This document shows, one piece after another, positions 1 to 64,000 of a stretch of DNA of 64,000 nt; position 1 is the first letter of the stretch; every line of letters starts with the position of its first letter. This DNA comes from Flavobacterium tiangeerense. GTDB taxonomy: Bacteria; Bacteroidota; Bacteroidia; Flavobacteriales; Flavobacteriaceae. Where the stretch lies: assembly GCF_007830355.1 (NCBI RefSeq), contig NZ_VLKO01000008.1, forward strand, positions 1 through 64,000, read 5' to 3'. Under the pieces are notes generated by a model. The model saw only the letters and a program-made list of their open reading frames with translations. It ran no database searches and was not told where the DNA came from. The position numbers and the translations under genes were made by a program.

Positions 1-255
1 TTCGTTGAGCCATCTTCGGCGTGTGATATGCAGATAAACTTGATGACCTCGAATGGGAAAGTCTTGAACTGTTATCTGGTCAAAAAAACCTTTTGAGCTT
101 AATTTACTCTCCCGATATTCTTTAGGAATAGAATTGATTTCTTTTAAGTATAGATGAAGTATTTCTTGGTCTTTTTCATAAGAAGTTAACTCAAAATAAT
201 CCACAATAATCTCTGGTAACAACAACTTGATAAGTTCTTTAAAAGAATCCTGCAT
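1..255 (-). CDS. ISAon1-type transposase, N-terminal region (partial, runs off left edge)
   Basis: The minus strand is open from an ATG at 253-255 to the window edge and gives 85 residues beginning MQDSFKELIKLLLPEIIVDY and containing QDFPIRGHQVYLHI followed by a basic RRRW. From memory this matches the short 'ISAon1 family transposase N-terminal region' proteins common in Flavobacteriaceae, which precede the catalytic part of the transposase. Only the start is visible, so I cannot tell whether the element is intact. One end of the IS must lie between here and the tRNA-His terminator near 381, but I could not identify its terminal repeat. Confidence 0.7.
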   Translation of the reverse strand, partial: MQDSFKELIKLLLPEIIVDYFELTSYEKDQEILHLYLKEINSIPKEYRESKLSSKGFFDQITVQDFPIRGHQVYLHITRRRWLNE

Positions 256-380
256 TTCTGTATTTTTTAAAATACAAATAACCGGTTTTTAATATTTCCC
301 CACAACTTTCAGACTTGATCCAGAAAAACACCTTCTATAATCTTTTTAAATCTCACAAAATGTATTTGAATTATAGATAC

Positions 381-407
381 AAAAAAAGCCTCGAATTTCT
401 TCGAGGC
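381..407 (-). terminator. Rho-independent terminator of tRNA-His
   Basis: An 8-bp perfect stem (GCCTCGAA / TTCGAGGC at 388-395 and 400-407, loop TTTC) is followed on the minus strand by a run of seven T (381-387). It lies directly downstream of the tRNA-His gene. Confidence 0.85.
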
Positions 408-420
408 TTTTGCTTTTTTG

Positions 421-495
421 GGTGGATGACCGGGTTCGAACCGGCGACCCTCGGTACCACAAACCGATGCTCTAACCAGCTGAGCTACAACCACC
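421..495 (-). tRNA. tRNA-His (anticodon GTG)
   Basis: The minus strand folds into a full cloverleaf: acceptor GTGGTTG / CATCCAC, D arm GCTC/GAGC, anticodon stem TCGGT/ACCGA around loop TTGTGGT (anticodon GTG), and T arm GCCGG-TTCGAAC-CCGGT. An extra 5' G (495) sits opposite a C discriminator (421), the identity signature of tRNA-His. The 3' CCA is not encoded. The fifth acceptor pair is a U-U mismatch. The gene stands alone, with its own promoter and terminator. Confidence 0.96.
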
Positions 496-511
496 ATTTG
501 CTTAGCGGTGG

Positions 512-542
512 CAAAGATACAACTAAAGTTTACTTTTGCAAA
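512..542 (-). promoter_or_regulatory. Consensus Bacteroidota promoter for tRNA-His
   Basis: On the minus strand a TTTG (-33 element, 539-542) is followed after 19 nt by TATCTTTG (512-519), matching TAnnTTTG. The element ends 16 nt before the tRNA 5' end. This is one of the best promoter matches in the window. Confidence 0.85.
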
Positions 543-580
543 CGTTTTTCAAAACTTTTTTTAAAAAATTTGCATCATTT

Positions 581-1297
581 TTAGATCAAATCACCTAAAC
601 TATTGACAGCCAAATATCTTTCTACTGTAAAACCTTCAGCATGATCTACGCCCGTGATCCTACCCAAATCCCTAGAACGGTAATTTAAACTTTCTAGGAA
701 GTTTTTACTTGAAATTGGCGACTCCGGTTCTTTAGAATTAGGATCATAAAATTGAGAACTATATGCCAATATAGATGCAACTTTTAAATCTGTAAAACCT
801 GTAATATCTACCACAAAATCCGGAACGATATTTTTCCATTGTATGTAATGATATACCAGTTTTGGGCGCCAAGCCGTTTGTAATTCTCCTTCTAGACTAG
901 TTTCAATTTTAACTAAACCAGATAAAAAACAAGCATCAGATACCAATTTACTTCCTTTAGCATGATCAATATGACGGTCGTCTACAGCATTACATAACAC
1001 TATTTCAGGTTTGTATTTCCGTATCATTTTTATAATCTCTAATTGGTGTGTTTCGTCATTTACAAAAAAACCATCACGCATCTCCAAGTTTTCTCGTACA
1101 GTTACGCCAAGTATTTTTGCTGCAGCTGCCGCTTCTTGATCTCTAATACTTGCAGAGCCACGCGTACCTAACTCTCCACGAGTTAAATCAATAATACCTA
1201 CTTTTTTACCCAGTGAGATCTCTTTTAAAATAGTTCCTGCACATCCTAACTCTACATCATCTGGATGAGCGCCAAAGGCTAATATGTCTAGTTTCAT
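581..1297 (-). CDS. bshB1: Bacillithiol biosynthesis deacetylase BshB1
   Basis: 238-residue LmbE/PIG-L family deacetylase. BshB1 removes the acetyl group from GlcNAc-malate to give GlcN-malate, the second step of bacillithiol synthesis, in the cytoplasm. The N-terminus carries the zinc motif AHPDD (residues 10-14), then the TRGELGTRG motif (39-47) and RHIDH (108-112), as expected for the family. Length is typical for BshB1. The gene lies 23 nt downstream of the isochorismate synthase and is probably the last gene of that minus-strand unit. The other bacillithiol genes (bshA, bshC) are not in this window. Confidence 0.93.
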   Translation of the reverse strand: MKLDILAFGAHPDDVELGCAGTILKEISLGKKVGIIDLTRGELGTRGSASIRDQEAAAAAKILGVTVRENLEMRDGFFVNDETHQLEIIKMIRKYKPEIVLCNAVDDRHIDHAKGSKLVSDACFLSGLVKIETSLEGELQTAWRPKLVYHYIQWKNIVPDFVVDITGFTDLKVASILAYSSQFYDPNSKEPESPISSKNFLESLNYRSRDLGRITGVDHAEGFTVERYLAVNSLGDLI

Positions 1298-1320
1298 ACT
1301 TTTTTGTTATTATTAATTTT

Positions 1321-2424
1321 CTATGATAATGATTGCAATACTTTTTTCATGGTCATGGATTTATTAACACTTTCCTCCCACTCTTTTTCAGGAAAACTGT
1401 CTTTTGTTACACCGCAACCCATGTACAAATGTACTTGTTTTATACTTTGCTTATTTACCATATCCTGTACATTAGCTTTAATTTGCATGCATCTCAAATT
1501 AACATATAAATCAGCGTTTTGTTGACCGCTATCCACATCACAATTCAACTCACCTAAAAAACCCGTATAAAATTGCCTGTCGTAATTTTCGTTTTCAAGA
1601 ATAAATTTTTTGGCACTTTCCTTTGGTAAACCACATACAGCTGGTGTAGGATGTAAAACTTGAATTATCTTTTCAAATGATGTTACTGGTGTAATTGTAC
1701 CTGAGATATCTGTCCTAATATGCCACAAAGAACCCGCTTGAGTGCCGTAGGGTTTAGACACTGTAACTGCTTCCAACTCGTTCTGCAATTTTGAAACAAT
1801 AAAATCAGTCACAAATTGCTGTTCCTCAATTTCTTTGTTTTGCCAATAAACAGCTGGAGTACCAACATCTTTTTGAGTTCCTGCCAGCGAAATGGTTTTT
1901 AAAACATCCTCTTTTACATTTAGAAGTAATTCTGGAGTAGCACCCAGCCAAGTGCCTATTTTTGGGTGATAAAAACAATAAACAAAAGCGGTAGGATAAC
2001 TATACACCAATGATTCATAAATCTCAAATACACTTTTATTTTCTAGAGCTATAATTTCATTTCGAGACAATACTACTTTCTCAAACTCCTTATTATTAAT
2101 AGCTTGAACACCTTTACTAACCAAGCTTACAAATACTTCCTTATCATTACTTTCAAAAAAAGGAAGGTTTTTTTCTTCCTTTTGAATAAATGATTCTTGG
2201 TACTTCCATTGGAATTTTTCGGCTTTTTCTTCAGGGATATAGTACGTATTTGCTCCATCAAATGAAGAAATAACGAATCCTTTTTCTTTAAAATCATTAA
2301 TAGAATATAAAGTATCCTCTTTTTGTAAATAACCCGTAATTTCTTTTTGATTGGGTTTCCGGTACAAAACAAAGGGCAGCTTGTCAAGCAAATGACCTTG
2401 TACTTTCTGGATCATTTCCTCCAT
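1321..2424 (-). CDS. menF: Isochorismate synthase (chorismate-binding enzyme)
   Basis: 367-residue chorismate-binding enzyme that converts chorismate to isochorismate, most likely for menaquinone synthesis. Family motifs are present: KVVLSR (116-121), GATPELLL (161-168), LAGTQ (180-184), KEIEEQQF (197-204) and HPTPAVCG (258-265) followed by YDRQFYTGFLGE. The start codon overlaps the stop of the upstream thioesterase (TAATG), so the two genes are translationally coupled. An entC-type siderophore role is possible but no siderophore genes are nearby. The pairing with a hotdog thioesterase favours menaquinone. Confidence 0.88.
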   Translation of the reverse strand: MEEMIQKVQGHLLDKLPFVLYRKPNQKEITGYLQKEDTLYSINDFKEKGFVISSFDGANTYYIPEEKAEKFQWKYQESFIQKEEKNLPFFESNDKEVFVSLVSKGVQAINNKEFEKVVLSRNEIIALENKSVFEIYESLVYSYPTAFVYCFYHPKIGTWLGATPELLLNVKEDVLKTISLAGTQKDVGTPAVYWQNKEIEEQQFVTDFIVSKLQNELEAVTVSKPYGTQAGSLWHIRTDISGTITPVTSFEKIIQVLHPTPAVCGLPKESAKKFILENENYDRQFYTGFLGELNCDVDSGQQNADLYVNLRCMQIKANVQDMVNKQSIKQVHLYMGCGVTKDSFPEKEWEESVNKSMTMKKVLQSLS

Positions 2425-2861
2425 TACTTATCGGTAGTTTTACGTTTAGGAAGCACCATATTAGTTAATTTACAAAGCGAAATAAGAGCGTTATTTTCAT
2501 CCGTAATTTTAATTTCCCACAAGTGAATGCTCTTACCACGGTGAATGATGCGGGCTGTTGCGGTAACAATTCCCTCTCTTTTAGCTTTAAGATGATTGGC
2601 AGATATTTCAATTCCGCGTACTTCGCTAACATCCGAATTAACATAAATCATAGATGCAGCACTACCTACACTTTCAGCTAATGCTACAGATGCACCTCCA
2701 TGCAACAATCCCATAGGTTGATGAACGGTAGCATTAACTGGCATGGTAGCTACTAAGAAATCTTCTCCAGCATCCACATACTCAATCTGCAAAGTTTGCA
2801 TTAAAGTGTTTTTAGAAACATGATTGCAGTAGTTTAAAATTTTCTCTTTATCGAAAGTCAT
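2424..2861 (-). CDS. PaaI-type hotdog thioesterase (probable DHNA-CoA thioesterase)
   Basis: 145-residue single hotdog-fold protein with the characteristic segment HQPMGLLHGGASVALAES (47-64), which includes the HGG turn (54-56) and the likely catalytic Glu63. Enzymes of this type hydrolyse acyl-CoA thioesters. Being the first gene of a unit with isochorismate synthase, a role as 1,4-dihydroxy-2-naphthoyl-CoA thioesterase of the menaquinone pathway is likely, but that is inferred from context. The stop codon overlaps the next start by one base. I found no exact -7 element directly upstream. Confidence 0.85.
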   Translation of the reverse strand: MTFDKEKILNYCNHVSKNTLMQTLQIEYVDAGEDFLVATMPVNATVHQPMGLLHGGASVALAESVGSAASMIYVNSDVSEVRGIEISANHLKAKREGIVTATARIIHRGKSIHLWEIKITDENNALISLCKLTNMVLPKRKTTDK

Positions 2862-2973
2862 AATTGTTGGTTTAAAAATGTAAAAATAAATAAAGTAACA
2901 ATAGCAATGCGCAAATACAATTGTTAATATGTTTTACAAAATAGATTTTTGTTATTTTTACAAAAAAATTACC

Positions 2974-4500
2974 ATGCGTTTCAAAATACTTATCCTACTT
3001 GGTGTACTAACAATTGCTTTCAGTTCTTGCCGATCTGATTTTGAAACAATACCGAGTACTGGTTATTTAAAATTTTCAAAAGATACCGTTTATCTGGATA
3101 CTGTTTTTTCAAATATCAGCTCAAGCACCTATATGCTAAAGGTATACAACCGAAGTAAAAATGATATTTCAATACCTACCATAAAACTTGGTAAAGGCTT
3201 GAATTCTAAATACCGAATGACAGTAGACGGTTTACAAGGAAACAATGGGAAAATTTTTAGTAATGTTCCCATACTTGCGCGCGACAGCTTATTTATTTTT
3301 ATAGAAACTACCGCAGCGATTACTGACGTCAGTTCGGATACCTTTTTATACACTGATCAAATTGAATTTGACAGTGGGAGTAATCAACAAAATGTGGCAC
3401 TCGTTACGCTTGTTCAAGATGCTATCTTTTTATATCCAGAACGCTTTTCTGATGGAACAACTGAAACACTTCCGGTGGGTAACGAAAAAATAAATGGTTT
3501 TTACCTCAACGAAAATGATCCTGTACATGGAAACGAATTGGTTTTCACCAAAACAAAACCCTATGTAATTTATGGATACGCGGCAGTGCCTCCAGAGAAG
3601 ACAGCTATTTTTGAAGCTGGCGCTCGTGTCTATTTTCATGCAAATTCGGGGATTGTAGTAGCCAATAAAGGATCTATTCAAGTCAAAGGAAAACAATCTT
3701 TAACACCTAAAATGGAAAACGAAGTTGTTTTTGAAGGTGATAGACTAGAACCCGCATTTGCTGATGTGCCCGGACAATGGGGAACTGTATGGCTTAGCAG
3801 CGGCAGTACCAACAACAGTTTTGAAAACTTAACCATAAAAAATGCCAGCATAGGCTTGTTGATTCAAAACAATGACGGATCCACAGTTCAAATTAAGAAT
3901 ACCCAAATTTACAACAGCAGCAACTACGGAATATTGGCGCAGACCGCAAAAATTGAAGGTCAAAACATTGTAATAAATGCAGCAGGACAAGCAACCCTAG
4001 CTTGTACTTATGGAGGTAATTACACTTTTACACATAGTACTTTTAACAACAACTGGAATAGTTCACAGCAACAAGCTTTGATTGTAAGCAATTTTATTAC
4101 TGGTGCTGTTCCAGAGTCAAAAGACCTTACAGGAGCTCAATTTAATAATTGTATTATTTACGGATCATATGCAACTGAAATGACATTGAGTAAAAAAACA
4201 ACAGCTGCATTTGAATACCAATTTAACAACTGCTTGATTAAGTTTGATAACCGCTCCAGCACTGCTAGTACAAATCCTTTGTATCAATTTGATATAGATC
4301 CTTTACATTACAAAGCCATACTACTCAATAAAGACCCTAAATTTTTGAACGTATCAAAAAACAAATTGAATATTGACGATACTTCGGCGGCTTTCGCAAA
4401 AGGAAATGCGTCTTTTCTTATAAATCAAGATATTATTGGTAATACGAGAACACTTCCGCCGGATTTAGGTGCATTTCAAAACAAAGTTTTCCCCAAATAA
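2974..4500 (+). CDS. Beta-helix-type lipoprotein of unknown function
   Basis: 508 residues starting at ATG 2974, chosen over an ATG 45 nt earlier because it begins directly with a lipoprotein signal peptide (MRFKILILLGVLTIAFSSC, lipidated Cys19). The middle has short strand-turn repeats with many Asn, as in right-handed parallel beta-helix proteins (for example LTIKNASIGLLIQNNDGS and QFNNCIIYGS). The C-terminus reads GNTRTLPPDLGAFQ, a common ending of such folds. No catalytic residues are recognisable. It probably sits on the outer membrane or faces the periplasm. The gene is monocistronic, and I saw no hairpin terminator after it. Confidence 0.8.
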   Translation: MRFKILILLGVLTIAFSSCRSDFETIPSTGYLKFSKDTVYLDTVFSNISSSTYMLKVYNRSKNDISIPTIKLGKGLNSKYRMTVDGLQGNNGKIFSNVPILARDSLFIFIETTAAITDVSSDTFLYTDQIEFDSGSNQQNVALVTLVQDAIFLYPERFSDGTTETLPVGNEKINGFYLNENDPVHGNELVFTKTKPYVIYGYAAVPPEKTAIFEAGARVYFHANSGIVVANKGSIQVKGKQSLTPKMENEVVFEGDRLEPAFADVPGQWGTVWLSSGSTNNSFENLTIKNASIGLLIQNNDGSTVQIKNTQIYNSSNYGILAQTAKIEGQNIVINAAGQATLACTYGGNYTFTHSTFNNNWNSSQQQALIVSNFITGAVPESKDLTGAQFNNCIIYGSYATEMTLSKKTTAAFEYQFNNCLIKFDNRSSTASTNPLYQFDIDPLHYKAILLNKDPKFLNVSKNKLNIDDTSAAFAKGNASFLINQDIIGNTRTLPPDLGAFQNKVFPK

Positions 4501-4597
4501 AATATTACAAGTCAAACACATACGCTTTTTACTGCTCTGAAAAAATAAAGTTTATTTGAATTAAAGATTTGGAAACCTACATTTAAGAAATAAGTAG

Positions 4598-4605
4598 TAG
4601 TTTTG
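4598..4605 (+). promoter_or_regulatory. -7 element (TAGTTTTG) for the first endonuclease gene
   Basis: An exact TAnnTTTG match lies 58 nt upstream of the ATG at 4664. A TTTG at 4568-4571 could be the -33 element, but the 26-nt spacing is longer than usual. Confidence 0.5.
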
Positions 4606-4663
4606 GGCGATTTATAAAACCAAAAACAAATCAAATTTAATTCAACTAACTTTAAATCAGATT

Positions 4664-6502
4664 ATGAAACAAATTTACTCTTTGTTCTTTTTATTATTTT
4701 TTACTGCTGTTTTTGCACAAGCACCTGCAGGATACTACAGTACCGCTACAGGATCAGGATACACCCTCAAAACACAATTGTACAATATCATAAAAGGGCA
4801 TACCACATTATCATACGGGGACTTATATGTAACTTATTCTACATCTGACATAGATAATTTTTTTGAAAAAGATGGAACGGTATTAGACATGTACTCCGAA
4901 AACCCTGCAGGAACTGACCCTTATACATATAGCATCGCATCAACACAAAGATGTGGAAATTACGTAAAAGAAGGAGATTGCTATAACAGAGAACATATTA
5001 TACCACAATCGGTATTCAACGAACAGTCGCCTATGGTATCTGATGCACACTTTATTACTCCAACAGATGGAAAAGTAAATGGTCTACGTTCCAATTATCC
5101 TCATGCTAATGTTGCAGTTGCTTCAGAAACAACTTTGAATGGAAGTAAACTAGGAGCTAGTACAACTGCAGGATATAGTGGACCTGTTTTTGAACCTATT
5201 GATGAATTTAAAGGTGATATTGCCCGTATGTATTTCTATTTTGCAACGCGTTATGAAAACACTGTTGCTGGTTATAGTTACGCTATGTTTAATAACTCAA
5301 CTGGAAAAGTATTCACAGATGCCTTTTTAGCACAACTTATTTCTTGGCACAATCTAGATCCAGTAAGTCCACGCGAAATAGAAAGAAACAATGCCATTTA
5401 TGCACGTCAAAATAATCGAAATCCTTACATAGATAATCCAAATTATGTTGCTGCTGTTTGGACTACAGAACCTGCAGATACAGAAGCTCCATCAGTAGTT
5501 ACAAACTTAACGGTTAGTAACACTACTGCTAATACAATGACACTTACATGGAACGCTGCTACTGATAATGTTGCTGTAACTGGATATGATATTTATATGA
5601 ACGGAACGTTAAAGTCAAGTCAAACTGGATTAACAACTACAGTAACGGGCTTATTACCATCAACTGGTTATATCTTTTACATCATAGCAAGAGATGATGC
5701 TAGAAACTCATCTGCGGCAAGTGGATCAGTAACAGGAACAACTACTGCTGCGCCAACAGGCGGTGCTGGAGCAATAGAACTATTCTTTTCTGAGTACGTT
5801 GAAGGAAGTAGTTTTAACAAAGCATTAGAAATTGCCAACTTTACTGGAGCTGCTGTAGATTTAACTGGATATTCCATTAAAAAACAATCTAATGGTGCTG
5901 GAGCATGGACAACAGGATTAAATTTAACTGGGACATTAAACTCCGGTGCAGTATTTGTTTTAGTTGATCCACAAATGGCAACAACATGTTATCCAGTAGC
6001 TAATGCCAATTTATCATCAGCCCAAGAGGCATTTAATGGCAATGACCCAATGGGATTGTTCAAAAACGGTGTATTGATTGATATTATTGGAACTTTCAAT
6101 GGAGGAACAGCTAATTTTGCTGCTGATGTTACCTTACGTAGAAAACCAAGCATCACTGCTCCAAATACAACTTTTGATAAAACTGCAGAGTGGGATTCAT
6201 TTGCAAACAATACTTGCGATGGAATAGGTACTCATACAGTTACAACATTATCTAGCGAAGATTTTGAAAGCAACGGAATTTTGCTTTATCCAAACCCTTC
6301 AAATGGTTCTGTAAAGATTAATTTCCCAAGTGAAAACGAAAAATATTCTGTTCAAGTGTATTCAATTATAGGACAAAAAGTATTTGAAGAAAACTTTAAC
6401 AATAGTAACACAGCAATTTTAAATGGGCTTGAAAGAGGAATTTACATTGTTAAAATTACTTCTTCAAGCAAAACATTTACAAAAAAATTGATTGTAAATT
6501 AA
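4664..6502 (+). CDS. Secreted endonuclease I with FN3, lamin-tail and T9SS sorting domains (copy 1)
   Basis: 612-residue extracellular nuclease. A signal peptide (about 1-18) is followed by an endonuclease I domain (about 20-270) with the beta-beta-alpha metal motif CYNREHIIPQS (106-116; general-base His111) and SDAHFITPTDGKVNGLRSN, which contains the metal-site Asn. Then come a fibronectin type III domain (about 272-362), a lamin-tail domain (about 371-520, starting ELFFSEYVEGSS) and a T9SS type A sorting domain (about 540-612, YPNPSNGSVKI ... KKLIVN). It should degrade DNA or RNA outside the cell for nutrient or phosphate recovery, or for biofilm remodelling. A paralogue follows directly. 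Confidence 0.93.
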   Translation: MKQIYSLFFLLFFTAVFAQAPAGYYSTATGSGYTLKTQLYNIIKGHTTLSYGDLYVTYSTSDIDNFFEKDGTVLDMYSENPAGTDPYTYSIASTQRCGNYVKEGDCYNREHIIPQSVFNEQSPMVSDAHFITPTDGKVNGLRSNYPHANVAVASETTLNGSKLGASTTAGYSGPVFEPIDEFKGDIARMYFYFATRYENTVAGYSYAMFNNSTGKVFTDAFLAQLISWHNLDPVSPREIERNNAIYARQNNRNPYIDNPNYVAAVWTTEPADTEAPSVVTNLTVSNTTANTMTLTWNAATDNVAVTGYDIYMNGTLKSSQTGLTTTVTGLLPSTGYIFYIIARDDARNSSAASGSVTGTTTAAPTGGAGAIELFFSEYVEGSSFNKALEIANFTGAAVDLTGYSIKKQSNGAGAWTTGLNLTGTLNSGAVFVLVDPQMATTCYPVANANLSSAQEAFNGNDPMGLFKNGVLIDIIGTFNGGTANFAADVTLRRKPSITAPNTTFDKTAEWDSFANNTCDGIGTHTVTTLSSEDFESNGILLYPNPSNGSVKINFPSENEKYSVQVYSIIGQKVFEENFNNSNTAILNGLERGIYIVKITSSSKTFTKKLIVN

Positions 6503-6521
6503 GAGCAATCTAGAAGATACC

Positions 6522-6547
6522 AAGCGGCACTGAGTGCCGCTTTTTTT
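6522..6547 (+). terminator. Terminator after endonuclease copy 1
   Basis: Perfect 7-bp GC-rich stem GCGGCAC / GTGCCGC (6524-6530, 6534-6540) with a TGA loop, followed by a T run. Confidence 0.9.
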
Positions 6548-6802
6548 ATATCCATATTTTTTAATTTAACAAGAATTAAAGTACTACTATAATATCGTAT
6601 AAGATTTAAAAATAGAGGATGTAAGAAATATTCTTTTAGAATGAATTCTAAAAAAAATTTATAAAATATGCTAGCGGATTAAAAATACAAAATTCGCACA
6701 TTAAAGTAAGAATGATTTTACTTTTGATAATTTTAAACCCTATTATATAACAAAATGCTATATATCTTTACAATTTCATAACATTAAAGCTATTTAAAAT
6801 TA

Positions 6803-6810
6803 TAAATTTG
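6803..6810 (+). promoter_or_regulatory. -7 element (TAAATTTG) for the second endonuclease gene
   Basis: Exact TAnnTTTG match 77 nt upstream of the ATG at 6888, so the mRNA leader would be about 70 nt. No -33 TTG is visible at standard spacing. Confidence 0.5.
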
Positions 6811-6887
6811 CACCGTCTTAAAACCCTCATAAACAACTTGTAAGGTATTTAAAACAAACACAAAGCAAACTAATTTAAAAGGCAATT

Positions 6888-8729
6888 ATGAAACACATCT
6901 ACACTGCATTATTATTTTTATTCTTATCTGTTGCATCAGCACAAGCACCAAGCGGCTATTACAGTACAGCAACGGGAACCGGATACACTTTAAAAACCCA
7001 ACTATACAATGTAATAAAAGGCCATACTGATCAAGGGTACGCCGGATTATGGACTACTTATGCAACATCGGATAGGGACCATCAAAATGAAAATGACAAC
7101 ACTATTTTCGACTTGTATTCTGAGAATCAAAATGGAACTGATCCATATACATTTACCCTTACAACAGGGCAATGTGGTACCTACGCTGTAGAGGGCGACT
7201 GCTACAATAGAGAACACATGATTCCGCAATCAGTATTTAACTCGGCAGCACCTATGGTATCTGATGCCCATTTTATTCCGCCAACTGATGGAAAAGTAAA
7301 CGGTTTACGATCTAATTTCCCGCACGGAAATGTGGCAACAGCTTCAACAACTACTTTAAATGGAAGTAAATTAGGCACAAGTGCTGTTTCTGGATATACT
7401 GGAACTGTTTTTGAACCTGCAGCGGCTTTCAAAGGCGATATAGCTCGTATGTATTTTTATTTTGCTACACGTTATGAAAATACGGTAGCTGGCTATCCTT
7501 TTGCTATGTTTGATGGGAGCAGCAACCAGGTATTTACTACTGCCTTTTTAAACTTACTCCTTTCTTGGCATACAAATGATCCCGTAAGTGCCAGAGAAAT
7601 AGAACGAAACAATGCTATTTATGCACGACAAGGTAATAGAAATCCTTTTATTGACAATCCATCTTATGTAGCAGCTATTTGGGGTGGAACTACAGGCGGC
7701 GGAACTACAGATACTACTGCGCCTAGTACACCATTAAACCTAATCTCTTCAAGTAAAACGACTACCTCTGTTACTCTAGCTTGGTCAGCCGCAACAGATA
7801 ATATTGGTGTTACAGGATATAATGTATATGTAAACAACGTACTAAGAACTACAGTTACTACCTTAAATACAGCTGTAACAGGATTGACTGCAGCTACTAG
7901 TTATGCCTTTACTGTAAGAGCAAAAGATGCAGCAGGAAATCTTTCTGGTGTGAGTAATACAGTGACTGTGGTAACTAATTCGAACAACACCGCAACTGAT
8001 TTACTTTTCTCTGAATACATTGAAGGTTCTTCAAACAACAAAGCCTTAGAGATTTCAAATGCAACAGGTACATCAGTAAATTTGTCAATCTATAGTATCA
8101 AGAGACAAACCAATGGAGCTGGAGCGTGGAGCACAGGTTTAACTTTATCTGGAACCCTAGTAAATGGAGCAAAATATACTATTGTGAATAGTTTAATGGC
8201 TTCTAGTTGCTATGCTACAAGTTCAGCGAACTTGTCTACTTCGGCAACCGAGATGACTTTTAACGGAAATGACGCTGTTGGTTTGTTTAAAAACGGGGTT
8301 CTTATTGACATTATTGGAACTTTTAATGGTGGAACTGCCAATTTCTCTATAGATGAAACCATCCGCAGAAAAACTACCGTAACTGCACCTTCAACTACTT
8401 TTAATAAAGCCACACAATGGGATGTATTTGCATTAGACACTTGCTCCAACTTAGGAAGTAAAACTGCGAGTAAAACTCCAAAAAATAGTATAAATACAGC
8501 AACAAATACGGTAGAGATTTATCCGAATCCATCTCGAGGAACGTTTAATATTACCAATGCTAATACTACTTATTCAATTGCGATTTATTCCATCCTTGGT
8601 CAAAAAATTTACAGTTTGGAAAACACCACTCAATCTGAAATAACGATCCCGAATAGCACACCAGGAACTTATCTCGTAAGATTACAAATTGACTCAAACG
8701 AGATTGTAAAAAAACTCATTATTCAATAA
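6888..8729 (+). CDS. Secreted endonuclease I with FN3, lamin-tail and T9SS sorting domains (copy 2)
   Basis: 613-residue tandem paralogue of the preceding gene with the same domain order: signal peptide, endonuclease I domain with NREHMIPQS and SDAHFIPPTDGKVNGLRSN, fibronectin type III domain (STPLNLISSS ... LSGVSNTVTV), lamin-tail domain (LLFSEYIEGSSNNKALEIS) and T9SS type A sorting domain (IYPNPSRGTFNI ... KKLIIQ). The nuclease and lamin-tail parts are closest to copy 1, while the FN3 domain and linkers differ more. Both catalytic motifs are intact, so both copies should be active. Each copy has its own terminator and -7 element, which implies separate transcription. Confidence 0.93.
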   Translation: MKHIYTALLFLFLSVASAQAPSGYYSTATGTGYTLKTQLYNVIKGHTDQGYAGLWTTYATSDRDHQNENDNTIFDLYSENQNGTDPYTFTLTTGQCGTYAVEGDCYNREHMIPQSVFNSAAPMVSDAHFIPPTDGKVNGLRSNFPHGNVATASTTTLNGSKLGTSAVSGYTGTVFEPAAAFKGDIARMYFYFATRYENTVAGYPFAMFDGSSNQVFTTAFLNLLLSWHTNDPVSAREIERNNAIYARQGNRNPFIDNPSYVAAIWGGTTGGGTTDTTAPSTPLNLISSSKTTTSVTLAWSAATDNIGVTGYNVYVNNVLRTTVTTLNTAVTGLTAATSYAFTVRAKDAAGNLSGVSNTVTVVTNSNNTATDLLFSEYIEGSSNNKALEISNATGTSVNLSIYSIKRQTNGAGAWSTGLTLSGTLVNGAKYTIVNSLMASSCYATSSANLSTSATEMTFNGNDAVGLFKNGVLIDIIGTFNGGTANFSIDETIRRKTTVTAPSTTFNKATQWDVFALDTCSNLGSKTASKTPKNSINTATNTVEIYPNPSRGTFNITNANTTYSIAIYSILGQKIYSLENTTQSEITIPNSTPGTYLVRLQIDSNEIVKKLIIQ

Positions 8730-8735
8730 TACTAA

Positions 8736-8760
8736 AAGCGGCAAAATTGCCGCTTTTTTT
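8736..8760 (+). terminator. Terminator after endonuclease copy 2
   Basis: 7-bp stem GCGGCAA / TTGCCGC (8738-8744, 8747-8753) followed by seven T. The open frame of purL extends upstream into this hairpin, which shows that the early start is not used. Confidence 0.9.
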
Positions 8761-8786
8761 ATGCTTAGAATTTAATCTTAATTGCT

Positions 8787-8794
8787 TAAATTTG
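8787..8794 (+). promoter_or_regulatory. -7 element (TAAATTTG) for purL
   Basis: Exact TAnnTTTG match 27 nt upstream of the purL ATG. It lies inside the longer open frame and so supports the start at 8822. Confidence 0.6.
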
Positions 8795-8821
8795 TACCGC
8801 AATACAACAAACTACACAACA

Positions 8822-11800
8822 ATGATTCATTTCTTTGAAAACCAAAGTAAAACCGTTTTTGCAGTACAAACGCAAAACGAAATCTCAGCTCAAGACATTT
8901 CAAAACTCAATTGGCTTTTTGCCGACGCACATATCCTAGAAAAATCCGTACTTACGGATTTTTTTGTTGGACCACGTGCCTCTATGGTTACGCCATGGAG
9001 TACCAATGCTGTAGAAATAACCCAAAATATGGGGATTTCTGGAATTATTAGAATTGAAGAATTCGAAAAAGTAGCTGCCGATTTCAATGATTTTGATCCG
9101 ATGTTACTTCAAAAATACACGGAATTACATCAAGACATTTTTACGATAAATATTGAACCTGAAGCCATTTTAGAAATTGATGATATTGATGCTTACAACA
9201 AACAAGAAGGTTTAGCTTTAAGTTTAGAAGAAGTAGAATATCTAGATAATTTAGCTACTAAACTAGAAAGAAAACTTACGGATTCTGAAATTTTTGCTTT
9301 CTCACAAGCCAATTCAGAACATTGTCGTCATAAAATTTTTAATGGAACTTTTGTGGTTGATGGAGAAGAAAAACCAACTTCCCTATTTAAGTTAATCAAA
9401 AAAACATCTCTAGAAAACCCTAACGATATCGTTTCGGCATATAAAGATAACGTCGCTTTTGTTAAAGGACCGAAAGTAACTCAATTCGCACCAAAAAGCG
9501 CAGACAAACCTGATTTTTACGAAGAAAAAGAATTTGATTCTGTACTTTCTTTAAAAGCAGAAACGCACAATTTTCCAACAACAGTTGAGCCTTTCAACGG
9601 AGCTGCAACAGGTTCTGGAGGAGAAATTCGTGACCGATTGGCTGGCGGACAAGGTTCATTACCCTTAGCAGGAACCGCTGTTTATATGACTTCTTATTCA
9701 AGATTAACAAACAATCGCAAGTATGAAGGCGCCATGGAAGAACGTCCTTGGTTGTATCAAACGCCAATGGATATTTTAATTAAAGCCTCAAATGGAGCTT
9801 CGGATTTCGGAAATAAATTTGGGCAACCGCTAATTACTGGTTCGGTTTTAACTTTCGAACACGAAGAAGAAAATCGCAAAATTGGTTACGATAAAGTAAT
9901 CATGCAAGCGGGTGGAATTGGTTACGGAAAATTAGATCAAGCGATTAAAAAGAAACCACAAGAAGGCGATAAAATTGTCATTCTTGGTGGAGAAAATTAT
10001 AGAATTGGAATGGGTGGAGCTGCTGTTTCCTCAGCAGATACAGGAGCTTTTGGTTCAGGAATTGAATTAAATGCCATCCAACGTTCTAATCCAGAAATGC
10101 AAAAACGTGCCGCAAATGCTATTCGTGGTTTAGTGGAAAGTGATCACAATCCAATTGTTTCAATTCACGATCATGGTGCGGGTGGACATTTAAATTGTTT
10201 GTCAGAATTAGTCGAAGAAACAGGTGGATTAATTGATTTAGATAAATTACCAGTTGGAGATCCAACACTTTCCGCTAAAGAAATCATCGGAAATGAATCT
10301 CAAGAAAGAATGGGATTAGTAATTGGTGCGAAAGACATGGACATCTTACAACTAATTGCAGATAGAGAACGTTCTCCAATGTATGAAGTTGGTGTAGTTA
10401 CTAATGACCACAGATTTACATTCGAATCGAAATCTACAGGTTTAAAACCTATGGATTATTCTTTGGAAGACTTTTTCGGAAGTTCACCAAAAACAATTAT
10501 GAATGACAAAACAATTGCTAGAAATTACAGCAATTCAGAATATAACTCAAAAGAAATCCCAACCTATTTAGAGCAAGTTTTACAACTTGAAGCTGTGGCT
10601 TGTAAAGATTGGTTAACGAACAAAGTCGACCGCTGTGTAGGTGGAAAAGTGGCCAAACAACAATGTGCTGGACCGTTACAATTGCCTTTAAACAATGTAG
10701 GTGTAATGGCTTTAGATTTCAAAGGAAAAGAAGGAATTGCGACTTCAATTGGCCACGCTCCTATTTCGTCTTTAATTGATCCAGTTGCTGGTACAAGAAA
10801 TGCTATTGCTGAGTCACTTTCTAATTTAGTTTGGGCGCCATTGAAAGACGGTTTAGATTCTGTTTCCTTATCGGCAAACTGGATGTGGGCTTGTAAAAAC
10901 GAAGGTGAAGATGCTCGTTTATATGAAGCGGTTCAAGCTTGTTCAGATTTCGCTATCGAATTAGGAATCAACATTCCAACAGGAAAGGATTCGCTTTCGA
11001 TGAAACAAAAATATCCGAATGATGAAGTAATTGCACCAGGAACAGTGATTATTTCTGCTGCTGGAAATTGTTCAAACATTACTAAGGTTGTAGAACCTGT
11101 TTTACAACGAAATGATGGGAACATTTACTACTTAAACTTATCGCAAGATAGTTTTAAATTAGGAGGTTCTTCATTTAATCAAACGCAAAATAAAATTGGA
11201 AATGAAACGCCAACTATCAAAAATGCGGCTTTCTTCAAAAATGCATTTAATACGTTACAAGATTTAATCAAAGAAAGAAAAATCAAAGCCGGGCATGATA
11301 TCGGAAGTGGTGGTTTAATCACAACTTTATTAGAAATGTGTTTTGCTGATGTGAATTTAGGTGCGAATTTCGACTTAACTGCTATCAATGAAATCGATTC
11401 TACTAAATTATTGTTTTCAGAAAATATTGCGGTTGTTTTCCAAGCGGATGCTGAAGTAGAAGCAATATTTAAAGCCAATGGCGTTGAAATTTTCAATATT
11501 GGAACGGTAACGAATTCGGATACAATTTCTATTGTAAATCATGAAGATTCCTTTGAATTTTCTTCAAAAAAATATAGAGAAATTTGGTTTGAAACCTCTT
11601 TCTTATTAGATCAAAAACAAACTAAAAATGGTAAATCGTTAGAGCGCTATGAAAATTTCGCCAATCAGCCTTTAACGTTTACTTTCCCATCTCATTTTGA
11701 TGGAAAATTACCAGTAGTTTCAAACATAAACCGACCAAAAGCGGCGATTATTCGTGAAAAAGGAAGTAATTCTGAGCGCGAAATGGCAAATGCTATGTAT

Positions 11801-12484
11801 TTAGCAGGTTTTGATGTTAAAGACGTTCACATGACGGATTTAATTTCGGGAAGAGAAACTTTAGAAGACATTCAATTTATTGGAGCGGTTGGTGGATTCT
11901 CTAATTCAGATGTTTTAGGATCAGCAAAAGGCTGGGCTGGAGCGTTTTTATACAATGAAAAAGCGAATACGGCCTTAAAAAACTTCTTTAAAAGAGAAAA
12001 CACACTTTCTGTTGGTATTTGTAATGGTTGTCAGTTGATGATGGAACTTGAATTAATCAATCCAGAACATGAAATACATGGAAAGATGAAACACAACGAT
12101 TCACATAAACATGAAAGCGGCTTTACCTCAGTAAAAATTCAGAAAAACAATTCGGTAATGCTTTCTACTTTAGAAGGAGCTACTTTAGGGGTTTGGATTT
12201 CTCATGGTGAAGGAAAATTCAATTTGCCATTAGCAGAAGAAAATTATAACATCGTTGCCAAATATGGTTATGAAGATTATCCAGCTAATCCAAATGGATC
12301 GGAATACAACACGGCCATGATGTGCGACACAACAGGAAGACATTTAGTAATGATGCCACATATTGAACGTTCTACTTTCCCTTGGAACTGGGCTAATTAT
12401 CCAGAAAGAAGTGTGAAAGACGAAGTGTCGCCTTGGTTAGAAGCGTTTGTAAATGCTAGAACTTGGATAGAAAATAAAAAATAA
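8822..12484 (+). CDS. purL: Phosphoribosylformylglycinamidine synthase (single-chain PurL)
   Basis: 1220 residues, the large single-chain form of the enzyme. It converts FGAR + glutamine + ATP to FGAM in purine synthesis. It has an N-terminal PurS-like region, a linker, paired AIRS-like ATP domains (for example ETHNFPTTVEPFNGAATGSG and HDHGAGGHLNCL) and a C-terminal glutamine amidotransferase with nucleophile Cys about residue 1067 in GICNGCQ, plus a late HGEGKF. The ATG at 8822 is preferred because the 75-nt upstream extension overlaps the previous gene's terminator and this gene's -7 element. The gene is monocistronic with a strong terminator. Confidence 0.97.
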   Translation: MIHFFENQSKTVFAVQTQNEISAQDISKLNWLFADAHILEKSVLTDFFVGPRASMVTPWSTNAVEITQNMGISGIIRIEEFEKVAADFNDFDPMLLQKYTELHQDIFTINIEPEAILEIDDIDAYNKQEGLALSLEEVEYLDNLATKLERKLTDSEIFAFSQANSEHCRHKIFNGTFVVDGEEKPTSLFKLIKKTSLENPNDIVSAYKDNVAFVKGPKVTQFAPKSADKPDFYEEKEFDSVLSLKAETHNFPTTVEPFNGAATGSGGEIRDRLAGGQGSLPLAGTAVYMTSYSRLTNNRKYEGAMEERPWLYQTPMDILIKASNGASDFGNKFGQPLITGSVLTFEHEEENRKIGYDKVIMQAGGIGYGKLDQAIKKKPQEGDKIVILGGENYRIGMGGAAVSSADTGAFGSGIELNAIQRSNPEMQKRAANAIRGLVESDHNPIVSIHDHGAGGHLNCLSELVEETGGLIDLDKLPVGDPTLSAKEIIGNESQERMGLVIGAKDMDILQLIADRERSPMYEVGVVTNDHRFTFESKSTGLKPMDYSLEDFFGSSPKTIMNDKTIARNYSNSEYNSKEIPTYLEQVLQLEAVACKDWLTNKVDRCVGGKVAKQQCAGPLQLPLNNVGVMALDFKGKEGIATSIGHAPISSLIDPVAGTRNAIAESLSNLVWAPLKDGLDSVSLSANWMWACKNEGEDARLYEAVQACSDFAIELGINIPTGKDSLSMKQKYPNDEVIAPGTVIISAAGNCSNITKVVEPVLQRNDGNIYYLNLSQDSFKLGGSSFNQTQNKIGNETPTIKNAAFFKNAFNTLQDLIKERKIKAGHDIGSGGLITTLLEMCFADVNLGANFDLTAINEIDSTKLLFSENIAVVFQADAEVEAIFKANGVEIFNIGTVTNSDTISIVNHEDSFEFSSKKYREIWFETSFLLDQKQTKNGKSLERYENFANQPLTFTFPSHFDGKLPVVSNINRPKAAIIREKGSNSEREMANAMYLAGFDVKDVHMTDLISGRETLEDIQFIGAVGGFSNSDVLGSAKGWAGAFLYNEKANTALKNFFKRENTLSVGICNGCQLMMELELINPEHEIHGKMKHNDSHKHESGFTSVKIQKNNSVMLSTLEGATLGVWISHGEGKFNLPLAEENYNIVAKYGYEDYPANPNGSEYNTAMMCDTTGRHLVMMPHIERSTFPWNWANYPERSVKDEVSPWLEAFVNARTWIENKK

Positions 12485-12856
12485 GGTATATTATTTTAGT
12501 GAAACTAACTTTTTAAAAGGCGCTTTTTTACAAAAGCGCCTTTTTTTATATAGTACTTTGATGTTACTCAGTATTTTATGCGGTAAATAGTAATGAATGT
12601 GAATTAAACTTGGGTTAATACAGTATTTCATGGAATTTAATTACTAATAATAATACCCTACAGCATTTATTTAAAATAAATAAAAATTAAGAAAGAGACT
12701 TTACAATGAGGTGTGTAATTCTTAATTTAGCAAATATAACTCATTGAAAAATGGATACTTATAAATAAATTGATTTTTTTTCAAAAAAAATAAAACCAAA
12801 AGAGAAGTATCTCCGTAAATGACAAAAACAAAGTTAAATAATAAACAACAACCATT
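12485..12856 (+). other. Intergenic region downstream of purL
   Basis: 372 nt holding the purL terminator (12517-12548) and then about 300 nt of very AT-rich sequence before the membrane protein gene. I see no ORF and no exact TAnnTTTG element in it. Confidence 0.6.
12517..12548 (+). terminator. Terminator after purL
   Basis: Stem AGGCGCTTTT / AAAAGCGCCT (12518-12541 region) with a short loop, followed by seven T. Confidence 0.9.
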
Positions 12857-13741
12857 ATGATTAAAAAACAAATAGTACTATTACTTGCAGTAACTACACT
12901 AGGATGTGTTACCACTGCATTTTCACAAAGCCCAATTAGCGGTTTTATGCAAGGAAAAGGAAAGGGAAATGTTGCGCTTTCTTATAGTTTTGAGAAATAT
13001 GATAATGTTTTTCTTGTTCCACAAGAAGTTGAGAGCGTTCCTGTTTTTAATGACGTAAAAATTACTAGCGCATCTATTTATGGTGTTTACGGAATCTCGG
13101 ATCAAGTTGATGTTGTAATGGTTTTACCATACATAACAGCAACTGGTAATGCATCACAAGAAGTATTGACAAACAATAACTTTGAAAATGAGAGAAAAGG
13201 TCTTCAAGATGTTTCAGTTTTTGTAAAGTACAGTCCGTTTTATTTTGATTTCGGAAAATCATCGCTACGTCTTATAGGAGCTTTGGGACTTAAAACACCG
13301 CTAGGAGATTACAACGTTAATGAGGGATTACAATCCATCATCGCTATTGGAAACCGTTCTACAACATTTAGTACAACCGGTATGGCCATGTATAAAATGA
13401 ATTCGGGAGTTTTTGCATCCGCACAATTTGCTGGAAACTTTGCTTCTAATGAAGTTCCAAATTCTTACTCAAGTGAAGTAAAATTAGGATATGCAGCATC
13501 TTTATTCTACGCTGATGCTTTTATTGCCAACCAAACATCTACAAGTGGTGTTGATATTCTTGGAGAAGGATTCACTGGTTTTTTCCCAAGTACACAAGTA
13601 AATTATACTAAAATAGGATTGAATCTTTACACCCCGATTACAAAAGAAGTAGGTATTTCAGCAGGTGCAAGCACTGTAATTGAAGGTAGAAACGTTGGTA
13701 AAGCAACTGGTTTATACGGTGGTTTAGTATACAAATTTTAA
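12857..13741 (+). CDS. Outer-membrane beta-barrel-type protein of unknown function
   Basis: 294 residues with a signal peptide (about 1-23, ending TTAFSQ). The mature part consists of alternating amphipathic strands rich in Gly, Ser, Tyr and Phe, such as KGNVALSYSFEKYDNVFLV, and ends in GLYGGLVYKF with the C-terminal Phe typical of outer-membrane barrels. It resembles the 'transporter/MetA-like' barrels annotated in Bacteroidota, but I cannot assign a substrate. It is followed after 19 nt by a FAS1-domain lipoprotein, so the two are probably co-transcribed and may act together at the cell surface. Confidence 0.75.
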   Translation: MIKKQIVLLLAVTTLGCVTTAFSQSPISGFMQGKGKGNVALSYSFEKYDNVFLVPQEVESVPVFNDVKITSASIYGVYGISDQVDVVMVLPYITATGNASQEVLTNNNFENERKGLQDVSVFVKYSPFYFDFGKSSLRLIGALGLKTPLGDYNVNEGLQSIIAIGNRSTTFSTTGMAMYKMNSGVFASAQFAGNFASNEVPNSYSSEVKLGYAASLFYADAFIANQTSTSGVDILGEGFTGFFPSTQVNYTKIGLNLYTPITKEVGISAGASTVIEGRNVGKATGLYGGLVYKF

Positions 13742-13760
13742 TAAAAAAACAGTCAACAAA

Positions 13761-14720
13761 ATGAAAAACGTAAACATAAAAAGCGTAGTAGTAGCGCTAT
13801 CATTACTAGCTACATTGTCATCATGTGAGAATGATTACCAAGATGAGAAACCAAGTATTGCAGCAATTGCAGTAGCAAATGCAAATTTTAGTACTCTAGA
13901 AGGAGCTGCTATTCAAGGTGGAGTTGCTGGTGTATTGAGTAACAGTAACCCAAACGATCCATCAGGAAAATATACAGTTTTTGCACCAACAAATGATGCT
14001 TTCGCAAAATTAGGACTTGTAAATAGCGGAAGCCTTGGGGTTTTGCAAAACAGTTTTTTAACGAATACTTTATTATACCACGTTTCTAACGGAAGTTTAA
14101 TGGCAAACCAAATTATGGCTGGAGGAACATCTGCATCTGCATTAAGCATAAACAGACGTTTTATTAGTAGAGGAAGTGATTTGTATATTAACGGATCAAA
14201 AATAATTCTTACAGATGTAGCAGCAAGTAACGGAACAGTTCACGCTATAGATAAAGTAATGATTGCTACCGGAGTAAACATTGTAGACTCAGCAATATTA
14301 CTTAAAGATTCTAAAGTTTTTAAATCACCAGAACTTACATTTCTAGTCCAAGCAGTTATTTCATCTGGATTAGCACCTACATTATCAAATCCAGCAAACA
14401 ATTTCACTATTTATGCGCCAACAGATGCTGCATTTAAAGCTGCTGGTTTTGCAACGATTCAAGATGTAGCTAACGCTCCTCAAGCAGTTTTACAACAAGT
14501 TCTATTAAACCATGCTATTAGCGGTGGTAAATTTACTTCTGAGCAAACTGCAACAACAGCTACAACAGCTGGTGGTGGTACTTTAACATACAGCCCGTTC
14601 TTAAATGGAGTATTTACAGTTAAAAGTAATGGGAATACTATTCCTGCTAACATGGTTATTCCTGATATCCAATGTAGTAATGGTGTGGTACATATCATTG
14701 ATAGAGTTTTACTACCATAA
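13761..14720 (+). CDS. Fasciclin (FAS1) domain lipoprotein with two FAS1 repeats
   Basis: 319 residues. A lipoprotein signal peptide ends at LSSC (Cys about residue 22). Two FAS1 domains follow, each with the hallmarks TVFAPTNDAF (about 71-80) or TIYAPTDAAF and a later GTVHAIDKVM or GVVHIIDRVL. FAS1 domains mediate adhesion or small-ligand binding. The protein is probably anchored in the outer membrane. The 19-nt gap from the preceding barrel gene suggests an operon. Function beyond surface adhesion or binding is not evident. Confidence 0.88.
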   Translation: MKNVNIKSVVVALSLLATLSSCENDYQDEKPSIAAIAVANANFSTLEGAAIQGGVAGVLSNSNPNDPSGKYTVFAPTNDAFAKLGLVNSGSLGVLQNSFLTNTLLYHVSNGSLMANQIMAGGTSASALSINRRFISRGSDLYINGSKIILTDVAASNGTVHAIDKVMIATGVNIVDSAILLKDSKVFKSPELTFLVQAVISSGLAPTLSNPANNFTIYAPTDAAFKAAGFATIQDVANAPQAVLQQVLLNHAISGGKFTSEQTATTATTAGGGTLTYSPFLNGVFTVKSNGNTIPANMVIPDIQCSNGVVHIIDRVLLP

Positions 14721-14740
14721 AAATTCAGAAAAAATTATAA

Positions 14741-14778
14741 AAAAATAGTTTTACTTAATGGTAAGACTATTTTTTTTG
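14741..14778 (+). terminator. Terminator of the barrel-FAS1 operon
   Basis: Stem AAATAGTTTTAC / GTAAGACTATTT (one G-T pair) around TTAATG, followed by a T run. Confidence 0.75.
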
Positions 14779-14794
14779 GCTGTAGCCAAAAAAA
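14771..14794 (-). terminator. Terminator of the LysR gene
   Basis: Hairpin TTGGC / GCCAA with loop TGTA and flanking A/T runs on both sides. It can serve the minus-strand LysR gene ending at 14798. It directly abuts the plus-strand terminator. Confidence 0.65.
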
Positions 14795-14797
14795 GAT

Positions 14798-15721
14798 TCA
14801 ATATCCTTCAGACCAATTGAATTTTTCTTCAATAATAGTTGCTTTTTCTTGAGCCAAATGTGCTAAGAATGCAGCCGCAACAGGCGCGTGTTTTTTACCT
14901 TTTAACCAAATAATACTCCACGTTGTGGTAATAGGTAATCCTTTGAAAGGAATAATCTGAAGCTCTTTATTAGCCAATTCATTTTTTATTCCAATAAGTG
15001 GCATTATTGAACATCCTAGTCCTGCAATTACAGCTTGTTTTACCGCTTCATTTGAGGTTAATTCCATTTTTTTGGGAATTGTTACAGCATTTTTATTTAT
15101 AAAATTTTCCATTAATTGGCGTGTACCTGATCCTTTTTCTCTAAATATAAGAGGGACATTATTAAAAATAGTATCCTGATTTTGAAGGTTTGCTTTGTCT
15201 AAATTTGAATTTGCAACGAGATATAATTTATTTTGCAAAAGATCCAATCGTTCCACATTCATATTAGTAGGCAACACCGATACCAAAGCAAAATCTATTT
15301 CATTCTTTTCAAGACTACTCAAAACTTTACTTTTATTGGTTACATCCATTTGTAGTTCAATACTAGAATGCAGTTTCATGAAATGAGACAAAAAATAAGG
15401 CATAACATATTTACCGGTAGACACAACTGACACTTTCAATCTACCACTCAATTGCCCCTTGAAGGCCATCGTTTTGTAGTTTATCGTCTCCACTTGGTTG
15501 ATTATATTTTGAGCTACATCAGCAATTTCCTGACCAAAATCACTGATATACAAACGTCTACCAACCACTTCTGTTAGCGGAATATCAAACTGATCTTGGA
15601 AGTTTTTTAATTGTATAGATACAGCGGGTTGTGTAAGATGCAACTCCTCGGCTGCTTTAGTAACACTTTTGGTTTGAACTACTTTAAGAAATATTTGAAG
15701 TTGATGGAGTGTGTAGTTCAT
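14798..15721 (-). CDS. LysR-family transcriptional regulator
   Basis: 307 residues. The N-terminal winged helix-turn-helix (about 1-60) includes KAAEELHLTQPAVSIQLKNF and is followed by a LysR substrate-binding domain (about 90-295, VSVVSTGKYVMPYFLSHF, EKGSGTRQLMENFI, GLGCSIMPLIGI). The LTQPAVS recognition helix is standard. The inducer and targets are unknown. Its neighbours are the barrel-FAS1 pair, convergent to it, and an acyl-CoA synthetase 478 nt away on the other side, so a divergent control function is possible but not shown. Confidence 0.9.
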   Translation of the reverse strand: MNYTLHQLQIFLKVVQTKSVTKAAEELHLTQPAVSIQLKNFQDQFDIPLTEVVGRRLYISDFGQEIADVAQNIINQVETINYKTMAFKGQLSGRLKVSVVSTGKYVMPYFLSHFMKLHSSIELQMDVTNKSKVLSSLEKNEIDFALVSVLPTNMNVERLDLLQNKLYLVANSNLDKANLQNQDTIFNNVPLIFREKGSGTRQLMENFINKNAVTIPKKMELTSNEAVKQAVIAGLGCSIMPLIGIKNELANKELQIIPFKGLPITTTWSIIWLKGKKHAPVAAAFLAHLAQEKATIIEEKFNWSEGY

Positions 15722-16199
15722 ATATATAATTTATAGTAATCATTACAAATATAAATAAAAATTAATGTATCCCATCTATTATCTTAGCTCTAAATTTAAT
15801 TAAGAAACATTTCTATTAGGAATTAGTACTTCAATAAAGTTAAATTAAACTGTAGTAGTTCGTTTTCTGATATTTTGAATTAGTACCCAAATACAGCAAC
15901 GCCATTATTTTTGTTTGAATTATATTCGCTTAATTACTTCTCCAATGATAATTAAGCGAAATAATTCCTTTAGTAAGAAACTACTATGAAAAACCACTTT
16001 TTTTTTAATACTTACATTTAATATCAAAAAGATATAACCACTATTTTTATGCATTTAAAACAAATAAACAAAGTAGTAGAAAACTTGAATATCTAAGTTG
16101 AAAACACCAATAAATATTAATTTTCACTATAAAATTTCTAATTATAAAAATTAATCACTAATTTTTTTTTAATTTGCAATTCAAACCAATATTTCCATA
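15722..16199. other. Intergenic region between the LysR and acyl-CoA synthetase genes
   Basis: 478 nt of very AT-rich non-coding DNA between divergent genes. A minus-strand TAnnTTTG match (15746-15753) is the likely LysR promoter. Just upstream of the plus-strand gene there is only a one-base-short variant (TAATTTG near 16171). No ORF or strong hairpin is evident. Confidence 0.6.
15746..15753 (-). promoter_or_regulatory. -7 element (TATATTTG) for the LysR gene
   Basis: Exact TAnnTTTG on the minus strand, 24 nt upstream of the LysR start. No clear -33 TTG. Confidence 0.5.
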
Positions 16200-17975
16200 A
16201 TGATAAATATCACCCGCCTCTTTGATTTCCCTTACTACCAACAAGAAAAATATACATCTATTCCGGATGCGTTGGTTACCAAACAAAATGGAGAATGGAT
16301 TAAAACCTCTACGCAAGAATACATTGCTAATGCCAATGCTATATCTCGTGCATTGATCAAACTAGGAGTTCAAAAAAATGATAAAATTGCTATCATATCC
16401 ACTAATAATAGAACTGAATGGAATGTAATGGATATTGGTGTATTACAAACAGGTGCACAAACTGTGCCTATTTATCCAACTATTGCCGAGGATGATTACG
16501 AATACATTTTAAATCACTCTGAATCTATTTATTGTTTTGTATCAGATACCGAAGTGTTACGAAAATTACGTTTGGTTCAAAAAAATGTTCCAACTTTAAG
16601 AGGGATTTACTCTTTTAATGAAATAGAAGGATGTACAAACTGGAAGGAATTACTAGTTCTAGGTCAGGATATGAGTCATCAAGATACAGTAGAGCAACGC
16701 AAAAATGATGTAAAATCAGAGGATTTAGCTACTATTATTTACACTTCTGGGACAACAGGAAGACCAAAAGGAGTAATGTTATCGCACCAAAATATAGTTT
16801 CTAATGTTTTAGACAGCGCCAAAAGAATTCCTTTTGAAGCAGGAAAAAGTAGAGCGTTGAGCTTCTTGCCTATTTGCCACATTTTTGAACGCATGATTCT
16901 CTATTTATACCAATATTATGGTGTTTCCATCTATTTTGGAGAATCAATTGAGCGAATTAGTGACAACATTAAAGAAGTACAACCTACTGTAATTACTGCT
17001 GTTCCTAGACTTCTTGAAAAAGTATATGATAAAATATATGCTAAAGGAACGGAGCTTACTGGAATAAAGAAAAAACTTTTTTTCTGGGCAATCGATTTAG
17101 GTCTTGTATATGAGCCTTATGGCAAAAACGGATTTTGGTATGAGTTCCAACTTAAAATTGCACGAAAACTAATTTTTAGCAAATGGAAAGAAGGTTTAGG
17201 CGGAAAATTAGACTTGATGGTATCTGGAAGTGCTGCTTTGCAACCTAGATTAGCCAGAATATTTGCTGCTGCAGAAATTCCTGTTATGGAAGGATACGGA
17301 CTGACGGAAACTTCTCCTGTTATTTCTGTAAACGATCTTAGAAACAAAGGTTTTAGAGTAGGTACAGTTGGAAAAGTGATTGATAACGTATCTGTAGTAA
17401 TTGCCGAAGATGGTGAAATTCTTTGTAAAGGACCCAATGTAATGATGGGATATTACAAAGACCCACAATTAACCAGTGAGGTTATTACAGATAATTACTT
17501 TCATACAGGTGACATAGGAGAATTTGACAAAGAAGGATTCTTGAAGATAACAGATCGTAAAAAAGAAATGTTTAAAACCTCAGGAGGTAAATATATTGCT
17601 CCGCAACTAATTGAAAATACCATGAAACAATCTCGCTTTATTGAGCAAATCATGGTTATAGGTGATGGACAAAAAATGCCTGGAGCCTTCATTCAACCTA
17701 GTTTTGAATTTATTAAAGAATGGGCTTTAATTCATAAAATTGAATTAGGTAGCAGCAATGAAGCTATTGTAGCCAATGAAAAAGTAATAGAACGCATTCA
17801 GCAAGAAGTTGATACTTTGAATGAAAAATTTGGAAATTGGGAAAAAATAAAACGTTTTGAACTTACGCCAAATATATGGTCTATAGAAGGAGGAGAACTC
17901 ACTCCTACTCTAAAATTAAAACGAAAAATAGTTTTACAAAAATATGCTGACTTATTTAATAAAATTTACAATTAA
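16200..17975 (+). CDS. fadD: Long-chain acyl-CoA synthetase (AMP-forming)
   Basis: 591-residue adenylate-forming enzyme that activates free fatty acids with ATP and CoA at the inner membrane. The AMP-binding motif TIIYTSGTTGRPKGVMLSH lies at about residues 179-197, followed by GYGLTETSPVIS and the hinge TGDIGEFDKEGFLKITDRKK and lysine-bearing C-terminal subdomain. The length fits the long-chain (FadD15/FAA1-like) group. It is transcribed alone, with its own terminator, upstream of the MarR-fadN-fadA-fadE unit that would use its product. Confidence 0.92.
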   Translation: MINITRLFDFPYYQQEKYTSIPDALVTKQNGEWIKTSTQEYIANANAISRALIKLGVQKNDKIAIISTNNRTEWNVMDIGVLQTGAQTVPIYPTIAEDDYEYILNHSESIYCFVSDTEVLRKLRLVQKNVPTLRGIYSFNEIEGCTNWKELLVLGQDMSHQDTVEQRKNDVKSEDLATIIYTSGTTGRPKGVMLSHQNIVSNVLDSAKRIPFEAGKSRALSFLPICHIFERMILYLYQYYGVSIYFGESIERISDNIKEVQPTVITAVPRLLEKVYDKIYAKGTELTGIKKKLFFWAIDLGLVYEPYGKNGFWYEFQLKIARKLIFSKWKEGLGGKLDLMVSGSAALQPRLARIFAAAEIPVMEGYGLTETSPVISVNDLRNKGFRVGTVGKVIDNVSVVIAEDGEILCKGPNVMMGYYKDPQLTSEVITDNYFHTGDIGEFDKEGFLKITDRKKEMFKTSGGKYIAPQLIENTMKQSRFIEQIMVIGDGQKMPGAFIQPSFEFIKEWALIHKIELGSSNEAIVANEKVIERIQQEVDTLNEKFGNWEKIKRFELTPNIWSIEGGELTPTLKLKRKIVLQKYADLFNKIYN

Positions 17976-18034
17976 TATAATGTCTTAAAACCTTCTCAAG
18001 GATTTTAAATTAAAATATAATGTTATCCATTATC

Positions 18035-18067
18035 AGCCATAAGTTTTACTTGTGGCTTTTTTTTTGG
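18035..18067 (+). terminator. Terminator after acyl-CoA synthetase
   Basis: 9-bp stem AGCCATAAG / CTTGTGGCT (one T-G pair, 18035-18043 and 18049-18057) followed by a long T run. Confidence 0.85.
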
Positions 18068-18204
18068 TCTAAAAATATGGCTTTGTCTGGTTATAACAAC
18101 ATATGGACTACAACCCACCACAAGATACTTTACCTTATAAAGTTCTCATATTCAAGAATGTTTTTTTATATTTAATAAATTTTTAATAAAAAAAACACTT
18201 TTAT

Positions 18205-18216
18205 TATGCGTGCATA
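18205..18216. promoter_or_regulatory. Candidate operator palindrome upstream of the MarR gene
   Basis: TATGC-GT-GCATA, a perfect 5-bp inverted repeat with a 2-nt spacer, ends 13 nt before the -7 element (18230) and therefore covers the -33 region. Position and symmetry fit a repressor site, probably for autoregulation by the MarR protein. This is inferred, not shown. Confidence 0.4.
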
Positions 18217-18229
18217 GTATTTTTTTTAT

Positions 18230-18237
18230 TATATTTG
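18230..18237 (+). promoter_or_regulatory. -7 element (TATATTTG) of the MarR-fad operon
   Basis: Exact TAnnTTTG, 18 nt upstream of the MarR ATG. It overlaps no other gene. Confidence 0.65.
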
Positions 18238-18255
18238 AAATCGATATAGTTTCCC

Positions 18256-18744
18256 ATGAAAGATAAAACAATAGATTACATATTAAGAGCAACATGGCAA
18301 GCAGTCGCCAGAATGTATAACGAAGAAGCATCAAAATATGATGCTAGTATGGCAACAGGATTTGCTTTGTTGAGTATCGATAAAGAAGGTGGAACTCCAT
18401 CAACTTCTTTAGGACCTAAAATGGGAATGGAAGCCACAAGCTTGACAAGAACTCTTAAATCAATGGAGGAAAAAGGATTGATTATTCGAAAGAAAAATCC
18501 TGAAGATGGTCGTGGAGTATTGATTTATTTGACAGAATTTGGAAAAGAAAAAAGAGAACTTTCAAAAAATACAGTGCTAAAATTTAATGATGCTGTACGC
18601 AAATCAATTTCTGAAGAAAAACTACAACATTTTGTTGAAGTTGCGGATGTTATTAACGAATTAATTGTAGAAAAGAATATTTTTAACAACACCCACACGC
18701 TTGATATACCTGTTGAAAAATTAGAAACTAAGGAAACCGTTTAA
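18256..18744 (+). CDS. MarR-family transcriptional regulator of the fad operon
   Basis: 162-residue winged helix-turn-helix protein. The MarR core has the DNA-binding helix LGPKMGMEATSLTRTLKSME and the wing IIRKKNPEDGRGVLIYLTEFG at about residues 55-100, with helices for dimerisation on both sides. As first gene of a unit with fadN, fadA and fadE, it is likely to sense acyl-CoA and control beta-oxidation. That role is inferred from position. A palindrome just upstream (18205-18216) may be its own operator. Confidence 0.9.
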   Translation: MKDKTIDYILRATWQAVARMYNEEASKYDASMATGFALLSIDKEGGTPSTSLGPKMGMEATSLTRTLKSMEEKGLIIRKKNPEDGRGVLIYLTEFGKEKRELSKNTVLKFNDAVRKSISEEKLQHFVEVADVINELIVEKNIFNNTHTLDIPVEKLETKETV

Positions 18745-18811
18745 TTAGGATCTAATATATCATTTGACAGATAAACCATTACAAATTAAAAAAAACAAAC
18801 ATAAACGAAGT

Positions 18812-21202
18812 ATGAAACGCACCATCAAAAAAGTTGCAGTAATAGGATCCGGAATTATGGGATCTGGAATTGCTTGTCATTTTGCTAACATTGGAGTTGA
18901 AGTATTGCTTTTGGACATTATCCCAAGAGAATTGACTGATGCCGAAGCAAAAAAAGGACTCACACTAGAGAGTAAAATTGTTAGAAATCGATTGGTAAAT
19001 GAGCATTTAGCCAATTCTTTGAAATCAAAACCATCCCCTATTTACAGTCAAAAATTTGCGAACCGCATCACAACTGGTAATACAACAGATGACATGGCAA
19101 AGATTGCTGGTGTAGATTGGATTATTGAGGTTGTTGTAGAAAGACTTGATATTAAAAAATTAGTTTTTGAACAAATAGAAAAATTTAGAAAACCTGGAAC
19201 ACTGGTAACTTCTAACACTTCTGGTATTCCTATTCATTTTATGAGTGAAGGAAGAAGTGAAGATTTTCAAAAGCATTTTTGCGGGACTCACTTTTTTAAC
19301 CCAGCACGTTACCTGAAATTATTTGAAATTATTCCTGGTCCACAAACAAGTACAGAGGTTTTAGATTTCCTTACGGTTTATGGTGAGAAATTTTTAGGAA
19401 AAACTTCGGTTTTGGCCAAAGATACTCCAGCGTTTATTGGAAACCGAATTGGAATTTACGGAATTCAAAGTTTGTTTCACTTGGTAAAAGAAATGGGACT
19501 TACTATTGAAGAAGTTGATAAATTAACTGGACCTGTTATTGGTCGTCCAAAATCGGCTACTTTCAGAACTGTTGATGTTGTAGGTTTAGATACTTTGGTT
19601 CATGTTGCCAATGGTATTTATGAAAACTGTCCAAATGATGAACAACATGACTTATTTAAACTTCCTGCATTTGTAAACACAATGATGGAAAACAAATGGT
19701 TGGGTAGCAAAACAGGACAAGGATTTTATAAAAAAGAAGGTAAAGACATCTTAACCTTAGATCTAGATACGTTAGAATACAGAGCTGCTAAAAAAGCATC
19801 TTTTGCAACACTTGAACTGACCAAAACTATTGATAAACCAATCAACCGTTTTAAAGTTCTTGTAAAAGGAAAAGATAAAGCAGGTGAATTTTACAGAAAA
19901 AGTTTTGCTGGTTTATTTGCTTATGTATCTAACAGAGTTCCTGAAATTTCAGATGAATTTTACAAGATAGACGATGCTATGAAAGCCGGTTTTGGATGGG
20001 AAAATGGACCATTTGAAATTTGGGACGCTATAGGTGTTGAAAAAGGAATTGAGATCATGAAGGCAGAAGGTTTAGCTCCTGCTGCATGGGTAAATGATAT
20101 GTTAGCTTCTGGAAATACTAGTTTTTATTCAGTAAAAGAAGGAGCAACGTTTTTCTACAATATTCCAAGTAAAGCGCAAATTAAAGTTCCGGGTCAAGAC
20201 GCCTTTATTATCCTAAATAACATTCGCGAAAGCAAAAAAGTATGGAGTAATAGTGGTGCAATCATCCAAGATTTAGGAGACGGAATTTTGAATTTAGAAT
20301 TCCAATCTAAAATGAATACTATTGGTGGCGATGTTTTACAAGCTATCAATAAAGCAATTGATTTATCTGAGAAAGAATATCAAGGATTGGTTATTGGAAA
20401 TCAAGCAGCGAACTTCTCTGTGGGTGCCAATATTGGAATGATTTTCATGATGGCCGTGGAGCAAGAGTATGATGAGTTGAATATGGCTATCAAAATGTTC
20501 CAAGACACGATGATGCGCGTACGTTACTCTGGAATTCCAGTTGTGGTAGCACCACACGGAATGACTTTTGGAGGTGGTTGCGAAATGAGTTTGCATGCTG
20601 ACAAAGTTGTTGCTGCAGCAGAAACCTATATGGGATTAGTTGAATTTGGTGTTGGGGTTATTCCTGGCGGTGGTGGATCTAAAGAATTGGCTATGCGTGC
20701 CTCTGATTTATTCCATAAAAATGATGTTGAGTTAAATGTATTGCAAGAATATTTCTTGACTATAGCAATGGCAAAAGTATCTACATCAGGATACGAGGCA
20801 TTTGACACTGGATTATTACAGCACGGTAAAGATATCATTGTAATCAATAAAGACAGACAGATTGCAGAAGCAAAAAAACATGCACTCTTGATGGCCGAAG
20901 CTGGTTACACACAACCGATACGTAGAACGGATGTAAAAGTACTAGGAAAACAAGCTCTTGGGATGTTCTTAGTAGGTACAGATCAAATGGAAGCTGGAAA
21001 ATACATCTCTGAACATGATAAAAAAATAGCTAATAAACTAGCTTACGTTATGGCAGGTGGTGACTTATCTGAGCCAACACTAGTAAGCGAACAATATTTA
21101 TTGGACATTGAAAGAGAAGCTTTCTTATCGTTATGTACAGAGAGAAAAACATTAGAAAGAATCCAATTTATGTTGACCAAAGGGAAACCGTTGAGAAATT
21201 AA
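18812..21202 (+). CDS. fadN: 3-hydroxyacyl-CoA dehydrogenase / enoyl-CoA hydratase fusion (FadN type)
   Basis: 796 residues from ATG 18812 (an upstream TTG would add 16 unlikely residues). The N-terminal 3-hydroxyacyl-CoA dehydrogenase has the NAD motif GSGIMG (12-17) and HFFNPARYLKLFEIIPGP. The C-terminal crotonase domain includes GMTFGGGCEMSLHADKV and LVEFGVGVIPGGGGS, with Glu about residue 610. The dehydrogenase-first order matches FadN/YusL of Bacillus rather than E. coli FadB, where hydratase comes first. It carries out the hydration and NAD-dependent oxidation steps of beta-oxidation, feeding the thiolase encoded next. Confidence 0.93.
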   Translation: MKRTIKKVAVIGSGIMGSGIACHFANIGVEVLLLDIIPRELTDAEAKKGLTLESKIVRNRLVNEHLANSLKSKPSPIYSQKFANRITTGNTTDDMAKIAGVDWIIEVVVERLDIKKLVFEQIEKFRKPGTLVTSNTSGIPIHFMSEGRSEDFQKHFCGTHFFNPARYLKLFEIIPGPQTSTEVLDFLTVYGEKFLGKTSVLAKDTPAFIGNRIGIYGIQSLFHLVKEMGLTIEEVDKLTGPVIGRPKSATFRTVDVVGLDTLVHVANGIYENCPNDEQHDLFKLPAFVNTMMENKWLGSKTGQGFYKKEGKDILTLDLDTLEYRAAKKASFATLELTKTIDKPINRFKVLVKGKDKAGEFYRKSFAGLFAYVSNRVPEISDEFYKIDDAMKAGFGWENGPFEIWDAIGVEKGIEIMKAEGLAPAAWVNDMLASGNTSFYSVKEGATFFYNIPSKAQIKVPGQDAFIILNNIRESKKVWSNSGAIIQDLGDGILNLEFQSKMNTIGGDVLQAINKAIDLSEKEYQGLVIGNQAANFSVGANIGMIFMMAVEQEYDELNMAIKMFQDTMMRVRYSGIPVVVAPHGMTFGGGCEMSLHADKVVAAAETYMGLVEFGVGVIPGGGGSKELAMRASDLFHKNDVELNVLQEYFLTIAMAKVSTSGYEAFDTGLLQHGKDIIVINKDRQIAEAKKHALLMAEAGYTQPIRRTDVKVLGKQALGMFLVGTDQMEAGKYISEHDKKIANKLAYVMAGGDLSEPTLVSEQYLLDIEREAFLSLCTERKTLERIQFMLTKGKPLRN

Positions 21203-21223
21203 TTTTAAATTATAAATGATGAC

Positions 21224-21260
21224 TTATAAAGTTCAAATGATTTTCATTTCAAATTTATAA
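21224..21260. repeat. Imperfect inverted repeat between fadN and fadA
   Basis: Two 17-nt arms (21224-21240 and 21244-21260) pair at 15 of 17 positions around a TTT loop. It is AT-rich and not followed by a T run, so it is more likely an mRNA-stability element or intergenic repeat than a terminator. Confidence 0.55.
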
Positions 21261-21282
21261 TTCAAAATTCAAAATACTAGTT

Positions 21283-22464
21283 ATGAAAACAGCCTATATA
21301 GTAAAAGCATACAGAACAGCCGTGGGGAAAGCCCCAAAAGGAGTGTTCAGATTTAAACGTCCTGATGAATTAGCAGCAGAAACCATCGAGTTTATGATGA
21401 ATGAGTTGCCAAGTTTTGATAAAACACGCATTGATGACGTTATGGTAGGAAATGCAATGCCAGAGGCAGAACAAGGACTAAACGTTGCGAGACTTATTTC
21501 GTTAATGGGTTTAAAAGTAGAAGATGTTCCTGGTGTTACTGTAAACAGATATTGTGCTTCTGGTTTGGAAACTATTGGTATGGCTACGGCTAAAATTCAA
21601 TCAGGTATGGCACATTGTATTATTGCAGGTGGAGCTGAAAGCATGAGTTTTATCCCAATGGGAGGTTACAAACCAACTCCGGATTATGCTGTTGCAAAAG
21701 CTGGAAACGAGGATTACTACTGGGGAATGGGTCTTACTGCTGAAGCAGTAGCACAACAATTTAAAGTATCTCGTGAGGATCAAGATGAATTTGCATACCA
21801 CTCTCACATGAAAGCTTTGCAAGCACAAGCTGATGGTAAATTTGACAAGCAAATTGTTCCTATTACGGTGGAACAAACATTCCTTAATGAAAACGGAAAA
21901 AAAGAAACCAAATCATACGTTGTAAATAAAGACGAAGGTCCAAGAGCTGGTACATCAAAAGAAGCTTTGGCTGGATTACGTCCTGTTTTTGAAGCAAATG
22001 GAAGTGTAACTGCAGGTAACTCATCACAAATGAGTGATGGTGCTGCTTTTGTGTTGATCATGAGCGAAGAAATGGTAAAAGAGTACAACTTAGAGCCTAT
22101 TGCTCGTTTGGTAAATTTCGCTTCGGCAGGAGTTGAACCAAGAATCATGGGAATAGGACCTGTAAAAGCAATACCAAAAGTACTAAAACAAGCAGGTTTA
22201 ACAATTAATGATATTGATTTAATAGAGTTAAACGAAGCTTTTGCTTCTCAAGCATTAGCTGTAACCCGTGAATTAAACTTAAATCCAGAAATCATTAATG
22301 TAAATGGAGGTGCTATTGCACTAGGTCATCCACTAGGATGTACTGGAGCAAAACTATCAGTACAATTGTTTGATGAAATGAAACGCAGAGGAAGCAAATA
22401 CGGAATTGTAAGTATGTGTGTAGGTACTGGACAAGGCTCTGCAGGTGTTTACGAACTTTTGTAA
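21283..22464 (+). CDS. fadA: Acetyl-CoA acyltransferase (3-ketoacyl-CoA thiolase)
   Basis: 393-residue degradative thiolase that splits 3-ketoacyl-CoA with CoA to give acetyl-CoA and a shortened acyl-CoA. The acyl-accepting Cys91 lies in NRYCASGLETIG, the C-terminal histidine in GGAIALGHPLGCTGAKL and the second catalytic Cys in CVGTGQGSAGVYELL. Length and motifs are normal. It is the middle gene of fadN-fadA-fadE, 80 nt after fadN and 40 nt before fadE. Confidence 0.95.
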   Translation: MKTAYIVKAYRTAVGKAPKGVFRFKRPDELAAETIEFMMNELPSFDKTRIDDVMVGNAMPEAEQGLNVARLISLMGLKVEDVPGVTVNRYCASGLETIGMATAKIQSGMAHCIIAGGAESMSFIPMGGYKPTPDYAVAKAGNEDYYWGMGLTAEAVAQQFKVSREDQDEFAYHSHMKALQAQADGKFDKQIVPITVEQTFLNENGKKETKSYVVNKDEGPRAGTSKEALAGLRPVFEANGSVTAGNSSQMSDGAAFVLIMSEEMVKEYNLEPIARLVNFASAGVEPRIMGIGPVKAIPKVLKQAGLTINDIDLIELNEAFASQALAVTRELNLNPEIINVNGGAIALGHPLGCTGAKLSVQLFDEMKRRGSKYGIVSMCVGTGQGSAGVYELL

Positions 22465-22504
22465 GCTTAGATTTTAAATAAAAAACATATTAAAAAATAA
22501 AAAA

Positions 22505-24310
22505 ATGGCAGATACAATTGAAAAAAACGTAACCCGTGGAGGTCAGTTTTTAGTTAAAGAAACAAAATGTGAAGATATTTTCACACCTGAAGATTTTACA
22601 GAAGAGCAATTAATGATGCGTGACTCTGTGAAAGAGTTTGTAGACAAAGAGTTGTGGGCACACAAAGATCGTTTTGAAAAAAAGGATTATGCTTACACGG
22701 AAGAATCCATGAGAAAAGCTGGTGAGCTAGGACTTTTAGGAGTTGCAGTACCTGAAGCTTATGGTGGATTAGGAATGGGGTTTGTATCAACTATGTTAGT
22801 TTGTGATTACATTTCTGGAGCAACTGGATCGTTCTCAACTGCTTTTGGAGCTCATACAGGAATTGGTACTATGCCAATCACATTATATGGATCTGAGGAG
22901 CAAAAATTAAAATACGTTCCTAAACTTGCTTCGGGAGAGTGGTTTGGTGCTTATTGCCTAACGGAGCCAGGAGCTGGATCTGATGCTAATTCAGGAAAAA
23001 CTAAAGCAGTTTTATCTGAAGATGGAACGCACTATTCTATCACTGGTCAAAAAATGTGGATCTCAAATGCAGGTTTCTGTAGTTTGTTTATTGTTTTTGC
23101 TAGAATTGGTGATGATAAAAACATTACAGGTTTCATAGTTGAAAATACAGATAACAACGGAATCTCAATGGGTGAAGAAGAGCATAAACTAGGAATTCGT
23201 GCTTCATCTACTCGTCAAGTTTTCTTTAACGAAACTAAAGTTCCTGTTGAAAACATGTTATCTGAAAGAGGTAATGGTTTTAAAATAGCGATGAACGCAC
23301 TTAACGTAGGAAGAATTAAATTGGCAGCTGCTTGTCTTGATGCACAACGTAGAGTAATTACAGGATCTGTAAAATATGCTAATGAAAGAATCCAATTTAA
23401 TACAGCTATTTCTCAATTTGGTGCAATTCGTTCTAAATTAGCTGAGATGGCAACTTCTTGCTACGCAGGAGAAAGTGCTTCTTACCGTGCAGCAAAAGAT
23501 ATTGAAGACAGAATCATTGCTCGTGAAGCAGAAGGAACTTCTCATCAAGAAGCTGAATTAAAAGGAGTTGAAGAATATGCGATCGAATGTTCAATCTTGA
23601 AAGTTGCTGTATCAGAAGACGTTCAAAACTGTTCTGATGAAGGAATTCAAATTTTTGGAGGTATGGGATTCTCTGAAGATACTCCAATGGAAAGTGCTTG
23701 GAGAGATGCAAGAATTGCTCGTATTTACGAAGGTACAAATGAGATTAACAGAATGCTTTCAGTAGGTATGTTAATTAAAAAAGCAATGAAAGGGCACGTT
23801 GATTTATTAGGACCTGCTATGAAAGTATCTGAAGAGTTGATGGGAATTCCATCATTTGACACACCAGACTACTCAGAATTATTTGCAGAGGAAAAAGAAA
23901 TCATCAAAAACTTAAAGAAATCTTTCTTGATGGTTGCTGGTAGTGCTGTTAAAAAATTTGGAGCTGACTTAGATGCACACCAACAATTATTAATGGCTGC
24001 TTCGGATATGCTTATTGAAGTTTACATGGCAGAAAGTACTATCTTAAGAACTGAGAAATTAGCTAAAAAAGAAGGAGAAGATAAAGTTCAAGAACAAATT
24101 GCAATGGCTAAACTTTACTTATACAAAGCCGTTGATATTGTAAACCAAAAAGGAAAAGAAAGCATTATTTCTTTTGCTGAAGGTGATGAGCAACGTATGA
24201 TGTTAATGGGATTACGTCGTTTTACAAAATACACAAATATGCCAAATGTAGTGGCATTAAGAGAAATAATTACTGCTAAACTAGTAGCAGAAAATGAATA
24301 TTGTTTCTAA
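22505..24310 (+). CDS. fadE: Acyl-CoA dehydrogenase, long FadE (YusJ) type
   Basis: 601-residue FAD enzyme for the first oxidation step of beta-oxidation. The classic fold occupies about residues 30-440: YCLTEPGAGSDANSGKTKA and MWISNAGFC in the FAD/substrate domain, and EGIQIFGGMGFSEDTPMESA plus RIYEGTNEINR near the catalytic Glu. An extra C-terminal helical region of about 150 residues makes it longer than the common 380-residue enzymes, as in Bacillus FadE. It is the last gene of the operon and is followed by a strong terminator. Confidence 0.94.
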   Translation: MADTIEKNVTRGGQFLVKETKCEDIFTPEDFTEEQLMMRDSVKEFVDKELWAHKDRFEKKDYAYTEESMRKAGELGLLGVAVPEAYGGLGMGFVSTMLVCDYISGATGSFSTAFGAHTGIGTMPITLYGSEEQKLKYVPKLASGEWFGAYCLTEPGAGSDANSGKTKAVLSEDGTHYSITGQKMWISNAGFCSLFIVFARIGDDKNITGFIVENTDNNGISMGEEEHKLGIRASSTRQVFFNETKVPVENMLSERGNGFKIAMNALNVGRIKLAAACLDAQRRVITGSVKYANERIQFNTAISQFGAIRSKLAEMATSCYAGESASYRAAKDIEDRIIAREAEGTSHQEAELKGVEEYAIECSILKVAVSEDVQNCSDEGIQIFGGMGFSEDTPMESAWRDARIARIYEGTNEINRMLSVGMLIKKAMKGHVDLLGPAMKVSEELMGIPSFDTPDYSELFAEEKEIIKNLKKSFLMVAGSAVKKFGADLDAHQQLLMAASDMLIEVYMAESTILRTEKLAKKEGEDKVQEQIAMAKLYLYKAVDIVNQKGKESIISFAEGDEQRMMLMGLRRFTKYTNMPNVVALREIITAKLVAENEYCF

Positions 24311-24337
24311 TAAAAATTAGTTTTTAGTTTTTTTTTT

Positions 24338-24376
24338 AACCGCCTTGTACCTGAAAAAAACAAGGCGGTTTTTTTA
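24338..24376 (+). terminator. Terminator of the fad operon
   Basis: Perfect 10-bp stem AACCGCCTTG / CAAGGCGGTT (24338-24347, 24361-24370) followed by a T run. Confidence 0.92.
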
Positions 24377-24458
24377 TGTAAACTATTTTTTAAACAGTGC
24401 TCAACTTCCTAAAAATGATATTAAAATATAGTAAGCTCTCATAAATATTTCAAAAAAA

Positions 24459-25379
24459 TTATTTCACCTCTTTAACCTCTAGTACTTCTACTTTAATAGC
24501 AACTGCATAGTCATTTGGTACAATTTTATTGCCATGAGCATTCGCATAAACTTTAGTAAACTCAGCTCCAAAATATAATATAATTGCCGAATAATAAACC
24601 CAAACTAAAATAATTACAATAGAGCCTGCTGCACCATAAACAGTGGCAACCGTTGAGCTTCCTAAGTAAAAACCTATTGCAAATTTCCCTATCATAAAAA
24701 AGAAAGAGGTAAAACTAGATCCAATTAAGGCGTCTTTCCATACAATTTCTCCATCGGGTAATGTTTTAAAAATCACTGAAAACAAAATGGTTGTTGTTAT
24801 AAATAGTATAACAATATTGAGAACATAAAAAATATATACCGTTGTATCTGGAAAGTAAACTATCAGACGTGAATTGATAACATCCATAACCGTATTTAAC
24901 ATTAAACTTACCATTAATAAAAAACCAACAGAAGCAATCATTGAAAAAGACATCAATCTATTTTTGATAAACTTCATGATACCTTTATTTGGTTTTGCCC
25001 TTAAACCCCAAATAAAATTAATAGAACTTTGAATTTCGGCAAAAACTCCAGACGCTCCAATAAGTAGCATTATTCCACCAAAGATGGCTGCAAAAGTATT
25101 GCTATCTGACAATTCAATGTTTTTTATAGTTTCTTGTATTTGCAAAGCAGCTTCATTACCAACCATACCATTTATTTGCCCAAAAAATCGGCCTGTAACA
25201 GCCTCTTTTCCGAATATAAAACTAAAAATAGATAGTATAATAATTAGTAATGGGGGTAATGAAAAAATAGTGAAATACGACAATGAGGCACTCAATTTGA
25301 TTGCGTTATCATTTTCAAACTCTTCATAGGTTCGTTTCAAAAGGCTCCAGCCATCTTTAGCTAACTTTCTCTTTTTCAT
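24459..25379 (-). CDS. YihY/virulence factor BrkB family membrane protein
   Basis: 306 residues with about six hydrophobic segments and the family signature near the N-terminus (KLSASLSYFTIFSLPPLLIII) and LIGASGVFAEIQSSINFIWG. These inner-membrane proteins were once misnamed ribonuclease BN. Their function is not settled, and some homologues have been suggested to act in lipid or anion transport. It is transcribed alone, convergent with the fad operon. Confidence 0.88.
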   Translation of the reverse strand: MKKRKLAKDGWSLLKRTYEEFENDNAIKLSASLSYFTIFSLPPLLIIILSIFSFIFGKEAVTGRFFGQINGMVGNEAALQIQETIKNIELSDSNTFAAIFGGIMLLIGASGVFAEIQSSINFIWGLRAKPNKGIMKFIKNRLMSFSMIASVGFLLMVSLMLNTVMDVINSRLIVYFPDTTVYIFYVLNIVILFITTTILFSVIFKTLPDGEIVWKDALIGSSFTSFFFMIGKFAIGFYLGSSTVATVYGAAGSIVIILVWVYYSAIILYFGAEFTKVYANAHGNKIVPNDYAVAIKVEVLEVKEVK

Positions 25380-25634
25380 TTAAAATAAAATATAGGTATG
25401 AGTACTCCATTTGAATCCAATTCTAATATTTGGTTTCAACTAAGAATGAATTTTCAAAATTACGAAGAAGTAACATACCAAATTGAAATGAATTTTACAT
25501 AATTCAAGTGAAAATATTTTTAAACAACCAATAAAAATAAAAATCCTAAAATTTAAGTCTTTCTTAACCCCATTTGAAATGTATTTACATAATTTTATAA
25601 ATCAAATGTTAAGGCATATCAAAACACAAAACAA

Positions 25635-26414
25635 ATGGAAAATAATACTAGCAGAAGAAGTTTTTTAAAGCAAACAGCAATACTTTCAACAGGAACCTTA
25701 ATAGGGAGTTCTTTATTACAGGACGCTTTTGCAAATACTACTCAGCCCCTACTCGAAGAAACTGGGAGCGATATATTTACTAATAGCATTGAAGAAGGAA
25801 CATTTGTATTACCAAAATTACCTTATTCTACTGATGCTCTTGAGCCTCATATTGATAAAGCTACTATGGAAATTCATCATGGAAAACACCATCAAGCGTA
25901 CGTAACCAACTTGAATAAGGCGATAGGAACTCTTGATAAAAAACTGGTCGAATCTTCTAGCTCACTCGAAACTATATTTAAAAAAATGTCACAGTTTCCA
26001 GATTCAATACGTAATAATGCGGGAGGCCATTACAATCACACCCTATTTTGGGAGTTACTCTCTCCTAATGGTGGAGGTTTGCCTAAAGGGAAACTAGCCC
26101 AAGCAATTACTAGTAGTTTTGGTTCATTTGATGAATTCAAAAAACAATTTGCTGACGCTTCCATGAAACGTTTTGGTTCAGGTTGGGCATGGCTAGTAGT
26201 TAAAGATGGTCAACTCGTAATTGGTTCCACAGCTAATCAAGATAATCCATTAATGCGTTTGAAAGGAAAAGGTCTTAAAGGCAAACCGGTCATGGCTTTA
26301 GATGTTTGGGAACATGCTTATTACTTCAAAAATCAAAACCGAAGAGCTGATTACATCAACTCTTTTTGGAATGTAATTAACTGGGAAAAAGCTGAACAAC
26401 TTTTTAATTCCTAA
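25635..26414 (+). CDS. Tat-exported superoxide dismutase (Mn/Fe family)
   Basis: 259 residues. The N-terminus is a twin-arginine signal (SRRSFLK at 6-12, then a hydrophobic stretch to about residue 33), so the folded, metal-loaded enzyme should be exported to the periplasm. All four metal ligands are present: His in [13 protein letters not shown], His in [10 protein letters not shown], and Asp and His in [12 protein letters not shown] before the second ligand and Gln in [10 protein letters not shown] indicate the Mn-type active site. It removes superoxide outside the cytoplasm. A second exported SOD is at 59504. Monocistronic. Confidence 0.93.
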
Positions 26415-26437
26415 TTTTAAAATTGTAAATTTTAATA

Positions 26438-26476
26438 AAAAAATGCCTCAACACTTTAAATTTTGAGGCATTTTTA
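26438..26476 (+). terminator. Terminator after Tat-exported SOD
   Basis: Stem AAAATGCCTCAA / TTGAGGCATTTT with A and T runs on either side, so it can work in both directions. Confidence 0.88.
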
Positions 26477-26732
26477 GTTTTTTGAAATTCTCAATTGATT
26501 TTGAGTTTATAAACCCCGATAAAACGTTTTTTTAAAAACAATAAAACTACTTCACTCTGAAAAGAGCAAATAATAAATTGAAATTAAGTAGTAAAGAATT
26601 AAAGTAAACCGCTATTTAACTCTAAATTTTAGAATAAAATCTAATTATCTTCATACCCATCAATTATATTATTATTAATGTAATTCTTTTGTTAAACTAT
26701 TTTTTTGGCTGACAAACTTGCTCAAAAAAGAA

Positions 26733-26740
26733 TAGCTTTG
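26733..26740 (+). promoter_or_regulatory. -7 element (TAGCTTTG) deciding the start of the TerB/LETM1-like gene
   Basis: Exact TAnnTTTG, 18 nt before ATG 26759. It lies within the frame extended from the TTG at 26705, so that earlier start is unlikely. Confidence 0.6.
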
Positions 26741-26758
26741 TACTTTGAAATTAAAACA

Positions 26759-27958
26759 ATGATTAACCCATCAGCTACAGGTTGGATAGATAAATTTTTT
26801 AATGAGCAAGATTTTTCTACAAAATCTGTTGCCATTACCACTGGTGCTTTTTATGAAAAAGTAAGAGCAACTGGTTTTATTTATGGTCATATCATTTCCT
26901 TTAACACTCCTACTCAAATTCAAACCAAAGGCTGGTTTAAAGATGAAATATCAAAGGTAGCATTACTTACACTACTCTATGATATTTTTTGTTTGACAAA
27001 AGGAGAAAATCAAAGTAATCTTTTCATAAAAGAAACGGTAGCTTTTTATAACCAAATGAATCCTCAGGGATTTAATTTGTTTAAAAAAATATTACCCAAA
27101 GATTCACTGGCGCTTACACTTGAAAAAATTATCGATAATCGGGTACAAACTAACGAAAGTATCATTAATAAAAACTTTTCACACTTAGTTACTAATGCTT
27201 TATTATTCATAGATATCATTGCGTACCAGCAATACTTGATTCAAGGTGAAATACCAGATAAATATTTAAAAAAAATAGAAGAAACTATTGTAAACGTAGT
27301 CACATTAGCATTAAAAATAAAGACTAAAAAATCACAGTATGATGATCTTTTAATTAAACTCTTTGAAGCATCAATACGTTACAGTAAGTTTTCAAAAGGA
27401 ACAACACAAAACTTAGATACACTGCAACTAGATTATTTTACAAATGATCTTGAAAAATACTACTTAATTGATCTAGCCTGTATGGCGTTATGGAGCGATG
27501 GAGAAATAGAAAATGAAGAAAATTATTTTTTACACTCACTTGCCACTATTCTAAACATTAATGATGAATTTGTACTTCAAAGCTTAAGCTGTACAAATAC
27601 ATTTATTGCACAACACAAAAAAGACATTCCATATTTTAATTATTCAAATCCAGTAAAACATTTTTACGATCAAACTACGCAAAGTGTGGTTACCTTAATA
27701 AGCCGAAATAAAAACCGGCTATTAAAAGAACTCTATCAAAGTAAGGAATTAATGGTTTTGCTTGCTTATTCCACAAGAAGAGATCTTGATGAAAAAGAAA
27801 AGAAAAAAGTTAAAAAACAATTGTTAGAAATTTGTAAAACCATACCTTCTCTGACAATTTTTTTACTACCAGGCGGTAGTTTATTACTGCCTATTTTGAT
27901 AAAATTCATTCCTACCCTACTTCCAACGGCATTCAACGAAAACCTGGACGAAGAATAA
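26759..27958 (+). CDS. TerB-like / LETM1-related protein (biofilm-associated family)
   Basis: 399 residues from ATG 26759. The middle part (about 240-280, LACMALWSDGEIENEENYFL) resembles a TerB-type helical domain with its acidic loop. The C-terminus (LPGGSLLLPILIKFIPTLLP) matches the LETM1-like hydrophobic end seen in proteins annotated in Flavobacteria as 'LETM1-related biofilm-associated protein'. I know of no biochemical function. No signal peptide is visible, and the single hydrophobic C-terminal segment suggests membrane association. It is convergent with the carbonic anhydrase gene. Confidence 0.75.
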   Translation: MINPSATGWIDKFFNEQDFSTKSVAITTGAFYEKVRATGFIYGHIISFNTPTQIQTKGWFKDEISKVALLTLLYDIFCLTKGENQSNLFIKETVAFYNQMNPQGFNLFKKILPKDSLALTLEKIIDNRVQTNESIINKNFSHLVTNALLFIDIIAYQQYLIQGEIPDKYLKKIEETIVNVVTLALKIKTKKSQYDDLLIKLFEASIRYSKFSKGTTQNLDTLQLDYFTNDLEKYYLIDLACMALWSDGEIENEENYFLHSLATILNINDEFVLQSLSCTNTFIAQHKKDIPYFNYSNPVKHFYDQTTQSVVTLISRNKNRLLKELYQSKELMVLLAYSTRRDLDEKEKKKVKKQLLEICKTIPSLTIFLLPGGSLLLPILIKFIPTLLPTAFNENLDEE

Positions 27959-27989
27959 AAAAAACCCAAAAAGCAATATGCTCTTTGGG
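27957..27989 (-). terminator. Terminator of the SulP-carbonic anhydrase unit
   Basis: Stem CCCAAAAAGC / GCTCTTTGGG (one mismatch, 27965-27974 and 27980-27989), followed on the minus strand by eight T. Confidence 0.8.
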
Positions 27990-28000
27990 CCTTTAATAAT

Positions 28001-28636
28001 TTAGAATTTTAATTGATATACTTCATCAAGGTCATCTTCTGAGCTTATGTTTACATTTAAATCTGTTACAAAACCTGAATTTAATCCATATACCCATCCG
28101 TGCAAAGTTAGATCTTGATTGTTTCGCCATGCTCCCTGAACGATTGATGTTTTTGCAAGATCAAAAACTTGTTCCTTTACATTGAGTTCTACAAAGGTAT
28201 TGAAACGCTCTGTTTCGTCTTGAATACTATCTAAATAGGTATTGTGCAAGCGATAAACATCTTTAATATGACGAATCCAGTTGTCGATAATCCCAATAGA
28301 TTGATTGCCCATAGCTGCCTTTATACCACCACAACCATAATGCCCGCACACTATTACGTGCTTTACTTTTAGGACATTAACAGCATAATCTAGTACGCTA
28401 AGCATATTCATATCAGTATGCACCACCATATTAGCAATATTACGGTGTACAAAAACCTCACCCGGCTTTGCACCCACAATTTCATTTGCTGGCACACGGC
28501 TATCAGAACAGCCAATCCATAATAAAGGAGGTGTTTGACCTTTAGCTAAATCTGCAAAAAAATTAGGGTCACTAGCCAGCGATGTTTCAACCCATTTTTT
28601 ATTATTGTCTAATATTTTTTTATAAAAATCGCTCAT
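28001..28636 (-). CDS. can: Beta-class carbonic anhydrase
   Basis: 211-residue zinc enzyme that interconverts CO2 and bicarbonate. Zinc ligands Cys43, His99 and Cys102 are in CSDSRVPA and CGHYGCGG, with the Asp45-Arg47 dyad in CSDSR. No signal peptide, so it is cytoplasmic. It lies 57 nt downstream of a SulP anion transporter on the same strand, an arrangement that suggests coupled bicarbonate uptake and hydration balance. Confidence 0.96.
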   Translation of the reverse strand: MSDFYKKILDNNKKWVETSLASDPNFFADLAKGQTPPLLWIGCSDSRVPANEIVGAKPGEVFVHRNIANMVVHTDMNMLSVLDYAVNVLKVKHVIVCGHYGCGGIKAAMGNQSIGIIDNWIRHIKDVYRLHNTYLDSIQDETERFNTFVELNVKEQVFDLAKTSIVQGAWRNNQDLTLHGWVYGLNSGFVTDLNVNISSEDDLDEVYQLKF

Positions 28637-28693
28637 TATATTTTAATTTAATGTTTGTTAATTATTTTAATCTCTTTTGTAATACTTTCAACC

Positions 28694-30346
28694 TTAAAAA
28701 TCTATTTCGTCTCCAATTGGTTTTTTAACCATAACCCGTTTAGCTGCGTCATAATAGTGTTCAAAAGTAACATGATTGTTAGAATCATCGGAGTTTTCTA
28801 ATTCGTAAGCATCTTTAAATCCTTTCAATTTTACTTTTATTTTTTTATCTACAGCTTTAATTGTTTTGAACTCATGAATAAGATCTAAGATGTCATGAGC
28901 AATATAAACGGTGTCTTTTGCATCAATAATTACTTTTGACTTTTCGGGAATATCATTTAAAGTTTGCTTGATGGCAGCTTTATTTAAAAATGAAACTTCT
29001 TGAGCCAAATCAATGTGAATAACGTCACCTGATTCATAATTCTCTTTTCGAAAGTTGTAAGCTCGTTTTAAATTTCCCTTTAGTATAAAAATGATACTAA
29101 TAAAGATTCCAAGTGCAACACCTTTGAGTAAGTCTAAAAAAACAACAGCTAAAAGTGTTGCAATAAAAGGAATAAATTGGTATTTCCCTTTATTCCAAAA
29201 ATGTATAAAAATACTAGGTTTTGCTAATTTATACCCTACAAGAATAAGCACTGCCGCTAACGTAGCTAATGGAATTTTATTGAGAACAAAAGGAATAGCT
29301 AGAACACTAACAAGTAACAAAAAGCCATGAATTATGGTAGACATTTTAGATTTAGCACCAGAGTTACTATTCGCTGATGTACGAACAATAACAGAGGTTA
29401 AAGGTAAACCGCCTAATAAAGAACTCACAACATTCCCTATTCCTTGCGCTTTTAATTCTATATTAGTATCTGTATAACGCTTTTGAACGTCCATTCTATC
29501 AGCAGCTTCAATACTCAATAAAGTTTCTATTGATGCTACAATGGCAATTGTAAAGGCGACAATCCATACTTTAGTATTAGTAACTGCTGCAAAATTTGGT
29601 GTTACAATTATGGATTTGAACTCTTGAAAAGTAGATGGAATAGGCAATGAAACCAAATGCTCATTTCCAATGGCTAATTTACTTCCTGAAATCATAAAAA
29701 TTTCATTAAGTACTACCCCTAGAACAACGGCAATCAAAGCGCCCGGAATCAATTTCATTCTTTTTAAAAAAGGTACTTTGTCCCAAGCTATTAGTATACT
29801 CATAGATATTAAAGTAATAACTATAGCTCCAAGTTGTAAATAATTAAAAATATCGAATAAAGCAGTAAATGTATTACCTCCGTCATTTTGTAAAAAAGCT
29901 TGATCGCCTTCAAAATCTTTATCATATCCAAATGCATGAGGTAATTGTTTCAAAATTATTATAATCCCAATTCCTGCTAACATTCCTTCGATAACATTTG
30001 TAGGGAAATAATTTGAAATACTACCTGCCTTTGCAAAACCCAAAATTAACTGAATCAAACCTGCAATAAAAACAGCGGTTAAAAAAACATCAAACGCCCC
30101 TAAATCGGTAATTGCTGTTAAAACAATTGCTGTTAAACCAGCTGCTGGGCCGGAAACACTTAAACTGGAAGAACTAAAATACCCTACCACAATTCCGCCT
30201 ACAACTCCTGCAATAATACCCGAAAACAATGGTGCACCAGAGGCCATTGCAATACCTAGACACAAAGGTAGCGCCACTAAAAAAACAACAAGACCTGAAG
30301 CAAAATCAGACTTGAGGTGCGCAAAAAGATTACTTTTATTTTTCAT
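28694..30346 (-). CDS. SulP-family anion transporter with STAS domain
   Basis: 550 residues from the ATG at 30344-30346, which starts the conserved MKNKSNLFAHLKSDFASG; 12 residues upstream of it are not family-like. The transmembrane part (about 20-420) has the SulP signature region AGLVVFLVALPLCLGIAMASGAPLF broken into helices, and ends in a cytoplasmic STAS domain (about 440-540). SulP proteins move sulfate, bicarbonate or other anions with Na+ or H+. The downstream carbonic anhydrase makes bicarbonate the likely substrate. That assignment is inferred. Confidence 0.9.
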   Translation of the reverse strand: MKNKSNLFAHLKSDFASGLVVFLVALPLCLGIAMASGAPLFSGIIAGVVGGIVVGYFSSSSLSVSGPAAGLTAIVLTAITDLGAFDVFLTAVFIAGLIQLILGFAKAGSISNYFPTNVIEGMLAGIGIIIILKQLPHAFGYDKDFEGDQAFLQNDGGNTFTALFDIFNYLQLGAIVITLISMSILIAWDKVPFLKRMKLIPGALIAVVLGVVLNEIFMISGSKLAIGNEHLVSLPIPSTFQEFKSIIVTPNFAAVTNTKVWIVAFTIAIVASIETLLSIEAADRMDVQKRYTDTNIELKAQGIGNVVSSLLGGLPLTSVIVRTSANSNSGAKSKMSTIIHGFLLLVSVLAIPFVLNKIPLATLAAVLILVGYKLAKPSIFIHFWNKGKYQFIPFIATLLAVVFLDLLKGVALGIFISIIFILKGNLKRAYNFRKENYESGDVIHIDLAQEVSFLNKAAIKQTLNDIPEKSKVIIDAKDTVYIAHDILDLIHEFKTIKAVDKKIKVKLKGFKDAYELENSDDSNNHVTFEHYYDAAKRVMVKKPIGDEIDF

Positions 30347-30422
30347 AAGATAATGATAATTAATATACAAAGCATAGTCCATATCAAAAAGACACAGACG
30401 ATTGTTTTTCTACAAAATAACA

Positions 30423-30710
30423 TTACCCCAAGTTAGGAGGAGGTGCGAAAATAAAAGATATTACATTGTCATGTTCACCTATCGTGTTTGAAAAAATAAG
30501 CTCAATTTCTTCAAAACAAACGTTTATAAGCTCAATATTTACCAATTCTTGATGAACAAAATTCTTGATATTCTTTTGAGAGTCTTCTTCCTCCTCAGAA
30601 AAGTCAAAGAAAACAGATATATCACAGCTCTTTTTAATAATAACAACAATAGTTGGCGCAGCTAGAAAAGCTAAGAATAAAAATAAAAAAAAACGCGCAA
30701 ACACTTTCAT
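30423..30710 (-). CDS. Small membrane-anchored or secreted protein of unknown function
   Basis: 95 residues: an N-terminal hydrophobic segment (about 5-25) that may be a signal peptide or anchor, an acidic cluster (FSEEEEDSQ), and a C-terminus ending FIFAPPPNLG. I recall similar short proteins with an acidic EEEE cluster and a PPP-containing end in other Flavobacteria, beside transporter genes, but have no function for them. It lies upstream of the SulP gene on the same strand, with 76 nt between them, and may be part of that unit. Confidence 0.65.
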   Translation of the reverse strand: MKVFARFFLFLFLAFLAAPTIVVIIKKSCDISVFFDFSEEEEDSQKNIKNFVHQELVNIELINVCFEEIELIFSNTIGEHDNVISFIFAPPPNLG

Positions 30711-30913
30711 TGATTAAGTAATAAATTCCAGCAAATAGAACTACAAAATTGCTTAAAAATAAAAAAACAATAAATGAACTACATGCATTAATGCTATAAA
30801 GGTAATAAATATTTTATATAGGTAGCATTTAATTTATTTATTCAAAAAAACCGATTAACGTTAATATTGCTCATAATATCTGCAAATTAATCATAAAGTA
30901 AATTGATTGTTTT

Positions 30914-30921
30914 TATCTTTG
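30914..30921 (+). promoter_or_regulatory. -7 element (TATCTTTG) for oxyR
   Basis: Exact TAnnTTTG, 18 nt before ATG 30940. It lies in the frame extended from the TTG at 30907 and so supports the later start. Confidence 0.65.
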
Positions 30922-30939
30922 CATCATAAAATACTATAC

Positions 30940-31881
30940 ATGACAATTACACAACTAAAATATGTTTTGGCAGTAGCAGAACATAAAAATTTTACACTTG
31001 CAGCCGAAAAATGTTTTGTAACACAACCCACATTGAGTATGCAAATTCAAAAAATTGAAGAGGAATTGAGTATTCAAATTTTTGATCGTACAAAAAAACC
31101 TATACAGCTTACAGATATTGGACAAAAAATTGTAAACCAAGCAAAAAATATAGTTGTTGAGGCTGATCGTATTCAAGATATTGTAGAACAACAAAAAGGG
31201 TTTATTGGTGGCGAATTCAGGCTTGGAATCATCCCTACTATTATGCCTACGTTATTGCCAATGTTTTTGAACAACTTTATAAAAAAATATCCTAAAGTTA
31301 GACTGATAATAGAAGAATTAAACACGAATGAAATAATCACTAAACTCAACAACGGTCATCTAGATGCGGGTATTGCTGCTACACCTTTATTAGAAGAAAA
31401 AATAAAAGAAATAGTATTGTACTATGAACCTTTTGTTGCTTACATCCCGGAGAGTCATCACCATTTTCAAAAAAATGAAATTGAAGTATCTGATTTGAAT
31501 TTAGATGAAATTTTATTACTGCAAGATGGACACTGCTTTAGAGATGGGATCTTGAATCTTTGTAAAAGTGGAGATAGAAATGAAGCGAGCCATTTCCAGA
31601 TTGAAAGTGGGAGTTTTGAAACCCTTATAAAACTAGCCGATGAAGGCCTCGGAACAACCTTGTTGCCTTACCTACACACCTTAGACCTTAAAGAAAGTGA
31701 TGCCTTAAAACTTAGACATTTCAAAGAACCGAAACCTGCTAGAGAAGTAAGTTTAATTTTTCCTAAAAGTGAATTAAAAATTCAAATTATAGATGCGCTA
31801 AGAACTACAATTGCAGGAGTAATTAAAGGAGCAATAGTATTTCAAAACGTTCAAATTATTAGTTCTATGTCAAAAAAATAA
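30940..31881 (+). CDS. oxyR: Hydrogen peroxide-sensing regulator OxyR (LysR family)
   Basis: 313 residues. LysR-type helix-turn-helix (about 1-60, AAEKCFVTQPTLSMQIQKIE) and a regulatory domain whose redox pair Cys199 and Cys208 sits in DGHCFRDGILNLC, with the same spacing and numbering as E. coli OxyR. Oxidation by H2O2 should form a disulfide and switch on peroxide-defence genes. The upstream neighbours on the other strand are the SulP unit and its small protein. No catalase is in this window. Confidence 0.95.
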   Translation: MTITQLKYVLAVAEHKNFTLAAEKCFVTQPTLSMQIQKIEEELSIQIFDRTKKPIQLTDIGQKIVNQAKNIVVEADRIQDIVEQQKGFIGGEFRLGIIPTIMPTLLPMFLNNFIKKYPKVRLIIEELNTNEIITKLNNGHLDAGIAATPLLEEKIKEIVLYYEPFVAYIPESHHHFQKNEIEVSDLNLDEILLLQDGHCFRDGILNLCKSGDRNEASHFQIESGSFETLIKLADEGLGTTLLPYLHTLDLKESDALKLRHFKEPKPAREVSLIFPKSELKIQIIDALRTTIAGVIKGAIVFQNVQIISSMSKK

Positions 31882-31908
31882 GGAACTTGAGCGTTCCTTA
31901 TTTTTTTT
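31879..31908 (+). terminator. Terminator after oxyR
   Basis: 8-bp stem TAAGGAAC / GTTCCTTA followed by eight T. Confidence 0.88.
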
Positions 31909-32104
31909 ATGAATTTACTAATATTAAACATTGTTTTAATTCTGGCTTAGTTACGGTATAACTTAAAAGCCATTCTCTTAAAAGCTCCATTTCGTATGGC
32001 AACAATGTTTTTATTGCTTTTTCTAACTCTTTACAGAACAAAGCTGGATCAAAACTTACCCTCTCTAAAATTGATTTGGTATAGTCATACATTATTTTCG
32101 ACAT
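31907..32104 (-). CDS. Short conserved Flavobacterial protein of unknown function
   Basis: 65 residues starting MSKIMYDYTKSILERVSFDP and containing KELEKAIKTLLPYEMELLRE. It is predicted to be helical and soluble, without signal peptide. I recall near-identical small proteins in many Flavobacterium genomes, so it is a real gene, but no function is known to me. It is convergent with oxyR and downstream of mnmD on the same strand. Confidence 0.8.
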   Translation of the reverse strand: MSKIMYDYTKSILERVSFDPALFCKELEKAIKTLLPYEMELLREWLLSYTVTKPELKQCLILVNS

Positions 32105-32229
32105 AGTGCAATTTATTTTTTTATTTGAGACAGCGTAAATTTAAACTAAAAATAAAAATGTTTCACTATTATTTAACTTAGTTTTTAGTTTTCAAACCAA
32201 AACAAAGGGTTGAAAGCCTATTAAAAAAA

Positions 32230-32892
32230 TTACTTTTTAAAGGCTCTAAACATTTCTCGTTTTCCTGGTGGTCCAGGTAATTTTTCTACAGTAAAACCTA
32301 CTTCAATCATACTACGTTTGACTACGCCTCTTGCTGCATAAGTTACTAAAACTCCATCTGTTTTCAGCGCTGTATACATTTTTCGAAAAATTTCCGTACT
32401 CCATAAATCTGGTTGTACTCGATACCCAAAAGCGTCAAAATAAATTAAATCAAAGGCGTCAACATCCTCTATTTGCTCAAAAAACTGTTTCCTTTTTGTG
32501 ATTTCAAAATGAGGAGCCAGGATGTTTTTTTCTTCCCAATTGCTGGTATGCATCGTCTCAAAAACAGCTTTATATTCCTCAGCCTCTAGTTCAGCTACAT
32601 AATTCATAGCTAAGACTTCTGTCGCAGATACAGGGTATGCCTCTACTCCTACATAATTTATGGATTGATTTCTTTTAATAGACTCTAACAAAGTAATGAA
32701 CGCATTAAGACCTGTTCCAAAACCGATTTCTAAAATTGATACTTTTGAATTTGGAAAAAGTGCCAATCCGTTTTTTATAAAAACATGTTCGGCCTCTTGT
32801 ATGGCACCGTGTTTAGAATGATAACACTCATCCCATTCTGGTAAATGAATGGTTGTAGAACCATCTAGGGTTTGAATTATTTCTCTTTTCAA
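32230..32892 (-). CDS. mnmD: tRNA (5-methylaminomethyl-2-thiouridylate) methyltransferase MnmD
   Basis: 220 residues, SAM-dependent. It corresponds to the N-terminal half of E. coli MnmC, encoded here as a stand-alone enzyme, and performs the last methylation of the wobble uridine modification mnm5s2U34. SAM motif ILEIGFGTGLNAFITL and the family motif DLIYFDAFGYRVQPDLW are present, ending with a typical LPGPPGKREM. No FAD-dependent MnmC half is adjacent. Confidence 0.92.
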   Translation of the reverse strand: MKREIIQTLDGSTTIHLPEWDECYHSKHGAIQEAEHVFIKNGLALFPNSKVSILEIGFGTGLNAFITLLESIKRNQSINYVGVEAYPVSATEVLAMNYVAELEAEEYKAVFETMHTSNWEEKNILAPHFEITKRKQFFEQIEDVDAFDLIYFDAFGYRVQPDLWSTEIFRKMYTALKTDGVLVTYAARGVVKRSMIEVGFTVEKLPGPPGKREMFRAFKK

Positions 32893-32934
32893 AATATATA
32901 TTTAGGTATAAATTAATAGTAATAGCTTTTTTAC

Positions 32935-32942
32935 CAAAATTA
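32935..32942 (-). promoter_or_regulatory. -7 element (TAATTTTG) for mnmD
   Basis: Exact TAnnTTTG on the minus strand, 42 nt upstream of the mnmD start. Confidence 0.5.
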
Positions 32943-33099
32943 GTGAAAACTAAAAGTTTTTTTTTTACTTCCTGTCATTATTATTTAATAGATACCCTCA
33001 AAATTAAACATTATAAGTATATTTTTTTAAATAACAAACAAATCACACTTTTATGCTATAATTAAACGAAATGAATAAAAGTATTCATTGTTTTTTATT

Positions 33100-33107
33100 T
33101 AATTTTG
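33100..33107 (+). promoter_or_regulatory. -7 element (TAATTTTG) for ilvE
   Basis: Exact TAnnTTTG, 83 nt before ATG 33191 and inside the frame that could be extended to 33071, which argues for the later start. The roughly 75-nt leader has no obvious attenuator hairpin. Confidence 0.55.
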
Positions 33108-33190
33108 CACGCATTAAACAAAAAGCAATACTTGATTCACATGAATTGTTTTTTTTGTTTGAACAAAAAATAAACAAACAGTACACTATT

Positions 33191-34258
33191 ATGAGTAACA
33201 CTCTAACTACTAAAATTGAAACTATAAAAGCCACCACATCAAAAATAAACGATGTAGATTTTGAAAACTTAAGCTTCGGTTCTGTTTTTACTGATCATTT
33301 ATTTGAATGCGATTTCAAAAACGGTGAATGGCAAAATCCTACTATCAAGCCATACGCTCCTTTTTTGATAGATCCATCAACAAGGGTTTTTCATTATGGC
33401 CAAGCAATATTTGAAGGAATGAAAGCCTATAAAGATACAAATGACTCTATTTGGCTTTTTAGACCTGATGAAAATTACAATCGTTTTAATAAATCAGCGG
33501 TACGTATGGCAATGCCAGAGGTTCCAGAAGATATTTTCATGTCTGGACTTCACCAATTATTACAACTAGACGAAGCCTGGATTAAAAAAGGGAACGGAAA
33601 CTCGATGTACATAAGACCATTTATGATTGCTACAGGTACAGGAGTAATAGCAAATCCATCAAACGAATATAAATTCATGATTATCTTATCCCCAGTTACC
33701 TCTTATTATGCTGGAGATGTTAAGGTTCTTATTGCTGAACACTACAGTAGAGCTGCAAATGGAGGAATAGGTGCTGCAAAAGCTGCGGGTAACTATGCTG
33801 CACAATTTTACCCTACAACTTTAGCAAATAAAGAAGGTTTTCAACAAGTTATTTGGACAGACGATGCTACCCACACTAAACTTGAAGAAGCGGGAACTAT
33901 GAATGTGTTTTTTAGAATCAACGATACCTTATTCACAGCTCCTGTGAGTGAACGTATTCTTGATGGTGTAACTAGAAAAACACTTATTGACTTAGCAAAA
34001 AGTGAAGGTATTGATGTTGAAGTTCGTTCTGTACTAGTATCAGAATTAGTTGAAGCAGCAAAAAACGGTACTCTAAAAGAAATATTTGGTGCTGGAACAG
34101 CAGCAGTAATTAGTCCTATTTCAGGATTTTCTTTCCAAGATGTGTATTATGATCTTCCAAAGGTTGATCATTCAATTGCCATTCAACTAAAAGAAAAATT
34201 AACAAACATTCAAAATAAACTTGACGAAGATACTTTTGGCTGGACAGTGAAAGTATAA
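33191..34258 (+). CDS. ilvE: Branched-chain amino acid aminotransferase
   Basis: 355 residues from ATG 33191. Fold-type IV PLP aminotransferase, catalysing the last step of Val, Leu and Ile synthesis and the first of their breakdown. The PLP lysine is Lys197 in GIGAAKAAGNYAAQF. Other motifs are FHYGQAIFEGMKAY (67-80), IRPFMIATG and EEAGTMNVFF. The length fits the longer type II (eukaryote-like) BCAT group. The upstream extension to 33071 is rejected because it contains the -7 element. Confidence 0.95.
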   Translation: MSNTLTTKIETIKATTSKINDVDFENLSFGSVFTDHLFECDFKNGEWQNPTIKPYAPFLIDPSTRVFHYGQAIFEGMKAYKDTNDSIWLFRPDENYNRFNKSAVRMAMPEVPEDIFMSGLHQLLQLDEAWIKKGNGNSMYIRPFMIATGTGVIANPSNEYKFMIILSPVTSYYAGDVKVLIAEHYSRAANGGIGAAKAAGNYAAQFYPTTLANKEGFQQVIWTDDATHTKLEEAGTMNVFFRINDTLFTAPVSERILDGVTRKTLIDLAKSEGIDVEVRSVLVSELVEAAKNGTLKEIFGAGTAAVISPISGFSFQDVYYDLPKVDHSIAIQLKEKLTNIQNKLDEDTFGWTVKV

Positions 34259-34280
34259 TTATTTCAGGAACTTAAATTTT

Positions 34281-34316
34281 AAAAAGTGATTTTCTACTGT
34301 GAAAATCACTTTTTTT
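34281..34316. terminator. Terminator between ilvE and the MazG-like gene
   Basis: Long stem AAAAAGTGATTTTC / GAAAATCACTTTTT around TACTGT. A and T runs on either side allow termination of both convergent genes. Confidence 0.9.
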
Positions 34317-34704
34317 ATTTTTCGTTTAATATGTTTGAAAAATCAGGTTTAAAATAATGAGGTCCTTTCATAACCTTACCATCTTCTCTATAAATAGGTG
34401 TTCCATCAGTATTTAATTTGCTCATGTTACTAAGCTGAATGGCTTCAAATACTGCTTCCATTTTATCTTGTAATCCATGGGCTATAATAGTTCCACACAA
34501 TATATACAACATATCCCCAAGAGCATCAGCTATTTCAACCAAATCATTATTTTGCACTGCTTCTAGATACTCTTCATTTTCTTCTTTCATTAAATTGTAT
34601 CGTAACAAATGTCTCTTTTCTCCCAAATCAGCAACAGGTGCATCATGAAATCCTAAGTTAAAAGCAGAATGAAATTGTTTTACAGCGTCAATTTGTTTTT
34701 TCAT
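34315..34704 (-). CDS. MazG-like nucleotide pyrophosphohydrolase
   Basis: 129 residues of the all-alpha NTP pyrophosphohydrolase superfamily (MazG / PRA-PH / dUTPase-like). The metal-binding pattern is visible as KEENEEYLEAV (EExxE) and EIADALGDMLYIL (ExxDxxxD). Such enzymes hydrolyse (d)NTPs to monophosphates and pyrophosphate, often as house-cleaning. The exact substrate is unknown. The C-terminal segment GKVMKGPHYFKPDF is typical of the family group annotated 'nucleoside triphosphate pyrophosphohydrolase family protein'. Confidence 0.88.
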   Translation of the reverse strand: MKKQIDAVKQFHSAFNLGFHDAPVADLGEKRHLLRYNLMKEENEEYLEAVQNNDLVEIADALGDMLYILCGTIIAHGLQDKMEAVFEAIQLSNMSKLNTDGTPIYREDGKVMKGPHYFKPDFSNILNEK

Positions 34705-34781
34705 ATTCTTTTTATTAATTGAGATGACAAAATAGCAACTATTTCTAAACTATTGAGTAAATTTACAAAAAATTGTAAAAC

Positions 34782-34970
34782 ATGTTTAGTCAAGGTCAAA
34801 TCATTTTTGGTATCTTATTTTTTATCGCTTTTGTTATATCCGCAGTATACTCCTACAGAAAAGACATTCAAGTTCATAAAACATTTTATAAAGGCAATTA
34901 TAAAATCCTATTGGGATTTATTGGTTTTATTGCTATTCTTTTTTTGATAAAAGTTTTCTTTAAAAGGTAG
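34782..34970 (+). CDS. Small two-helix membrane protein of unknown function
   Basis: 62 residues with two hydrophobic segments (about 6-24 and 42-58) separated by a basic loop (YRKDIQVHKTFYKGNYK) and ending in KVFFKR. I recall short proteins of this kind in many Flavobacteria, so I take it as real. No function can be assigned. A typical terminator follows at 34987. Confidence 0.75.
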   Translation: MFSQGQIIFGILFFIAFVISAVYSYRKDIQVHKTFYKGNYKILLGFIGFIAILFLIKVFFKR

Positions 34971-34986
34971 TTTTCACCTGATTATT

Positions 34987-35010
34987 AGTCCACTTCTTGT
35001 GGGCTTTTTT
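34987..35010 (+). terminator. Terminator after the small membrane protein gene
   Basis: 7-bp stem AGTCCAC / GTGGGCT (one T-G pair) with loop TTCTT, followed by six T. Confidence 0.8.
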
Positions 35011-35187
35011 ATTTATTTTATTTCAACACTACCTTTAATCTAAGTATTTACAAAAAAATACAACAATAATAATCAAGCTTTTACAATTTTACAATATAGG
35101 ATTTCAAGAACAATTTATAAAAATTTGAGCATTGAAAAACTTTTAAATAAAATCTATAACTTTACAAAATCAAGAAACCAACCCGTT

Positions 35188-36309
35188 ATGCGAATTTTAA
35201 AATATATTTTCCTTCTACTTCTACTAAGCCTAGTGGCTTTGACTATATTTATTGCCACTCAAAAAGGAGATTTCACTGTAGAAAGAAGTCATATTATTAA
35301 AGCGCCTAAGAATACTGTATACCAGTTTGTTAATGATTTAAGAAACTGGGAAGATTTTGCAGCCTGGATATCTAAAGATGCAGCTTCAAACCTTTCTTTT
35401 TCAGAAAAATCAATAGGCAACGGCGCTACGATGACTTGGGATAACCAAACAAGTTCAGGATCAATTGCAACACTTTCATCACAAGAAAACGATAGTATTT
35501 CACAAAAAATGGATTTTGATGGCAGTGAATCATCAGTAGTATTGCGTTTTAAAGATACTTTAAATGGGACTAAAGTGACTTGGAAATCTCAAGGAAAAAT
35601 GAGCTTTACCATGAAAGTAATGGCTGCAATGCAAGGCGGAATAGATAAAATAATGGGTCGCGTTTACGAAAAAAGTTTAGAGAAACTCGAAAAAACATTG
35701 GTTTTTGAAACCAATACTTTCAATATAAAAGTCATTGGTCTAAGCACAAAATCAGGAACAAATTACTTAAAACAAACCTTTACAAGCAAGCTTACTAGCG
35801 TTTCTAAAAATGCTAATATCGTATTTAATAAATTAACTGCTTTTTGTACCAATAATGGCGTTGAAACAAATGGAAAACCATTTTTATTGTTTCACAATTA
35901 CAATGCAACAACAGGATTAGCACAAATTTCTTTTTGTATTCCTACTAAAAACCGAATTTTGACTAGCTCAGGTAGTGATATTTTATCAGGTACATTAGAG
36001 CCATTTGAAGCCATAAAAACAAATTTAACAGGCGATTATACTCACATAAGCAAGGCTATTCAACAATCTAATGCGTACATAGCTAAAAATAAGGTTGTTG
36101 TAAGTCCTAATTTTAGCCATTTAGAAGTTTTTAAAATTAATAAATCAGACGTAAAAAACCCATCAAAATGGGAAACTGAGGTTTATGTGCCGCTTCCGCC
36201 AAAAGTGATTCCCGTAACTGCTCCTGTAAAACCTACGACTGCTACTCCAGTAACTCCTGGCAATCAACCAACTCCAACAGAAATCAAAGAAGAAGATTCT
36301 GAATTTTAA
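35188..36309 (+). CDS. SRPBCC (START-like) membrane-anchored protein with C-terminal GyrI-like region
   Basis: 373 residues from ATG 35188, which begins directly with a hydrophobic anchor (MRILKYIFLLLLLSLVALTI); the frame could be extended upstream only from a TTG. Residues about 28-165 form an SRPBCC domain (FTVERSHIIKAPKNTVYQFV ... WEDFAAW). The next part (about 175-310) resembles a GyrI-like effector-binding fold, and the last 35 residues are rich in Pro and Thr and end acidic. These domains bind hydrophobic small molecules. The ligand is unknown. The sigma-factor gene starts 61 nt downstream. Confidence 0.75.
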   Translation: MRILKYIFLLLLLSLVALTIFIATQKGDFTVERSHIIKAPKNTVYQFVNDLRNWEDFAAWISKDAASNLSFSEKSIGNGATMTWDNQTSSGSIATLSSQENDSISQKMDFDGSESSVVLRFKDTLNGTKVTWKSQGKMSFTMKVMAAMQGGIDKIMGRVYEKSLEKLEKTLVFETNTFNIKVIGLSTKSGTNYLKQTFTSKLTSVSKNANIVFNKLTAFCTNNGVETNGKPFLLFHNYNATTGLAQISFCIPTKNRILTSSGSDILSGTLEPFEAIKTNLTGDYTHISKAIQQSNAYIAKNKVVVSPNFSHLEVFKINKSDVKNPSKWETEVYVPLPPKVIPVTAPVKPTTATPVTPGNQPTPTEIKEEDSEF

Positions 36310-36370
36310 AAAAACACCTTTTGGTATTAAACCTTATTATTCAAAAATCATCTTAAACTAAAAAAACATT

Positions 36371-36913
36371 GTGCAGGAAGAACAGGAATTTATAAACCAA
36401 TTATTAAACCCCAAAACGCAAAATCAAGCGTTTCAGAGGTTGATATTGGAATATCAAAAACCATTGTATAACCATATCCGCACCATTGTTTTAAATCACG
36501 ATGATACAGATGATGTTTTGCAAAATTGTTTCATTAAAATTTTTCAACATCTTAAAAGTTTTAAAGGAGATAGCAAACTTTTTTCTTGGATGTACCGTAT
36601 TGCTACAAATGAGGCCTTGACTTTCTTAAAACAAAAAGCCCGTGCTAATAATATCTCATCTGAGGCTTTGCAAAATAAAACACTCGATAATCTAGAAGCC
36701 GATGTATTTTTTGATGGAAATGAAATGCAATTAAAGCTACAACGCGCAATTGCGTTACTACCAGAGAAACAGCAACTGGTTTTTAAAATGAAATACTTTC
36801 AAGAACTGAAATACGAAGAAATATCTGAAATTTTAGGCACCACAGTAGGCGGATTGAAAGCCTCCTATCACCTAGCCGTAAAAAAAATTGAAGCTTTTGT
36901 TTCTTCCACTTAA
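36371..36913 (+). CDS. ECF-type RNA polymerase sigma factor
   Basis: 180 residues starting at a GTG (36371), which matches the conserved N-terminus QEEQEFINQLLNPKTQNQAF. Sigma region 2 (about 25-95) has DDVLQNCFIKIFQHL and FSWMYRIATNEALTFL. Region 4 (about 125-175) has LPEKQQLVFKMKYFQELKYE and a helix-turn-helix. It should direct RNA polymerase to a small regulon. It forms a unit with the next two genes, which are probably its membrane and periplasmic partners. Confidence 0.92.
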   Translation: MQEEQEFINQLLNPKTQNQAFQRLILEYQKPLYNHIRTIVLNHDDTDDVLQNCFIKIFQHLKSFKGDSKLFSWMYRIATNEALTFLKQKARANNISSEALQNKTLDNLEADVFFDGNEMQLKLQRAIALLPEKQQLVFKMKYFQELKYEEISEILGTTVGGLKASYHLAVKKIEAFVSST

Positions 36914-36946
36914 ACCTTTTAGTATTAACATTGTCTAAACACTATT

Positions 36947-37366
36947 ATGAAGACATTTAAATTAGAAAACGAACCAAAAATAGAACCTGGATTTAAAGTT
37001 CCTGATCATTATTTTGACACTTTTTCTGCAAAGATGATGCAGCAATTAGAGCAAAATGAACCACCCGTTATTTCTATTTTTCAACGAAAGAAAACTTTAA
37101 TATTCTCTGCTGTAGCTGCCGTATTAGTTTTAGCGCTGATGGTTCCTTTAGTGGTACAACAACAAAACAATAAAGAAAATGAGCTAGAAACAGCTGCATT
37201 AGAAAATTATATTACTTATCAAACAAATGTAAATCAATACGATTTAATTAATGGTTTGAATTATGAAGAAATTGAAAATATGAAAACTCCAATTGCCCTA
37301 GAAGATGAGACAATTGAAGAACATTTTTCAACAAATACCAACTTAGAAAATTTAATTTTAGAATAA
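36947..37366 (+). CDS. Single-pass membrane protein, putative anti-sigma partner
   Basis: 139 residues. A cytoplasmic N-terminal part (about 1-48) with PGFKVPDHYFDTFSAKMM, one transmembrane segment (about 50-70, TLIFSAVAAVLVLALMVPLV) and an acidic periplasmic tail. The topology and the place directly after an ECF sigma gene suggest a membrane anti-sigma factor, but no classic zinc anti-sigma motif is visible. Inferred from context. Confidence 0.75.
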   Translation: MKTFKLENEPKIEPGFKVPDHYFDTFSAKMMQQLEQNEPPVISIFQRKKTLIFSAVAAVLVLALMVPLVVQQQNNKENELETAALENYITYQTNVNQYDLINGLNYEEIENMKTPIALEDETIEEHFSTNTNLENLILE

Positions 37367-37385
37367 TAGATTTAAAAAAAATACA

Positions 37386-37844
37386 ATGAATAATTCCAAA
37401 ATAATACTCCTTGCTTTATTATTTGTTTCTTTTAATTTTTACGCTCAAGGCGAAAGTATGAAAGAAAAAAGAGAGCAAATAAAAGTTTTGAAAGCTGCTT
37501 TTTTTACCACAGAAATAGGATTTACAACTACCGAAGCCGAAAAGTTTTGGCCTGTTTACAATACTTATGATGATAAACAATTTGAGTTAAGACATCAAAA
37601 AATGAAATCCTATGTAAAACGAATGAGCGATGGTTCTCTTGATAAAATTAATGAGAAAGAAGCCAAACTTTTTTTAGCTCAAATTGAGGGCACAGAAGAA
37701 GAATTATTCTTAGTTCGCAAACGCTTTTTACAAAATTTGAGAACGTTTTTACCAGCTGTAAAGATTGTAAAATTAAAAAAGGCCGAAGAAGATTTCAATA
37801 AAAAATTACTCCAACAATACCGCAATAACGGACAAAAAAATTAA
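37386..37844 (+). CDS. Periplasmic 'sensor of ECF-type sigma factor' family protein
   Basis: 152 residues: signal peptide (about 1-20, ending FNFYAQ), then a helical, charged domain (EKREQIKVLKAAFFTTEIGF, TEAEKFWPVYNTYDDK, and a long EEELFLVRKRFLQNLRTFL helix). The shape resembles Spy/CpxP-like periplasmic stress proteins. Such genes are annotated 'sensor of ECF-type sigma factor' in Flavobacteria. It ends the sigma operon, 19 nt after the membrane partner, and is followed by a terminator. A role in sensing envelope stress is inferred. Confidence 0.8.
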   Translation: MNNSKIILLALLFVSFNFYAQGESMKEKREQIKVLKAAFFTTEIGFTTTEAEKFWPVYNTYDDKQFELRHQKMKSYVKRMSDGSLDKINEKEAKLFLAQIEGTEEELFLVRKRFLQNLRTFLPAVKIVKLKKAEEDFNKKLLQQYRNNGQKN

Positions 37845-37867
37845 TTTCCTTTTTTATTAATTCAAGA

Positions 37868-37907
37868 ACTACCCTCAGTGTCTAGCATATTGAGGGTAGT
37901 TTTTTTA
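37868..37907. terminator. Terminator of the sigma operon
   Basis: 10-bp stem ACTACCCTCA / TGAGGGTAGT (37868-37877, 37891-37900) followed by seven T. It lies between convergent genes. Confidence 0.9.
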
Positions 37908-38969
37908 TTTAAATTGTAACCGAATCATTTTATTTTGGCCAGCTGCAATAGCCGTAGTTGCATTAATAAAGCGAATGGTATTCAATTTTGAATCAGTTGC
38001 TAATTGTTTCCAAGAAACACCTCCATCCCCAGAATAAAATATTCCAGAGTAACCCACCGTAACAATACCTTTCCCTTTACTATTAGGCACATATTGCACA
38101 CAAGATGCATAACCAAAAGCCATATTCTCAGCTACTAGTTTCCAAGTTTTTCCTCCATCAACAGTTATGGCTTTATTTGAATGATTTTGATCTCTATTTT
38201 CATAATCTCCACCAGATACAAACCCTATTTTTTCATTGTAAAAATCAGCAGTAAATATTCCTGTCATGCTTTTACCTTGTACAATAGGCGTTTCATAAAC
38301 TGTCCAAGACTTTCCTTTATTTGGCGAATAAAAAACTCTTGACTTAACTCCACCAGAGACAATCCAAGTAGAAGAACCTTTTAATACAATATTAGTGTTG
38401 CTTGCTGCAAAAGCAGCCTCTCCTGCACTTGTTGTAGGCATGAGTATGTCAGGAACTTTTTTCCATGAAGCTCCGCCATCACGAGTAATGATAACATTTA
38501 AACCAGTAGAAACAGGGTCACCCATGGCTATACCTTCTTTATTATTCCAAAATTGCATACTATCAAAAAATACTTTCTCATGATTTTCTTGATAGACCAA
38601 TTTAGTAGTTAAATCTTTTTTAGAAATTTGATATAGCATTGCAGGGTTCGATACACTCAAAACATAAACGTAATCTCTAGTTTGTGCATTACTTCTAAAT
38701 TCTAATTGCAATGTATCCTTAACAATTTTGTTTTCAGTTTTTTTATTTGTTGCCAAATCAAAGTAGCCATATCGATTTTTATCAGCCACATACCAAATTT
38801 TGGTCTCATCAACCACTAAGGAGCGAATACTAACTTTATCCTGAAATAAAGTATCTATAGCAATATTCTTGAAAATTGCTGAATCATCAAATGTTTGATT
38901 AACATCTGCTTGACTTTTACATGATGCTATTACAACTACTATCAATAAAAGAAAAAAACGGTAATTCAT
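37905..38969 (-). CDS. BNR/Ycf48-like beta-propeller lipoprotein
   Basis: 354 residues. Lipoprotein signal peptide ending IASC (Cys about 17). The body has repeated beta-propeller blades with Asp-box/BNR motifs, such as TRDGGASWKKVP, SPNKGKSWTVY, TVDGGKTWKLV and SGDGGVSWKQL, related to the Ycf48/photosystem II assembly-factor-like and sialidase-type propellers. In Bacteroidota such proteins are often simply called 'oxidoreductase', without evidence. Function unknown. Probably on the outer membrane or facing the periplasm. Confidence 0.85.
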   Translation of the reverse strand: MNYRFFLLLIVVVIASCKSQADVNQTFDDSAIFKNIAIDTLFQDKVSIRSLVVDETKIWYVADKNRYGYFDLATNKKTENKIVKDTLQLEFRSNAQTRDYVYVLSVSNPAMLYQISKKDLTTKLVYQENHEKVFFDSMQFWNNKEGIAMGDPVSTGLNVIITRDGGASWKKVPDILMPTTSAGEAAFAASNTNIVLKGSSTWIVSGGVKSRVFYSPNKGKSWTVYETPIVQGKSMTGIFTADFYNEKIGFVSGGDYENRDQNHSNKAITVDGGKTWKLVAENMAFGYASCVQYVPNSKGKGIVTVGYSGIFYSGDGGVSWKQLATDSKLNTIRFINATTAIAAGQNKMIRLQFK

Positions 38970-39078
38970 ATACTATTTATTTTAGGCCAAAGTACAAATA
39001 AAAATCTAGAGTTACAGTCTAAAAGAAACTGGCATAGTAATTGGTTACTACATAAATGTGAAACTAATTCCATTATAT

Positions 39079-40350
39079 ATGAAAACTAAACTACTCCTAT
39101 TCAGTGTTATGACTACCTTATTAGTCACAACTTCTCAGGCACAAGATAGAACATCAGTAAACGCCATGAATTCTGAAATAAGCGATAATCTAGATTTGAG
39201 AGCAATAGCTTCCATTTTTGGTGATTCCAGAGATCTTGATGATTTTGAAAGAAGATTAAACGACCCGAAAGCTCAGATATCTAATCTAGATTTAAACAAC
39301 GACAATCAAGTTGATTATTTAAGAGTTGTAGAATCGGTAGAGAGCAACACACACCTAATTGTTGTTCAAGCTGTACTAGACAGAGATCTATACCAAGATG
39401 TAGCTACAATTGATGTTGAAAGAGATAGAAACAATAAAGTTCAGGTACAAGTAATAGGGGATGTTTACATGTATGGTGATAATTATATTTATGAGCCAGT
39501 TTACTATACTACTCCTGTAATTTACGCATCATTCTGGAGACCTTCCTACCGTGCCTATACTTCTAGATGGAACTGGGGATATTACCCATCGTACTACTAT
39601 ACTTGGAATCCTTTCCCTGTGTTTAGATATAGAAATAATATTTCAATTTGTTTAAATAGCTATAACAGTTACAATTATGTAAATTATAGAACAAGCAGTA
39701 GAGCGGTTGTTCTTTATAACTCAAGACGCTCTAATGGGTATGAAAGACAATATCCAAACTATGCTTTTTCAAGACGTAATGTGGCTGTATCAAACCGATA
39801 TGAACTAGACCAAAGAAGAACAAGCTCAAGAGTAGAAAACACTTATGGTAGACGCACCACCAATGATGCTAATAGATACTCTACAAATAGTAGCAGAGAA
39901 AACCGTACGGCACAAAACAGTACTTCTGGTAGATATGAATCAAAAGGAAGATCTCGCACAGAAAATAGCAACAATTCAAATCCAATACCAACAAGAACTG
40001 AAAACAACAGATATAGCACAAGAACTAGTGGAGAGACAACCACTGCTAACGGGCGATCTGATAGAAGCTACTCTCAAAATAGAGGCAATACAAGTAACGA
40101 AAGAGTTATGCAAAGAAGCGAAAACCAAACTGCAACAACTCAAAGTAGATCAAATTCTGAAAACAGTATACCATCAAGAAGAGAAAGTTCACCGAGAGAT
40201 TATTCGCAAAACAGATCAAGTTCAGCACCACAAGCTGCACCTCAAAGACAAGAATCAAGTTCTAGGGGTAATTCTGGTAGAGGATCTGAAACAAGAGGAA
40301 ATAGCAATCAAAGAGGAAGTTCTGAACGATCAGAAAATAGAAGATCTTAG
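39079..40350 (+). CDS. Secreted protein with EF-hand-like loop and Arg/Ser/Asn-rich low-complexity tail
   Basis: 423 residues from ATG 39079 (a GTG 21 nt upstream would add residues before the signal peptide). Signal peptide about 1-21. Residues 71-79 (DLNNDNQVD) resemble a calcium-binding EF-hand or dockerin-type loop. A Tyr/Trp-rich stretch follows (about 130-185), then a strongly basic tail rich in Arg, Ser, Asn and Thr from about 205 to the end. The tail is probably disordered. No function can be assigned. Surface or matrix binding to polyanions would fit the charge. Confidence 0.8.
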   Translation: MKTKLLLFSVMTTLLVTTSQAQDRTSVNAMNSEISDNLDLRAIASIFGDSRDLDDFERRLNDPKAQISNLDLNNDNQVDYLRVVESVESNTHLIVVQAVLDRDLYQDVATIDVERDRNNKVQVQVIGDVYMYGDNYIYEPVYYTTPVIYASFWRPSYRAYTSRWNWGYYPSYYYTWNPFPVFRYRNNISICLNSYNSYNYVNYRTSSRAVVLYNSRRSNGYERQYPNYAFSRRNVAVSNRYELDQRRTSSRVENTYGRRTTNDANRYSTNSSRENRTAQNSTSGRYESKGRSRTENSNNSNPIPTRTENNRYSTRTSGETTTANGRSDRSYSQNRGNTSNERVMQRSENQTATTQSRSNSENSIPSRRESSPRDYSQNRSSSAPQAAPQRQESSSRGNSGRGSETRGNSNQRGSSERSENRRS

Positions 40351-40368
40351 ATTTGATTAAAATACTTG

Positions 40369-40400
40369 AAAAACACGACAATTTTAGTCGTGTTTTTTTT
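40369..40400 (+). terminator. Terminator after the basic secreted protein gene
   Basis: 9-bp stem AAACACGAC / GTCGTGTTT (40371-40379, 40387-40395) followed by T. Confidence 0.88.
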
Positions 40401-40433
40401 TACACAAAAAGCACCTAATATATTATAAAAGTG

Positions 40434-40441
40434 TAAATTTG
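40434..40441 (+). promoter_or_regulatory. -7 element (TAAATTTG) for kup
   Basis: Exact TAnnTTTG, 23 nt before the kup ATG. Confidence 0.6.
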
Positions 40442-40464
40442 AAACGTTTTTAAAAAAAAATTTC

Positions 40465-42426
40465 ATGAACGCTTCACACAAAGACCTCCATACTAAATGG
40501 ACATTAGGCGGGTTATTAATTTCATTAGGAATCATTTACGGAGATATAGGAACCTCACCTTTGTATGTGATGAAAGCCATACTTGGCACTCATTTAATAG
40601 TATCAGATATCGTTTTGGGAGGTATCTCCTGTGTTTTTTGGACTCTTACGCTACAAACAACCATTAAATATGTGATTATCACACTTAGCGCAGACAATCA
40701 TGGTGAAGGAGGAATTTTTGCACTGTACGCATTGGTTAAGAAAACTAAAATTCAATGGTTAATCGTTCCAGCAATAATTGGAGGAAGTGCTTTACTAGCA
40801 GATGGTATCATTACACCTCCCATATCGGTTTCCTCAGCTGTTGAAGGAATAAGAACCTATTATCCTGAAATTAATACCATCCCAATTGTTATTACCATTT
40901 TATTCATTTTGTTCATGATACAACAATTTGGAACAAAATTAGTCGGTAAATTCTTTGCTCCCATGATGCTTATTTGGTTCGGGATGCTAGCTATTTTGGG
41001 GATTTCTCAAATTACTCAAAATACCGAAGTATTAAAAGCTGTAAACCCGTATTATGCATACCACTTATTATCCATTCATCCTGAAGGATTTTTTGTACTT
41101 GGTTTTGTTTTCTTATGTACTACTGGTGCTGAGGCATTATATTCTGATATGGGACACTGTGGTCGTAAAAATATCCGAATTAGTTGGGTTTTTGTAAAAC
41201 TAGCATTGGTACTAAATTATTTTGGACAAGCTGCTTACTTATTACAACATGAGGGCGAAACTTTACAAAGTATTGGTGGAAAAAATGGGAATCCGTTTTA
41301 CTTAATTATGCCAGATTGGTTTCAACCAATAGGGATTGTAATAGCTACACTTGCTGCTGTTATTGCATCTCAAGCTTTGATTAGTGGTTCATTTACGTTA
41401 ATAAATGAAGCAATGAGACTTAATTTCTGGCCAAAAGTAAAAATAAAATATCCGACAGAATTAAAAGGACAATTGTACATTCCGTCAATTAATTGGTTGT
41501 TATTTATAGGATGCGTAGGTATTGTATTGCATTTTGAAGAGTCTAGCAACATGGAGCATGCTTACGGACTAGCTATTATTCTATGTATGATCATGACCAC
41601 CATTCTATTGAATTACTACTTGATTATGAAAAGGGTAAAATTATATTTTATAGTTCCCTTAATCACCATTTATTTAGTAATCGAATTCAGTTTTTTAGCT
41701 GCTAATATTACAAAATTTGCCGAAGGTGGTTATGTAACACTTTTTATCGCTATAGCATTAATATCAGTAATGACAATTTGGTATTTGGCTAAGAAAATTA
41801 ATAAAAGTTACACTAAACTGGTTAAAATTGAAGATTACAAGAAAGTACTTGTTGAATTAAGTGCCGATTTATCAATACCAAAATATGCAACACATTTAGT
41901 TTACATGACTAATGCTGGACGAGTTGATGAAATAGAGGAAAAAGTAATGTATTCTATCTTACAAAAAAGACCTAAAAGAGCTGACATATATTGGTTTGTT
42001 CATGTCAATATTCTTACAGAACCTTACAAAACCGAATACAAAGTTACCGAAATTGTAAAAGACGATTTATACCGTGTTGACTTTAACCTTGGTTTTAGAG
42101 AACCTACTAAAATCAATCTTATGTTCCGTGAAGTTATCAGAGACATGGTTAAGAAGGGCGAAGTAGATATCACAAGTAGGTACGAATCTCTAAACAAAAA
42201 CAATATTATTGGAGATTTTAAATTCGTATTATCCGAAAAATTCCTTTCAAACGATAGTGATTTAAGATGGCATGAAAAATTAATCATGAATTCATACTTT
42301 TTTATCAAAAAACTAAGTCTTTCAGAAGAACGCGCTTTTGGTTTAGATAGTAGTTCTGTAAAAATTGAAAAATTCCCAATGGTACTTCATGCACCAGAAA
42401 ACATAGGGCTCACGCGAGTAAAATAA
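40465..42426 (+). CDS. kup: Kup-type potassium uptake protein
   Basis: 653 residues. About 12 transmembrane helices in the first 430 residues, with the N-terminal signature LGIIYGDIGTSPLYV and later LSADNHGEGGIFALYAL, then a C-terminal cytoplasmic domain of about 200 residues. Kup proteins import K+ with protons at the inner membrane. The length is normal for the family. Monocistronic, with its own -7 element and terminator. I saw no c-di-AMP riboswitch-like structure upstream. Confidence 0.95.
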   Translation: MNASHKDLHTKWTLGGLLISLGIIYGDIGTSPLYVMKAILGTHLIVSDIVLGGISCVFWTLTLQTTIKYVIITLSADNHGEGGIFALYALVKKTKIQWLIVPAIIGGSALLADGIITPPISVSSAVEGIRTYYPEINTIPIVITILFILFMIQQFGTKLVGKFFAPMMLIWFGMLAILGISQITQNTEVLKAVNPYYAYHLLSIHPEGFFVLGFVFLCTTGAEALYSDMGHCGRKNIRISWVFVKLALVLNYFGQAAYLLQHEGETLQSIGGKNGNPFYLIMPDWFQPIGIVIATLAAVIASQALISGSFTLINEAMRLNFWPKVKIKYPTELKGQLYIPSINWLLFIGCVGIVLHFEESSNMEHAYGLAIILCMIMTTILLNYYLIMKRVKLYFIVPLITIYLVIEFSFLAANITKFAEGGYVTLFIAIALISVMTIWYLAKKINKSYTKLVKIEDYKKVLVELSADLSIPKYATHLVYMTNAGRVDEIEEKVMYSILQKRPKRADIYWFVHVNILTEPYKTEYKVTEIVKDDLYRVDFNLGFREPTKINLMFREVIRDMVKKGEVDITSRYESLNKNNIIGDFKFVLSEKFLSNDSDLRWHEKLIMNSYFFIKKLSLSEERAFGLDSSSVKIEKFPMVLHAPENIGLTRVK

Positions 42427-42440
42427 ATTAAGAATCCTTT

Positions 42441-42475
42441 AAAAAAAGCATTGTAGCAATACAGTGCTTTTTTTA
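42441..42475 (+). terminator. Terminator after kup
   Basis: Long stem AAAGCATTGTA / TACAGTGCTTT (one T-G pair) with loop GCAA, followed by T. Confidence 0.9.
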
Positions 42476-42532
42476 TGAAAATTTTTTAAACAACATTCAG
42501 TACTAAAATTTAACATTCAAATCAATTAATAG

Positions 42533-42540
42533 TACCTTTG
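42533..42540 (+). promoter_or_regulatory. -7 element (TACCTTTG) for the RNA methyltransferase gene
   Basis: Exact TAnnTTTG, 17 nt before ATG 42558, giving a leader of about 12 nt. Confidence 0.65.
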
Positions 42541-42557
42541 CACCTCAATTATTTAAA

Positions 42558-43772
42558 ATGAGATTACACAGAAATTTAGTTTACACAACAATAGATGCTT
42601 TAAACGCTATTTTTAATGAAGGCGAATACGCCGATAAAGTAGTAGCAAGATCCTTAAAAAAAGACAAACGTTGGGGAAGTTCAGACAGGAAGTTTGTAGC
42701 CGAAACCATTTATGAAATTGTGCGTTGGAAACGATTATACTCTGAAATAGCAGAGGTTAAAGAGCCGTACGATAGAGATAATTTATGGAGAATGTTCTCT
42801 GTATGGGCCGTTTTAAGAGGCTACCCAATCCCTGATTGGCGCCAGCTTGAAGGTACTCCTGAACGAAAAATAAAAGGTCGTTTTGATGAATTATCAAAAG
42901 TAAGAGCTTTAAAAGAATCTATACCAGACTGGATGGATGAGCTGGGTGTAAGTGAACTTGGAGAAAAAGTTTGGTCTAAAGAAATCACTGCTCAAAACCA
43001 ACCTGCAAAAGTAATCCTTAGAGTAAACACATTAAAAACAACGCGAGAAGCTTTGCGTGCTATTTTGATGGATTTAAACATTGAAACAGATACTCTTAAA
43101 GAGCAACCAGATGCACTTGTTTTAAAAGAAAGAGCCAACGTGTTTTTGACAGATGCTTTTAAACAAGGATTTTTTGAGGTACAAGATGCAAATTCTCAAC
43201 TAGTTGCAGCATTTTTGGATGTAAAACCAGGAATGAGAGTAGTTGATACATGTGCAGGTGCGGGTGGAAAAACACTTCACATTGCCTCTTTGATGGAAAA
43301 TAAAGGACAATTAATTGCAATGGATTTATATGAAAGTAAATTAAAGCAATTAAAAATTAGAGCTAAAAGAGATGGTGCTTTTAATATTGAGTACCGCATT
43401 ATCGACTCCACTAAAATTATAAAAAAATTACACGAGAGAGCTGACAGAGTTTTAATTGATGCTCCTTGTAGCGGTTTAGGAGTTTTAAAAAGAAATCCTG
43501 ATGCTAAATGGAAATTGAAACCGGAGTTCATTGATAACATTCGTAAAGTACAATCTGAAGTTTTAGAAAGTTATTCCAAAATTGTAAAACCAGGAGGGAA
43601 ATTAGTTTATGCGACTTGCTCTATTTTACCTTCTGAAAACCAAGATCAAGTGAAACGTTTTTTAACTACCGAAATTGGAAAACAGTTTACTTTTGTTAAA
43701 GATCATAAAATCCTAGCGTCAGAGTCAGGGTTTGATGGCTTTTACATGGCGCTTCTAGAACGTAAAGAATAA
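42558..43772 (+). CDS. RsmB/NOP2-family RNA 5-methylcytosine methyltransferase
   Basis: 404 residues. An N-terminal helical region (about 1-130) precedes a Rossmann methyltransferase (about 150-404) with the SAM motif DTCAGAGGKTLHIASL, the motif IV cysteine in DAPCSGLGVLKRNPDAKW and the catalytic cysteine in YATCSILPSENQDQV. Members methylate cytosine C5 in rRNA or tRNA. The length is close to RsmB (16S rRNA C967), but without an obvious NusB-like N-terminus, so the target remains open. Confidence 0.9.
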   Translation: MRLHRNLVYTTIDALNAIFNEGEYADKVVARSLKKDKRWGSSDRKFVAETIYEIVRWKRLYSEIAEVKEPYDRDNLWRMFSVWAVLRGYPIPDWRQLEGTPERKIKGRFDELSKVRALKESIPDWMDELGVSELGEKVWSKEITAQNQPAKVILRVNTLKTTREALRAILMDLNIETDTLKEQPDALVLKERANVFLTDAFKQGFFEVQDANSQLVAAFLDVKPGMRVVDTCAGAGGKTLHIASLMENKGQLIAMDLYESKLKQLKIRAKRDGAFNIEYRIIDSTKIIKKLHERADRVLIDAPCSGLGVLKRNPDAKWKLKPEFIDNIRKVQSEVLESYSKIVKPGGKLVYATCSILPSENQDQVKRFLTTEIGKQFTFVKDHKILASESGFDGFYMALLERKE

Positions 43773-43790
43773 TATTAAAAGCTTATAGCA

Positions 43791-43838
43791 CAAAAAAAAC
43801 TCCAATTTCTAAATTAGAAATTGGAGTTTTTTTTTTTA
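43791..43838. terminator. Bidirectional terminator between the methyltransferase and RluD genes
   Basis: 12-bp perfect stem ACTCCAATTTCT / AGAAATTGGAGT around AAATT, with A and T runs on the two sides. It serves both convergent genes. Confidence 0.92.
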
Positions 43839-44882
43839 TTAATTCTCTTCGTCTGTAAAGTGTGATTTAGAGTAACCTCGCCATTTTTCTATACAATCTT
43901 GAAAATCTTGAGGCAACTCAGTATCAAAACGCATCATTTCACCAGTTGTAGGATGTATGAATCCGAGTGTTTTTGCGTGAAGTGCTTGCCTTGGTAACGC
44001 TTTAAAACAGTTGTCAATAAACTGTTTGTATTTTGTAAATGTAGTTCCTTTCAAGATCAAGTGACCTCCATAACGCTCATCATTAAATAAAGGATGCCCA
44101 ATGTGTTTCATATGGGCCCGAATTTGATGTGTTCGTCCAGTTTCTAGCTGACATGATATTAAAGTTACATACCCAAAACGTTCTAAAACTTTATAATGTG
44201 TCACAGCTGGTTTCCCTATTTCAGGATCTGCAAAAACAGCCATTTGCATTCGATCTTTCAAATGTCTAGCTAAATTTCCTTCTATCGTGCCGCTATCATC
44301 AGCCACATTACCCCAAACAAGAGCAACATATTCTCTTTCTGATGTTTTTGCTTCAAATTGCTTGGCAAGATGCGTCATGGCAGCCTCAGTCTTTGCAATG
44401 ACTAACAAGCCTGATGTGTCTTTATCTATTCGGTGAACTAGTCCAGGACGTTCACTACTATTCATAGGCAAATTATCAAAATGATGGGCTAATGCATGAA
44501 CTAAGGTTCCAGTATAATTCCCATGACCAGGATGCACTACCATTCCAGGTAATTTATTAATCAATAATAAGGTATCATCTTCATAAACAATATCAAGCGG
44601 AATATCCTCTGGAATAATATGATTTTCATAAGGAGGATGCGAAAGCATAACCCGCACTATATCATGCGCTTTAACTTTATAATTTGACTTAACCGTGGCA
44701 TCATTTACAAAAATATTACCTTCACTGGCTGCTGTTTGAATTTTATTTCGGGTTGCATTTTGTATTAAACCCATCAAGTATTTGTCAATCCTTAAAGAGG
44801 CTTGACCTTTTGGAACTTCAAACCTAAAATGTTCAAATAATTCGTCTTCTAAATCTATTGTATCTATATTATTGTTCATCAA
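43839..44882 (-). CDS. rluD: RluD-type ribosomal RNA pseudouridine synthase
   Basis: 347 residues. An N-terminal S4 RNA-binding domain (about 25-90, RIDKYLMGLI) and a pseudouridine synthase domain with the catalytic Asp153 in RPGLVHRIDKDTSGLLVIAK, followed by LETGRTHQIRAHMKHIGHPL. It modifies uridines in large-subunit rRNA (helix 69 for E. coli RluD). The start overlaps the end of the PASTA-domain gene by 14 nt, so both form one transcript. Confidence 0.93.
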   Translation of the reverse strand: MMNNNIDTIDLEDELFEHFRFEVPKGQASLRIDKYLMGLIQNATRNKIQTAASEGNIFVNDATVKSNYKVKAHDIVRVMLSHPPYENHIIPEDIPLDIVYEDDTLLLINKLPGMVVHPGHGNYTGTLVHALAHHFDNLPMNSSERPGLVHRIDKDTSGLLVIAKTEAAMTHLAKQFEAKTSEREYVALVWGNVADDSGTIEGNLARHLKDRMQMAVFADPEIGKPAVTHYKVLERFGYVTLISCQLETGRTHQIRAHMKHIGHPLFNDERYGGHLILKGTTFTKYKQFIDNCFKALPRQALHAKTLGFIHPTTGEMMRFDTELPQDFQDCIEKWRGYSKSHFTDEEN

Positions 44883-45492
44883 CTGGTATTTCTTCTATTG
44901 GTGCCGCAAGGGTATCTGCTGCGCTTTCTTCTTCTTCAAAACTCATTTTTCCATCTCCCAAGACCAAGTCAATTTTGGACGATTTAAGCACTCTATCACC
45001 TGGTTTTAAATTTCTTCCTTTATAACGCATCTCCAGCACCATATCTTTCCCTAAGTTTGGCACATAAGTAACACTCCCTTCATCAAGTCCAAGTGCTTTT
45101 AAAGTAGGAACAGCTTCACGATACGTTTTATTAACTAAATCTGGAATTCGTACAGATGAATATCCTGAGGTATTAATTTTTATATATATTTTTCTACCTA
45201 CTTTCACCTTAGTACCTGGTGTAGGATCTTGTTCCACAACACTAAACTGAGGAAAATCACTTCTATAATCAACACTGTCTAAGAGTTCATAGTCTAGATC
45301 AAGCTCATCGAGTTTTTCTTCTACTTGTTCCTCGGTTAATTTTCTTAAATCTGGAACCGAAATTTCATTACCGTGATCTGTGGTAAATGTAAGCCAGTGC
45401 ATGAATAAATACACTAAAGCAACAAGAATCCCAAGTGCTAAAATTACTTGAACTACAAAAACACGACTGGTAAGATACTTACGTAAACTCAT
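44869..45492 (-). CDS. PASTA-domain membrane protein
   Basis: 207 residues from the ATG at 45490-45492, since the -7 element (45513-45520) lies inside the longer frame. A short cytoplasmic N-terminus, one transmembrane segment (about 11-33), two PASTA domains (about 43-110 and 112-180: VVEQDPTPGTKVKVGRKIYI and RNLKPGDRVLKSSKIDLVLG) and an acidic tail. PASTA domains bind peptidoglycan or muropeptides. Here there is no kinase domain, unlike in Firmicutes and Actinobacteria. The divergent D-Ala-D-Ala ligase gene supports a cell-wall role. Confidence 0.9.
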   Translation of the reverse strand: MSLRKYLTSRVFVVQVILALGILVALVYLFMHWLTFTTDHGNEISVPDLRKLTEEQVEEKLDELDLDYELLDSVDYRSDFPQFSVVEQDPTPGTKVKVGRKIYIKINTSGYSSVRIPDLVNKTYREAVPTLKALGLDEGSVTYVPNLGKDMVLEMRYKGRNLKPGDRVLKSSKIDLVLGDGKMSFEEEESAADTLAAPIEEIPVDEQ

Positions 45493-45512
45493 AAAATAAT
45501 TTTTAATTGTGG

Positions 45513-45520
45513 CAAAGATA
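45513..45520 (-). promoter_or_regulatory. -7 element (TATCTTTG) for the PASTA-rluD unit
   Basis: Exact TAnnTTTG on the minus strand, 20 nt upstream of the chosen PASTA start. Confidence 0.6.
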
Positions 45521-45581
45521 AAGCTATTTCGTTTCAAAAAAAATGATAATTTTGTTTAATCGTTTTTAGGAATTATACGCG

Positions 45582-45675
45582 CTATTTTTTTGGAGCTTAT
45601 TCCCGCTATCCGCTTGTATCTTTGCTTTTTTAAAGAAAAAAAACAAAGGATACCGCTGCTATCGGGGCTAAAACA
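45582..45675. repeat. Palindromic intergenic element upstream of ddl
   Basis: The stretch contains TCCCGCTATCCGC (45601-45613), an A/T-rich hairpin (TATCTTTG ... CAAAGGATA, about 45617-45652) and ACCGCTGCTATCGGGGCTA (about 45652-45670). Outer arms partly pair (AGC ... CCCG with CGGGGCT). GC content and texture differ from the surroundings. From memory, similar 'TCCCGCTATCCGC ... ATCGGGGCTA' elements recur in many copies across Flavobacterium genomes. Only one is seen here. It contains a -7 element (45617-45624) pointing at ddl. Confidence 0.55.
45617..45624 (+). promoter_or_regulatory. -7 element (TATCTTTG) inside the palindromic element, upstream of ddl
   Basis: Exact TAnnTTTG with a TTTG 24 nt upstream (45589-45592), 109 nt before ATG 45734. 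If used, ddl transcription starts within the repeat. Confidence 0.4.
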
Positions 45676-45733
45676 AATCATAAGCTGTCTTACCTTTTTT
45701 AAACAAAAAACACATCACTTAAAACTGAATAAA

Positions 45734-46708
45734 ATGAAAAATATTGCCATCATCATGGGCGGGTATTCAAGCGAATATAAAATATCACTCATCAGCGGAA
45801 ACGTTGTCTATCAATACCTTGACAAGACAAAATACAATGGCTTTCGCATCCATATTTTTAAAGAAAAATGGGTTTACGTTGACGCAAATGATGCTGAATT
45901 TCCAATAGATAAGAATGATTTTTCAGTAACTGTTGCAGGTAACAAGATTACTTTCGATTGTGTTTTCAATGCCATTCACGGTACACCCGGGGAAGATGGA
46001 TTAATGCAGGCCTACTTTGAACTATTGCACATCCCGCAAACTTCTTGCGATTATTACCAAGCCGCATTAACGTTCAACAAACGCGATTTACTGTCGGTTT
46101 TAAAACCATACGGTATAAAAACCGCTACTTCTTACTATTTAAACAAAGGAGATATTATCAATACCGCTGAAATTGTTGCTAAAGTTGGTTTGCCTTGCTT
46201 TGTAAAACCCAATAAAGCGGGTTCTAGCTTCGGAATTTCAAAAGTAAAAACTGCTGCCGAATTGCCTATCGCGATTGAAGTTGCTTACAAAGAAGACAAC
46301 GAAATAATAATAGAAAGTTTTCTTGACGGAACTGAGGTTTCTGTAGGTGTTATCAATTATAAAGGAACAGTGACCGTTTTACCGATAACCGAAATCGTTT
46401 CAGAAAATGATTTTTTTGATTATGAAGCCAAATATTTAGGAAAGTCTCAAGAAATCACACCAGCAAGAATCTCAGATGAAATGACGCAAAAAGTAAGTGA
46501 TATAGCCAAACGCGCTTACGAAGTACTCAAAATGAAAGGTTTCTCCAGAAGCGAATTTATTATTGTAAATGAAGAACCACACATGCTTGAAATGAATACT
46601 ATTCCAGGTTTAACCACCGAAAGTTTAATTCCGCAACAAGCCAAAGCTGCAGGAATTTCATTGGAAGATTTGTTTACTAATGCGATAGAATTAGCTTTAA
46701 ATAACTAA
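45734..46708 (+). CDS. ddl: D-alanine--D-alanine ligase
   Basis: 324 residues from ATG 45734, where the ATP-grasp family N-terminus begins (MKNIAIIMGGYSSEYKISL). The preceding 144 nt in the same frame translate the palindromic element and are not coding. Motifs: HGTPGEDGLMQAYFELLHIP, FVKPNKAGSSFGISKV (ATP lysine), EIIIESFLDGTEVSVGV and a C-terminal EMNTIPGLTTESLIPQ for Mg2+ and D-Ala. It makes the D-Ala-D-Ala dipeptide of peptidoglycan in the cytoplasm. A DUF421 gene follows after 9 nt, so the two are co-transcribed. Confidence 0.95.
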   Translation: MKNIAIIMGGYSSEYKISLISGNVVYQYLDKTKYNGFRIHIFKEKWVYVDANDAEFPIDKNDFSVTVAGNKITFDCVFNAIHGTPGEDGLMQAYFELLHIPQTSCDYYQAALTFNKRDLLSVLKPYGIKTATSYYLNKGDIINTAEIVAKVGLPCFVKPNKAGSSFGISKVKTAAELPIAIEVAYKEDNEIIIESFLDGTEVSVGVINYKGTVTVLPITEIVSENDFFDYEAKYLGKSQEITPARISDEMTQKVSDIAKRAYEVLKMKGFSRSEFIIVNEEPHMLEMNTIPGLTTESLIPQQAKAAGISLEDLFTNAIELALNN

Positions 46709-46717
46709 CTTTCCATT

Positions 46718-47410
46718 ATGACAGAAATCTTTGAATGGAACCGATTATTATACAATAATCTACCAGAATCCTTTCTTTTAGAGGTCATTTTCCGTTCTAC
46801 CATAATGTTTTCCGTTTTGCTATTGACATTAAAAATAGCTGGTAAACGGGGTGTGAAACAATTATCCGTATTTGAAACGGTAATCATTATTGCCTTAGGA
46901 TCAGCAGCGGGAGATCCTATGTTTTATGAAGAAGTTGGTATCATTCCACCCATAACCGTATTTCTGGTTATTATCCTTTTGTACCGATTAGTAACTTCGC
47001 TCACCGGAAAAAGTAAACGCTTTGAAGAGTTTATAGAAGGAAAAACCGAATGTATCATCAGCGAAGGGAAATTCTCAATCGCTACTTTCAAAAAAGAGAG
47101 CCTGGCACAAGATGAATTCTTTTCGGAACTTCGATTGAAATCAATAGAGCATTTAGGACAGGTTAAGAATGCATTTATGGAAACAAGTGGAGAGATTAGT
47201 GTTTTCTATTACGAAGACCACGAAGTCCAGCCAGGATTACCAATTTTGCCTTTTTTATTCAAATTAAAAAGTAAAAAAATCCCAATAGAAGGTATGTATT
47301 CCTGTACGTTTTGCGGCAACACAGAAAGTCATAAACCAGGTAATGCCCTATGCAGTATTTGCACAAAGTCTGAATGGGTTGAGGCCATACAAACAATCCG
47401 AAAAACCTAG
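46718..47410 (+). CDS. DUF421 (YetF-type) membrane protein with C-terminal zinc-ribbon-like motif
   Basis: 230 residues. Two or three N-terminal hydrophobic helices (about 25-95, including GKRGVKQLSVFETVIIIALGS split by charge) are followed by the small cytoplasmic YetF-like domain (ECIISEGKFSIATFKKESLA ... LRLKSIEHLGQVKNAFMETS). The C-terminus has CTFCGNTESH and ALCSICTKSEW, two CxxC pairs that could bind zinc, an addition I do not associate with the standard YetF family. Function unknown. Nine nt after ddl. Confidence 0.85.
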   Translation: MTEIFEWNRLLYNNLPESFLLEVIFRSTIMFSVLLLTLKIAGKRGVKQLSVFETVIIIALGSAAGDPMFYEEVGIIPPITVFLVIILLYRLVTSLTGKSKRFEEFIEGKTECIISEGKFSIATFKKESLAQDEFFSELRLKSIEHLGQVKNAFMETSGEISVFYYEDHEVQPGLPILPFLFKLKSKKIPIEGMYSCTFCGNTESHKPGNALCSICTKSEWVEAIQTIRKT

Positions 47411-47454
47411 TTCAACCCAAAGAAAATCATTTTGATTTAATTATAACTTTTACA

Positions 47455-47910
47455 ATGAGAAAAGCCATATTCCCGGGTTCATTTGACCCAATAACTTTAG
47501 GACATGAAGACATCATCAAAAGAAGCTTACCCTTATTTGATGAAATAGTTATTGCGATTGGTGTCAATGCCGAAAAAAAATACATGTTCTCTCTAGAAGA
47601 AAGAAAAAGATTTATTGAGGAGACTTTTAAGGATGAAACTAAAGTTTCAGTCATTACCTATGAAGGGTTAACCACTGATCTTTGTAAAAAATTAAAAGCA
47701 GATTTCATCCTTCGTGGTTTACGAAATCCAGCCGATTTTGAATTTGAAAAAGCTATTGCGCACACCAATCGTAGGTTATCAAAAATAGAAACGGTGTTTT
47801 TATTGACCGCAGCAAAAACGTCGTATATCAGTTCCAGTATAGTAAGAGATGTGATTCGCAACAACGGGCAATATGAAATGTTAGTTCCAGATGCGGTTAG
47901 GATAAAATAA
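47455..47910 (+). CDS. coaD: Phosphopantetheine adenylyltransferase
   Basis: 151 residues. Fourth step of coenzyme A synthesis from pantothenate. The nucleotidyltransferase motif GSFDPITLGH is at residues 8-17, and the C-terminal TSYISSSIVRD is conserved. Length is normal. It lies 44 nt after the DUF421 gene and may be transcribed with ddl. Confidence 0.96.
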   Translation: MRKAIFPGSFDPITLGHEDIIKRSLPLFDEIVIAIGVNAEKKYMFSLEERKRFIEETFKDETKVSVITYEGLTTDLCKKLKADFILRGLRNPADFEFEKAIAHTNRRLSKIETVFLLTAAKTSYISSSIVRDVIRNNGQYEMLVPDAVRIK

Positions 47911-48007
47911 TACTTCTGATATCGATATAATTCGTTAAAAAGTCACAAAAACAAGTGTTCTAAAAGTAGAAATACATAATTTTCCATAAAAATAAAAGCC
48001 ATCAAAC

Positions 48008-48586
48008 ATGAGTATAGAAAGAGAATTAAGCAAACGCAGCGGGTCAAAATGTGAACTATGCGGTTCAACTGAGAACCTAAAAGTATATCAAGTTTTACCT
48101 ACCAAAAAAGGCGGACTTGACGAAAGTATTATGGCTTGTACGACGTGCATTGACCAAATTGAAAATCCAGATAACGTAGATTTAAATCACTGGAGATGTT
48201 TAAATGATAGCATGTGGAGTGAACATACTGCCGTACAAGTTGTCGCATGGAGAATGTTAAGTCGTATGCGCAATGCGGGATGGCCTCAGGAATTATTAGA
48301 CCAAATGTATCTTGATGAAGAAGTTTTAGCTTGGGCGCAAGCTACAGGCGAAGGCGAGGAAGACGAAAACAAAATCATACACCGCGATAGTAATGGAGTA
48401 ATACTAGAAACAGGAGACTCGGTTGTATTAATCAAAGATTTAAAAGTAAAAGGCTCTAGCATGGTTGCAAAGCAAGGAACTGCTGTACGTAACATTAGAC
48501 TGGATCATGAAAATGCCGAATATATTGAGGGAAAGGTAGATGGTCAAACCATTGTAATTATCACTCAGTATGTAAAGAAAACATAG
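48008..48586 (+). CDS. PhnA-type zinc-ribbon protein
   Basis: 192 residues. An N-terminal zinc ribbon (CELCGSTENLKVYQV and CTTCIDQIE) and the PhnA/YjdM C-terminal domain (HRDSNGVILETGDSVVLIKD ... GTAVRNIRLDHENAEYIEGK, VDGQTIVIITQYVKKT). Despite the historical 'alkylphosphonate uptake' name, the family has no established role in phosphonate use. Between the two parts is a helical insert of about 60 residues (residues 55-115). Monocistronic. Confidence 0.9.
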   Translation: MSIERELSKRSGSKCELCGSTENLKVYQVLPTKKGGLDESIMACTTCIDQIENPDNVDLNHWRCLNDSMWSEHTAVQVVAWRMLSRMRNAGWPQELLDQMYLDEEVLAWAQATGEGEEDENKIIHRDSNGVILETGDSVVLIKDLKVKGSSMVAKQGTAVRNIRLDHENAEYIEGKVDGQTIVIITQYVKKT

Positions 48587-48643
48587 TTTTTAGTAATCAG
48601 TTTGCAGAAAAAAGAGAACAGAAAAAAATATACATTAAACTAA

Positions 48644-48688
48644 AAATCGTTAACAGTAAAACAAAATTTACTCTTAACGATTTTTTTT
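48644..48688. terminator. Bidirectional terminator between the PhnA and DEAD-box genes
   Basis: Long stem AAATCGTTAA-C-AGTAAA / TTTACT-C-TTAACGATTT around ACAAAA (48644-48683), with a T run on the plus side and an A run on the other. Confidence 0.88.
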
Positions 48689-48728
48689 ACTGAAAACTGA
48701 GACTGAGACTGATACCGAAACTTCGAGG

Positions 48729-50075
48729 CTACTCCTCCTCTTTCTTGATCACCTTTCGAGCAACTTCAATTTTATATTTTTTACCCTTCATTTTTTCATC
48801 CTTGATGGCGTGCAATAAATCTTTTACTTTGTTGAATTTTACTGCTGCAAATGAAATAAAATCTTTGACTTCGATAAGACCTAAATCCCCTTTTTCTAAT
48901 TTTCCTTTCTGAGAAAAGAAGCCTACGATATCTATTTTATTCAATTTATTTTTCTTCCCACCACTGATGTATATAGTTTGAAATTCAGGCGGTTTTGGTA
49001 AACTAACAGTATTCTCCACTTTTAATTCCGTCATGGAGTAATCAATATAATCTAGCTTTTTCTCGCTTTCATTGAAAATAATGTATGCGGTACCTGAGTT
49101 TTGCATCCTCGCAGTACGTCCGTTTCTATGTGTAAACTCATCTTCTTTAGATGGTAAATGATAGTGAATAACATGCTTCATCTCTGGAATATCAAGTCCA
49201 CGAGCAGCAAGATCAGTGGTTATTAAATAAGTCATACTGCCATTTCTAAACTGTATAAGCGCACGCTCCCGCTCCTCTTGATCCATGCCGCCATGGTAAT
49301 ACGTAGCATAAATGCCTTTTGCATTCAAAGTATCACTAATACGTTCTGCAGCGTCTCTATGATTACAAAATACGATTGCAGCCTGTGACTTCAAAGAACA
49401 AATTAAATTAAATAAACTACCCATTTTATCCTTGTCTTTAGAAACAACCATTCGCATAGAAAGATTGGTTTCTACAACATGCTCAGGAATAAAATCTAAA
49501 ATAGTAGGATTAAGTACACGTGTATATTTAGGTATTTCAATATCTGAAGTAGCCGAAACCAACACTCGTTTATTCAATTTGGTTAATTTCCCAATGATAA
49601 ATGACATTTGCTCATGAAAACCAAGCTGTAATGATTTATCAAATTCATCTAAAATTAAGGTTTGAATTTTATCAACCCTAAAAGTTCCTCTATCAATATG
49701 ATCTGCAATTCTACCTGGAGTTCCTATCAAAACAGCTGGTGGATTGCTTAAGTTTTTAATTTCAGTATCTATGGAGTGCCCACCGTAGCATACATTTACT
49801 TTATAATCAGTACCCATTTTTTTCCAAACTTGTTCTATTTGGAGTCCCAACTCACGTGAGGGAACTAAAATTAAACATTGCACCGAAAGTATTTCGGGCT
49901 GTAGTATTTCAAATATTGGTAGTAAAAAAGCGAGTGTTTTCCCTGAACCTGTAGGAGACAGTAATAAAATATTATTGTCATTCAGGATAGCATCTTGTGC
50001 TACTTCTTGCATTTCATTTAGGCTTTCTATACCTAAATTCAAAAGTATATTGTTGGAGTGGTGCTTCGTATTCAT
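48729..50075 (-). CDS. DEAD-box RNA helicase, DbpA-like
   Basis: 448 residues with two RecA-like domains and a C-terminal DbpA-type RNA-binding domain (about 375-445, NKIDIVGFFSQKGKLEKGDL). Motif I is SPTGSGKTLAF. Motif II reads DEFD in place of DEAD. Motif III is SAT, and motif VI is HRNGRTARM in place of the usual HRxGRxGR. Probably helps fold or assemble 23S rRNA like DbpA. The substitutions are conservative enough for activity to be plausible. Monocistronic, with its own -7 element. Confidence 0.9.
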   Translation of the reverse strand: MNTKHHSNNILLNLGIESLNEMQEVAQDAILNDNNILLLSPTGSGKTLAFLLPIFEILQPEILSVQCLILVPSRELGLQIEQVWKKMGTDYKVNVCYGGHSIDTEIKNLSNPPAVLIGTPGRIADHIDRGTFRVDKIQTLILDEFDKSLQLGFHEQMSFIIGKLTKLNKRVLVSATSDIEIPKYTRVLNPTILDFIPEHVVETNLSMRMVVSKDKDKMGSLFNLICSLKSQAAIVFCNHRDAAERISDTLNAKGIYATYYHGGMDQEERERALIQFRNGSMTYLITTDLAARGLDIPEMKHVIHYHLPSKEDEFTHRNGRTARMQNSGTAYIIFNESEKKLDYIDYSMTELKVENTVSLPKPPEFQTIYISGGKKNKLNKIDIVGFFSQKGKLEKGDLGLIEVKDFISFAAVKFNKVKDLLHAIKDEKMKGKKYKIEVARKVIKKEEE

Positions 50076-50089
50076 TTTATTCGTTTGTG

Positions 50090-50097
50090 CAAAGGTA
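50090..50097 (-). promoter_or_regulatory. -7 element (TACCTTTG) for the DEAD-box gene
   Basis: Exact TAnnTTTG on the minus strand, 14 nt upstream of the start. Confidence 0.6.
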
Positions 50098-50199
50098 ATT
50101 TTAAATTGCGACTAATGAATTTTGTCGTTTAAAATTTCGATAATTTCATACATCTGCCCTATTATTAAATATTCCTTTTAAAGATTCTATAAAAAAAGC

Positions 50200-50207
50200 T
50201 AAATTTG
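50200..50207 (+). promoter_or_regulatory. -7 element (TAAATTTG) for the M14 peptidase gene
   Basis: Exact TAnnTTTG, 22 nt before ATG 50230. Confidence 0.6.
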
Positions 50208-50229
50208 AAGCTCTTATATTTACGTAACC

Positions 50230-51960
50230 ATGAAATATTTACACTACTTTTTTCTTTTATGTACCATTTGTTCTTTGGCACAAAATCAAAATAAATACGA
50301 TACTTTTTTTGAAAAAGGCAACGGAAATCAATCGGCATCCTACCCAGAAACTATTGCGTATTACAAATTATTAGCAAAAGATTTCCCAACCATCAACATG
50401 CAAGAAATGGGGTTAACAGATAGCGGAGAACCGCTGCATATGGTTGTTTTTAATCCTGAAAAGCAATTTGATTTTGGAGAAATCCAAAAAAACAAAGCCG
50501 TAATCTTGATTAATAACGGTATTCATGCCGGTGAACCAGACGGAATTGATGCTAGTATGCAACTATTTAGAGATTTAGCTTTGGGTAAAATAAAAGCACC
50601 CAAAAATACGGTAATTGTTTGTATACCTGTTTATAATATTGGAGGAGCTTTGAATAGAAATTCGACCTCAAGAGCCAATCAAGACGGACCCGAAGTGTAT
50701 GGTTTTCGTGGAAACGCACGCAACTACGATTTAAATAGAGATTACATCAAATCAGATACCCGAAATACAAAAAGTTTTGTGGACATTTTTCATAAAATAA
50801 ATGCTGATGTTTTTATTGACAACCATGTTAGTAATGGCTCGGATTACCAGTATAAGCTCACTTATATCATGACTCAACACAATAAATTAGGAACTGTCTT
50901 AGGCGATTTTTTAAATGCTAAAATGATGCCGTCAATTGTAGCTGATTTACAAAAAAAGAAAATTGAAACCACACCCTATGTAAACGCTTTTCAAGACACT
51001 CCTGATAAGGGATTTGCACAGTTTTTTGAAAGTCCAAGATATGCTACTGGATACACTTCCTTGTTTAATACACTCGGCTTTGTTGTAGAAACACACATGC
51101 TAAAAAAATATGCTGATCGTGTAAAAGTTACCTATGAATACATGAAATCAACGATTGATTACACCGATGAAAATTACAAAACCATCAAAGAACTCAGGTT
51201 AAAAAACGAAAACCAATATGCTCCAAAGAAAAAATACACCTTAAAATGGGAAATTGACACCACTAAAACCGAATCATTCTTTTTTAGAGGTTTTGAGGCT
51301 AGCTATAAAAAAAGTGATGTCACTACAGGAAATCGACTTTATTACGATCAAAAAAAGCCATTTCAAAAAAACATTCCATATAACAAAGAATACAAATCTG
51401 TAAAAGAAATTGTAATTCCTCAGGCTTATATCGTCCCAAAAGGTTTTTGGCCTGTAATTGACTTATTAAAAAGCAATACCATATCCTATTCACAACTTAA
51501 AAACGATACTATTATTGAAGTAGAAAGTTATAAAATAGCTGATTTTAAAACTAGCAGCTCAGCCTACGAAGGACATTATCTACATCGAAATACAACCGTA
51601 AACGCTACAATTGAGAAGAGGGCTTTCGCCAAAGGTGATTATTTGATACCTACGCAACAAAAAGGTATTAAATATATCTTAGAAACATTAGAGCCGGAGG
51701 CAGTGGATTCTTTTTTCAATTGGAACTTCTTTGATACACTACTCCAACAAAAAGAAGGCTATTCTGATTATGTTTTTGAAGATACTGCAACTCAAATTTT
51801 TAAAGAAAACCCATCTTTGAAAGCAGAATTTGAAACAAAAAAACAAAACGACGAAGCCTTTTTAAAAAATCCGGAAGAGCAACTAGAGTGGATATACAAA
51901 CATTCGGTTTACTATGAAAAGGCACATTTACAATATCCTGTTTATCGTGTTTTAAAATAA
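50230..51960 (+). CDS. Secreted M14-family zinc carboxypeptidase-like protein
   Basis: 576 residues with a signal peptide (about 1-18, LCTICSLAQ). The M14 zinc site is visible as NNGIHAGEPDGIDASM (His and Glu in HxxE) and a downstream His in DNHVSNGSDY, with NYDLNRDYIKSDT as substrate-binding Arg region. The C-terminal half (about 330-576) is not a domain I recognise. It probably trims peptides in the periplasm. No T9SS sorting domain is present. Confidence 0.88.
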   Translation: MKYLHYFFLLCTICSLAQNQNKYDTFFEKGNGNQSASYPETIAYYKLLAKDFPTINMQEMGLTDSGEPLHMVVFNPEKQFDFGEIQKNKAVILINNGIHAGEPDGIDASMQLFRDLALGKIKAPKNTVIVCIPVYNIGGALNRNSTSRANQDGPEVYGFRGNARNYDLNRDYIKSDTRNTKSFVDIFHKINADVFIDNHVSNGSDYQYKLTYIMTQHNKLGTVLGDFLNAKMMPSIVADLQKKKIETTPYVNAFQDTPDKGFAQFFESPRYATGYTSLFNTLGFVVETHMLKKYADRVKVTYEYMKSTIDYTDENYKTIKELRLKNENQYAPKKKYTLKWEIDTTKTESFFFRGFEASYKKSDVTTGNRLYYDQKKPFQKNIPYNKEYKSVKEIVIPQAYIVPKGFWPVIDLLKSNTISYSQLKNDTIIEVESYKIADFKTSSSAYEGHYLHRNTTVNATIEKRAFAKGDYLIPTQQKGIKYILETLEPEAVDSFFNWNFFDTLLQQKEGYSDYVFEDTATQIFKENPSLKAEFETKKQNDEAFLKNPEEQLEWIYKHSVYYEKAHLQYPVYRVLK

Positions 51961-51986
51961 AAAAAGTTCCAGTTGAATTATATATA

Positions 51987-52046
51987 AAACACGAATTTCA
52001 CGCATTTACACTAATTATTTAGTGGAAATTCGTGAAATTCGTGTTT
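51987..52046. repeat. 60-bp long palindrome downstream of the M14 peptidase gene
   Basis: Perfect 16-bp arms AAACACGAATTTCACG (51987-52002) and CGTGAAATTCGTGTTT (52031-52046), with a second, nearly perfect pair inside (TTTACACTAA with TTAGTGGAAA). No T run follows, so it is not a standard terminator. The half-site AATTCGTG occurs twice in the right part. I recall similar 'CGTGAAATTCGTG' repeats in many Bacteroidota intergenic regions. Confidence 0.8.
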
Positions 52047-52105
52047 AATTTAATACGTCAGTATAAAACTGCTCAATCACCTTTATATGTTTTCGAAAAA
52101 TAGGA

Positions 52106-52708
52106 CTATTTCAGTAGCTTCTCTTCTTCAAACAATAATTTTATATTTTCATAGGAATTTTTCAATGCCTCTTTTATTTGTTCTGCATTCATCCAAGCTA
52201 CTTTTTCAATTCCCTCTTCTAATTGTCCTTGAGGAGTTCCTTCAAAATCAGATTGCATTTCAAACCAGTGTGTCACTTTAAGCTTATACTTGCCATTTCT
52301 TTTAAAGACATGATACGTTTTTTGTAATTTGTGAGAAATTGACAACCCATTTACACCTGTTTCCTCTTCTACTTCACGCATTGCGGTATCCTCAATATCC
52401 TCCCCTTTTTCAATTCCGCCCTTAGGTAAATCCCATTTTCCATTTCTAAAAATAAATAAAACCTCTCCCTTTTTATTATAAACCAGTCCGCCACCAGCTT
52501 TACATACTGGAATTTTGGCCTTCAAAGTCTTCATAATCAAGGTTTCATCTGGATGATATAAATAGGCTTTATTTATTTTATTTTGAAAAATTTTCACTAT
52601 AAGCTGTTCAATATCAATACTTTCTAAGAGGAACAATTGAAAATCTGTTTCCTTTGAAATATGATTTGTCAAAAAAAGTGGTTTGTCGTTAACAAAAACT
52701 TTATACAT
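52106..52708 (-). CDS. NUDIX hydrolase
   Basis: 200 residues. The NUDIX box GGIEKGEDIEDTAMREVEEE followed by TGV (about 96-118) matches the Gx5Ex7REUxEExGU pattern in full. The N-terminal part (about 1-65) is a separate beta/alpha segment found in Bacteroidota NUDIX proteins. Substrate unknown: nucleotide sugars, ADP-ribose or a damaged nucleotide are possible. The start codon at 52706-52708 overlaps the -7 element of the divergent pyrE gene. Confidence 0.9.
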   Translation of the reverse strand: MYKVFVNDKPLFLTNHISKETDFQLFLLESIDIEQLIVKIFQNKINKAYLYHPDETLIMKTLKAKIPVCKAGGGLVYNKKGEVLFIFRNGKWDLPKGGIEKGEDIEDTAMREVEEETGVNGLSISHKLQKTYHVFKRNGKYKLKVTHWFEMQSDFEGTPQGQLEEGIEKVAWMNAEQIKEALKNSYENIKLLFEEEKLLK

Positions 52709-52711
52709 TTG
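52682..52711 (+). promoter_or_regulatory. Consensus promoter for pyrE
   Basis: TTTG (52682-52685), 18-nt spacer, TACATTTG (52704-52711). The -7 element ends only 4 nt before the pyrE ATG at 52716, which implies a leaderless or nearly leaderless mRNA. The whole promoter lies within the first codons of the divergent NUDIX gene. A near-match in the opposite direction (TATCTTTA, 52727-52734) inside pyrE could serve NUDIX. Confidence 0.75.
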
Positions 52712-52715
52712 TGGT

Positions 52716-53363
52716 ATGATTTTTAATAAAGATACAGCCGAAAAAACAGCCGAATTTCTATTGCAAATAAATGCAATTAAATTGAATCCAAGAAATCCTT
52801 TTACATGGGCTTCTGGATGGCAATCCCCAATTTATTGTGACAACCGTTTAATCCTTTCATTTCCAGCAGTTAGAAATTACGTTCGCGATGAATTTTCTAA
52901 AAATATTGAGAAACAATTTGGAAAACCTGATGTAATTGCAGGAGTTGCTACAGGAGCAATAGGCATAGGAATGCTTGTAGCAGAAAGTATGGGTCTACCA
53001 TTTGTATACGTAAGACCTGAACCAAAAAAACATGGCAGACAAAATCAAGTAGAGGGATTTTTACAAAAAGGTCAAAATGTTGTTGTAGTTGAAGACTTAA
53101 TTAGTACAGGAAACAGCAGTTTACAAGCTGTTGAAGCCTTGAAAGAAGCTGGAGCCAATGTAAAAGGAATGGCAGCTATATTTACCTATGGTTTTAACGT
53201 GGCCGAAGAAAATTTCAAAAACGCAAATGTTGATTTGTTCACCTTAAGTAACTATCAAAATCTTTTAAATTTGGCTGTAGCCAAAAGATATATTACTGAA
53301 GAAGAAGAACAAACTTTAAGAGAATGGAACGTATCTCCATCAACTTGGAATACAAATGTTTAA
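52716..53363 (+). CDS. pyrE: Orotate phosphoribosyltransferase
   Basis: 215 residues from ATG 52716. The frame can be extended upstream to 52683, but that would place the start inside the promoter and the NUDIX gene. It joins orotate to PRPP to give OMP in pyrimidine synthesis. The PRPP motif VVVVEDLISTGNSS and the signature VRPEPKKHGRQNQVEG are present. It is followed after 22 nt by an SRPBCC protein gene. Confidence 0.96.
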   Translation: MIFNKDTAEKTAEFLLQINAIKLNPRNPFTWASGWQSPIYCDNRLILSFPAVRNYVRDEFSKNIEKQFGKPDVIAGVATGAIGIGMLVAESMGLPFVYVRPEPKKHGRQNQVEGFLQKGQNVVVVEDLISTGNSSLQAVEALKEAGANVKGMAAIFTYGFNVAEENFKNANVDLFTLSNYQNLLNLAVAKRYITEEEEQTLREWNVSPSTWNTNV

Positions 53364-53385
53364 CTAAAAATTAACAACCCAAAAT

Positions 53386-53778
53386 ATGAACTTAGAAAGC
53401 CCAAAAGTTACAGTAGAAAAATCTGATCTTGAAATGTTTAATTTATTAAGTGACGTCAAGAATTTTGAAAAGTTAATGCCAGACAATATTGCTAAATTTG
53501 AAGTAATTAGCGAAGATGCTTTCATTTTTGGACTAAAAGGAATGCCAGAAATTAAATTAAAAATGAAAGAAAAAATAGCACCGAACAAAGTTGTTTTGGG
53601 TGCTGCTAGTGACAAACTTCCATTTACACTTGTTGCAAATATTGAGTCTATATCAGAGGCTAGCAGTAGTGTAAAGCTTGATTTTGAAGGCGATTTTAAC
53701 CCAATGATGGCAATGATGATTAAAGGCCCAATAGGAAAGTTCATTGAAACACTAGCTACAAATATGAATAAACTATAA
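53386..53778 (+). CDS. Small SRPBCC-family protein
   Basis: 130 residues forming one SRPBCC/START-like fold (VTVEKSDLEMFNLLSDVKNF, EDAFIFGLKGMPEIKLKMKE, KLDFEGDFNPMMAMMIKGPI). No signal peptide, so it is cytoplasmic. Ligand unknown. The 22-nt gap to pyrE and shared terminator suggest co-transcription with pyrE; I recall this pair as recurrent in Flavobacteria. Confidence 0.82.
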   Translation: MNLESPKVTVEKSDLEMFNLLSDVKNFEKLMPDNIAKFEVISEDAFIFGLKGMPEIKLKMKEKIAPNKVVLGAASDKLPFTLVANIESISEASSSVKLDFEGDFNPMMAMMIKGPIGKFIETLATNMNKL

Positions 53779-53797
53779 TTTTTTATTCTCCAATCAT

Positions 53798-53836
53798 AAA
53801 AAGTCTTTGAGCAATAGCTTAAAGACTTTTTTTTTT
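53798..53836. terminator. Bidirectional terminator between the pyrE unit and birA
   Basis: 11-bp stem AGTCTTTGAGC / GCTTAAAGACT (one G-T pair) with loop AATA, flanked by A and T runs. Confidence 0.9.
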
Positions 53837-54563
53837 AATATAGCATTTGAATTTCTTTAATATCAAATTCTTGTATAGTGTCATCTTCCAATAAAACTTT
53901 AAGTTTTCCTGTACTTGACACCCCTTGAATAATTCCCATAAAAGCCGATCCATTTGGTAAACTAAAAGCAGTAGGAACCTCTTTTTTAAACAAATATTGA
54001 GTGTATAATTTAGTATGTAAGGAATTGGAATCTGGCCAATTATTTGTTTTTTCTTTCATCTCACTAACAATTTCCTGAATTAGTATTGAAATGTTAAATG
54101 ATGTTGCACTCACACATGCAAGAGAGGAAGCTTTGGGTAAATTTTCAAAGTTAGTTTGGTTCACATTCAAGCCTAAACCTACAATTGAAAAAATAGAACC
54201 ATCACTTTTTATACTATTTTCAATCAAGATGCCACCTATTTTTTTATTATCTGACATTATGTCGTTAGGCCATTTAATACTTAGTTTAGGGATTTGATAC
54301 TTTTCTAAAACAGATATTACAGCCAACGAAACAGCGATATTCAAATTAAAAATAGAATCTATATTGTAAAGAATATTTTTAATCAAAACACTCATTATTA
54401 GATTCTTACTTTTTTCAGAAGTCCACACAGCGCCCATTTGACCTTTCCCTTTTGATTGACTTTCAGCAGTAACTACAGTAAAATTTTCTAAGTCTTGTTT
54501 ACTCGCAAGTCCTTTCAGGAAGTCGTTTGTTGAATCTATGGCATCGAGTTTGATTAGTTTCAT
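53835..54563 (-). CDS. birA: Biotin--[acetyl-CoA-carboxylase] ligase
   Basis: 242 residues. Catalytic and C-terminal domains only, without the N-terminal DNA-binding domain, so a group I (non-regulatory) ligase. Motifs: SKGKGQMGAVWTS (biotinyl-AMP loop) and LSIKWPNDIMSDNKKIGGIL. It attaches biotin to carboxylase carrier proteins. The divergent neighbour is rsfS. Confidence 0.93.
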   Translation of the reverse strand: MKLIKLDAIDSTNDFLKGLASKQDLENFTVVTAESQSKGKGQMGAVWTSEKSKNLIMSVLIKNILYNIDSIFNLNIAVSLAVISVLEKYQIPKLSIKWPNDIMSDNKKIGGILIENSIKSDGSIFSIVGLGLNVNQTNFENLPKASSLACVSATSFNISILIQEIVSEMKEKTNNWPDSNSLHTKLYTQYLFKKEVPTAFSLPNGSAFMGIIQGVSSTGKLKVLLEDDTIQEFDIKEIQMLY

Positions 54564-54606
54564 ATGTAGTTTTTTGTGAAACAGAATTTAATATTGTGTT
54601 AAGGTT

Positions 54607-54640
54607 CAAAAATAATCACAAAAAATGGTAACTTTACAAA
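54607..54640 (-). promoter_or_regulatory. Consensus promoter for birA
   Basis: On the minus strand TTTG (54637-54640), 22-nt spacer, TATTTTTG (54607-54614), which lies 43 nt upstream of the birA start. Confidence 0.65.
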
Positions 54641-54658
54641 CTTATATAAAAATAATTC

Positions 54659-55030
54659 ATGGCGAAAAAGACTATAAACAATGATATCCTTCTGGCAAAT
54701 ATCATTAAAGGAATAGAAGAAGTAAAAGGAAATGATATTACCATCCTCGATTTAAGAGAAATTGATACTGCAGTATGTGACTATTTTGTAATCTCAAATG
54801 GAAATTCAAACACCCAAGTTAATGCAATTGTAAATTCAATTCAAAAAACAGTATCTAAAGAATTAAAAGACAAACCTTGGCATGTAGAGGGTACTGATAA
54901 TGCAGAATGGGTATTGATGGACTATGTAAATATCGTAGTTCATGTATTTCAAAAACACATTCGAGAATATTACAACATCGAAAGTTTATGGGGCGATGCT
55001 AAAATAACAACCATAGAAAACAAATACTAA
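54659..55030 (+). CDS. rsfS: Ribosome silencing factor RsfS
   Basis: 123 residues. Binds uL14 on the 50S subunit and blocks subunit joining when nutrients are scarce. Core motifs LREIDTAVCDYFVISNGNS and PWHVEGTDNAEWVLMDY are intact. The gene is 18 nt upstream of ftsH, a conserved Bacteroidota pair, and divergent from birA. Confidence 0.95.
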   Translation: MAKKTINNDILLANIIKGIEEVKGNDITILDLREIDTAVCDYFVISNGNSNTQVNAIVNSIQKTVSKELKDKPWHVEGTDNAEWVLMDYVNIVVHVFQKHIREYYNIESLWGDAKITTIENKY

Positions 55031-55048
55031 AGACACATATCCGTAGTA

Positions 55049-56974
55049 ATGGCTAAAGAAAATAATCCAAACCCGAATAAGTTTAAAGTAAGCCCGTGGC
55101 TTGTTTACACTTCAGTAATTTTAATTCTTTTGTTCATCAGCATAACTTTCCAAGGAAATGGGCTAAATGAGCCGGGACAATTGACTGCTTCAAAATTCAA
55201 CGAATACTTACAAAAAGGACAAATTGAAAAAGTTATTGTTTATAATAAAACCGAAGCAGAAGTTTTCTTGAATGCCAATGCCATCAAGGAAGTAGCTCAT
55301 AAAAAAGTATCTAAAGATGTTTTTGATAGAGAAAATAAAGGTCCTCATTATACATTTGACATTGGTAACGATCAAATTTTTCAAAACAAGTTAGAAAAAG
55401 CAGTTGCTGAGGGAAAATTAAAAGATTTTAGTTTTTTACCAAAAAACAATTGGTCTGATATATTAATCAGTTTACTTCCTATCATCATAATTATCGCGGT
55501 ATGGATATTTATTATGCGCAAAATGTCTGGTGGCGGTGCTGGCGGTGGTGGACAAATTTTTAACATTGGAAAATCAAAAGCCAAACTTTTTGATGAAAAA
55601 ACGGATATCAAAACTACATTTAAAGATGTAGCGGGTCTTGAAGGTGCAAAAGAAGAAATACAAGAAATTGTAGAATTTCTTAAAAACCCTGAAAAATACA
55701 CTAATTTGGGTGGTAAAATACCAAAAGGCGCCTTACTTGTAGGACCTCCAGGAACAGGAAAAACATTATTAGCCAAAGCTGTTGCCGGTGAAGCTCAAGT
55801 ACCATTTTTCTCTTTATCAGGATCTGATTTTGTGGAAATGTTTGTTGGTGTAGGTGCATCACGTGTAAGAGACTTATTTAAACAAGCTAAAGAAAAATCA
55901 CCTGCCATCATTTTTATTGACGAGATTGATGCTGTAGGTAGAGCAAGAGGCAAAAGTAACATGTCAGGAGGTAACGACGAGCGTGAAAATACGTTGAACC
56001 AATTATTGACAGAAATGGATGGTTTTGGTACCAACTCAAATGTTATTGTTCTTGCTGCAACAAACAGAGCTGACGTACTGGATAAAGCTTTAATGCGTGC
56101 TGGTCGTTTTGATAGACAAATTTTTGTTGACTTACCAGACATTCGTGAAAGAGCCGAAATATTTAAAGTTCATTTAGCTCCTTTGAAAAAAATTGAAGGT
56201 CTTGATACTGACTTTTTAGCTAAACAAACTCCAGGTTTTTCAGGTGCAGATATTGCAAATGTATGTAACGAAGCGGCTTTAATAGCAGCAAGAAATAACA
56301 AATCTGCAGTAGATAAACAAGATTTCTTAGATGCTGTCGATAGAATTGTTGGTGGTTTAGAAAAGAAAAACAAAATTGTTACACCTGAAGAGAAAAAAGC
56401 AATTGCAATACACGAAGCGGGTCACGCAACTGTTAGCTGGATGCTAGAGCACGCTGCTCCATTAATAAAAGTAACAATAGTACCTAGAGGTCAAAGTTTA
56501 GGTGCAGCATGGTATTTACCAGAGGAAAGACTAATTGTACGTCCAGACCAAATGCTTGATGAAATGTGTGCTACAATGGGTGGTAGAGCTGCTGAAAAAG
56601 TAACATTTGATAGAATCTCTACTGGAGCATTAAGTGACTTAGAGAAAGTAACCAAACAAGCTCGCGCTATGGTTACCGTTTATGGTTTGAATGACAAAAT
56701 AGGTAACGTTACCTATTATGATTCAACAGGACAAAGTGAGTATAACTTCTCAAAACCATACTCTGAAGAGACTGCAAAAGTTATTGATGAGGAGATCTCG
56801 TTATTAATTGAAAGCCAATACCAAAGAGCGATTCAAATTCTAGAAGACAACAAAGACAAGCTAAATCAACTTGCCAACATCTTAATAGAGAAAGAAGTAA
56901 TATTTAAAGATGATCTTGAGGCAATTTTTGGCAAAAGAACATTTGACAAAAATCTTGAAGAAGTAGTATCGTAA
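55049..56974 (+). CDS. ftsH: ATP-dependent zinc metalloprotease FtsH
   Basis: 641 residues. Two transmembrane segments (about 16-36 and 136-156) bracket a periplasmic domain. The AAA+ module has Walker A GPPGTGKTLLAKA, Walker B IIFIDEIDAVG and the second region of homology ATNRADVLDKALMRAGRFD. The zinc protease has HEAGHATVSWML. It degrades membrane and short-lived proteins, including regulators of lipid balance. Co-transcribed with rsfS. Confidence 0.97.
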   Translation: MAKENNPNPNKFKVSPWLVYTSVILILLFISITFQGNGLNEPGQLTASKFNEYLQKGQIEKVIVYNKTEAEVFLNANAIKEVAHKKVSKDVFDRENKGPHYTFDIGNDQIFQNKLEKAVAEGKLKDFSFLPKNNWSDILISLLPIIIIIAVWIFIMRKMSGGGAGGGGQIFNIGKSKAKLFDEKTDIKTTFKDVAGLEGAKEEIQEIVEFLKNPEKYTNLGGKIPKGALLVGPPGTGKTLLAKAVAGEAQVPFFSLSGSDFVEMFVGVGASRVRDLFKQAKEKSPAIIFIDEIDAVGRARGKSNMSGGNDERENTLNQLLTEMDGFGTNSNVIVLAATNRADVLDKALMRAGRFDRQIFVDLPDIRERAEIFKVHLAPLKKIEGLDTDFLAKQTPGFSGADIANVCNEAALIAARNNKSAVDKQDFLDAVDRIVGGLEKKNKIVTPEEKKAIAIHEAGHATVSWMLEHAAPLIKVTIVPRGQSLGAAWYLPEERLIVRPDQMLDEMCATMGGRAAEKVTFDRISTGALSDLEKVTKQARAMVTVYGLNDKIGNVTYYDSTGQSEYNFSKPYSEETAKVIDEEISLLIESQYQRAIQILEDNKDKLNQLANILIEKEVIFKDDLEAIFGKRTFDKNLEEVVS

Positions 56975-57000
56975 ATAATACATAATATCAATTATTTTTA

Positions 57001-57042
57001 AAATCTTAATTCAAAAACAATTTTTGAATTAAGATTTTTTTA
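57001..57042 (+). terminator. Terminator after ftsH
   Basis: 16-nt arms AAATCTTAATTCAAAA / TTTTGAATTAAGATTT with a short loop, followed by a T run that runs directly into the next -7 element. Confidence 0.9.
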
Positions 57043-57048
57043 TCTTTG
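57041..57048 (+). promoter_or_regulatory. -7 element (TATCTTTG) of the membrane-lipid operon
   Basis: Exact TAnnTTTG directly after the ftsH terminator, 41 nt before ATG 57090. Confidence 0.65.
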
Positions 57049-57089
57049 AACGGTTTTTATACCTTTAATTATTGTTTTCAAAAATAAAT

Positions 57090-57692
57090 ATGAGTCTTTT
57101 TAGAAAAATTTTTGGTTCAAGTCATCCGGCTGCTGAAGAGCAAAAAGAAAGTGAATTTAGTACTTACTATAAGGAACCAACTGTGTCTATAGACGAGCAA
57201 TTTATTTTTAATTTCAAAAAAAACGGTGGTAAATTTTTATACTGTGAAAACAACTTAGAAATTACGGAGCAGTTTGAAAACATACTTGAAGAAAACGACT
57301 GGTTTGAAAGTGAAGTTCTTTGTTACGATTCCGAACTTTTTAAGTTACTTGATGATAATAAACTTACTTATGACAAACCTGAAAATCCTAAATTTTTGCT
57401 GTCTAGTTGTGAAAGTTTGATTGCCGAAGAGGGTTCTATCTTGTTTTCATCCAAACAAATCAAACAACACAAACCAAACGATCTTCCTACAAACATGATT
57501 ATTATGGCTAAAGCCAGCCAAATCATGGGAACCAAAAGCGATGGTTTAAGTGCCATTAAGAAAAAATACGAAAGAGATTATCCAACTAATATTTCAACTA
57601 TAAAGTATTTCGAAAAAGCCAAAGAAGAGGACTTCACTCAATATGGAAGTTCCGCAAAGAATCTGTATTTATTGCTTTTAGAAGATCTTTAA
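57090..57692 (+). CDS. LUD-domain protein (LutC-like)
   Basis: 200 residues from ATG 57090 (six residues shorter than the longest frame). The LUD/LutC fold ends with NLYLLLLEDL and contains LISCE-type segments such as LLSSCESLIAEEGSILFSSK. LutC is part of the lactate oxidation complex LutABC, but no lutA or lutB is adjacent, so the role here is uncertain. It is first in a unit with cdsA, psd, an acyl-CoA-binding protein and SOD, with its stop 1 nt before the cdsA start. Confidence 0.82.
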   Translation: MSLFRKIFGSSHPAAEEQKESEFSTYYKEPTVSIDEQFIFNFKKNGGKFLYCENNLEITEQFENILEENDWFESEVLCYDSELFKLLDDNKLTYDKPENPKFLLSSCESLIAEEGSILFSSKQIKQHKPNDLPTNMIIMAKASQIMGTKSDGLSAIKKKYERDYPTNISTIKYFEKAKEEDFTQYGSSAKNLYLLLLEDL

Positions 57693-57693
57693 G

Positions 57694-58584
57694 ATGAATG
57701 AAACTCTAAAACGAGGAATATCCGGAGTAGTTTACATAGTTTTACTACTTACATCTATATTATATTCGACTGAAACTTTTTTTATACTTTTTGGTATATT
57801 TTTGCTCATTGCCATATATGAATTTTGTAATCTGGTACAAATTCATAAAGTGTTTCCAATCATTTTTGGTTTTTCATTGTACTCTACAGTGGCACTTGTG
57901 AGCCATTATAATCAAGAAACTGTTTCTTTTTTAAAGACTAATTTTGACTTAGATATAGACTTAAACATCAATATTCAGCAATTAAATATTGTTCTACTGG
58001 TCATTGCTCTTGTTGTAACTTTAAAATGTATTCTTTTTTTATTTTATGATTCTATCCAAAAAATTAATACTTCGTCAAAATATCTATATCTATTAGGTTA
58101 CATAATCCTTCCTTTTGTATTTATTACTAAAATCTCTTTTGGAGTTATTGATTATAATCCTAAAATTATCATTGGCCTATTTATACTCATTTGGACTAAC
58201 GATACCTTTGCGTACATTGTTGGGAAATCCATTGGAAAAACAAAATTACTAGAAAAAATATCTCCTAAAAAAACAGTTGAAGGTTTTCTAGGTGGACTTC
58301 TCTTTGCGGTTGTTGCAGGATATTTAATATCAAAATATTACATCAAAGCCAAACCCGAGTTTAGTGATCGTTCCATACTAATTTGGACTTCAATAGCAGT
58401 TATTGTGGGGGTTGCAGGCACAATTGGGGATTTAATTGAATCTAAATTCAAGCGCATTGCAAACGTAAAAGACAGCGGAAACATCATGCCGGGTCATGGA
58501 GGTATACTAGATCGACTAGATAGTGTTATATTTGTAGCACCATTAATATTTTTATTCTATCAAATTTTAAATTATGTTTCATAA
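57694..58584 (+). CDS. cdsA: Phosphatidate cytidylyltransferase
   Basis: 296 residues with about seven or eight transmembrane helices. Makes CDP-diacylglycerol from phosphatidic acid and CTP at the inner membrane. The CDS signature is complete: SKFKRIANVKDSGNIMPGHG followed by GILDRLD. The downstream psd gene overlaps its end by 11 nt, which couples the two steps of phosphatidylethanolamine synthesis. Confidence 0.95.
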   Translation: MNETLKRGISGVVYIVLLLTSILYSTETFFILFGIFLLIAIYEFCNLVQIHKVFPIIFGFSLYSTVALVSHYNQETVSFLKTNFDLDIDLNINIQQLNIVLLVIALVVTLKCILFLFYDSIQKINTSSKYLYLLGYIILPFVFITKISFGVIDYNPKIIIGLFILIWTNDTFAYIVGKSIGKTKLLEKISPKKTVEGFLGGLLFAVVAGYLISKYYIKAKPEFSDRSILIWTSIAVIVGVAGTIGDLIESKFKRIANVKDSGNIMPGHGGILDRLDSVIFVAPLIFLFYQILNYVS

Positions 58585-59227
58585 AGAAGGAACCCAATCT
58601 ATTTTACTAGGCACCATTTTTACTGCGGTTGTCCTTTTATTGTCTGACAATTTAATTGAGACCAACTGGCTCAAAATGGCTGTTCAAATACTAGCTCTTT
58701 TGCTGTTGATCATCATTTTACAATTTTTTAGAAATCCTAAAAGAACTGTTATCATTAATGAGAATCATATAATTGCACCTGTTGATGGTAAAGTTGTCGT
58801 TATAGAAGAGGTATATGAAGGAGAATATTTTAAAGACAAAAGACTTCAAGTATCTATTTTCATGTCGCCAATAAATGTTCACGTTACTCGATATGCCTTA
58901 AGCGGTATTGTAAAGTTTAGTAAATACCATCCTGGTAAATTTCTTGTTGCTTGGCACCCTAAGGCAAGTGAAGAAAATGAAAGAACAACAATTGTTGTAG
59001 AAAACAGTACTTTTGGTGGCGTTTTGTACCGTCAAATTGCTGGCGCACTGGCACGTAGAATTGTAAATTATGCAGTAGAAGGAACTCAAGTAACTCAAGG
59101 TACCGATGCTGGATTTATAAAATTTGGATCAAGAGTTGATATATTTTTACCTTTGGGAACTCCTATTAATGTGGAATTGAACCAAAAGGCTATTGGAGGA
59201 AAAACTATTATTGCAACCAAGGCATAA
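58574..59227 (+). CDS. psd: Phosphatidylserine decarboxylase proenzyme
   Basis: 217 residues, the short type II-like form. One or two N-terminal hydrophobic segments (about 8-52), then APVDGKVV (Asp71), SPINVHVTRYALSG (His103) and the self-cleavage site KFGS (Gly185-Ser186), which makes the pyruvoyl group. It produces phosphatidylethanolamine. No pssA is in the window. The stop overlaps the next start (TAATG). Confidence 0.95.
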   Translation: MFHKEGTQSILLGTIFTAVVLLLSDNLIETNWLKMAVQILALLLLIIILQFFRNPKRTVIINENHIIAPVDGKVVVIEEVYEGEYFKDKRLQVSIFMSPINVHVTRYALSGIVKFSKYHPGKFLVAWHPKASEENERTTIVVENSTFGGVLYRQIAGALARRIVNYAVEGTQVTQGTDAGFIKFGSRVDIFLPLGTPINVELNQKAIGGKTIIATKA

Positions 59228-59496
59228 TGACCAAAAAGGATTTAGATACTTTATTCCTAGAAGCTGTAGCTAAGGCAGCCGATATGACGCAAGCATCCTT
59301 ACCACAGGATGTACAATTGCGGTTGTACGCTTTTTACAAACAAGCTACTTATGGCACTGTTGATTTAAGACAAAATTCATCGTTTCACTTGAGAGATGCA
59401 TTTAAAACAAACGCTTGGATGCAAATAAGTCATTTATCTCCTGATGAAGCCAAACAATATTATATTGAAATCATTGACTCACTAATAAAATCATAA
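59227..59496 (+). CDS. Acyl-CoA-binding protein (ACBP)
   Basis: 89 residues, matching the four-helix ACBP family: QLRLYAFYKQATYGTVD (Tyr and Lys for CoA) and RDAFKTNAWMQISHLSPDEA. It binds long-chain acyl-CoA in the cytoplasm, buffering and delivering it. ACBPs are widespread in eukaryotes and patchy in bacteria. Here it is translationally coupled to psd (TAATG) and thus part of the phospholipid operon. Confidence 0.93.
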   Translation: MTKKDLDTLFLEAVAKAADMTQASLPQDVQLRLYAFYKQATYGTVDLRQNSSFHLRDAFKTNAWMQISHLSPDEAKQYYIEIIDSLIKS

Positions 59497-59503
59497 TTTA
59501 CCC

Positions 59504-60277
59504 ATGAAAAAAGCATTTTATGTGTTGCCATTAGTTTGTGCAACAGTTTTTATAGTATCCTGTAATGAGAAAAAATTAATTGAAGTTGTTGAAGTCCCTT
59601 TGCCTTCTGCTACAGAGCAAAAAACAGTTATGGGATCACCTGATAATGTAAAAGCTGATGAAGGTTCTTTTCAATTAGAAAAACTGCCGTATGCTTATGA
59701 TGCGCTAGCTCCGAGCATATCAGCTACTACAATGGAGTTGCATTACTCTAAACATTATCTAAATTACACAAACAATCTAAACAGCTCCATAAAAGGAACA
59801 CCTCTTGAAAATTTAACTATCGAAGAAGTGCTTGCAAAACTGGATCCTAATGATGCAGGGCTACGTAACAATGCTGGAGGATATTACAACCACAGTTTGT
59901 TTTGGAAATGTATGGGAGCAAAAGCTGGCGGTGAACCAAAAAACACTTTAGCTAGTGCAATGATAACTGATTTTGGATCTTACGGTAATTTTATGTCTCT
60001 TTTTAAAGATGAAGCTACAAAACATTTTGGATCAGGTTGGGTTTGGCTTATAGTAGATAAAACGGGTAAATTACAAGTTACAACAACTACAAATCAAGAC
60101 AATCCTTTGATGCGAAATGCCATTGTTCCAGGAACACCAATTCTTGCACTTGACTTATGGGAACATGCCTATTATATGGATTATCAATACCGAAGAAAAA
60201 ACTATGTTGATAATTTTTTTAATATTATCAACTGGAATAAAATTGAAGAAAATTATACGGCTGTAGCCATTAAATAG
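59504..60277 (+). CDS. Lipoprotein superoxide dismutase (Mn/Fe family)
   Basis: 257 residues. A lipoprotein signal peptide ends at VSC (Cys20) and a linker of about 35 residues precedes the SOD domain. All four metal ligands are kept (MELHYSKHYLNYTNNLN, GGYYNHSLFW, LDLWEHAYY) and Gln in TTTTNQDNPLM marks the Mn type. The second His of the usual HH pair is Tyr here. It should scavenge superoxide at the membrane surface. Seven nt after the ACBP gene, so probably in the same operon. Confidence 0.93.
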   Translation: MKKAFYVLPLVCATVFIVSCNEKKLIEVVEVPLPSATEQKTVMGSPDNVKADEGSFQLEKLPYAYDALAPSISATTMELHYSKHYLNYTNNLNSSIKGTPLENLTIEEVLAKLDPNDAGLRNNAGGYYNHSLFWKCMGAKAGGEPKNTLASAMITDFGSYGNFMSLFKDEATKHFGSGWVWLIVDKTGKLQVTTTTNQDNPLMRNAIVPGTPILALDLWEHAYYMDYQYRRKNYVDNFFNIINWNKIEENYTAVAIK

Positions 60278-60290
60278 TTCTCGTAAAAAG

Positions 60291-60326
60291 AAAAAAAGCT
60301 GCTAAAAATTTTAGCAGCTTTTTTTT
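60291..60326. terminator. Bidirectional terminator between the SOD and amylase genes
   Basis: Stem AAAGCTGCTAAAA / TTTTAGCAGCTTT with A and T runs on either side, between convergent genes. Confidence 0.9.
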
Positions 60327-60330
60327 ATCC

Positions 60331-62196
60331 TTACAGTTGTAATATGAAAGATTCTAATGGATTTATCTTTATTTGCAAGGTTCCTTCTCTTTGAAAAACG
60401 TTTAGTTTTGAAGTATACATCTGATACAATTGATCTTTTACAGTATATGAACCATCTATTAATTGCCACTTTTTAATAAGGTCTTTTGGGATATTAAGTT
60501 CAAAAGTACTTGTGGTCACTGATGAAAAATTAGTAACAACAATTAATTTTTGCTCTATAGACCAACGGGCAAATGAAAAAATACTTTCGTCATAACCTTT
60601 TGTAAATTGACGATTTTGAGTATGCAACTCCTGATATTCACCCATCAATGCAGGACTATTCAATGAAAAGTTAAGAAGTCTTTTATAAAAATCTCGTAAC
60701 TCTTTTTCGTTTGCTGTTAATAACGCTCCATCAAATTTGCCATTATTCATCCAGCGCTGGTGATTTGGCACACCAACATAATCAAAAATTGATGTTCTGG
60801 AATGTGTTCCAAATCCAGCATTCTCGTTGCCAGCTTCACCAACTTCTTGACCAAAATAAACCATAGTAGGAGCTGAACTTATTGTTGTTGAAACTACCAT
60901 CAATGGTTTTCCTTTGTCAGCTGATCCGGCAAATTCTGGACTTGCTAAGCGCTGCTCATCATGATTGTCCAGAAAATGAAGCATGTGGTTTTCAATGTCT
61001 TTTAAACCATTCTGGATTTCTACAAGACTATTTGGTGTACCTTGACCTTTCACGATGGCTTTCAAGGCGTCATACGTCTCCACTTTGTCATACAAATAAT
61101 CCATTTTACCAAGATGAATGTAATTTCTATACTCTTTTGGGTTGTAAACTTCGGCTAATAGAAAAGCTTCTGGATTTTTCATTTTTATGGCTGAATTCAT
61201 ATAACTCCAAAATTCATAAGGTACCATTTCGGCCATATCAAATCGGAAACCATCTACCCCTTTTGCTGTCCAATACAAAGCTATGTCTTTGAATTTCAAC
61301 CACGAATTGGGTACATTTTTATTTTTCCAAAATTCAAAATGTTCCTGAACTGTTTTTTTGTCATATCTTGCTGGAAGTTCTGGAAAATCTTTGGACCCAT
61401 CCGGACGAATACCATAATTTACTTTTACGGTCTCGTACCAATCATTTTTATCTGGTTTTGCCTTTCGGGAGCCATTTCCAGTCCATTTTGCTGGATTTTC
61501 TTCAAATTTTCCATCAATTAACGGATGAACTTCTCCGTTTAATGGTGCATTAGTATCAGGAACTTCAAATTTAGTATTTGGAATATAATAAAAGTTGTTA
61601 TCTCTTTTATATTCAACAGTAGTATCATCATCAGCGCCAAAATCCCGAACCCCTTCTGGATTGTTTTTACCCTCGTACTTGCGGGCTATGTGATTTGGTA
61701 CAATATCAATAATCACTTTTAATCCCGCTTGATGCGTTCTATTAATAAGGGCTTCAAATTCTTGCAATCGGTTTTCAGGATTTACTGCTAAATCTGGGTT
61801 AACATTGTAATAATCTTTTACAGCATAAGGCGATCCTGCTCTACCTTTCACAACTTCTGGGTCATCATTAGAAATTCCGATAGCGGTATAATCCCGAATT
61901 AAAGCATGATGCGGCACTCCTGTGTACCAAATATGACTTACGCCCAAATCCTTTATTTCTTGCAAGGCTGTTGTTGTAAAATCGTTGAACTTCCCTACTC
62001 CATTTTCTTCAATAGTTCCCCAAGGTTTGTTGGTGGTATTTTTATTTCCAAATAATCGCGTAAAAACTTGATACACGACTTCTTTTTTACGTGCAACAGG
62101 TTCTTTTTGAGTTGTATTCATTTTTAAATCAGTTGTTTTGCAGGCTATTGCCAATAATCCCATGCCTACACCCGCAACAATAGTTCTTTTTTTCAT
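60331..62196 (-). CDS. GH13 alpha-amylase-family lipoprotein
   Basis: 621 residues from the ATG at 62194-62196, which gives the lipoprotein signal MKKRTIVAGVGMGLLAIAC (Cys19); an adjacent ATG at 62197-62199 is equally possible. GH13 regions are present: region I VIIDIVPNHIA, region II GVDGFRFDMAEM (nucleophile Asp), region III LLAEVYNP (acid/base Glu) and region IV FLDNHDEQR, followed by a C-terminal beta domain. It should cleave alpha-1,4-glucans or oligosaccharides at the outer membrane or in the periplasm. No SusC/SusD pair is adjacent. Confidence 0.93.
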   Translation of the reverse strand: MKKRTIVAGVGMGLLAIACKTTDLKMNTTQKEPVARKKEVVYQVFTRLFGNKNTTNKPWGTIEENGVGKFNDFTTTALQEIKDLGVSHIWYTGVPHHALIRDYTAIGISNDDPEVVKGRAGSPYAVKDYYNVNPDLAVNPENRLQEFEALINRTHQAGLKVIIDIVPNHIARKYEGKNNPEGVRDFGADDDTTVEYKRDNNFYYIPNTKFEVPDTNAPLNGEVHPLIDGKFEENPAKWTGNGSRKAKPDKNDWYETVKVNYGIRPDGSKDFPELPARYDKKTVQEHFEFWKNKNVPNSWLKFKDIALYWTAKGVDGFRFDMAEMVPYEFWSYMNSAIKMKNPEAFLLAEVYNPKEYRNYIHLGKMDYLYDKVETYDALKAIVKGQGTPNSLVEIQNGLKDIENHMLHFLDNHDEQRLASPEFAGSADKGKPLMVVSTTISSAPTMVYFGQEVGEAGNENAGFGTHSRTSIFDYVGVPNHQRWMNNGKFDGALLTANEKELRDFYKRLLNFSLNSPALMGEYQELHTQNRQFTKGYDESIFSFARWSIEQKLIVVTNFSSVTTSTFELNIPKDLIKKWQLIDGSYTVKDQLYQMYTSKLNVFQREGTLQIKINPLESFILQL

Positions 62197-62414
62197 CATA
62201 GTTATCATTAATGCTGATATCAATAGGTCTTACACCAAATGGACATCAGATTTTAAATTTAATATTTTTTATACTAGATGAAGTGAAAAACAATTAAAAT
62301 TATACCATTCTAAGTGCTAGTGAACAAACTACAACGAAAGAGTAGTTTTATTTGTTGATAACTTTTAGCAGCTAAACCTATCCTTTAAAGTCCGTTTTTG
62401 ACAAATTATAAATA

Positions 62415-62436
62415 AATCCTAATATGGATTAGGATT
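62415..62436. promoter_or_regulatory. Inverted repeat upstream of the OstA-like gene, possible operator
   Basis: Perfect 9-bp arms AATCCTAAT / ATTAGGATT around ATGG end 13 nt before the -7 element (62450-62457), a position suited to a repressor or activator site. No T run, so not a terminator. Confidence 0.4.
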
Positions 62437-62449
62437 GTTTCCTTTTTCA

Positions 62450-62457
62450 TAAATTTG
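62450..62457 (+). promoter_or_regulatory. -7 element (TAAATTTG) for the OstA-like gene
   Basis: Exact TAnnTTTG, 17 nt before the TTG start at 62474. Confidence 0.6.
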
Positions 62458-62473
62458 ACAAAAATTAGATCCA

Positions 62474-64000
62474 TTGAAAAAAACACTTTTTTTCCTTACT
62501 CAACTAGCAATTTTATTGATTTCGCAGTTTGTTTTGGCGCAAGCCTCAAAAGTTATAGTTATAGAAAATGTCGATTTTGAAGAAGTTAATGACATAGAAG
62601 TTCCAGACGCGGTTTTATTGATGGGAAACGTTCGAGCAAGTCACGACGGTATTGTACTTACCTGTAACAAAGCTTATTATTTTAAAAAAGAAAAATACAT
62701 CAAAGCTTTTGGAAATGTACAAATGGTACAAGGAGATACTTTGTTTTTGAATAGTAAATATGCCGAGTATAATGCAAATGTTAAAAAAGCATATGCTTCT
62801 GGTGACGCAATTATGAGTTCGCCAGACGCAACCTTAGTAACAGATGTAATCAACTTTGACCGAAATATTCAGGAAGCGTATTACGATACACCGGGAACTA
62901 TTACCAATAAAGACAATACACTTAAGAGTAATTCAGGTAGGTATTATGTAAAAGAAAAGAAGTTTCGATTTTTGACATCGGTCACGATTACCAATCCTAC
63001 GTATGTGATCAAATCGAATCATTTGGATTATTTTAGTAATTCAGGACATTCGTATCTTTTAGGACCCTCAACAATTACCAGTAAAGCCAATTACATTTAC
63101 ACCGAAAAAGGATTTTATGACACCAAAAAGAACCTAGCACACTTTCTAAACAAATCTTATATCAAATATGACGATAGAGTGATTAAGGGTGACAGTTTGT
63201 ATTATGATAGAAATAGAGAATTTGCATCGGCGACTCGAAATGTAAAAATAACAGATTCTATAAACCGCGGTATTGTCAAAGGACATTATGCCGAAGTGTT
63301 TAAAAAACAAGATTCTATGTATGTTACTAAAAGAGCCGTAGCAGTAAATTTTGTCGAAAATGACTCGGTTTATATTCACGGAAAAAAACTAATGGTCACT
63401 GGAAAAGAAGGAAACAGAATCATAAGAGCCTTTAATAACGTCCGATTTTTCAAAAAGGATATGAGTGGAAAATGTGATTCGATACATTCTAGTACCAAAA
63501 TGGGACTTACAAAAATGATAGGAAATCCAATACTTTGGAACGCAGAAAACCAAATTACAGGCGACATTATGCATTTGATAGGAGATAAAACTACTCAAAA
63601 ATTAGACTCTCTTAAAGTACTCGAAAATACTTTTATTCTCTCAAAAGACACCTTGGGAACAGGATACAATCAAGTCAAGGGACAAAATCTATATGGGAAA
63701 TTTCTAGAAGGAAAATTACATGATGTTGATATTATCAAAAACGCAGAAGTCATTTACTACATGCGTAATGAAGCACAAGAATTAATAGGTATTAACAAAA
63801 ATAAAAGCAGTAAAATAAATTTAGTATTGGCTGATAATGAGATCGAAAACATTACTTTTTTTCAAGATGTAGATGGTGATATTTTCCCGGAAGACGAACT
63901 ACCCGAAAATGCTAGAAAACTACGAGGCTTAGTATGGCGAGGCGATGAACGTATAAAATCAAAGGACGATATTTTTCCTCCCGAAGAAAATGAAGACAAT
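62474..64000 (+). CDS. OstA/LptA-like protein (partial, runs off right edge)
   Basis: Reading from a TTG at 62474, the frame stays open for 509 codons to the window edge. A signal peptide (LKKTLFFLTQLAILLISQFV ... LAQA, about 1-24) is followed by the OstA-type beta-jellyroll repeat (DAVLLMGNVRASHDGIVLTC, AFGNVQMVQGDTLFLNSKYA). Such proteins bind or transfer lipopolysaccharide between membranes; Bacteroidota OstA-like proteins are longer than E. coli LptA. TTG is the only start that yields the signal peptide; no in-frame ATG precedes it. Later segments include YYDRNREFASATRNVKI and LRGLVWRGDERIKS. Confidence 0.85.
   Translation, partial: MKKTLFFLTQLAILLISQFVLAQASKVIVIENVDFEEVNDIEVPDAVLLMGNVRASHDGIVLTCNKAYYFKKEKYIKAFGNVQMVQGDTLFLNSKYAEYNANVKKAYASGDAIMSSPDATLVTDVINFDRNIQEAYYDTPGTITNKDNTLKSNSGRYYVKEKKFRFLTSVTITNPTYVIKSNHLDYFSNSGHSYLLGPSTITSKANYIYTEKGFYDTKKNLAHFLNKSYIKYDDRVIKGDSLYYDRNREFASATRNVKITDSINRGIVKGHYAEVFKKQDSMYVTKRAVAVNFVENDSVYIHGKKLMVTGKEGNRIIRAFNNVRFFKKDMSGKCDSIHSSTKMGLTKMIGNPILWNAENQITGDIMHLIGDKTTQKLDSLKVLENTFILSKDTLGTGYNQVKGQNLYGKFLEGKLHDVDIIKNAEVIYYMRNEAQELIGINKNKSSKINLVLADNEIENITFFQDVDGDIFPEDELPENARKLRGLVWRGDERIKSKDDIFPPEENEDN

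Follow-up and report, generated by a model that had tools for sequence, protein, structure and literature searches.

An acyl-CoA-binding protein (ACBP) gene lies right behind cdsA and psd in Flavobacterium tiangeerense and in many relatives of its order, and this arrangement is real and conserved. We analysed a stretch of 64,000 nts from this bacterium (the window), in which genes for a LUD-domain protein, CdsA, Psd, ACBP and a superoxide dismutase (SOD) are arranged head to tail. The most likely role of the ACBP is buffering: with a probability of about 0.55, we read it as a general acyl-CoA buffer and carrier, co-expressed at the 3' end of a membrane-lipid block and tied to phosphatidylethanolamine synthesis.

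Gene content and packing

All genes described here are on the + strand. The upstream end of the conserved neighbourhood is rsfS, a ribosome silencing factor (54659..55030; PF02410, 113.3 bits), followed by ftsH, a membrane AAA protease (55049..56974; PF01434, 213.7 bits; PF00004, 164.1 bits). Next come the LUD-domain protein (57090..57692; PF02589 (LUD_dom), 31.9 bits, cut-off 22.6), the phosphatidate cytidylyltransferase cdsA (57694..58584; PF01148 (CTP_transf_1), 179.7 bits), a short-type phosphatidylserine decarboxylase, psd (58574..59227; PF02666 (PS_Dcarbxylase), 137.5 bits), the ACBP of 89 amino acids (59227..59496; PF00887, 62.8 bits, cut-off 28.3) and an Fe/Mn SOD (59504..60277; PF02777 (Sod_Fe_C), 129.3 bits; PF00081 (Sod_Fe_N), 91.9 bits). 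These Pfam matches agree with the gene names given in the original prediction. We describe the LUD-domain protein by its Pfam domain, and assign it no function; its mechanical open reading frame runs from a TTG at 57072, and an ATG is found at 57090. Amongst the NCBIfam equivalogs, psd belongs to PRK05305.1-2 (276.6 bits, cut-off 225), cdsA scores 109.2 bits, under the cut-off of 385, and the SOD match is likewise under its cut-off. No NCBIfam family matches LUD or ACBP at E 0.001. Both psd and ACBP have a single match in the whole genome. The N-terminus of the SOD is lipoprotein-like, as judged by eye.

The five genes are as tightly packed as first described: LUD and cdsA are separated by 1 nt, cdsA and psd overlap by 11 nts, psd and ACBP overlap by 1 nt (TAATG), and ACBP and SOD are separated by 7 nts. 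The packing is beyond chance, since the psd-ACBP distance stays between -8 and +6 nts in all 80 named Flavobacterium-like loci (the best 80 of 355 confirmed). From LUD to SOD, the window has one strand, tiny gaps, a promoter-like start and a terminator-like end, and the five genes are probably co-transcribed as one unit in Flavobacterium.

The promoter-like start is a TAnnTTTG box (TATCTTTG, 57041..57048, + strand), a putative -7 box for LUD onward; we take this consensus to be that of the Bacteroidota -7 box. The box begins 44-49 nts ahead of the LUD start codon in 76/76 usable named loci (from the best 80 of 355). The four loci left out are L034, L086 and L091, without an ftsH or LUD match, and L071, with about 1.4 kb from ftsH to LUD. 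We see no clear -33 element beside the box, and TAnnTTTG occurs 121 times in the window when both strands are counted. A promoter scan of the sigma-70 type, with 35 sites for 24.7 expected, was left unused. Just upstream of the box, still between ftsH and LUD, there is an A+T-rich perfect 18-bp inverted repeat with a 3-nt loop and then T (57000..57038, + strand), a possible ftsH terminator that the terminator scan did not list. Behind SOD, a perfect 17-bp inverted repeat (60291..60325, + strand) is a possible operon terminator, which the terminator scan gives on the - strand. The promoter-like box, which is conserved, and the inverted repeats that flank the window's genes thus seem to bound a unit, and we count this in favor of co-expression.

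In Flavobacterium, the promoter-like box and, in the window, the terminator-like repeat part ftsH from LUD. The spacing between the two genes is 13-44 nts in the four loci read from family f6 and 142 nts in the single locus from family f2, and co-expression with ftsH is possible in the f6 loci because the gaps there are short.

Conservation of the arrangement

In 57 of the 64 ACBP-bearing genomes of the order, which belong to three families, psd adjoins ACBP; 47 were identified by HMM coordinates (contig and coordinates compared, irrespective of strand) and 10 by reading the loci. Together with the 80/80 named loci (best 80 of 355), this rejects an adjacency limited to one strain, one of the two outcomes that would have undone the original prediction, and the conserved slot across three families rules out a strain quirk. 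In two genomes, G057 and G164, the operon psd is missing and the Psd matches are on other contigs, while ACBP is still behind cdsA. The position of ACBP is thus not owed to Psd itself, and the idea of Psd as the partner fixing that position is weakened.

The neighbourhood extends upstream of LUD, also in other genera, with rsfS in 77/80 and ftsH in 77/80 of the named loci (best 80 of 355; some cut by contig ends). In 17 of the 18 psd loci of the same order without a neighbouring ACBP we find the order rsfS-ftsH-cdsA-psd, with LUD detected in 12. This comparison suggests that ACBP has been added, as an optional gene, at the 3' end of an older rsfS-ftsH-(LUD)-cdsA-psd block. SOD is present in 79/80 named loci (best 80 of 355) versus 0/12 loci in the family's other genera, and has apparently been added to the operon at the genus level. 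We therefore do not treat LUD to SOD as an evolutionary unit.

The presence of ACBP also varies between families. In f6, the 23 ACBP-bearing genomes have sizes of 2.3-4.5 Mb, and amongst the 16 without ACBP, 15 have 1.5-2.0 Mb and one has 3.2 Mb. All 16 have psd. As these mostly small genomes keep psd without ACBP, ACBP is accessory rather than a core step. Family f4 (1.7-5.2 Mb, psd present, mostly 4-6 copies of 3HCDH, a beta-oxidation marker) has no ACBP match.

The ACBP protein

The window ACBP looks genuine. Its Pfam score of 62.8 bits is well over the cut-off of 28.3, and the structure model (pLDDT 87.5) is an up-down four-helix bundle with helices at 3-19, 27-42, 55-66 and 72-88. PDB ACBPs head the lists of matches, with 5h3i_C at Z 15.0, rmsd 1.8 and 88 aligned residues, and the sequence search agrees with the structure search. 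FERM-domain rows reach up to Z 10.8, ahead of yeast ACBP at 10.0, which leaves a moderate margin for a helical bundle. The four residues Y28, K32, K54 and Y73 (bovine numbering), which we take to be the CoA contacts, are kept in 76/76 distinct Flavobacterium-like sequences, that of the window included, and in 41, 39, 38 and 41, respectively, amongst a further 41 distinct sequences from the psd-linked group. The counts use the 150 distinct sequences amongst 179 ACBP rows, and the 41 others include more members of the window's genus as well as G057 and G164. One report also names F5 and Y73 (PMC7057175). Of 15 pairs, 9 are unsaturated, and their median dN/dS of 0.067 indicates purifying selection. 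From its sequence and its model, the window ACBP is predicted to bind acyl-CoA. Some relatives' ACBPs need not do so, judging by two f6 genomes (L156, L157) in which ACBP is outside the operon and all four contacts are lost.

Which pathway the ACBP serves

In part of the order, the ACBP gene is the 3'-terminal member of an ftsH-LUD-cdsA-psd membrane-lipid block. As a general buffer, the protein would be cytosolic and its production would keep pace with phosphatidylethanolamine synthesis. It would keep free long-chain acyl-CoA low, with the acyl-CoA coming from fatty-acid uptake or lipid turnover, and what it holds would stay available to acyltransferases and to beta-oxidation alike. Family f4, which has psd and 3HCDH yet shows no ACBP match, goes against this buffering role. 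So would an ACBP that rides in a housekeeping operon merely for steady expression.

That second possibility, in which a strong housekeeping operon gives ACBP constant expression and the pathway of its neighbours is irrelevant, is one we regard as tentative and somewhat unlikely. It fits several other Bacteroidota ACBPs that adjoin unrelated genes (citrate synthase, LepA, phosphodiesterase, RNA methyltransferase), and three f6 genomes (L003, L006/L158, L010/L159) in which ACBP is away from psd with the four contact residues kept. It sits poorly with the same slot in 57/64 genomes and the near-zero gaps in the named loci; because the slot is retained over three families, hitch-hiking without a benefit from co-expression seems unlikely.

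It is unlikely that the ACBP serves fatty-acid beta-oxidation despite its position, as may be so in some other Bacteroidota. Both ACBP-bearing f16 genomes (L162, L169) have a canonical ACBP amid beta-oxidation genes, and in L171 ACBP is fused to a thiolase, with an acyl-CoA dehydrogenase alongside. Only 4/27 canonical loci are linked to beta-oxidation genes. The window does include beta-oxidation genes (18764-24310), as the original prediction had noted, and an AMP-ligase (16200-17975). The flanks of the psd-linked named loci (best 80 of 355) include no homologue of the window's beta-oxidation genes other than a thiolase, 36% identical, in L073. Across the order, 3HCDH is present in 64/64 ACBP-bearing genomes versus 87/132 without ACBP, and in f6 at least 5 copies are found in 23/23 genomes with ACBP versus 1/16 without, a contrast that genome size confounds. 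Genomes of Flavobacteriaceae (f1) carry ACBP and mostly 3 copies of 3HCDH, those of f4 mostly 4-6 copies and no ACBP. 3HCDH co-occurrence does not discriminate, and ACBP cannot be taken as a beta-oxidation marker.

The original prediction read the TAATG coupling as a hint that ACBP supplies acyl chains to phospholipid synthesis and not to beta-oxidation. Put specifically, ACBP would bring acyl-CoA to glycerolipid acylation, a step ahead of CdsA and Psd in the pathway. We find this quite doubtful. Its conserved neighbours are cdsA and psd, and the near lack of beta-oxidation homologues in the flanks agrees with it, but CdsA and Psd work after acylation and use no acyl-CoA. In its favor, too, neither PlsX nor PlsY has a match in the window's own genome, so the first acylation is probably done by another enzyme, which could take acyl-CoA or acyl-ACP; seven PF01553 acyltransferase matches are found. 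None of the seven matches a PlsB model in NCBIfam at E 1e-5. ACBP as a substitute for a missing PlsY route is not borne out: absence of PlsY is not associated with presence of ACBP (10/64 genomes with ACBP versus 24/132 without, Fisher p = 0.84). With G057 and G164 keeping ACBP without this psd, the small genomes keeping psd without ACBP, and the 3HCDH counts, the specific claim is unsupported.

A very improbable reading makes the psd-linked ACBP an acyl-CoA gauge within an envelope-balance module. When loaded with acyl-CoA, it would inform FtsH, encoded four genes upstream, of the supply or turnover of lipids, and this input would set the ratio of phospholipid to lipopolysaccharide. According to one report, FtsH degradation of LpxC in E. 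coli is inhibited by acyl-CoA, by a route not yet known to its authors (PMC5874903).

Relation to known systems

In the literature covered, from which most subscription journals are missing, there is nothing relevant on psd with ACBP or an ACBP operon in Flavobacterium, on ftsH-cdsA-psd in Bacteroidetes, or on prokaryotic ACBP in phospholipid synthesis. Sequence surveys have made bacterial ACBPs known, but the parts of this literature that were accessible assign them no tested cellular role. The ACBP lineage right behind cdsA-psd, kept in one family and in some genomes of two more, is a defined and genetically tractable setting for studying the role of a prokaryotic ACBP. Natural variants point to the strains to compare: those in which the operon psd is absent and ACBP kept, those in which ACBP has moved and lost its contacts, small genomes in which ACBP is absent and, elsewhere, the ACBP-thiolase fusion.

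The closest known proteins are the small ACBPs (ACBD1 type; PF00887), such as rice OsACBP2 (5h3i, 6kf8) and yeast ACBP (1st7). The window ACBP shares with them the four-helix fold, a length of about 89 amino acids, and Y28, K32, K54 and Y73. Sequence identity across the ACBP matches of the structure search is 24-38%. The window ACBP differs in its bacterial phospholipid operon, in the replacement of W55 by T and in the loop ahead of helix 3, which has no ERPG-like stretch. The canonical Bacteroidota ACBPs (L112-L138) are of the same family with nearly the same contacts. They score about 85-107 bits, versus 29-71 for the type in the window's order, and none of their 27 loci, each about 3 kb at most, shows linkage to psd. 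In a tree of 85 rows, limited to 9 of the named 80 to keep a single genus from dominating, they are on a separate side from the type of the window's order (support 92/82). Finally, the rsfS-ftsH-(LUD)-cdsA-psd block without ACBP, found in the same order, has the gene order in common with the window and differs in that no ACBP follows psd.

The locus and its gene products

Downstream of rsfS and ftsH, the five genes at 57090-60277 (forward strand) are as tightly packed as originally predicted, in the order LUD-cdsA-psd-ACBP-SOD; the first and last junctions are gaps (1 and 7 nt), the two in the middle overlaps (11 and 1 nt). Their products match the Pfam models for the LUD domain, CdsA, Psd, the acyl-CoA-binding protein (ACBP) and Fe/Mn superoxide dismutase (SOD), and NCBIfam assigns the psd product to the short type of Psd. 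The whole genome has one ACBP match and one Psd match. We compared the locus with 80 Flavobacterium-like ACBP loci, hereafter the named loci, which are the best 80 of 355 found by ACBP similarity and a dense sample of one genus. The closest of these 80 belongs to Flavobacterium sp. I-STPP5a, with an ACBP 97% identical, and on such relatedness the window's genome is a Flavobacterium.

The window's ACBP looks real by profile score, sequence matches, model and residues. It scores 62.8 bits against the PF00887 profile (Pfam cut-off 28.3), and a sequence search with it retrieves solved ACBPs. The AlphaFold2 model, built with 32 aligned relatives as input, has four helices and a mean pLDDT of 87.5. 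Its top solved structures are ACBPs (5h3i_C, TM-score 0.87, Z 15.0), on a scale where unrelated FERM domains reach up to Z 10.8. For the contact residues we aligned the proteins to bovine ACBP and used its residue numbering. Y28, K32, K54 and Y73 are present in all 76 distinct Flavobacterium-like ACBPs; amongst the 41 other distinct psd-linked ACBPs, Y28 and Y73 are invariant, K32 is found in 39 (two have R) and K54 in 38 (three have M). In the same alignment, W55 is not conserved and the ERPG-like loop is absent. Codon comparisons indicate that purifying selection acts on the ACBP gene, with a median dN/dS of 0.067 (9 unsaturated of 15 pairs), compared to 0.046 for psd (15/15 unsaturated) and 0.10 for SOD (8/15 unsaturated). 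In Flavobacterium glycines (L042:6001-6267), the translated ACBP match holds a stop codon.

The ftsH-LUD interval of the window includes an 18-bp inverted repeat with no mismatch, as well as TATCTTTG. A TAnnTTTG box starts 44-49 nt 5' of the LUD start codon in all 76 usable named loci, which are related sequences, and no clear -33 element was seen with it upstream of LUD. A perfect 17-bp repeat lies 3' of SOD in the window. ftsH and LUD are separated by about 0.12 kb in the majority of named loci, and by about 1.4 kb in Flavobacterium gillisiae (L071). SOD is present in 79/80 named loci versus 0/12 loci of the family's other genera. Genome-wide there are three SOD matches, and the window accounts for two; the second lies at 25635-26414 and has a Tat-like RRSFLK signal identified by eye. 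At L187:5592-6344, in family f8, a superoxide dismutase gene is found tail to tail with psd.

Adjacency of psd and ACBP across the order

The placement of ACBP behind cdsA and psd is genuine, conserved and lineage-specific in bacteria of this order. The adjacency extends well beyond one strain, to 80/80 named loci and to 57 of the 64 ACBP-bearing genomes of the order, where psd lies directly 5' of ACBP. In all named loci the best ACBP ATG is -8 to +6 nt from the psd stop, and 45/80 have the TAATG overlap. Two assemblies labelled Bifidobacterium breve and Lentimicrobium (L078, L089) hold a Flavobacterium-like locus; they are probably mislabelled or mixed bins.

The 64 genomes come from 196 genomes sampled evenly over the order, with an ACBP match in 40/40 genomes of the window's family (f1), 1/2 of f2, 23/39 of f6 and none in the other families (f1, f2 and f6 totals read from the ACBP and psd match lists). 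By family, the adjacency holds in 38/40, 1/1 and 18/23 cases respectively, with a wider gap, up to 92 nt, in f6 and f2. HMM coordinates gave 47 of the 57 cases, and reading the loci themselves gave the 10 in which psd was missing from the matches listed or listed solely as a second copy elsewhere.

The exceptions are of several kinds. In G057 and G164, cdsA and ACBP lack an intervening psd, and each genome has two Psd matches on other contigs, one of the long type at about 189 bits, the other weaker, at about 116. In G073 and G142, psd and ACBP are on different contigs and the four contact residues of ACBP are intact. In G135, a draft of about 170 contigs, a psd match is absent genome-wide. 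Finally, the displaced ACBPs of G043 (L156:5938-6225, overlapping a convergent cytidylate kinase gene) and G019 (L157:5973-6260) have none of the four contact residues, and may be non-binding. On the ACBP tree (85 rows, 95 columns; inner branching poorly resolved, some long branches), three displaced ACBPs of genus g47 fall within the f6 group and thus look like secondary moves, and the G043/G019 pair is placed beside it with weak support.

The block also occurs without ACBP. Leaving aside two stretches of placeholder sequence, we collected 18 psd loci with no adjoining ACBP: those of G073 and G043, and 16 more whose genomes lack any ACBP match. An ACBP profile search of these loci found none. 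In 17/18, rsfS, ftsH, cdsA and psd are in order, and LUD was detected in 12/18. ACBP was therefore either added behind psd or lost repeatedly. In f6, the 23 genomes with ACBP measure 2.3-4.5 Mb; of the 16 without it, 15 measure 1.5-2.0 Mb and one 3.2 Mb. All 16 have psd, so ACBP is not a required step of phosphatidylethanolamine synthesis.

Phospholipid synthesis or beta-oxidation

The best reading is that ACBP is a co-expressed acyl-CoA buffer. The original prediction took the coupling to psd to suggest that ACBP feeds acyl chains to phospholipid synthesis rather than to beta-oxidation. PlsX and PlsY have no match in the window's genome, which at first favours a first acyltransferase that uses acyl-CoA. 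This genome has seven PF01553 acyltransferases, several lysophosphatidate-acyltransferase-like and none matching a PlsB model; one of the seven, an OlsF-like bifunctional aminolipid acyltransferase (L203:1291-3093), is below cut-off, at 399.8 bits versus 620. Across the 196 genomes PlsY is unrelated to ACBP (10/64 with ACBP versus 24/132 without; Fisher p = 0.84, kinship ignored), and the beta-oxidation marker PF00725 occurs in 64/64 ACBP-bearing genomes and 87/132 others. Neither co-occurrence discriminates between the two fates, and neither CdsA nor Psd uses acyl-CoA. Specific phospholipid feeding stands as one of several options that these data do not tell apart. A bolder and much less likely reading, in which acyl-CoA-loaded ACBP would report lipid supply to the FtsH protease encoded upstream, takes its acyl-CoA to FtsH link from PMC5874903; according to a title cited there, conservation of FtsH control of LpxC does not extend to every Gram-negative.

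Two ACBP types across the phylum

A literature search aimed at this ACBP arrangement found nothing relevant. According to the available part of a 2020 review (PMC7057175), 108 genera of bacteria have small ACBDs and there is a Bacteroidetes branch; their operon context is not given there. Horizontal transfer from hosts is an earlier suggestion, as cited in PMC8243069.

In the phylum, 74/392 genomes have ACBP matches, 73 above cut-off. The best scores outside the order are 84.7-107.3 bits, one sub-threshold match excepted, and three genomes of family f22 carry second copies at 65.6-67 bits. We fetched 27 Bacteroidota ACBP loci outside the psd-linked type (canonical loci, L112-L138), none with psd beside ACBP. 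Within about 1.5 kb, four of them (L114, L122, L127, L132) have a gene homologous to the beta-oxidation genes of the window. ACBP sits amid beta-oxidation genes in both ACBP-bearing f16 genomes, and in another Bacteroidota family a 530-aa thiolase-ACBP fusion (L171:119-1711, same contig as L127) adjoins an acyl-CoA dehydrogenase. A neighbour scan of part of the 27 loci also found citrate synthase, LepA, phosphodiesterase and RNA methyltransferase genes. In family f21, the canonical ACBP is near a citrate synthase (L166, L175) or RNA methyltransferase gene (L166, L174). On the tree, the canonical ACBPs and bovine ACBP split from all ACBPs of the window's order with support 92/82.
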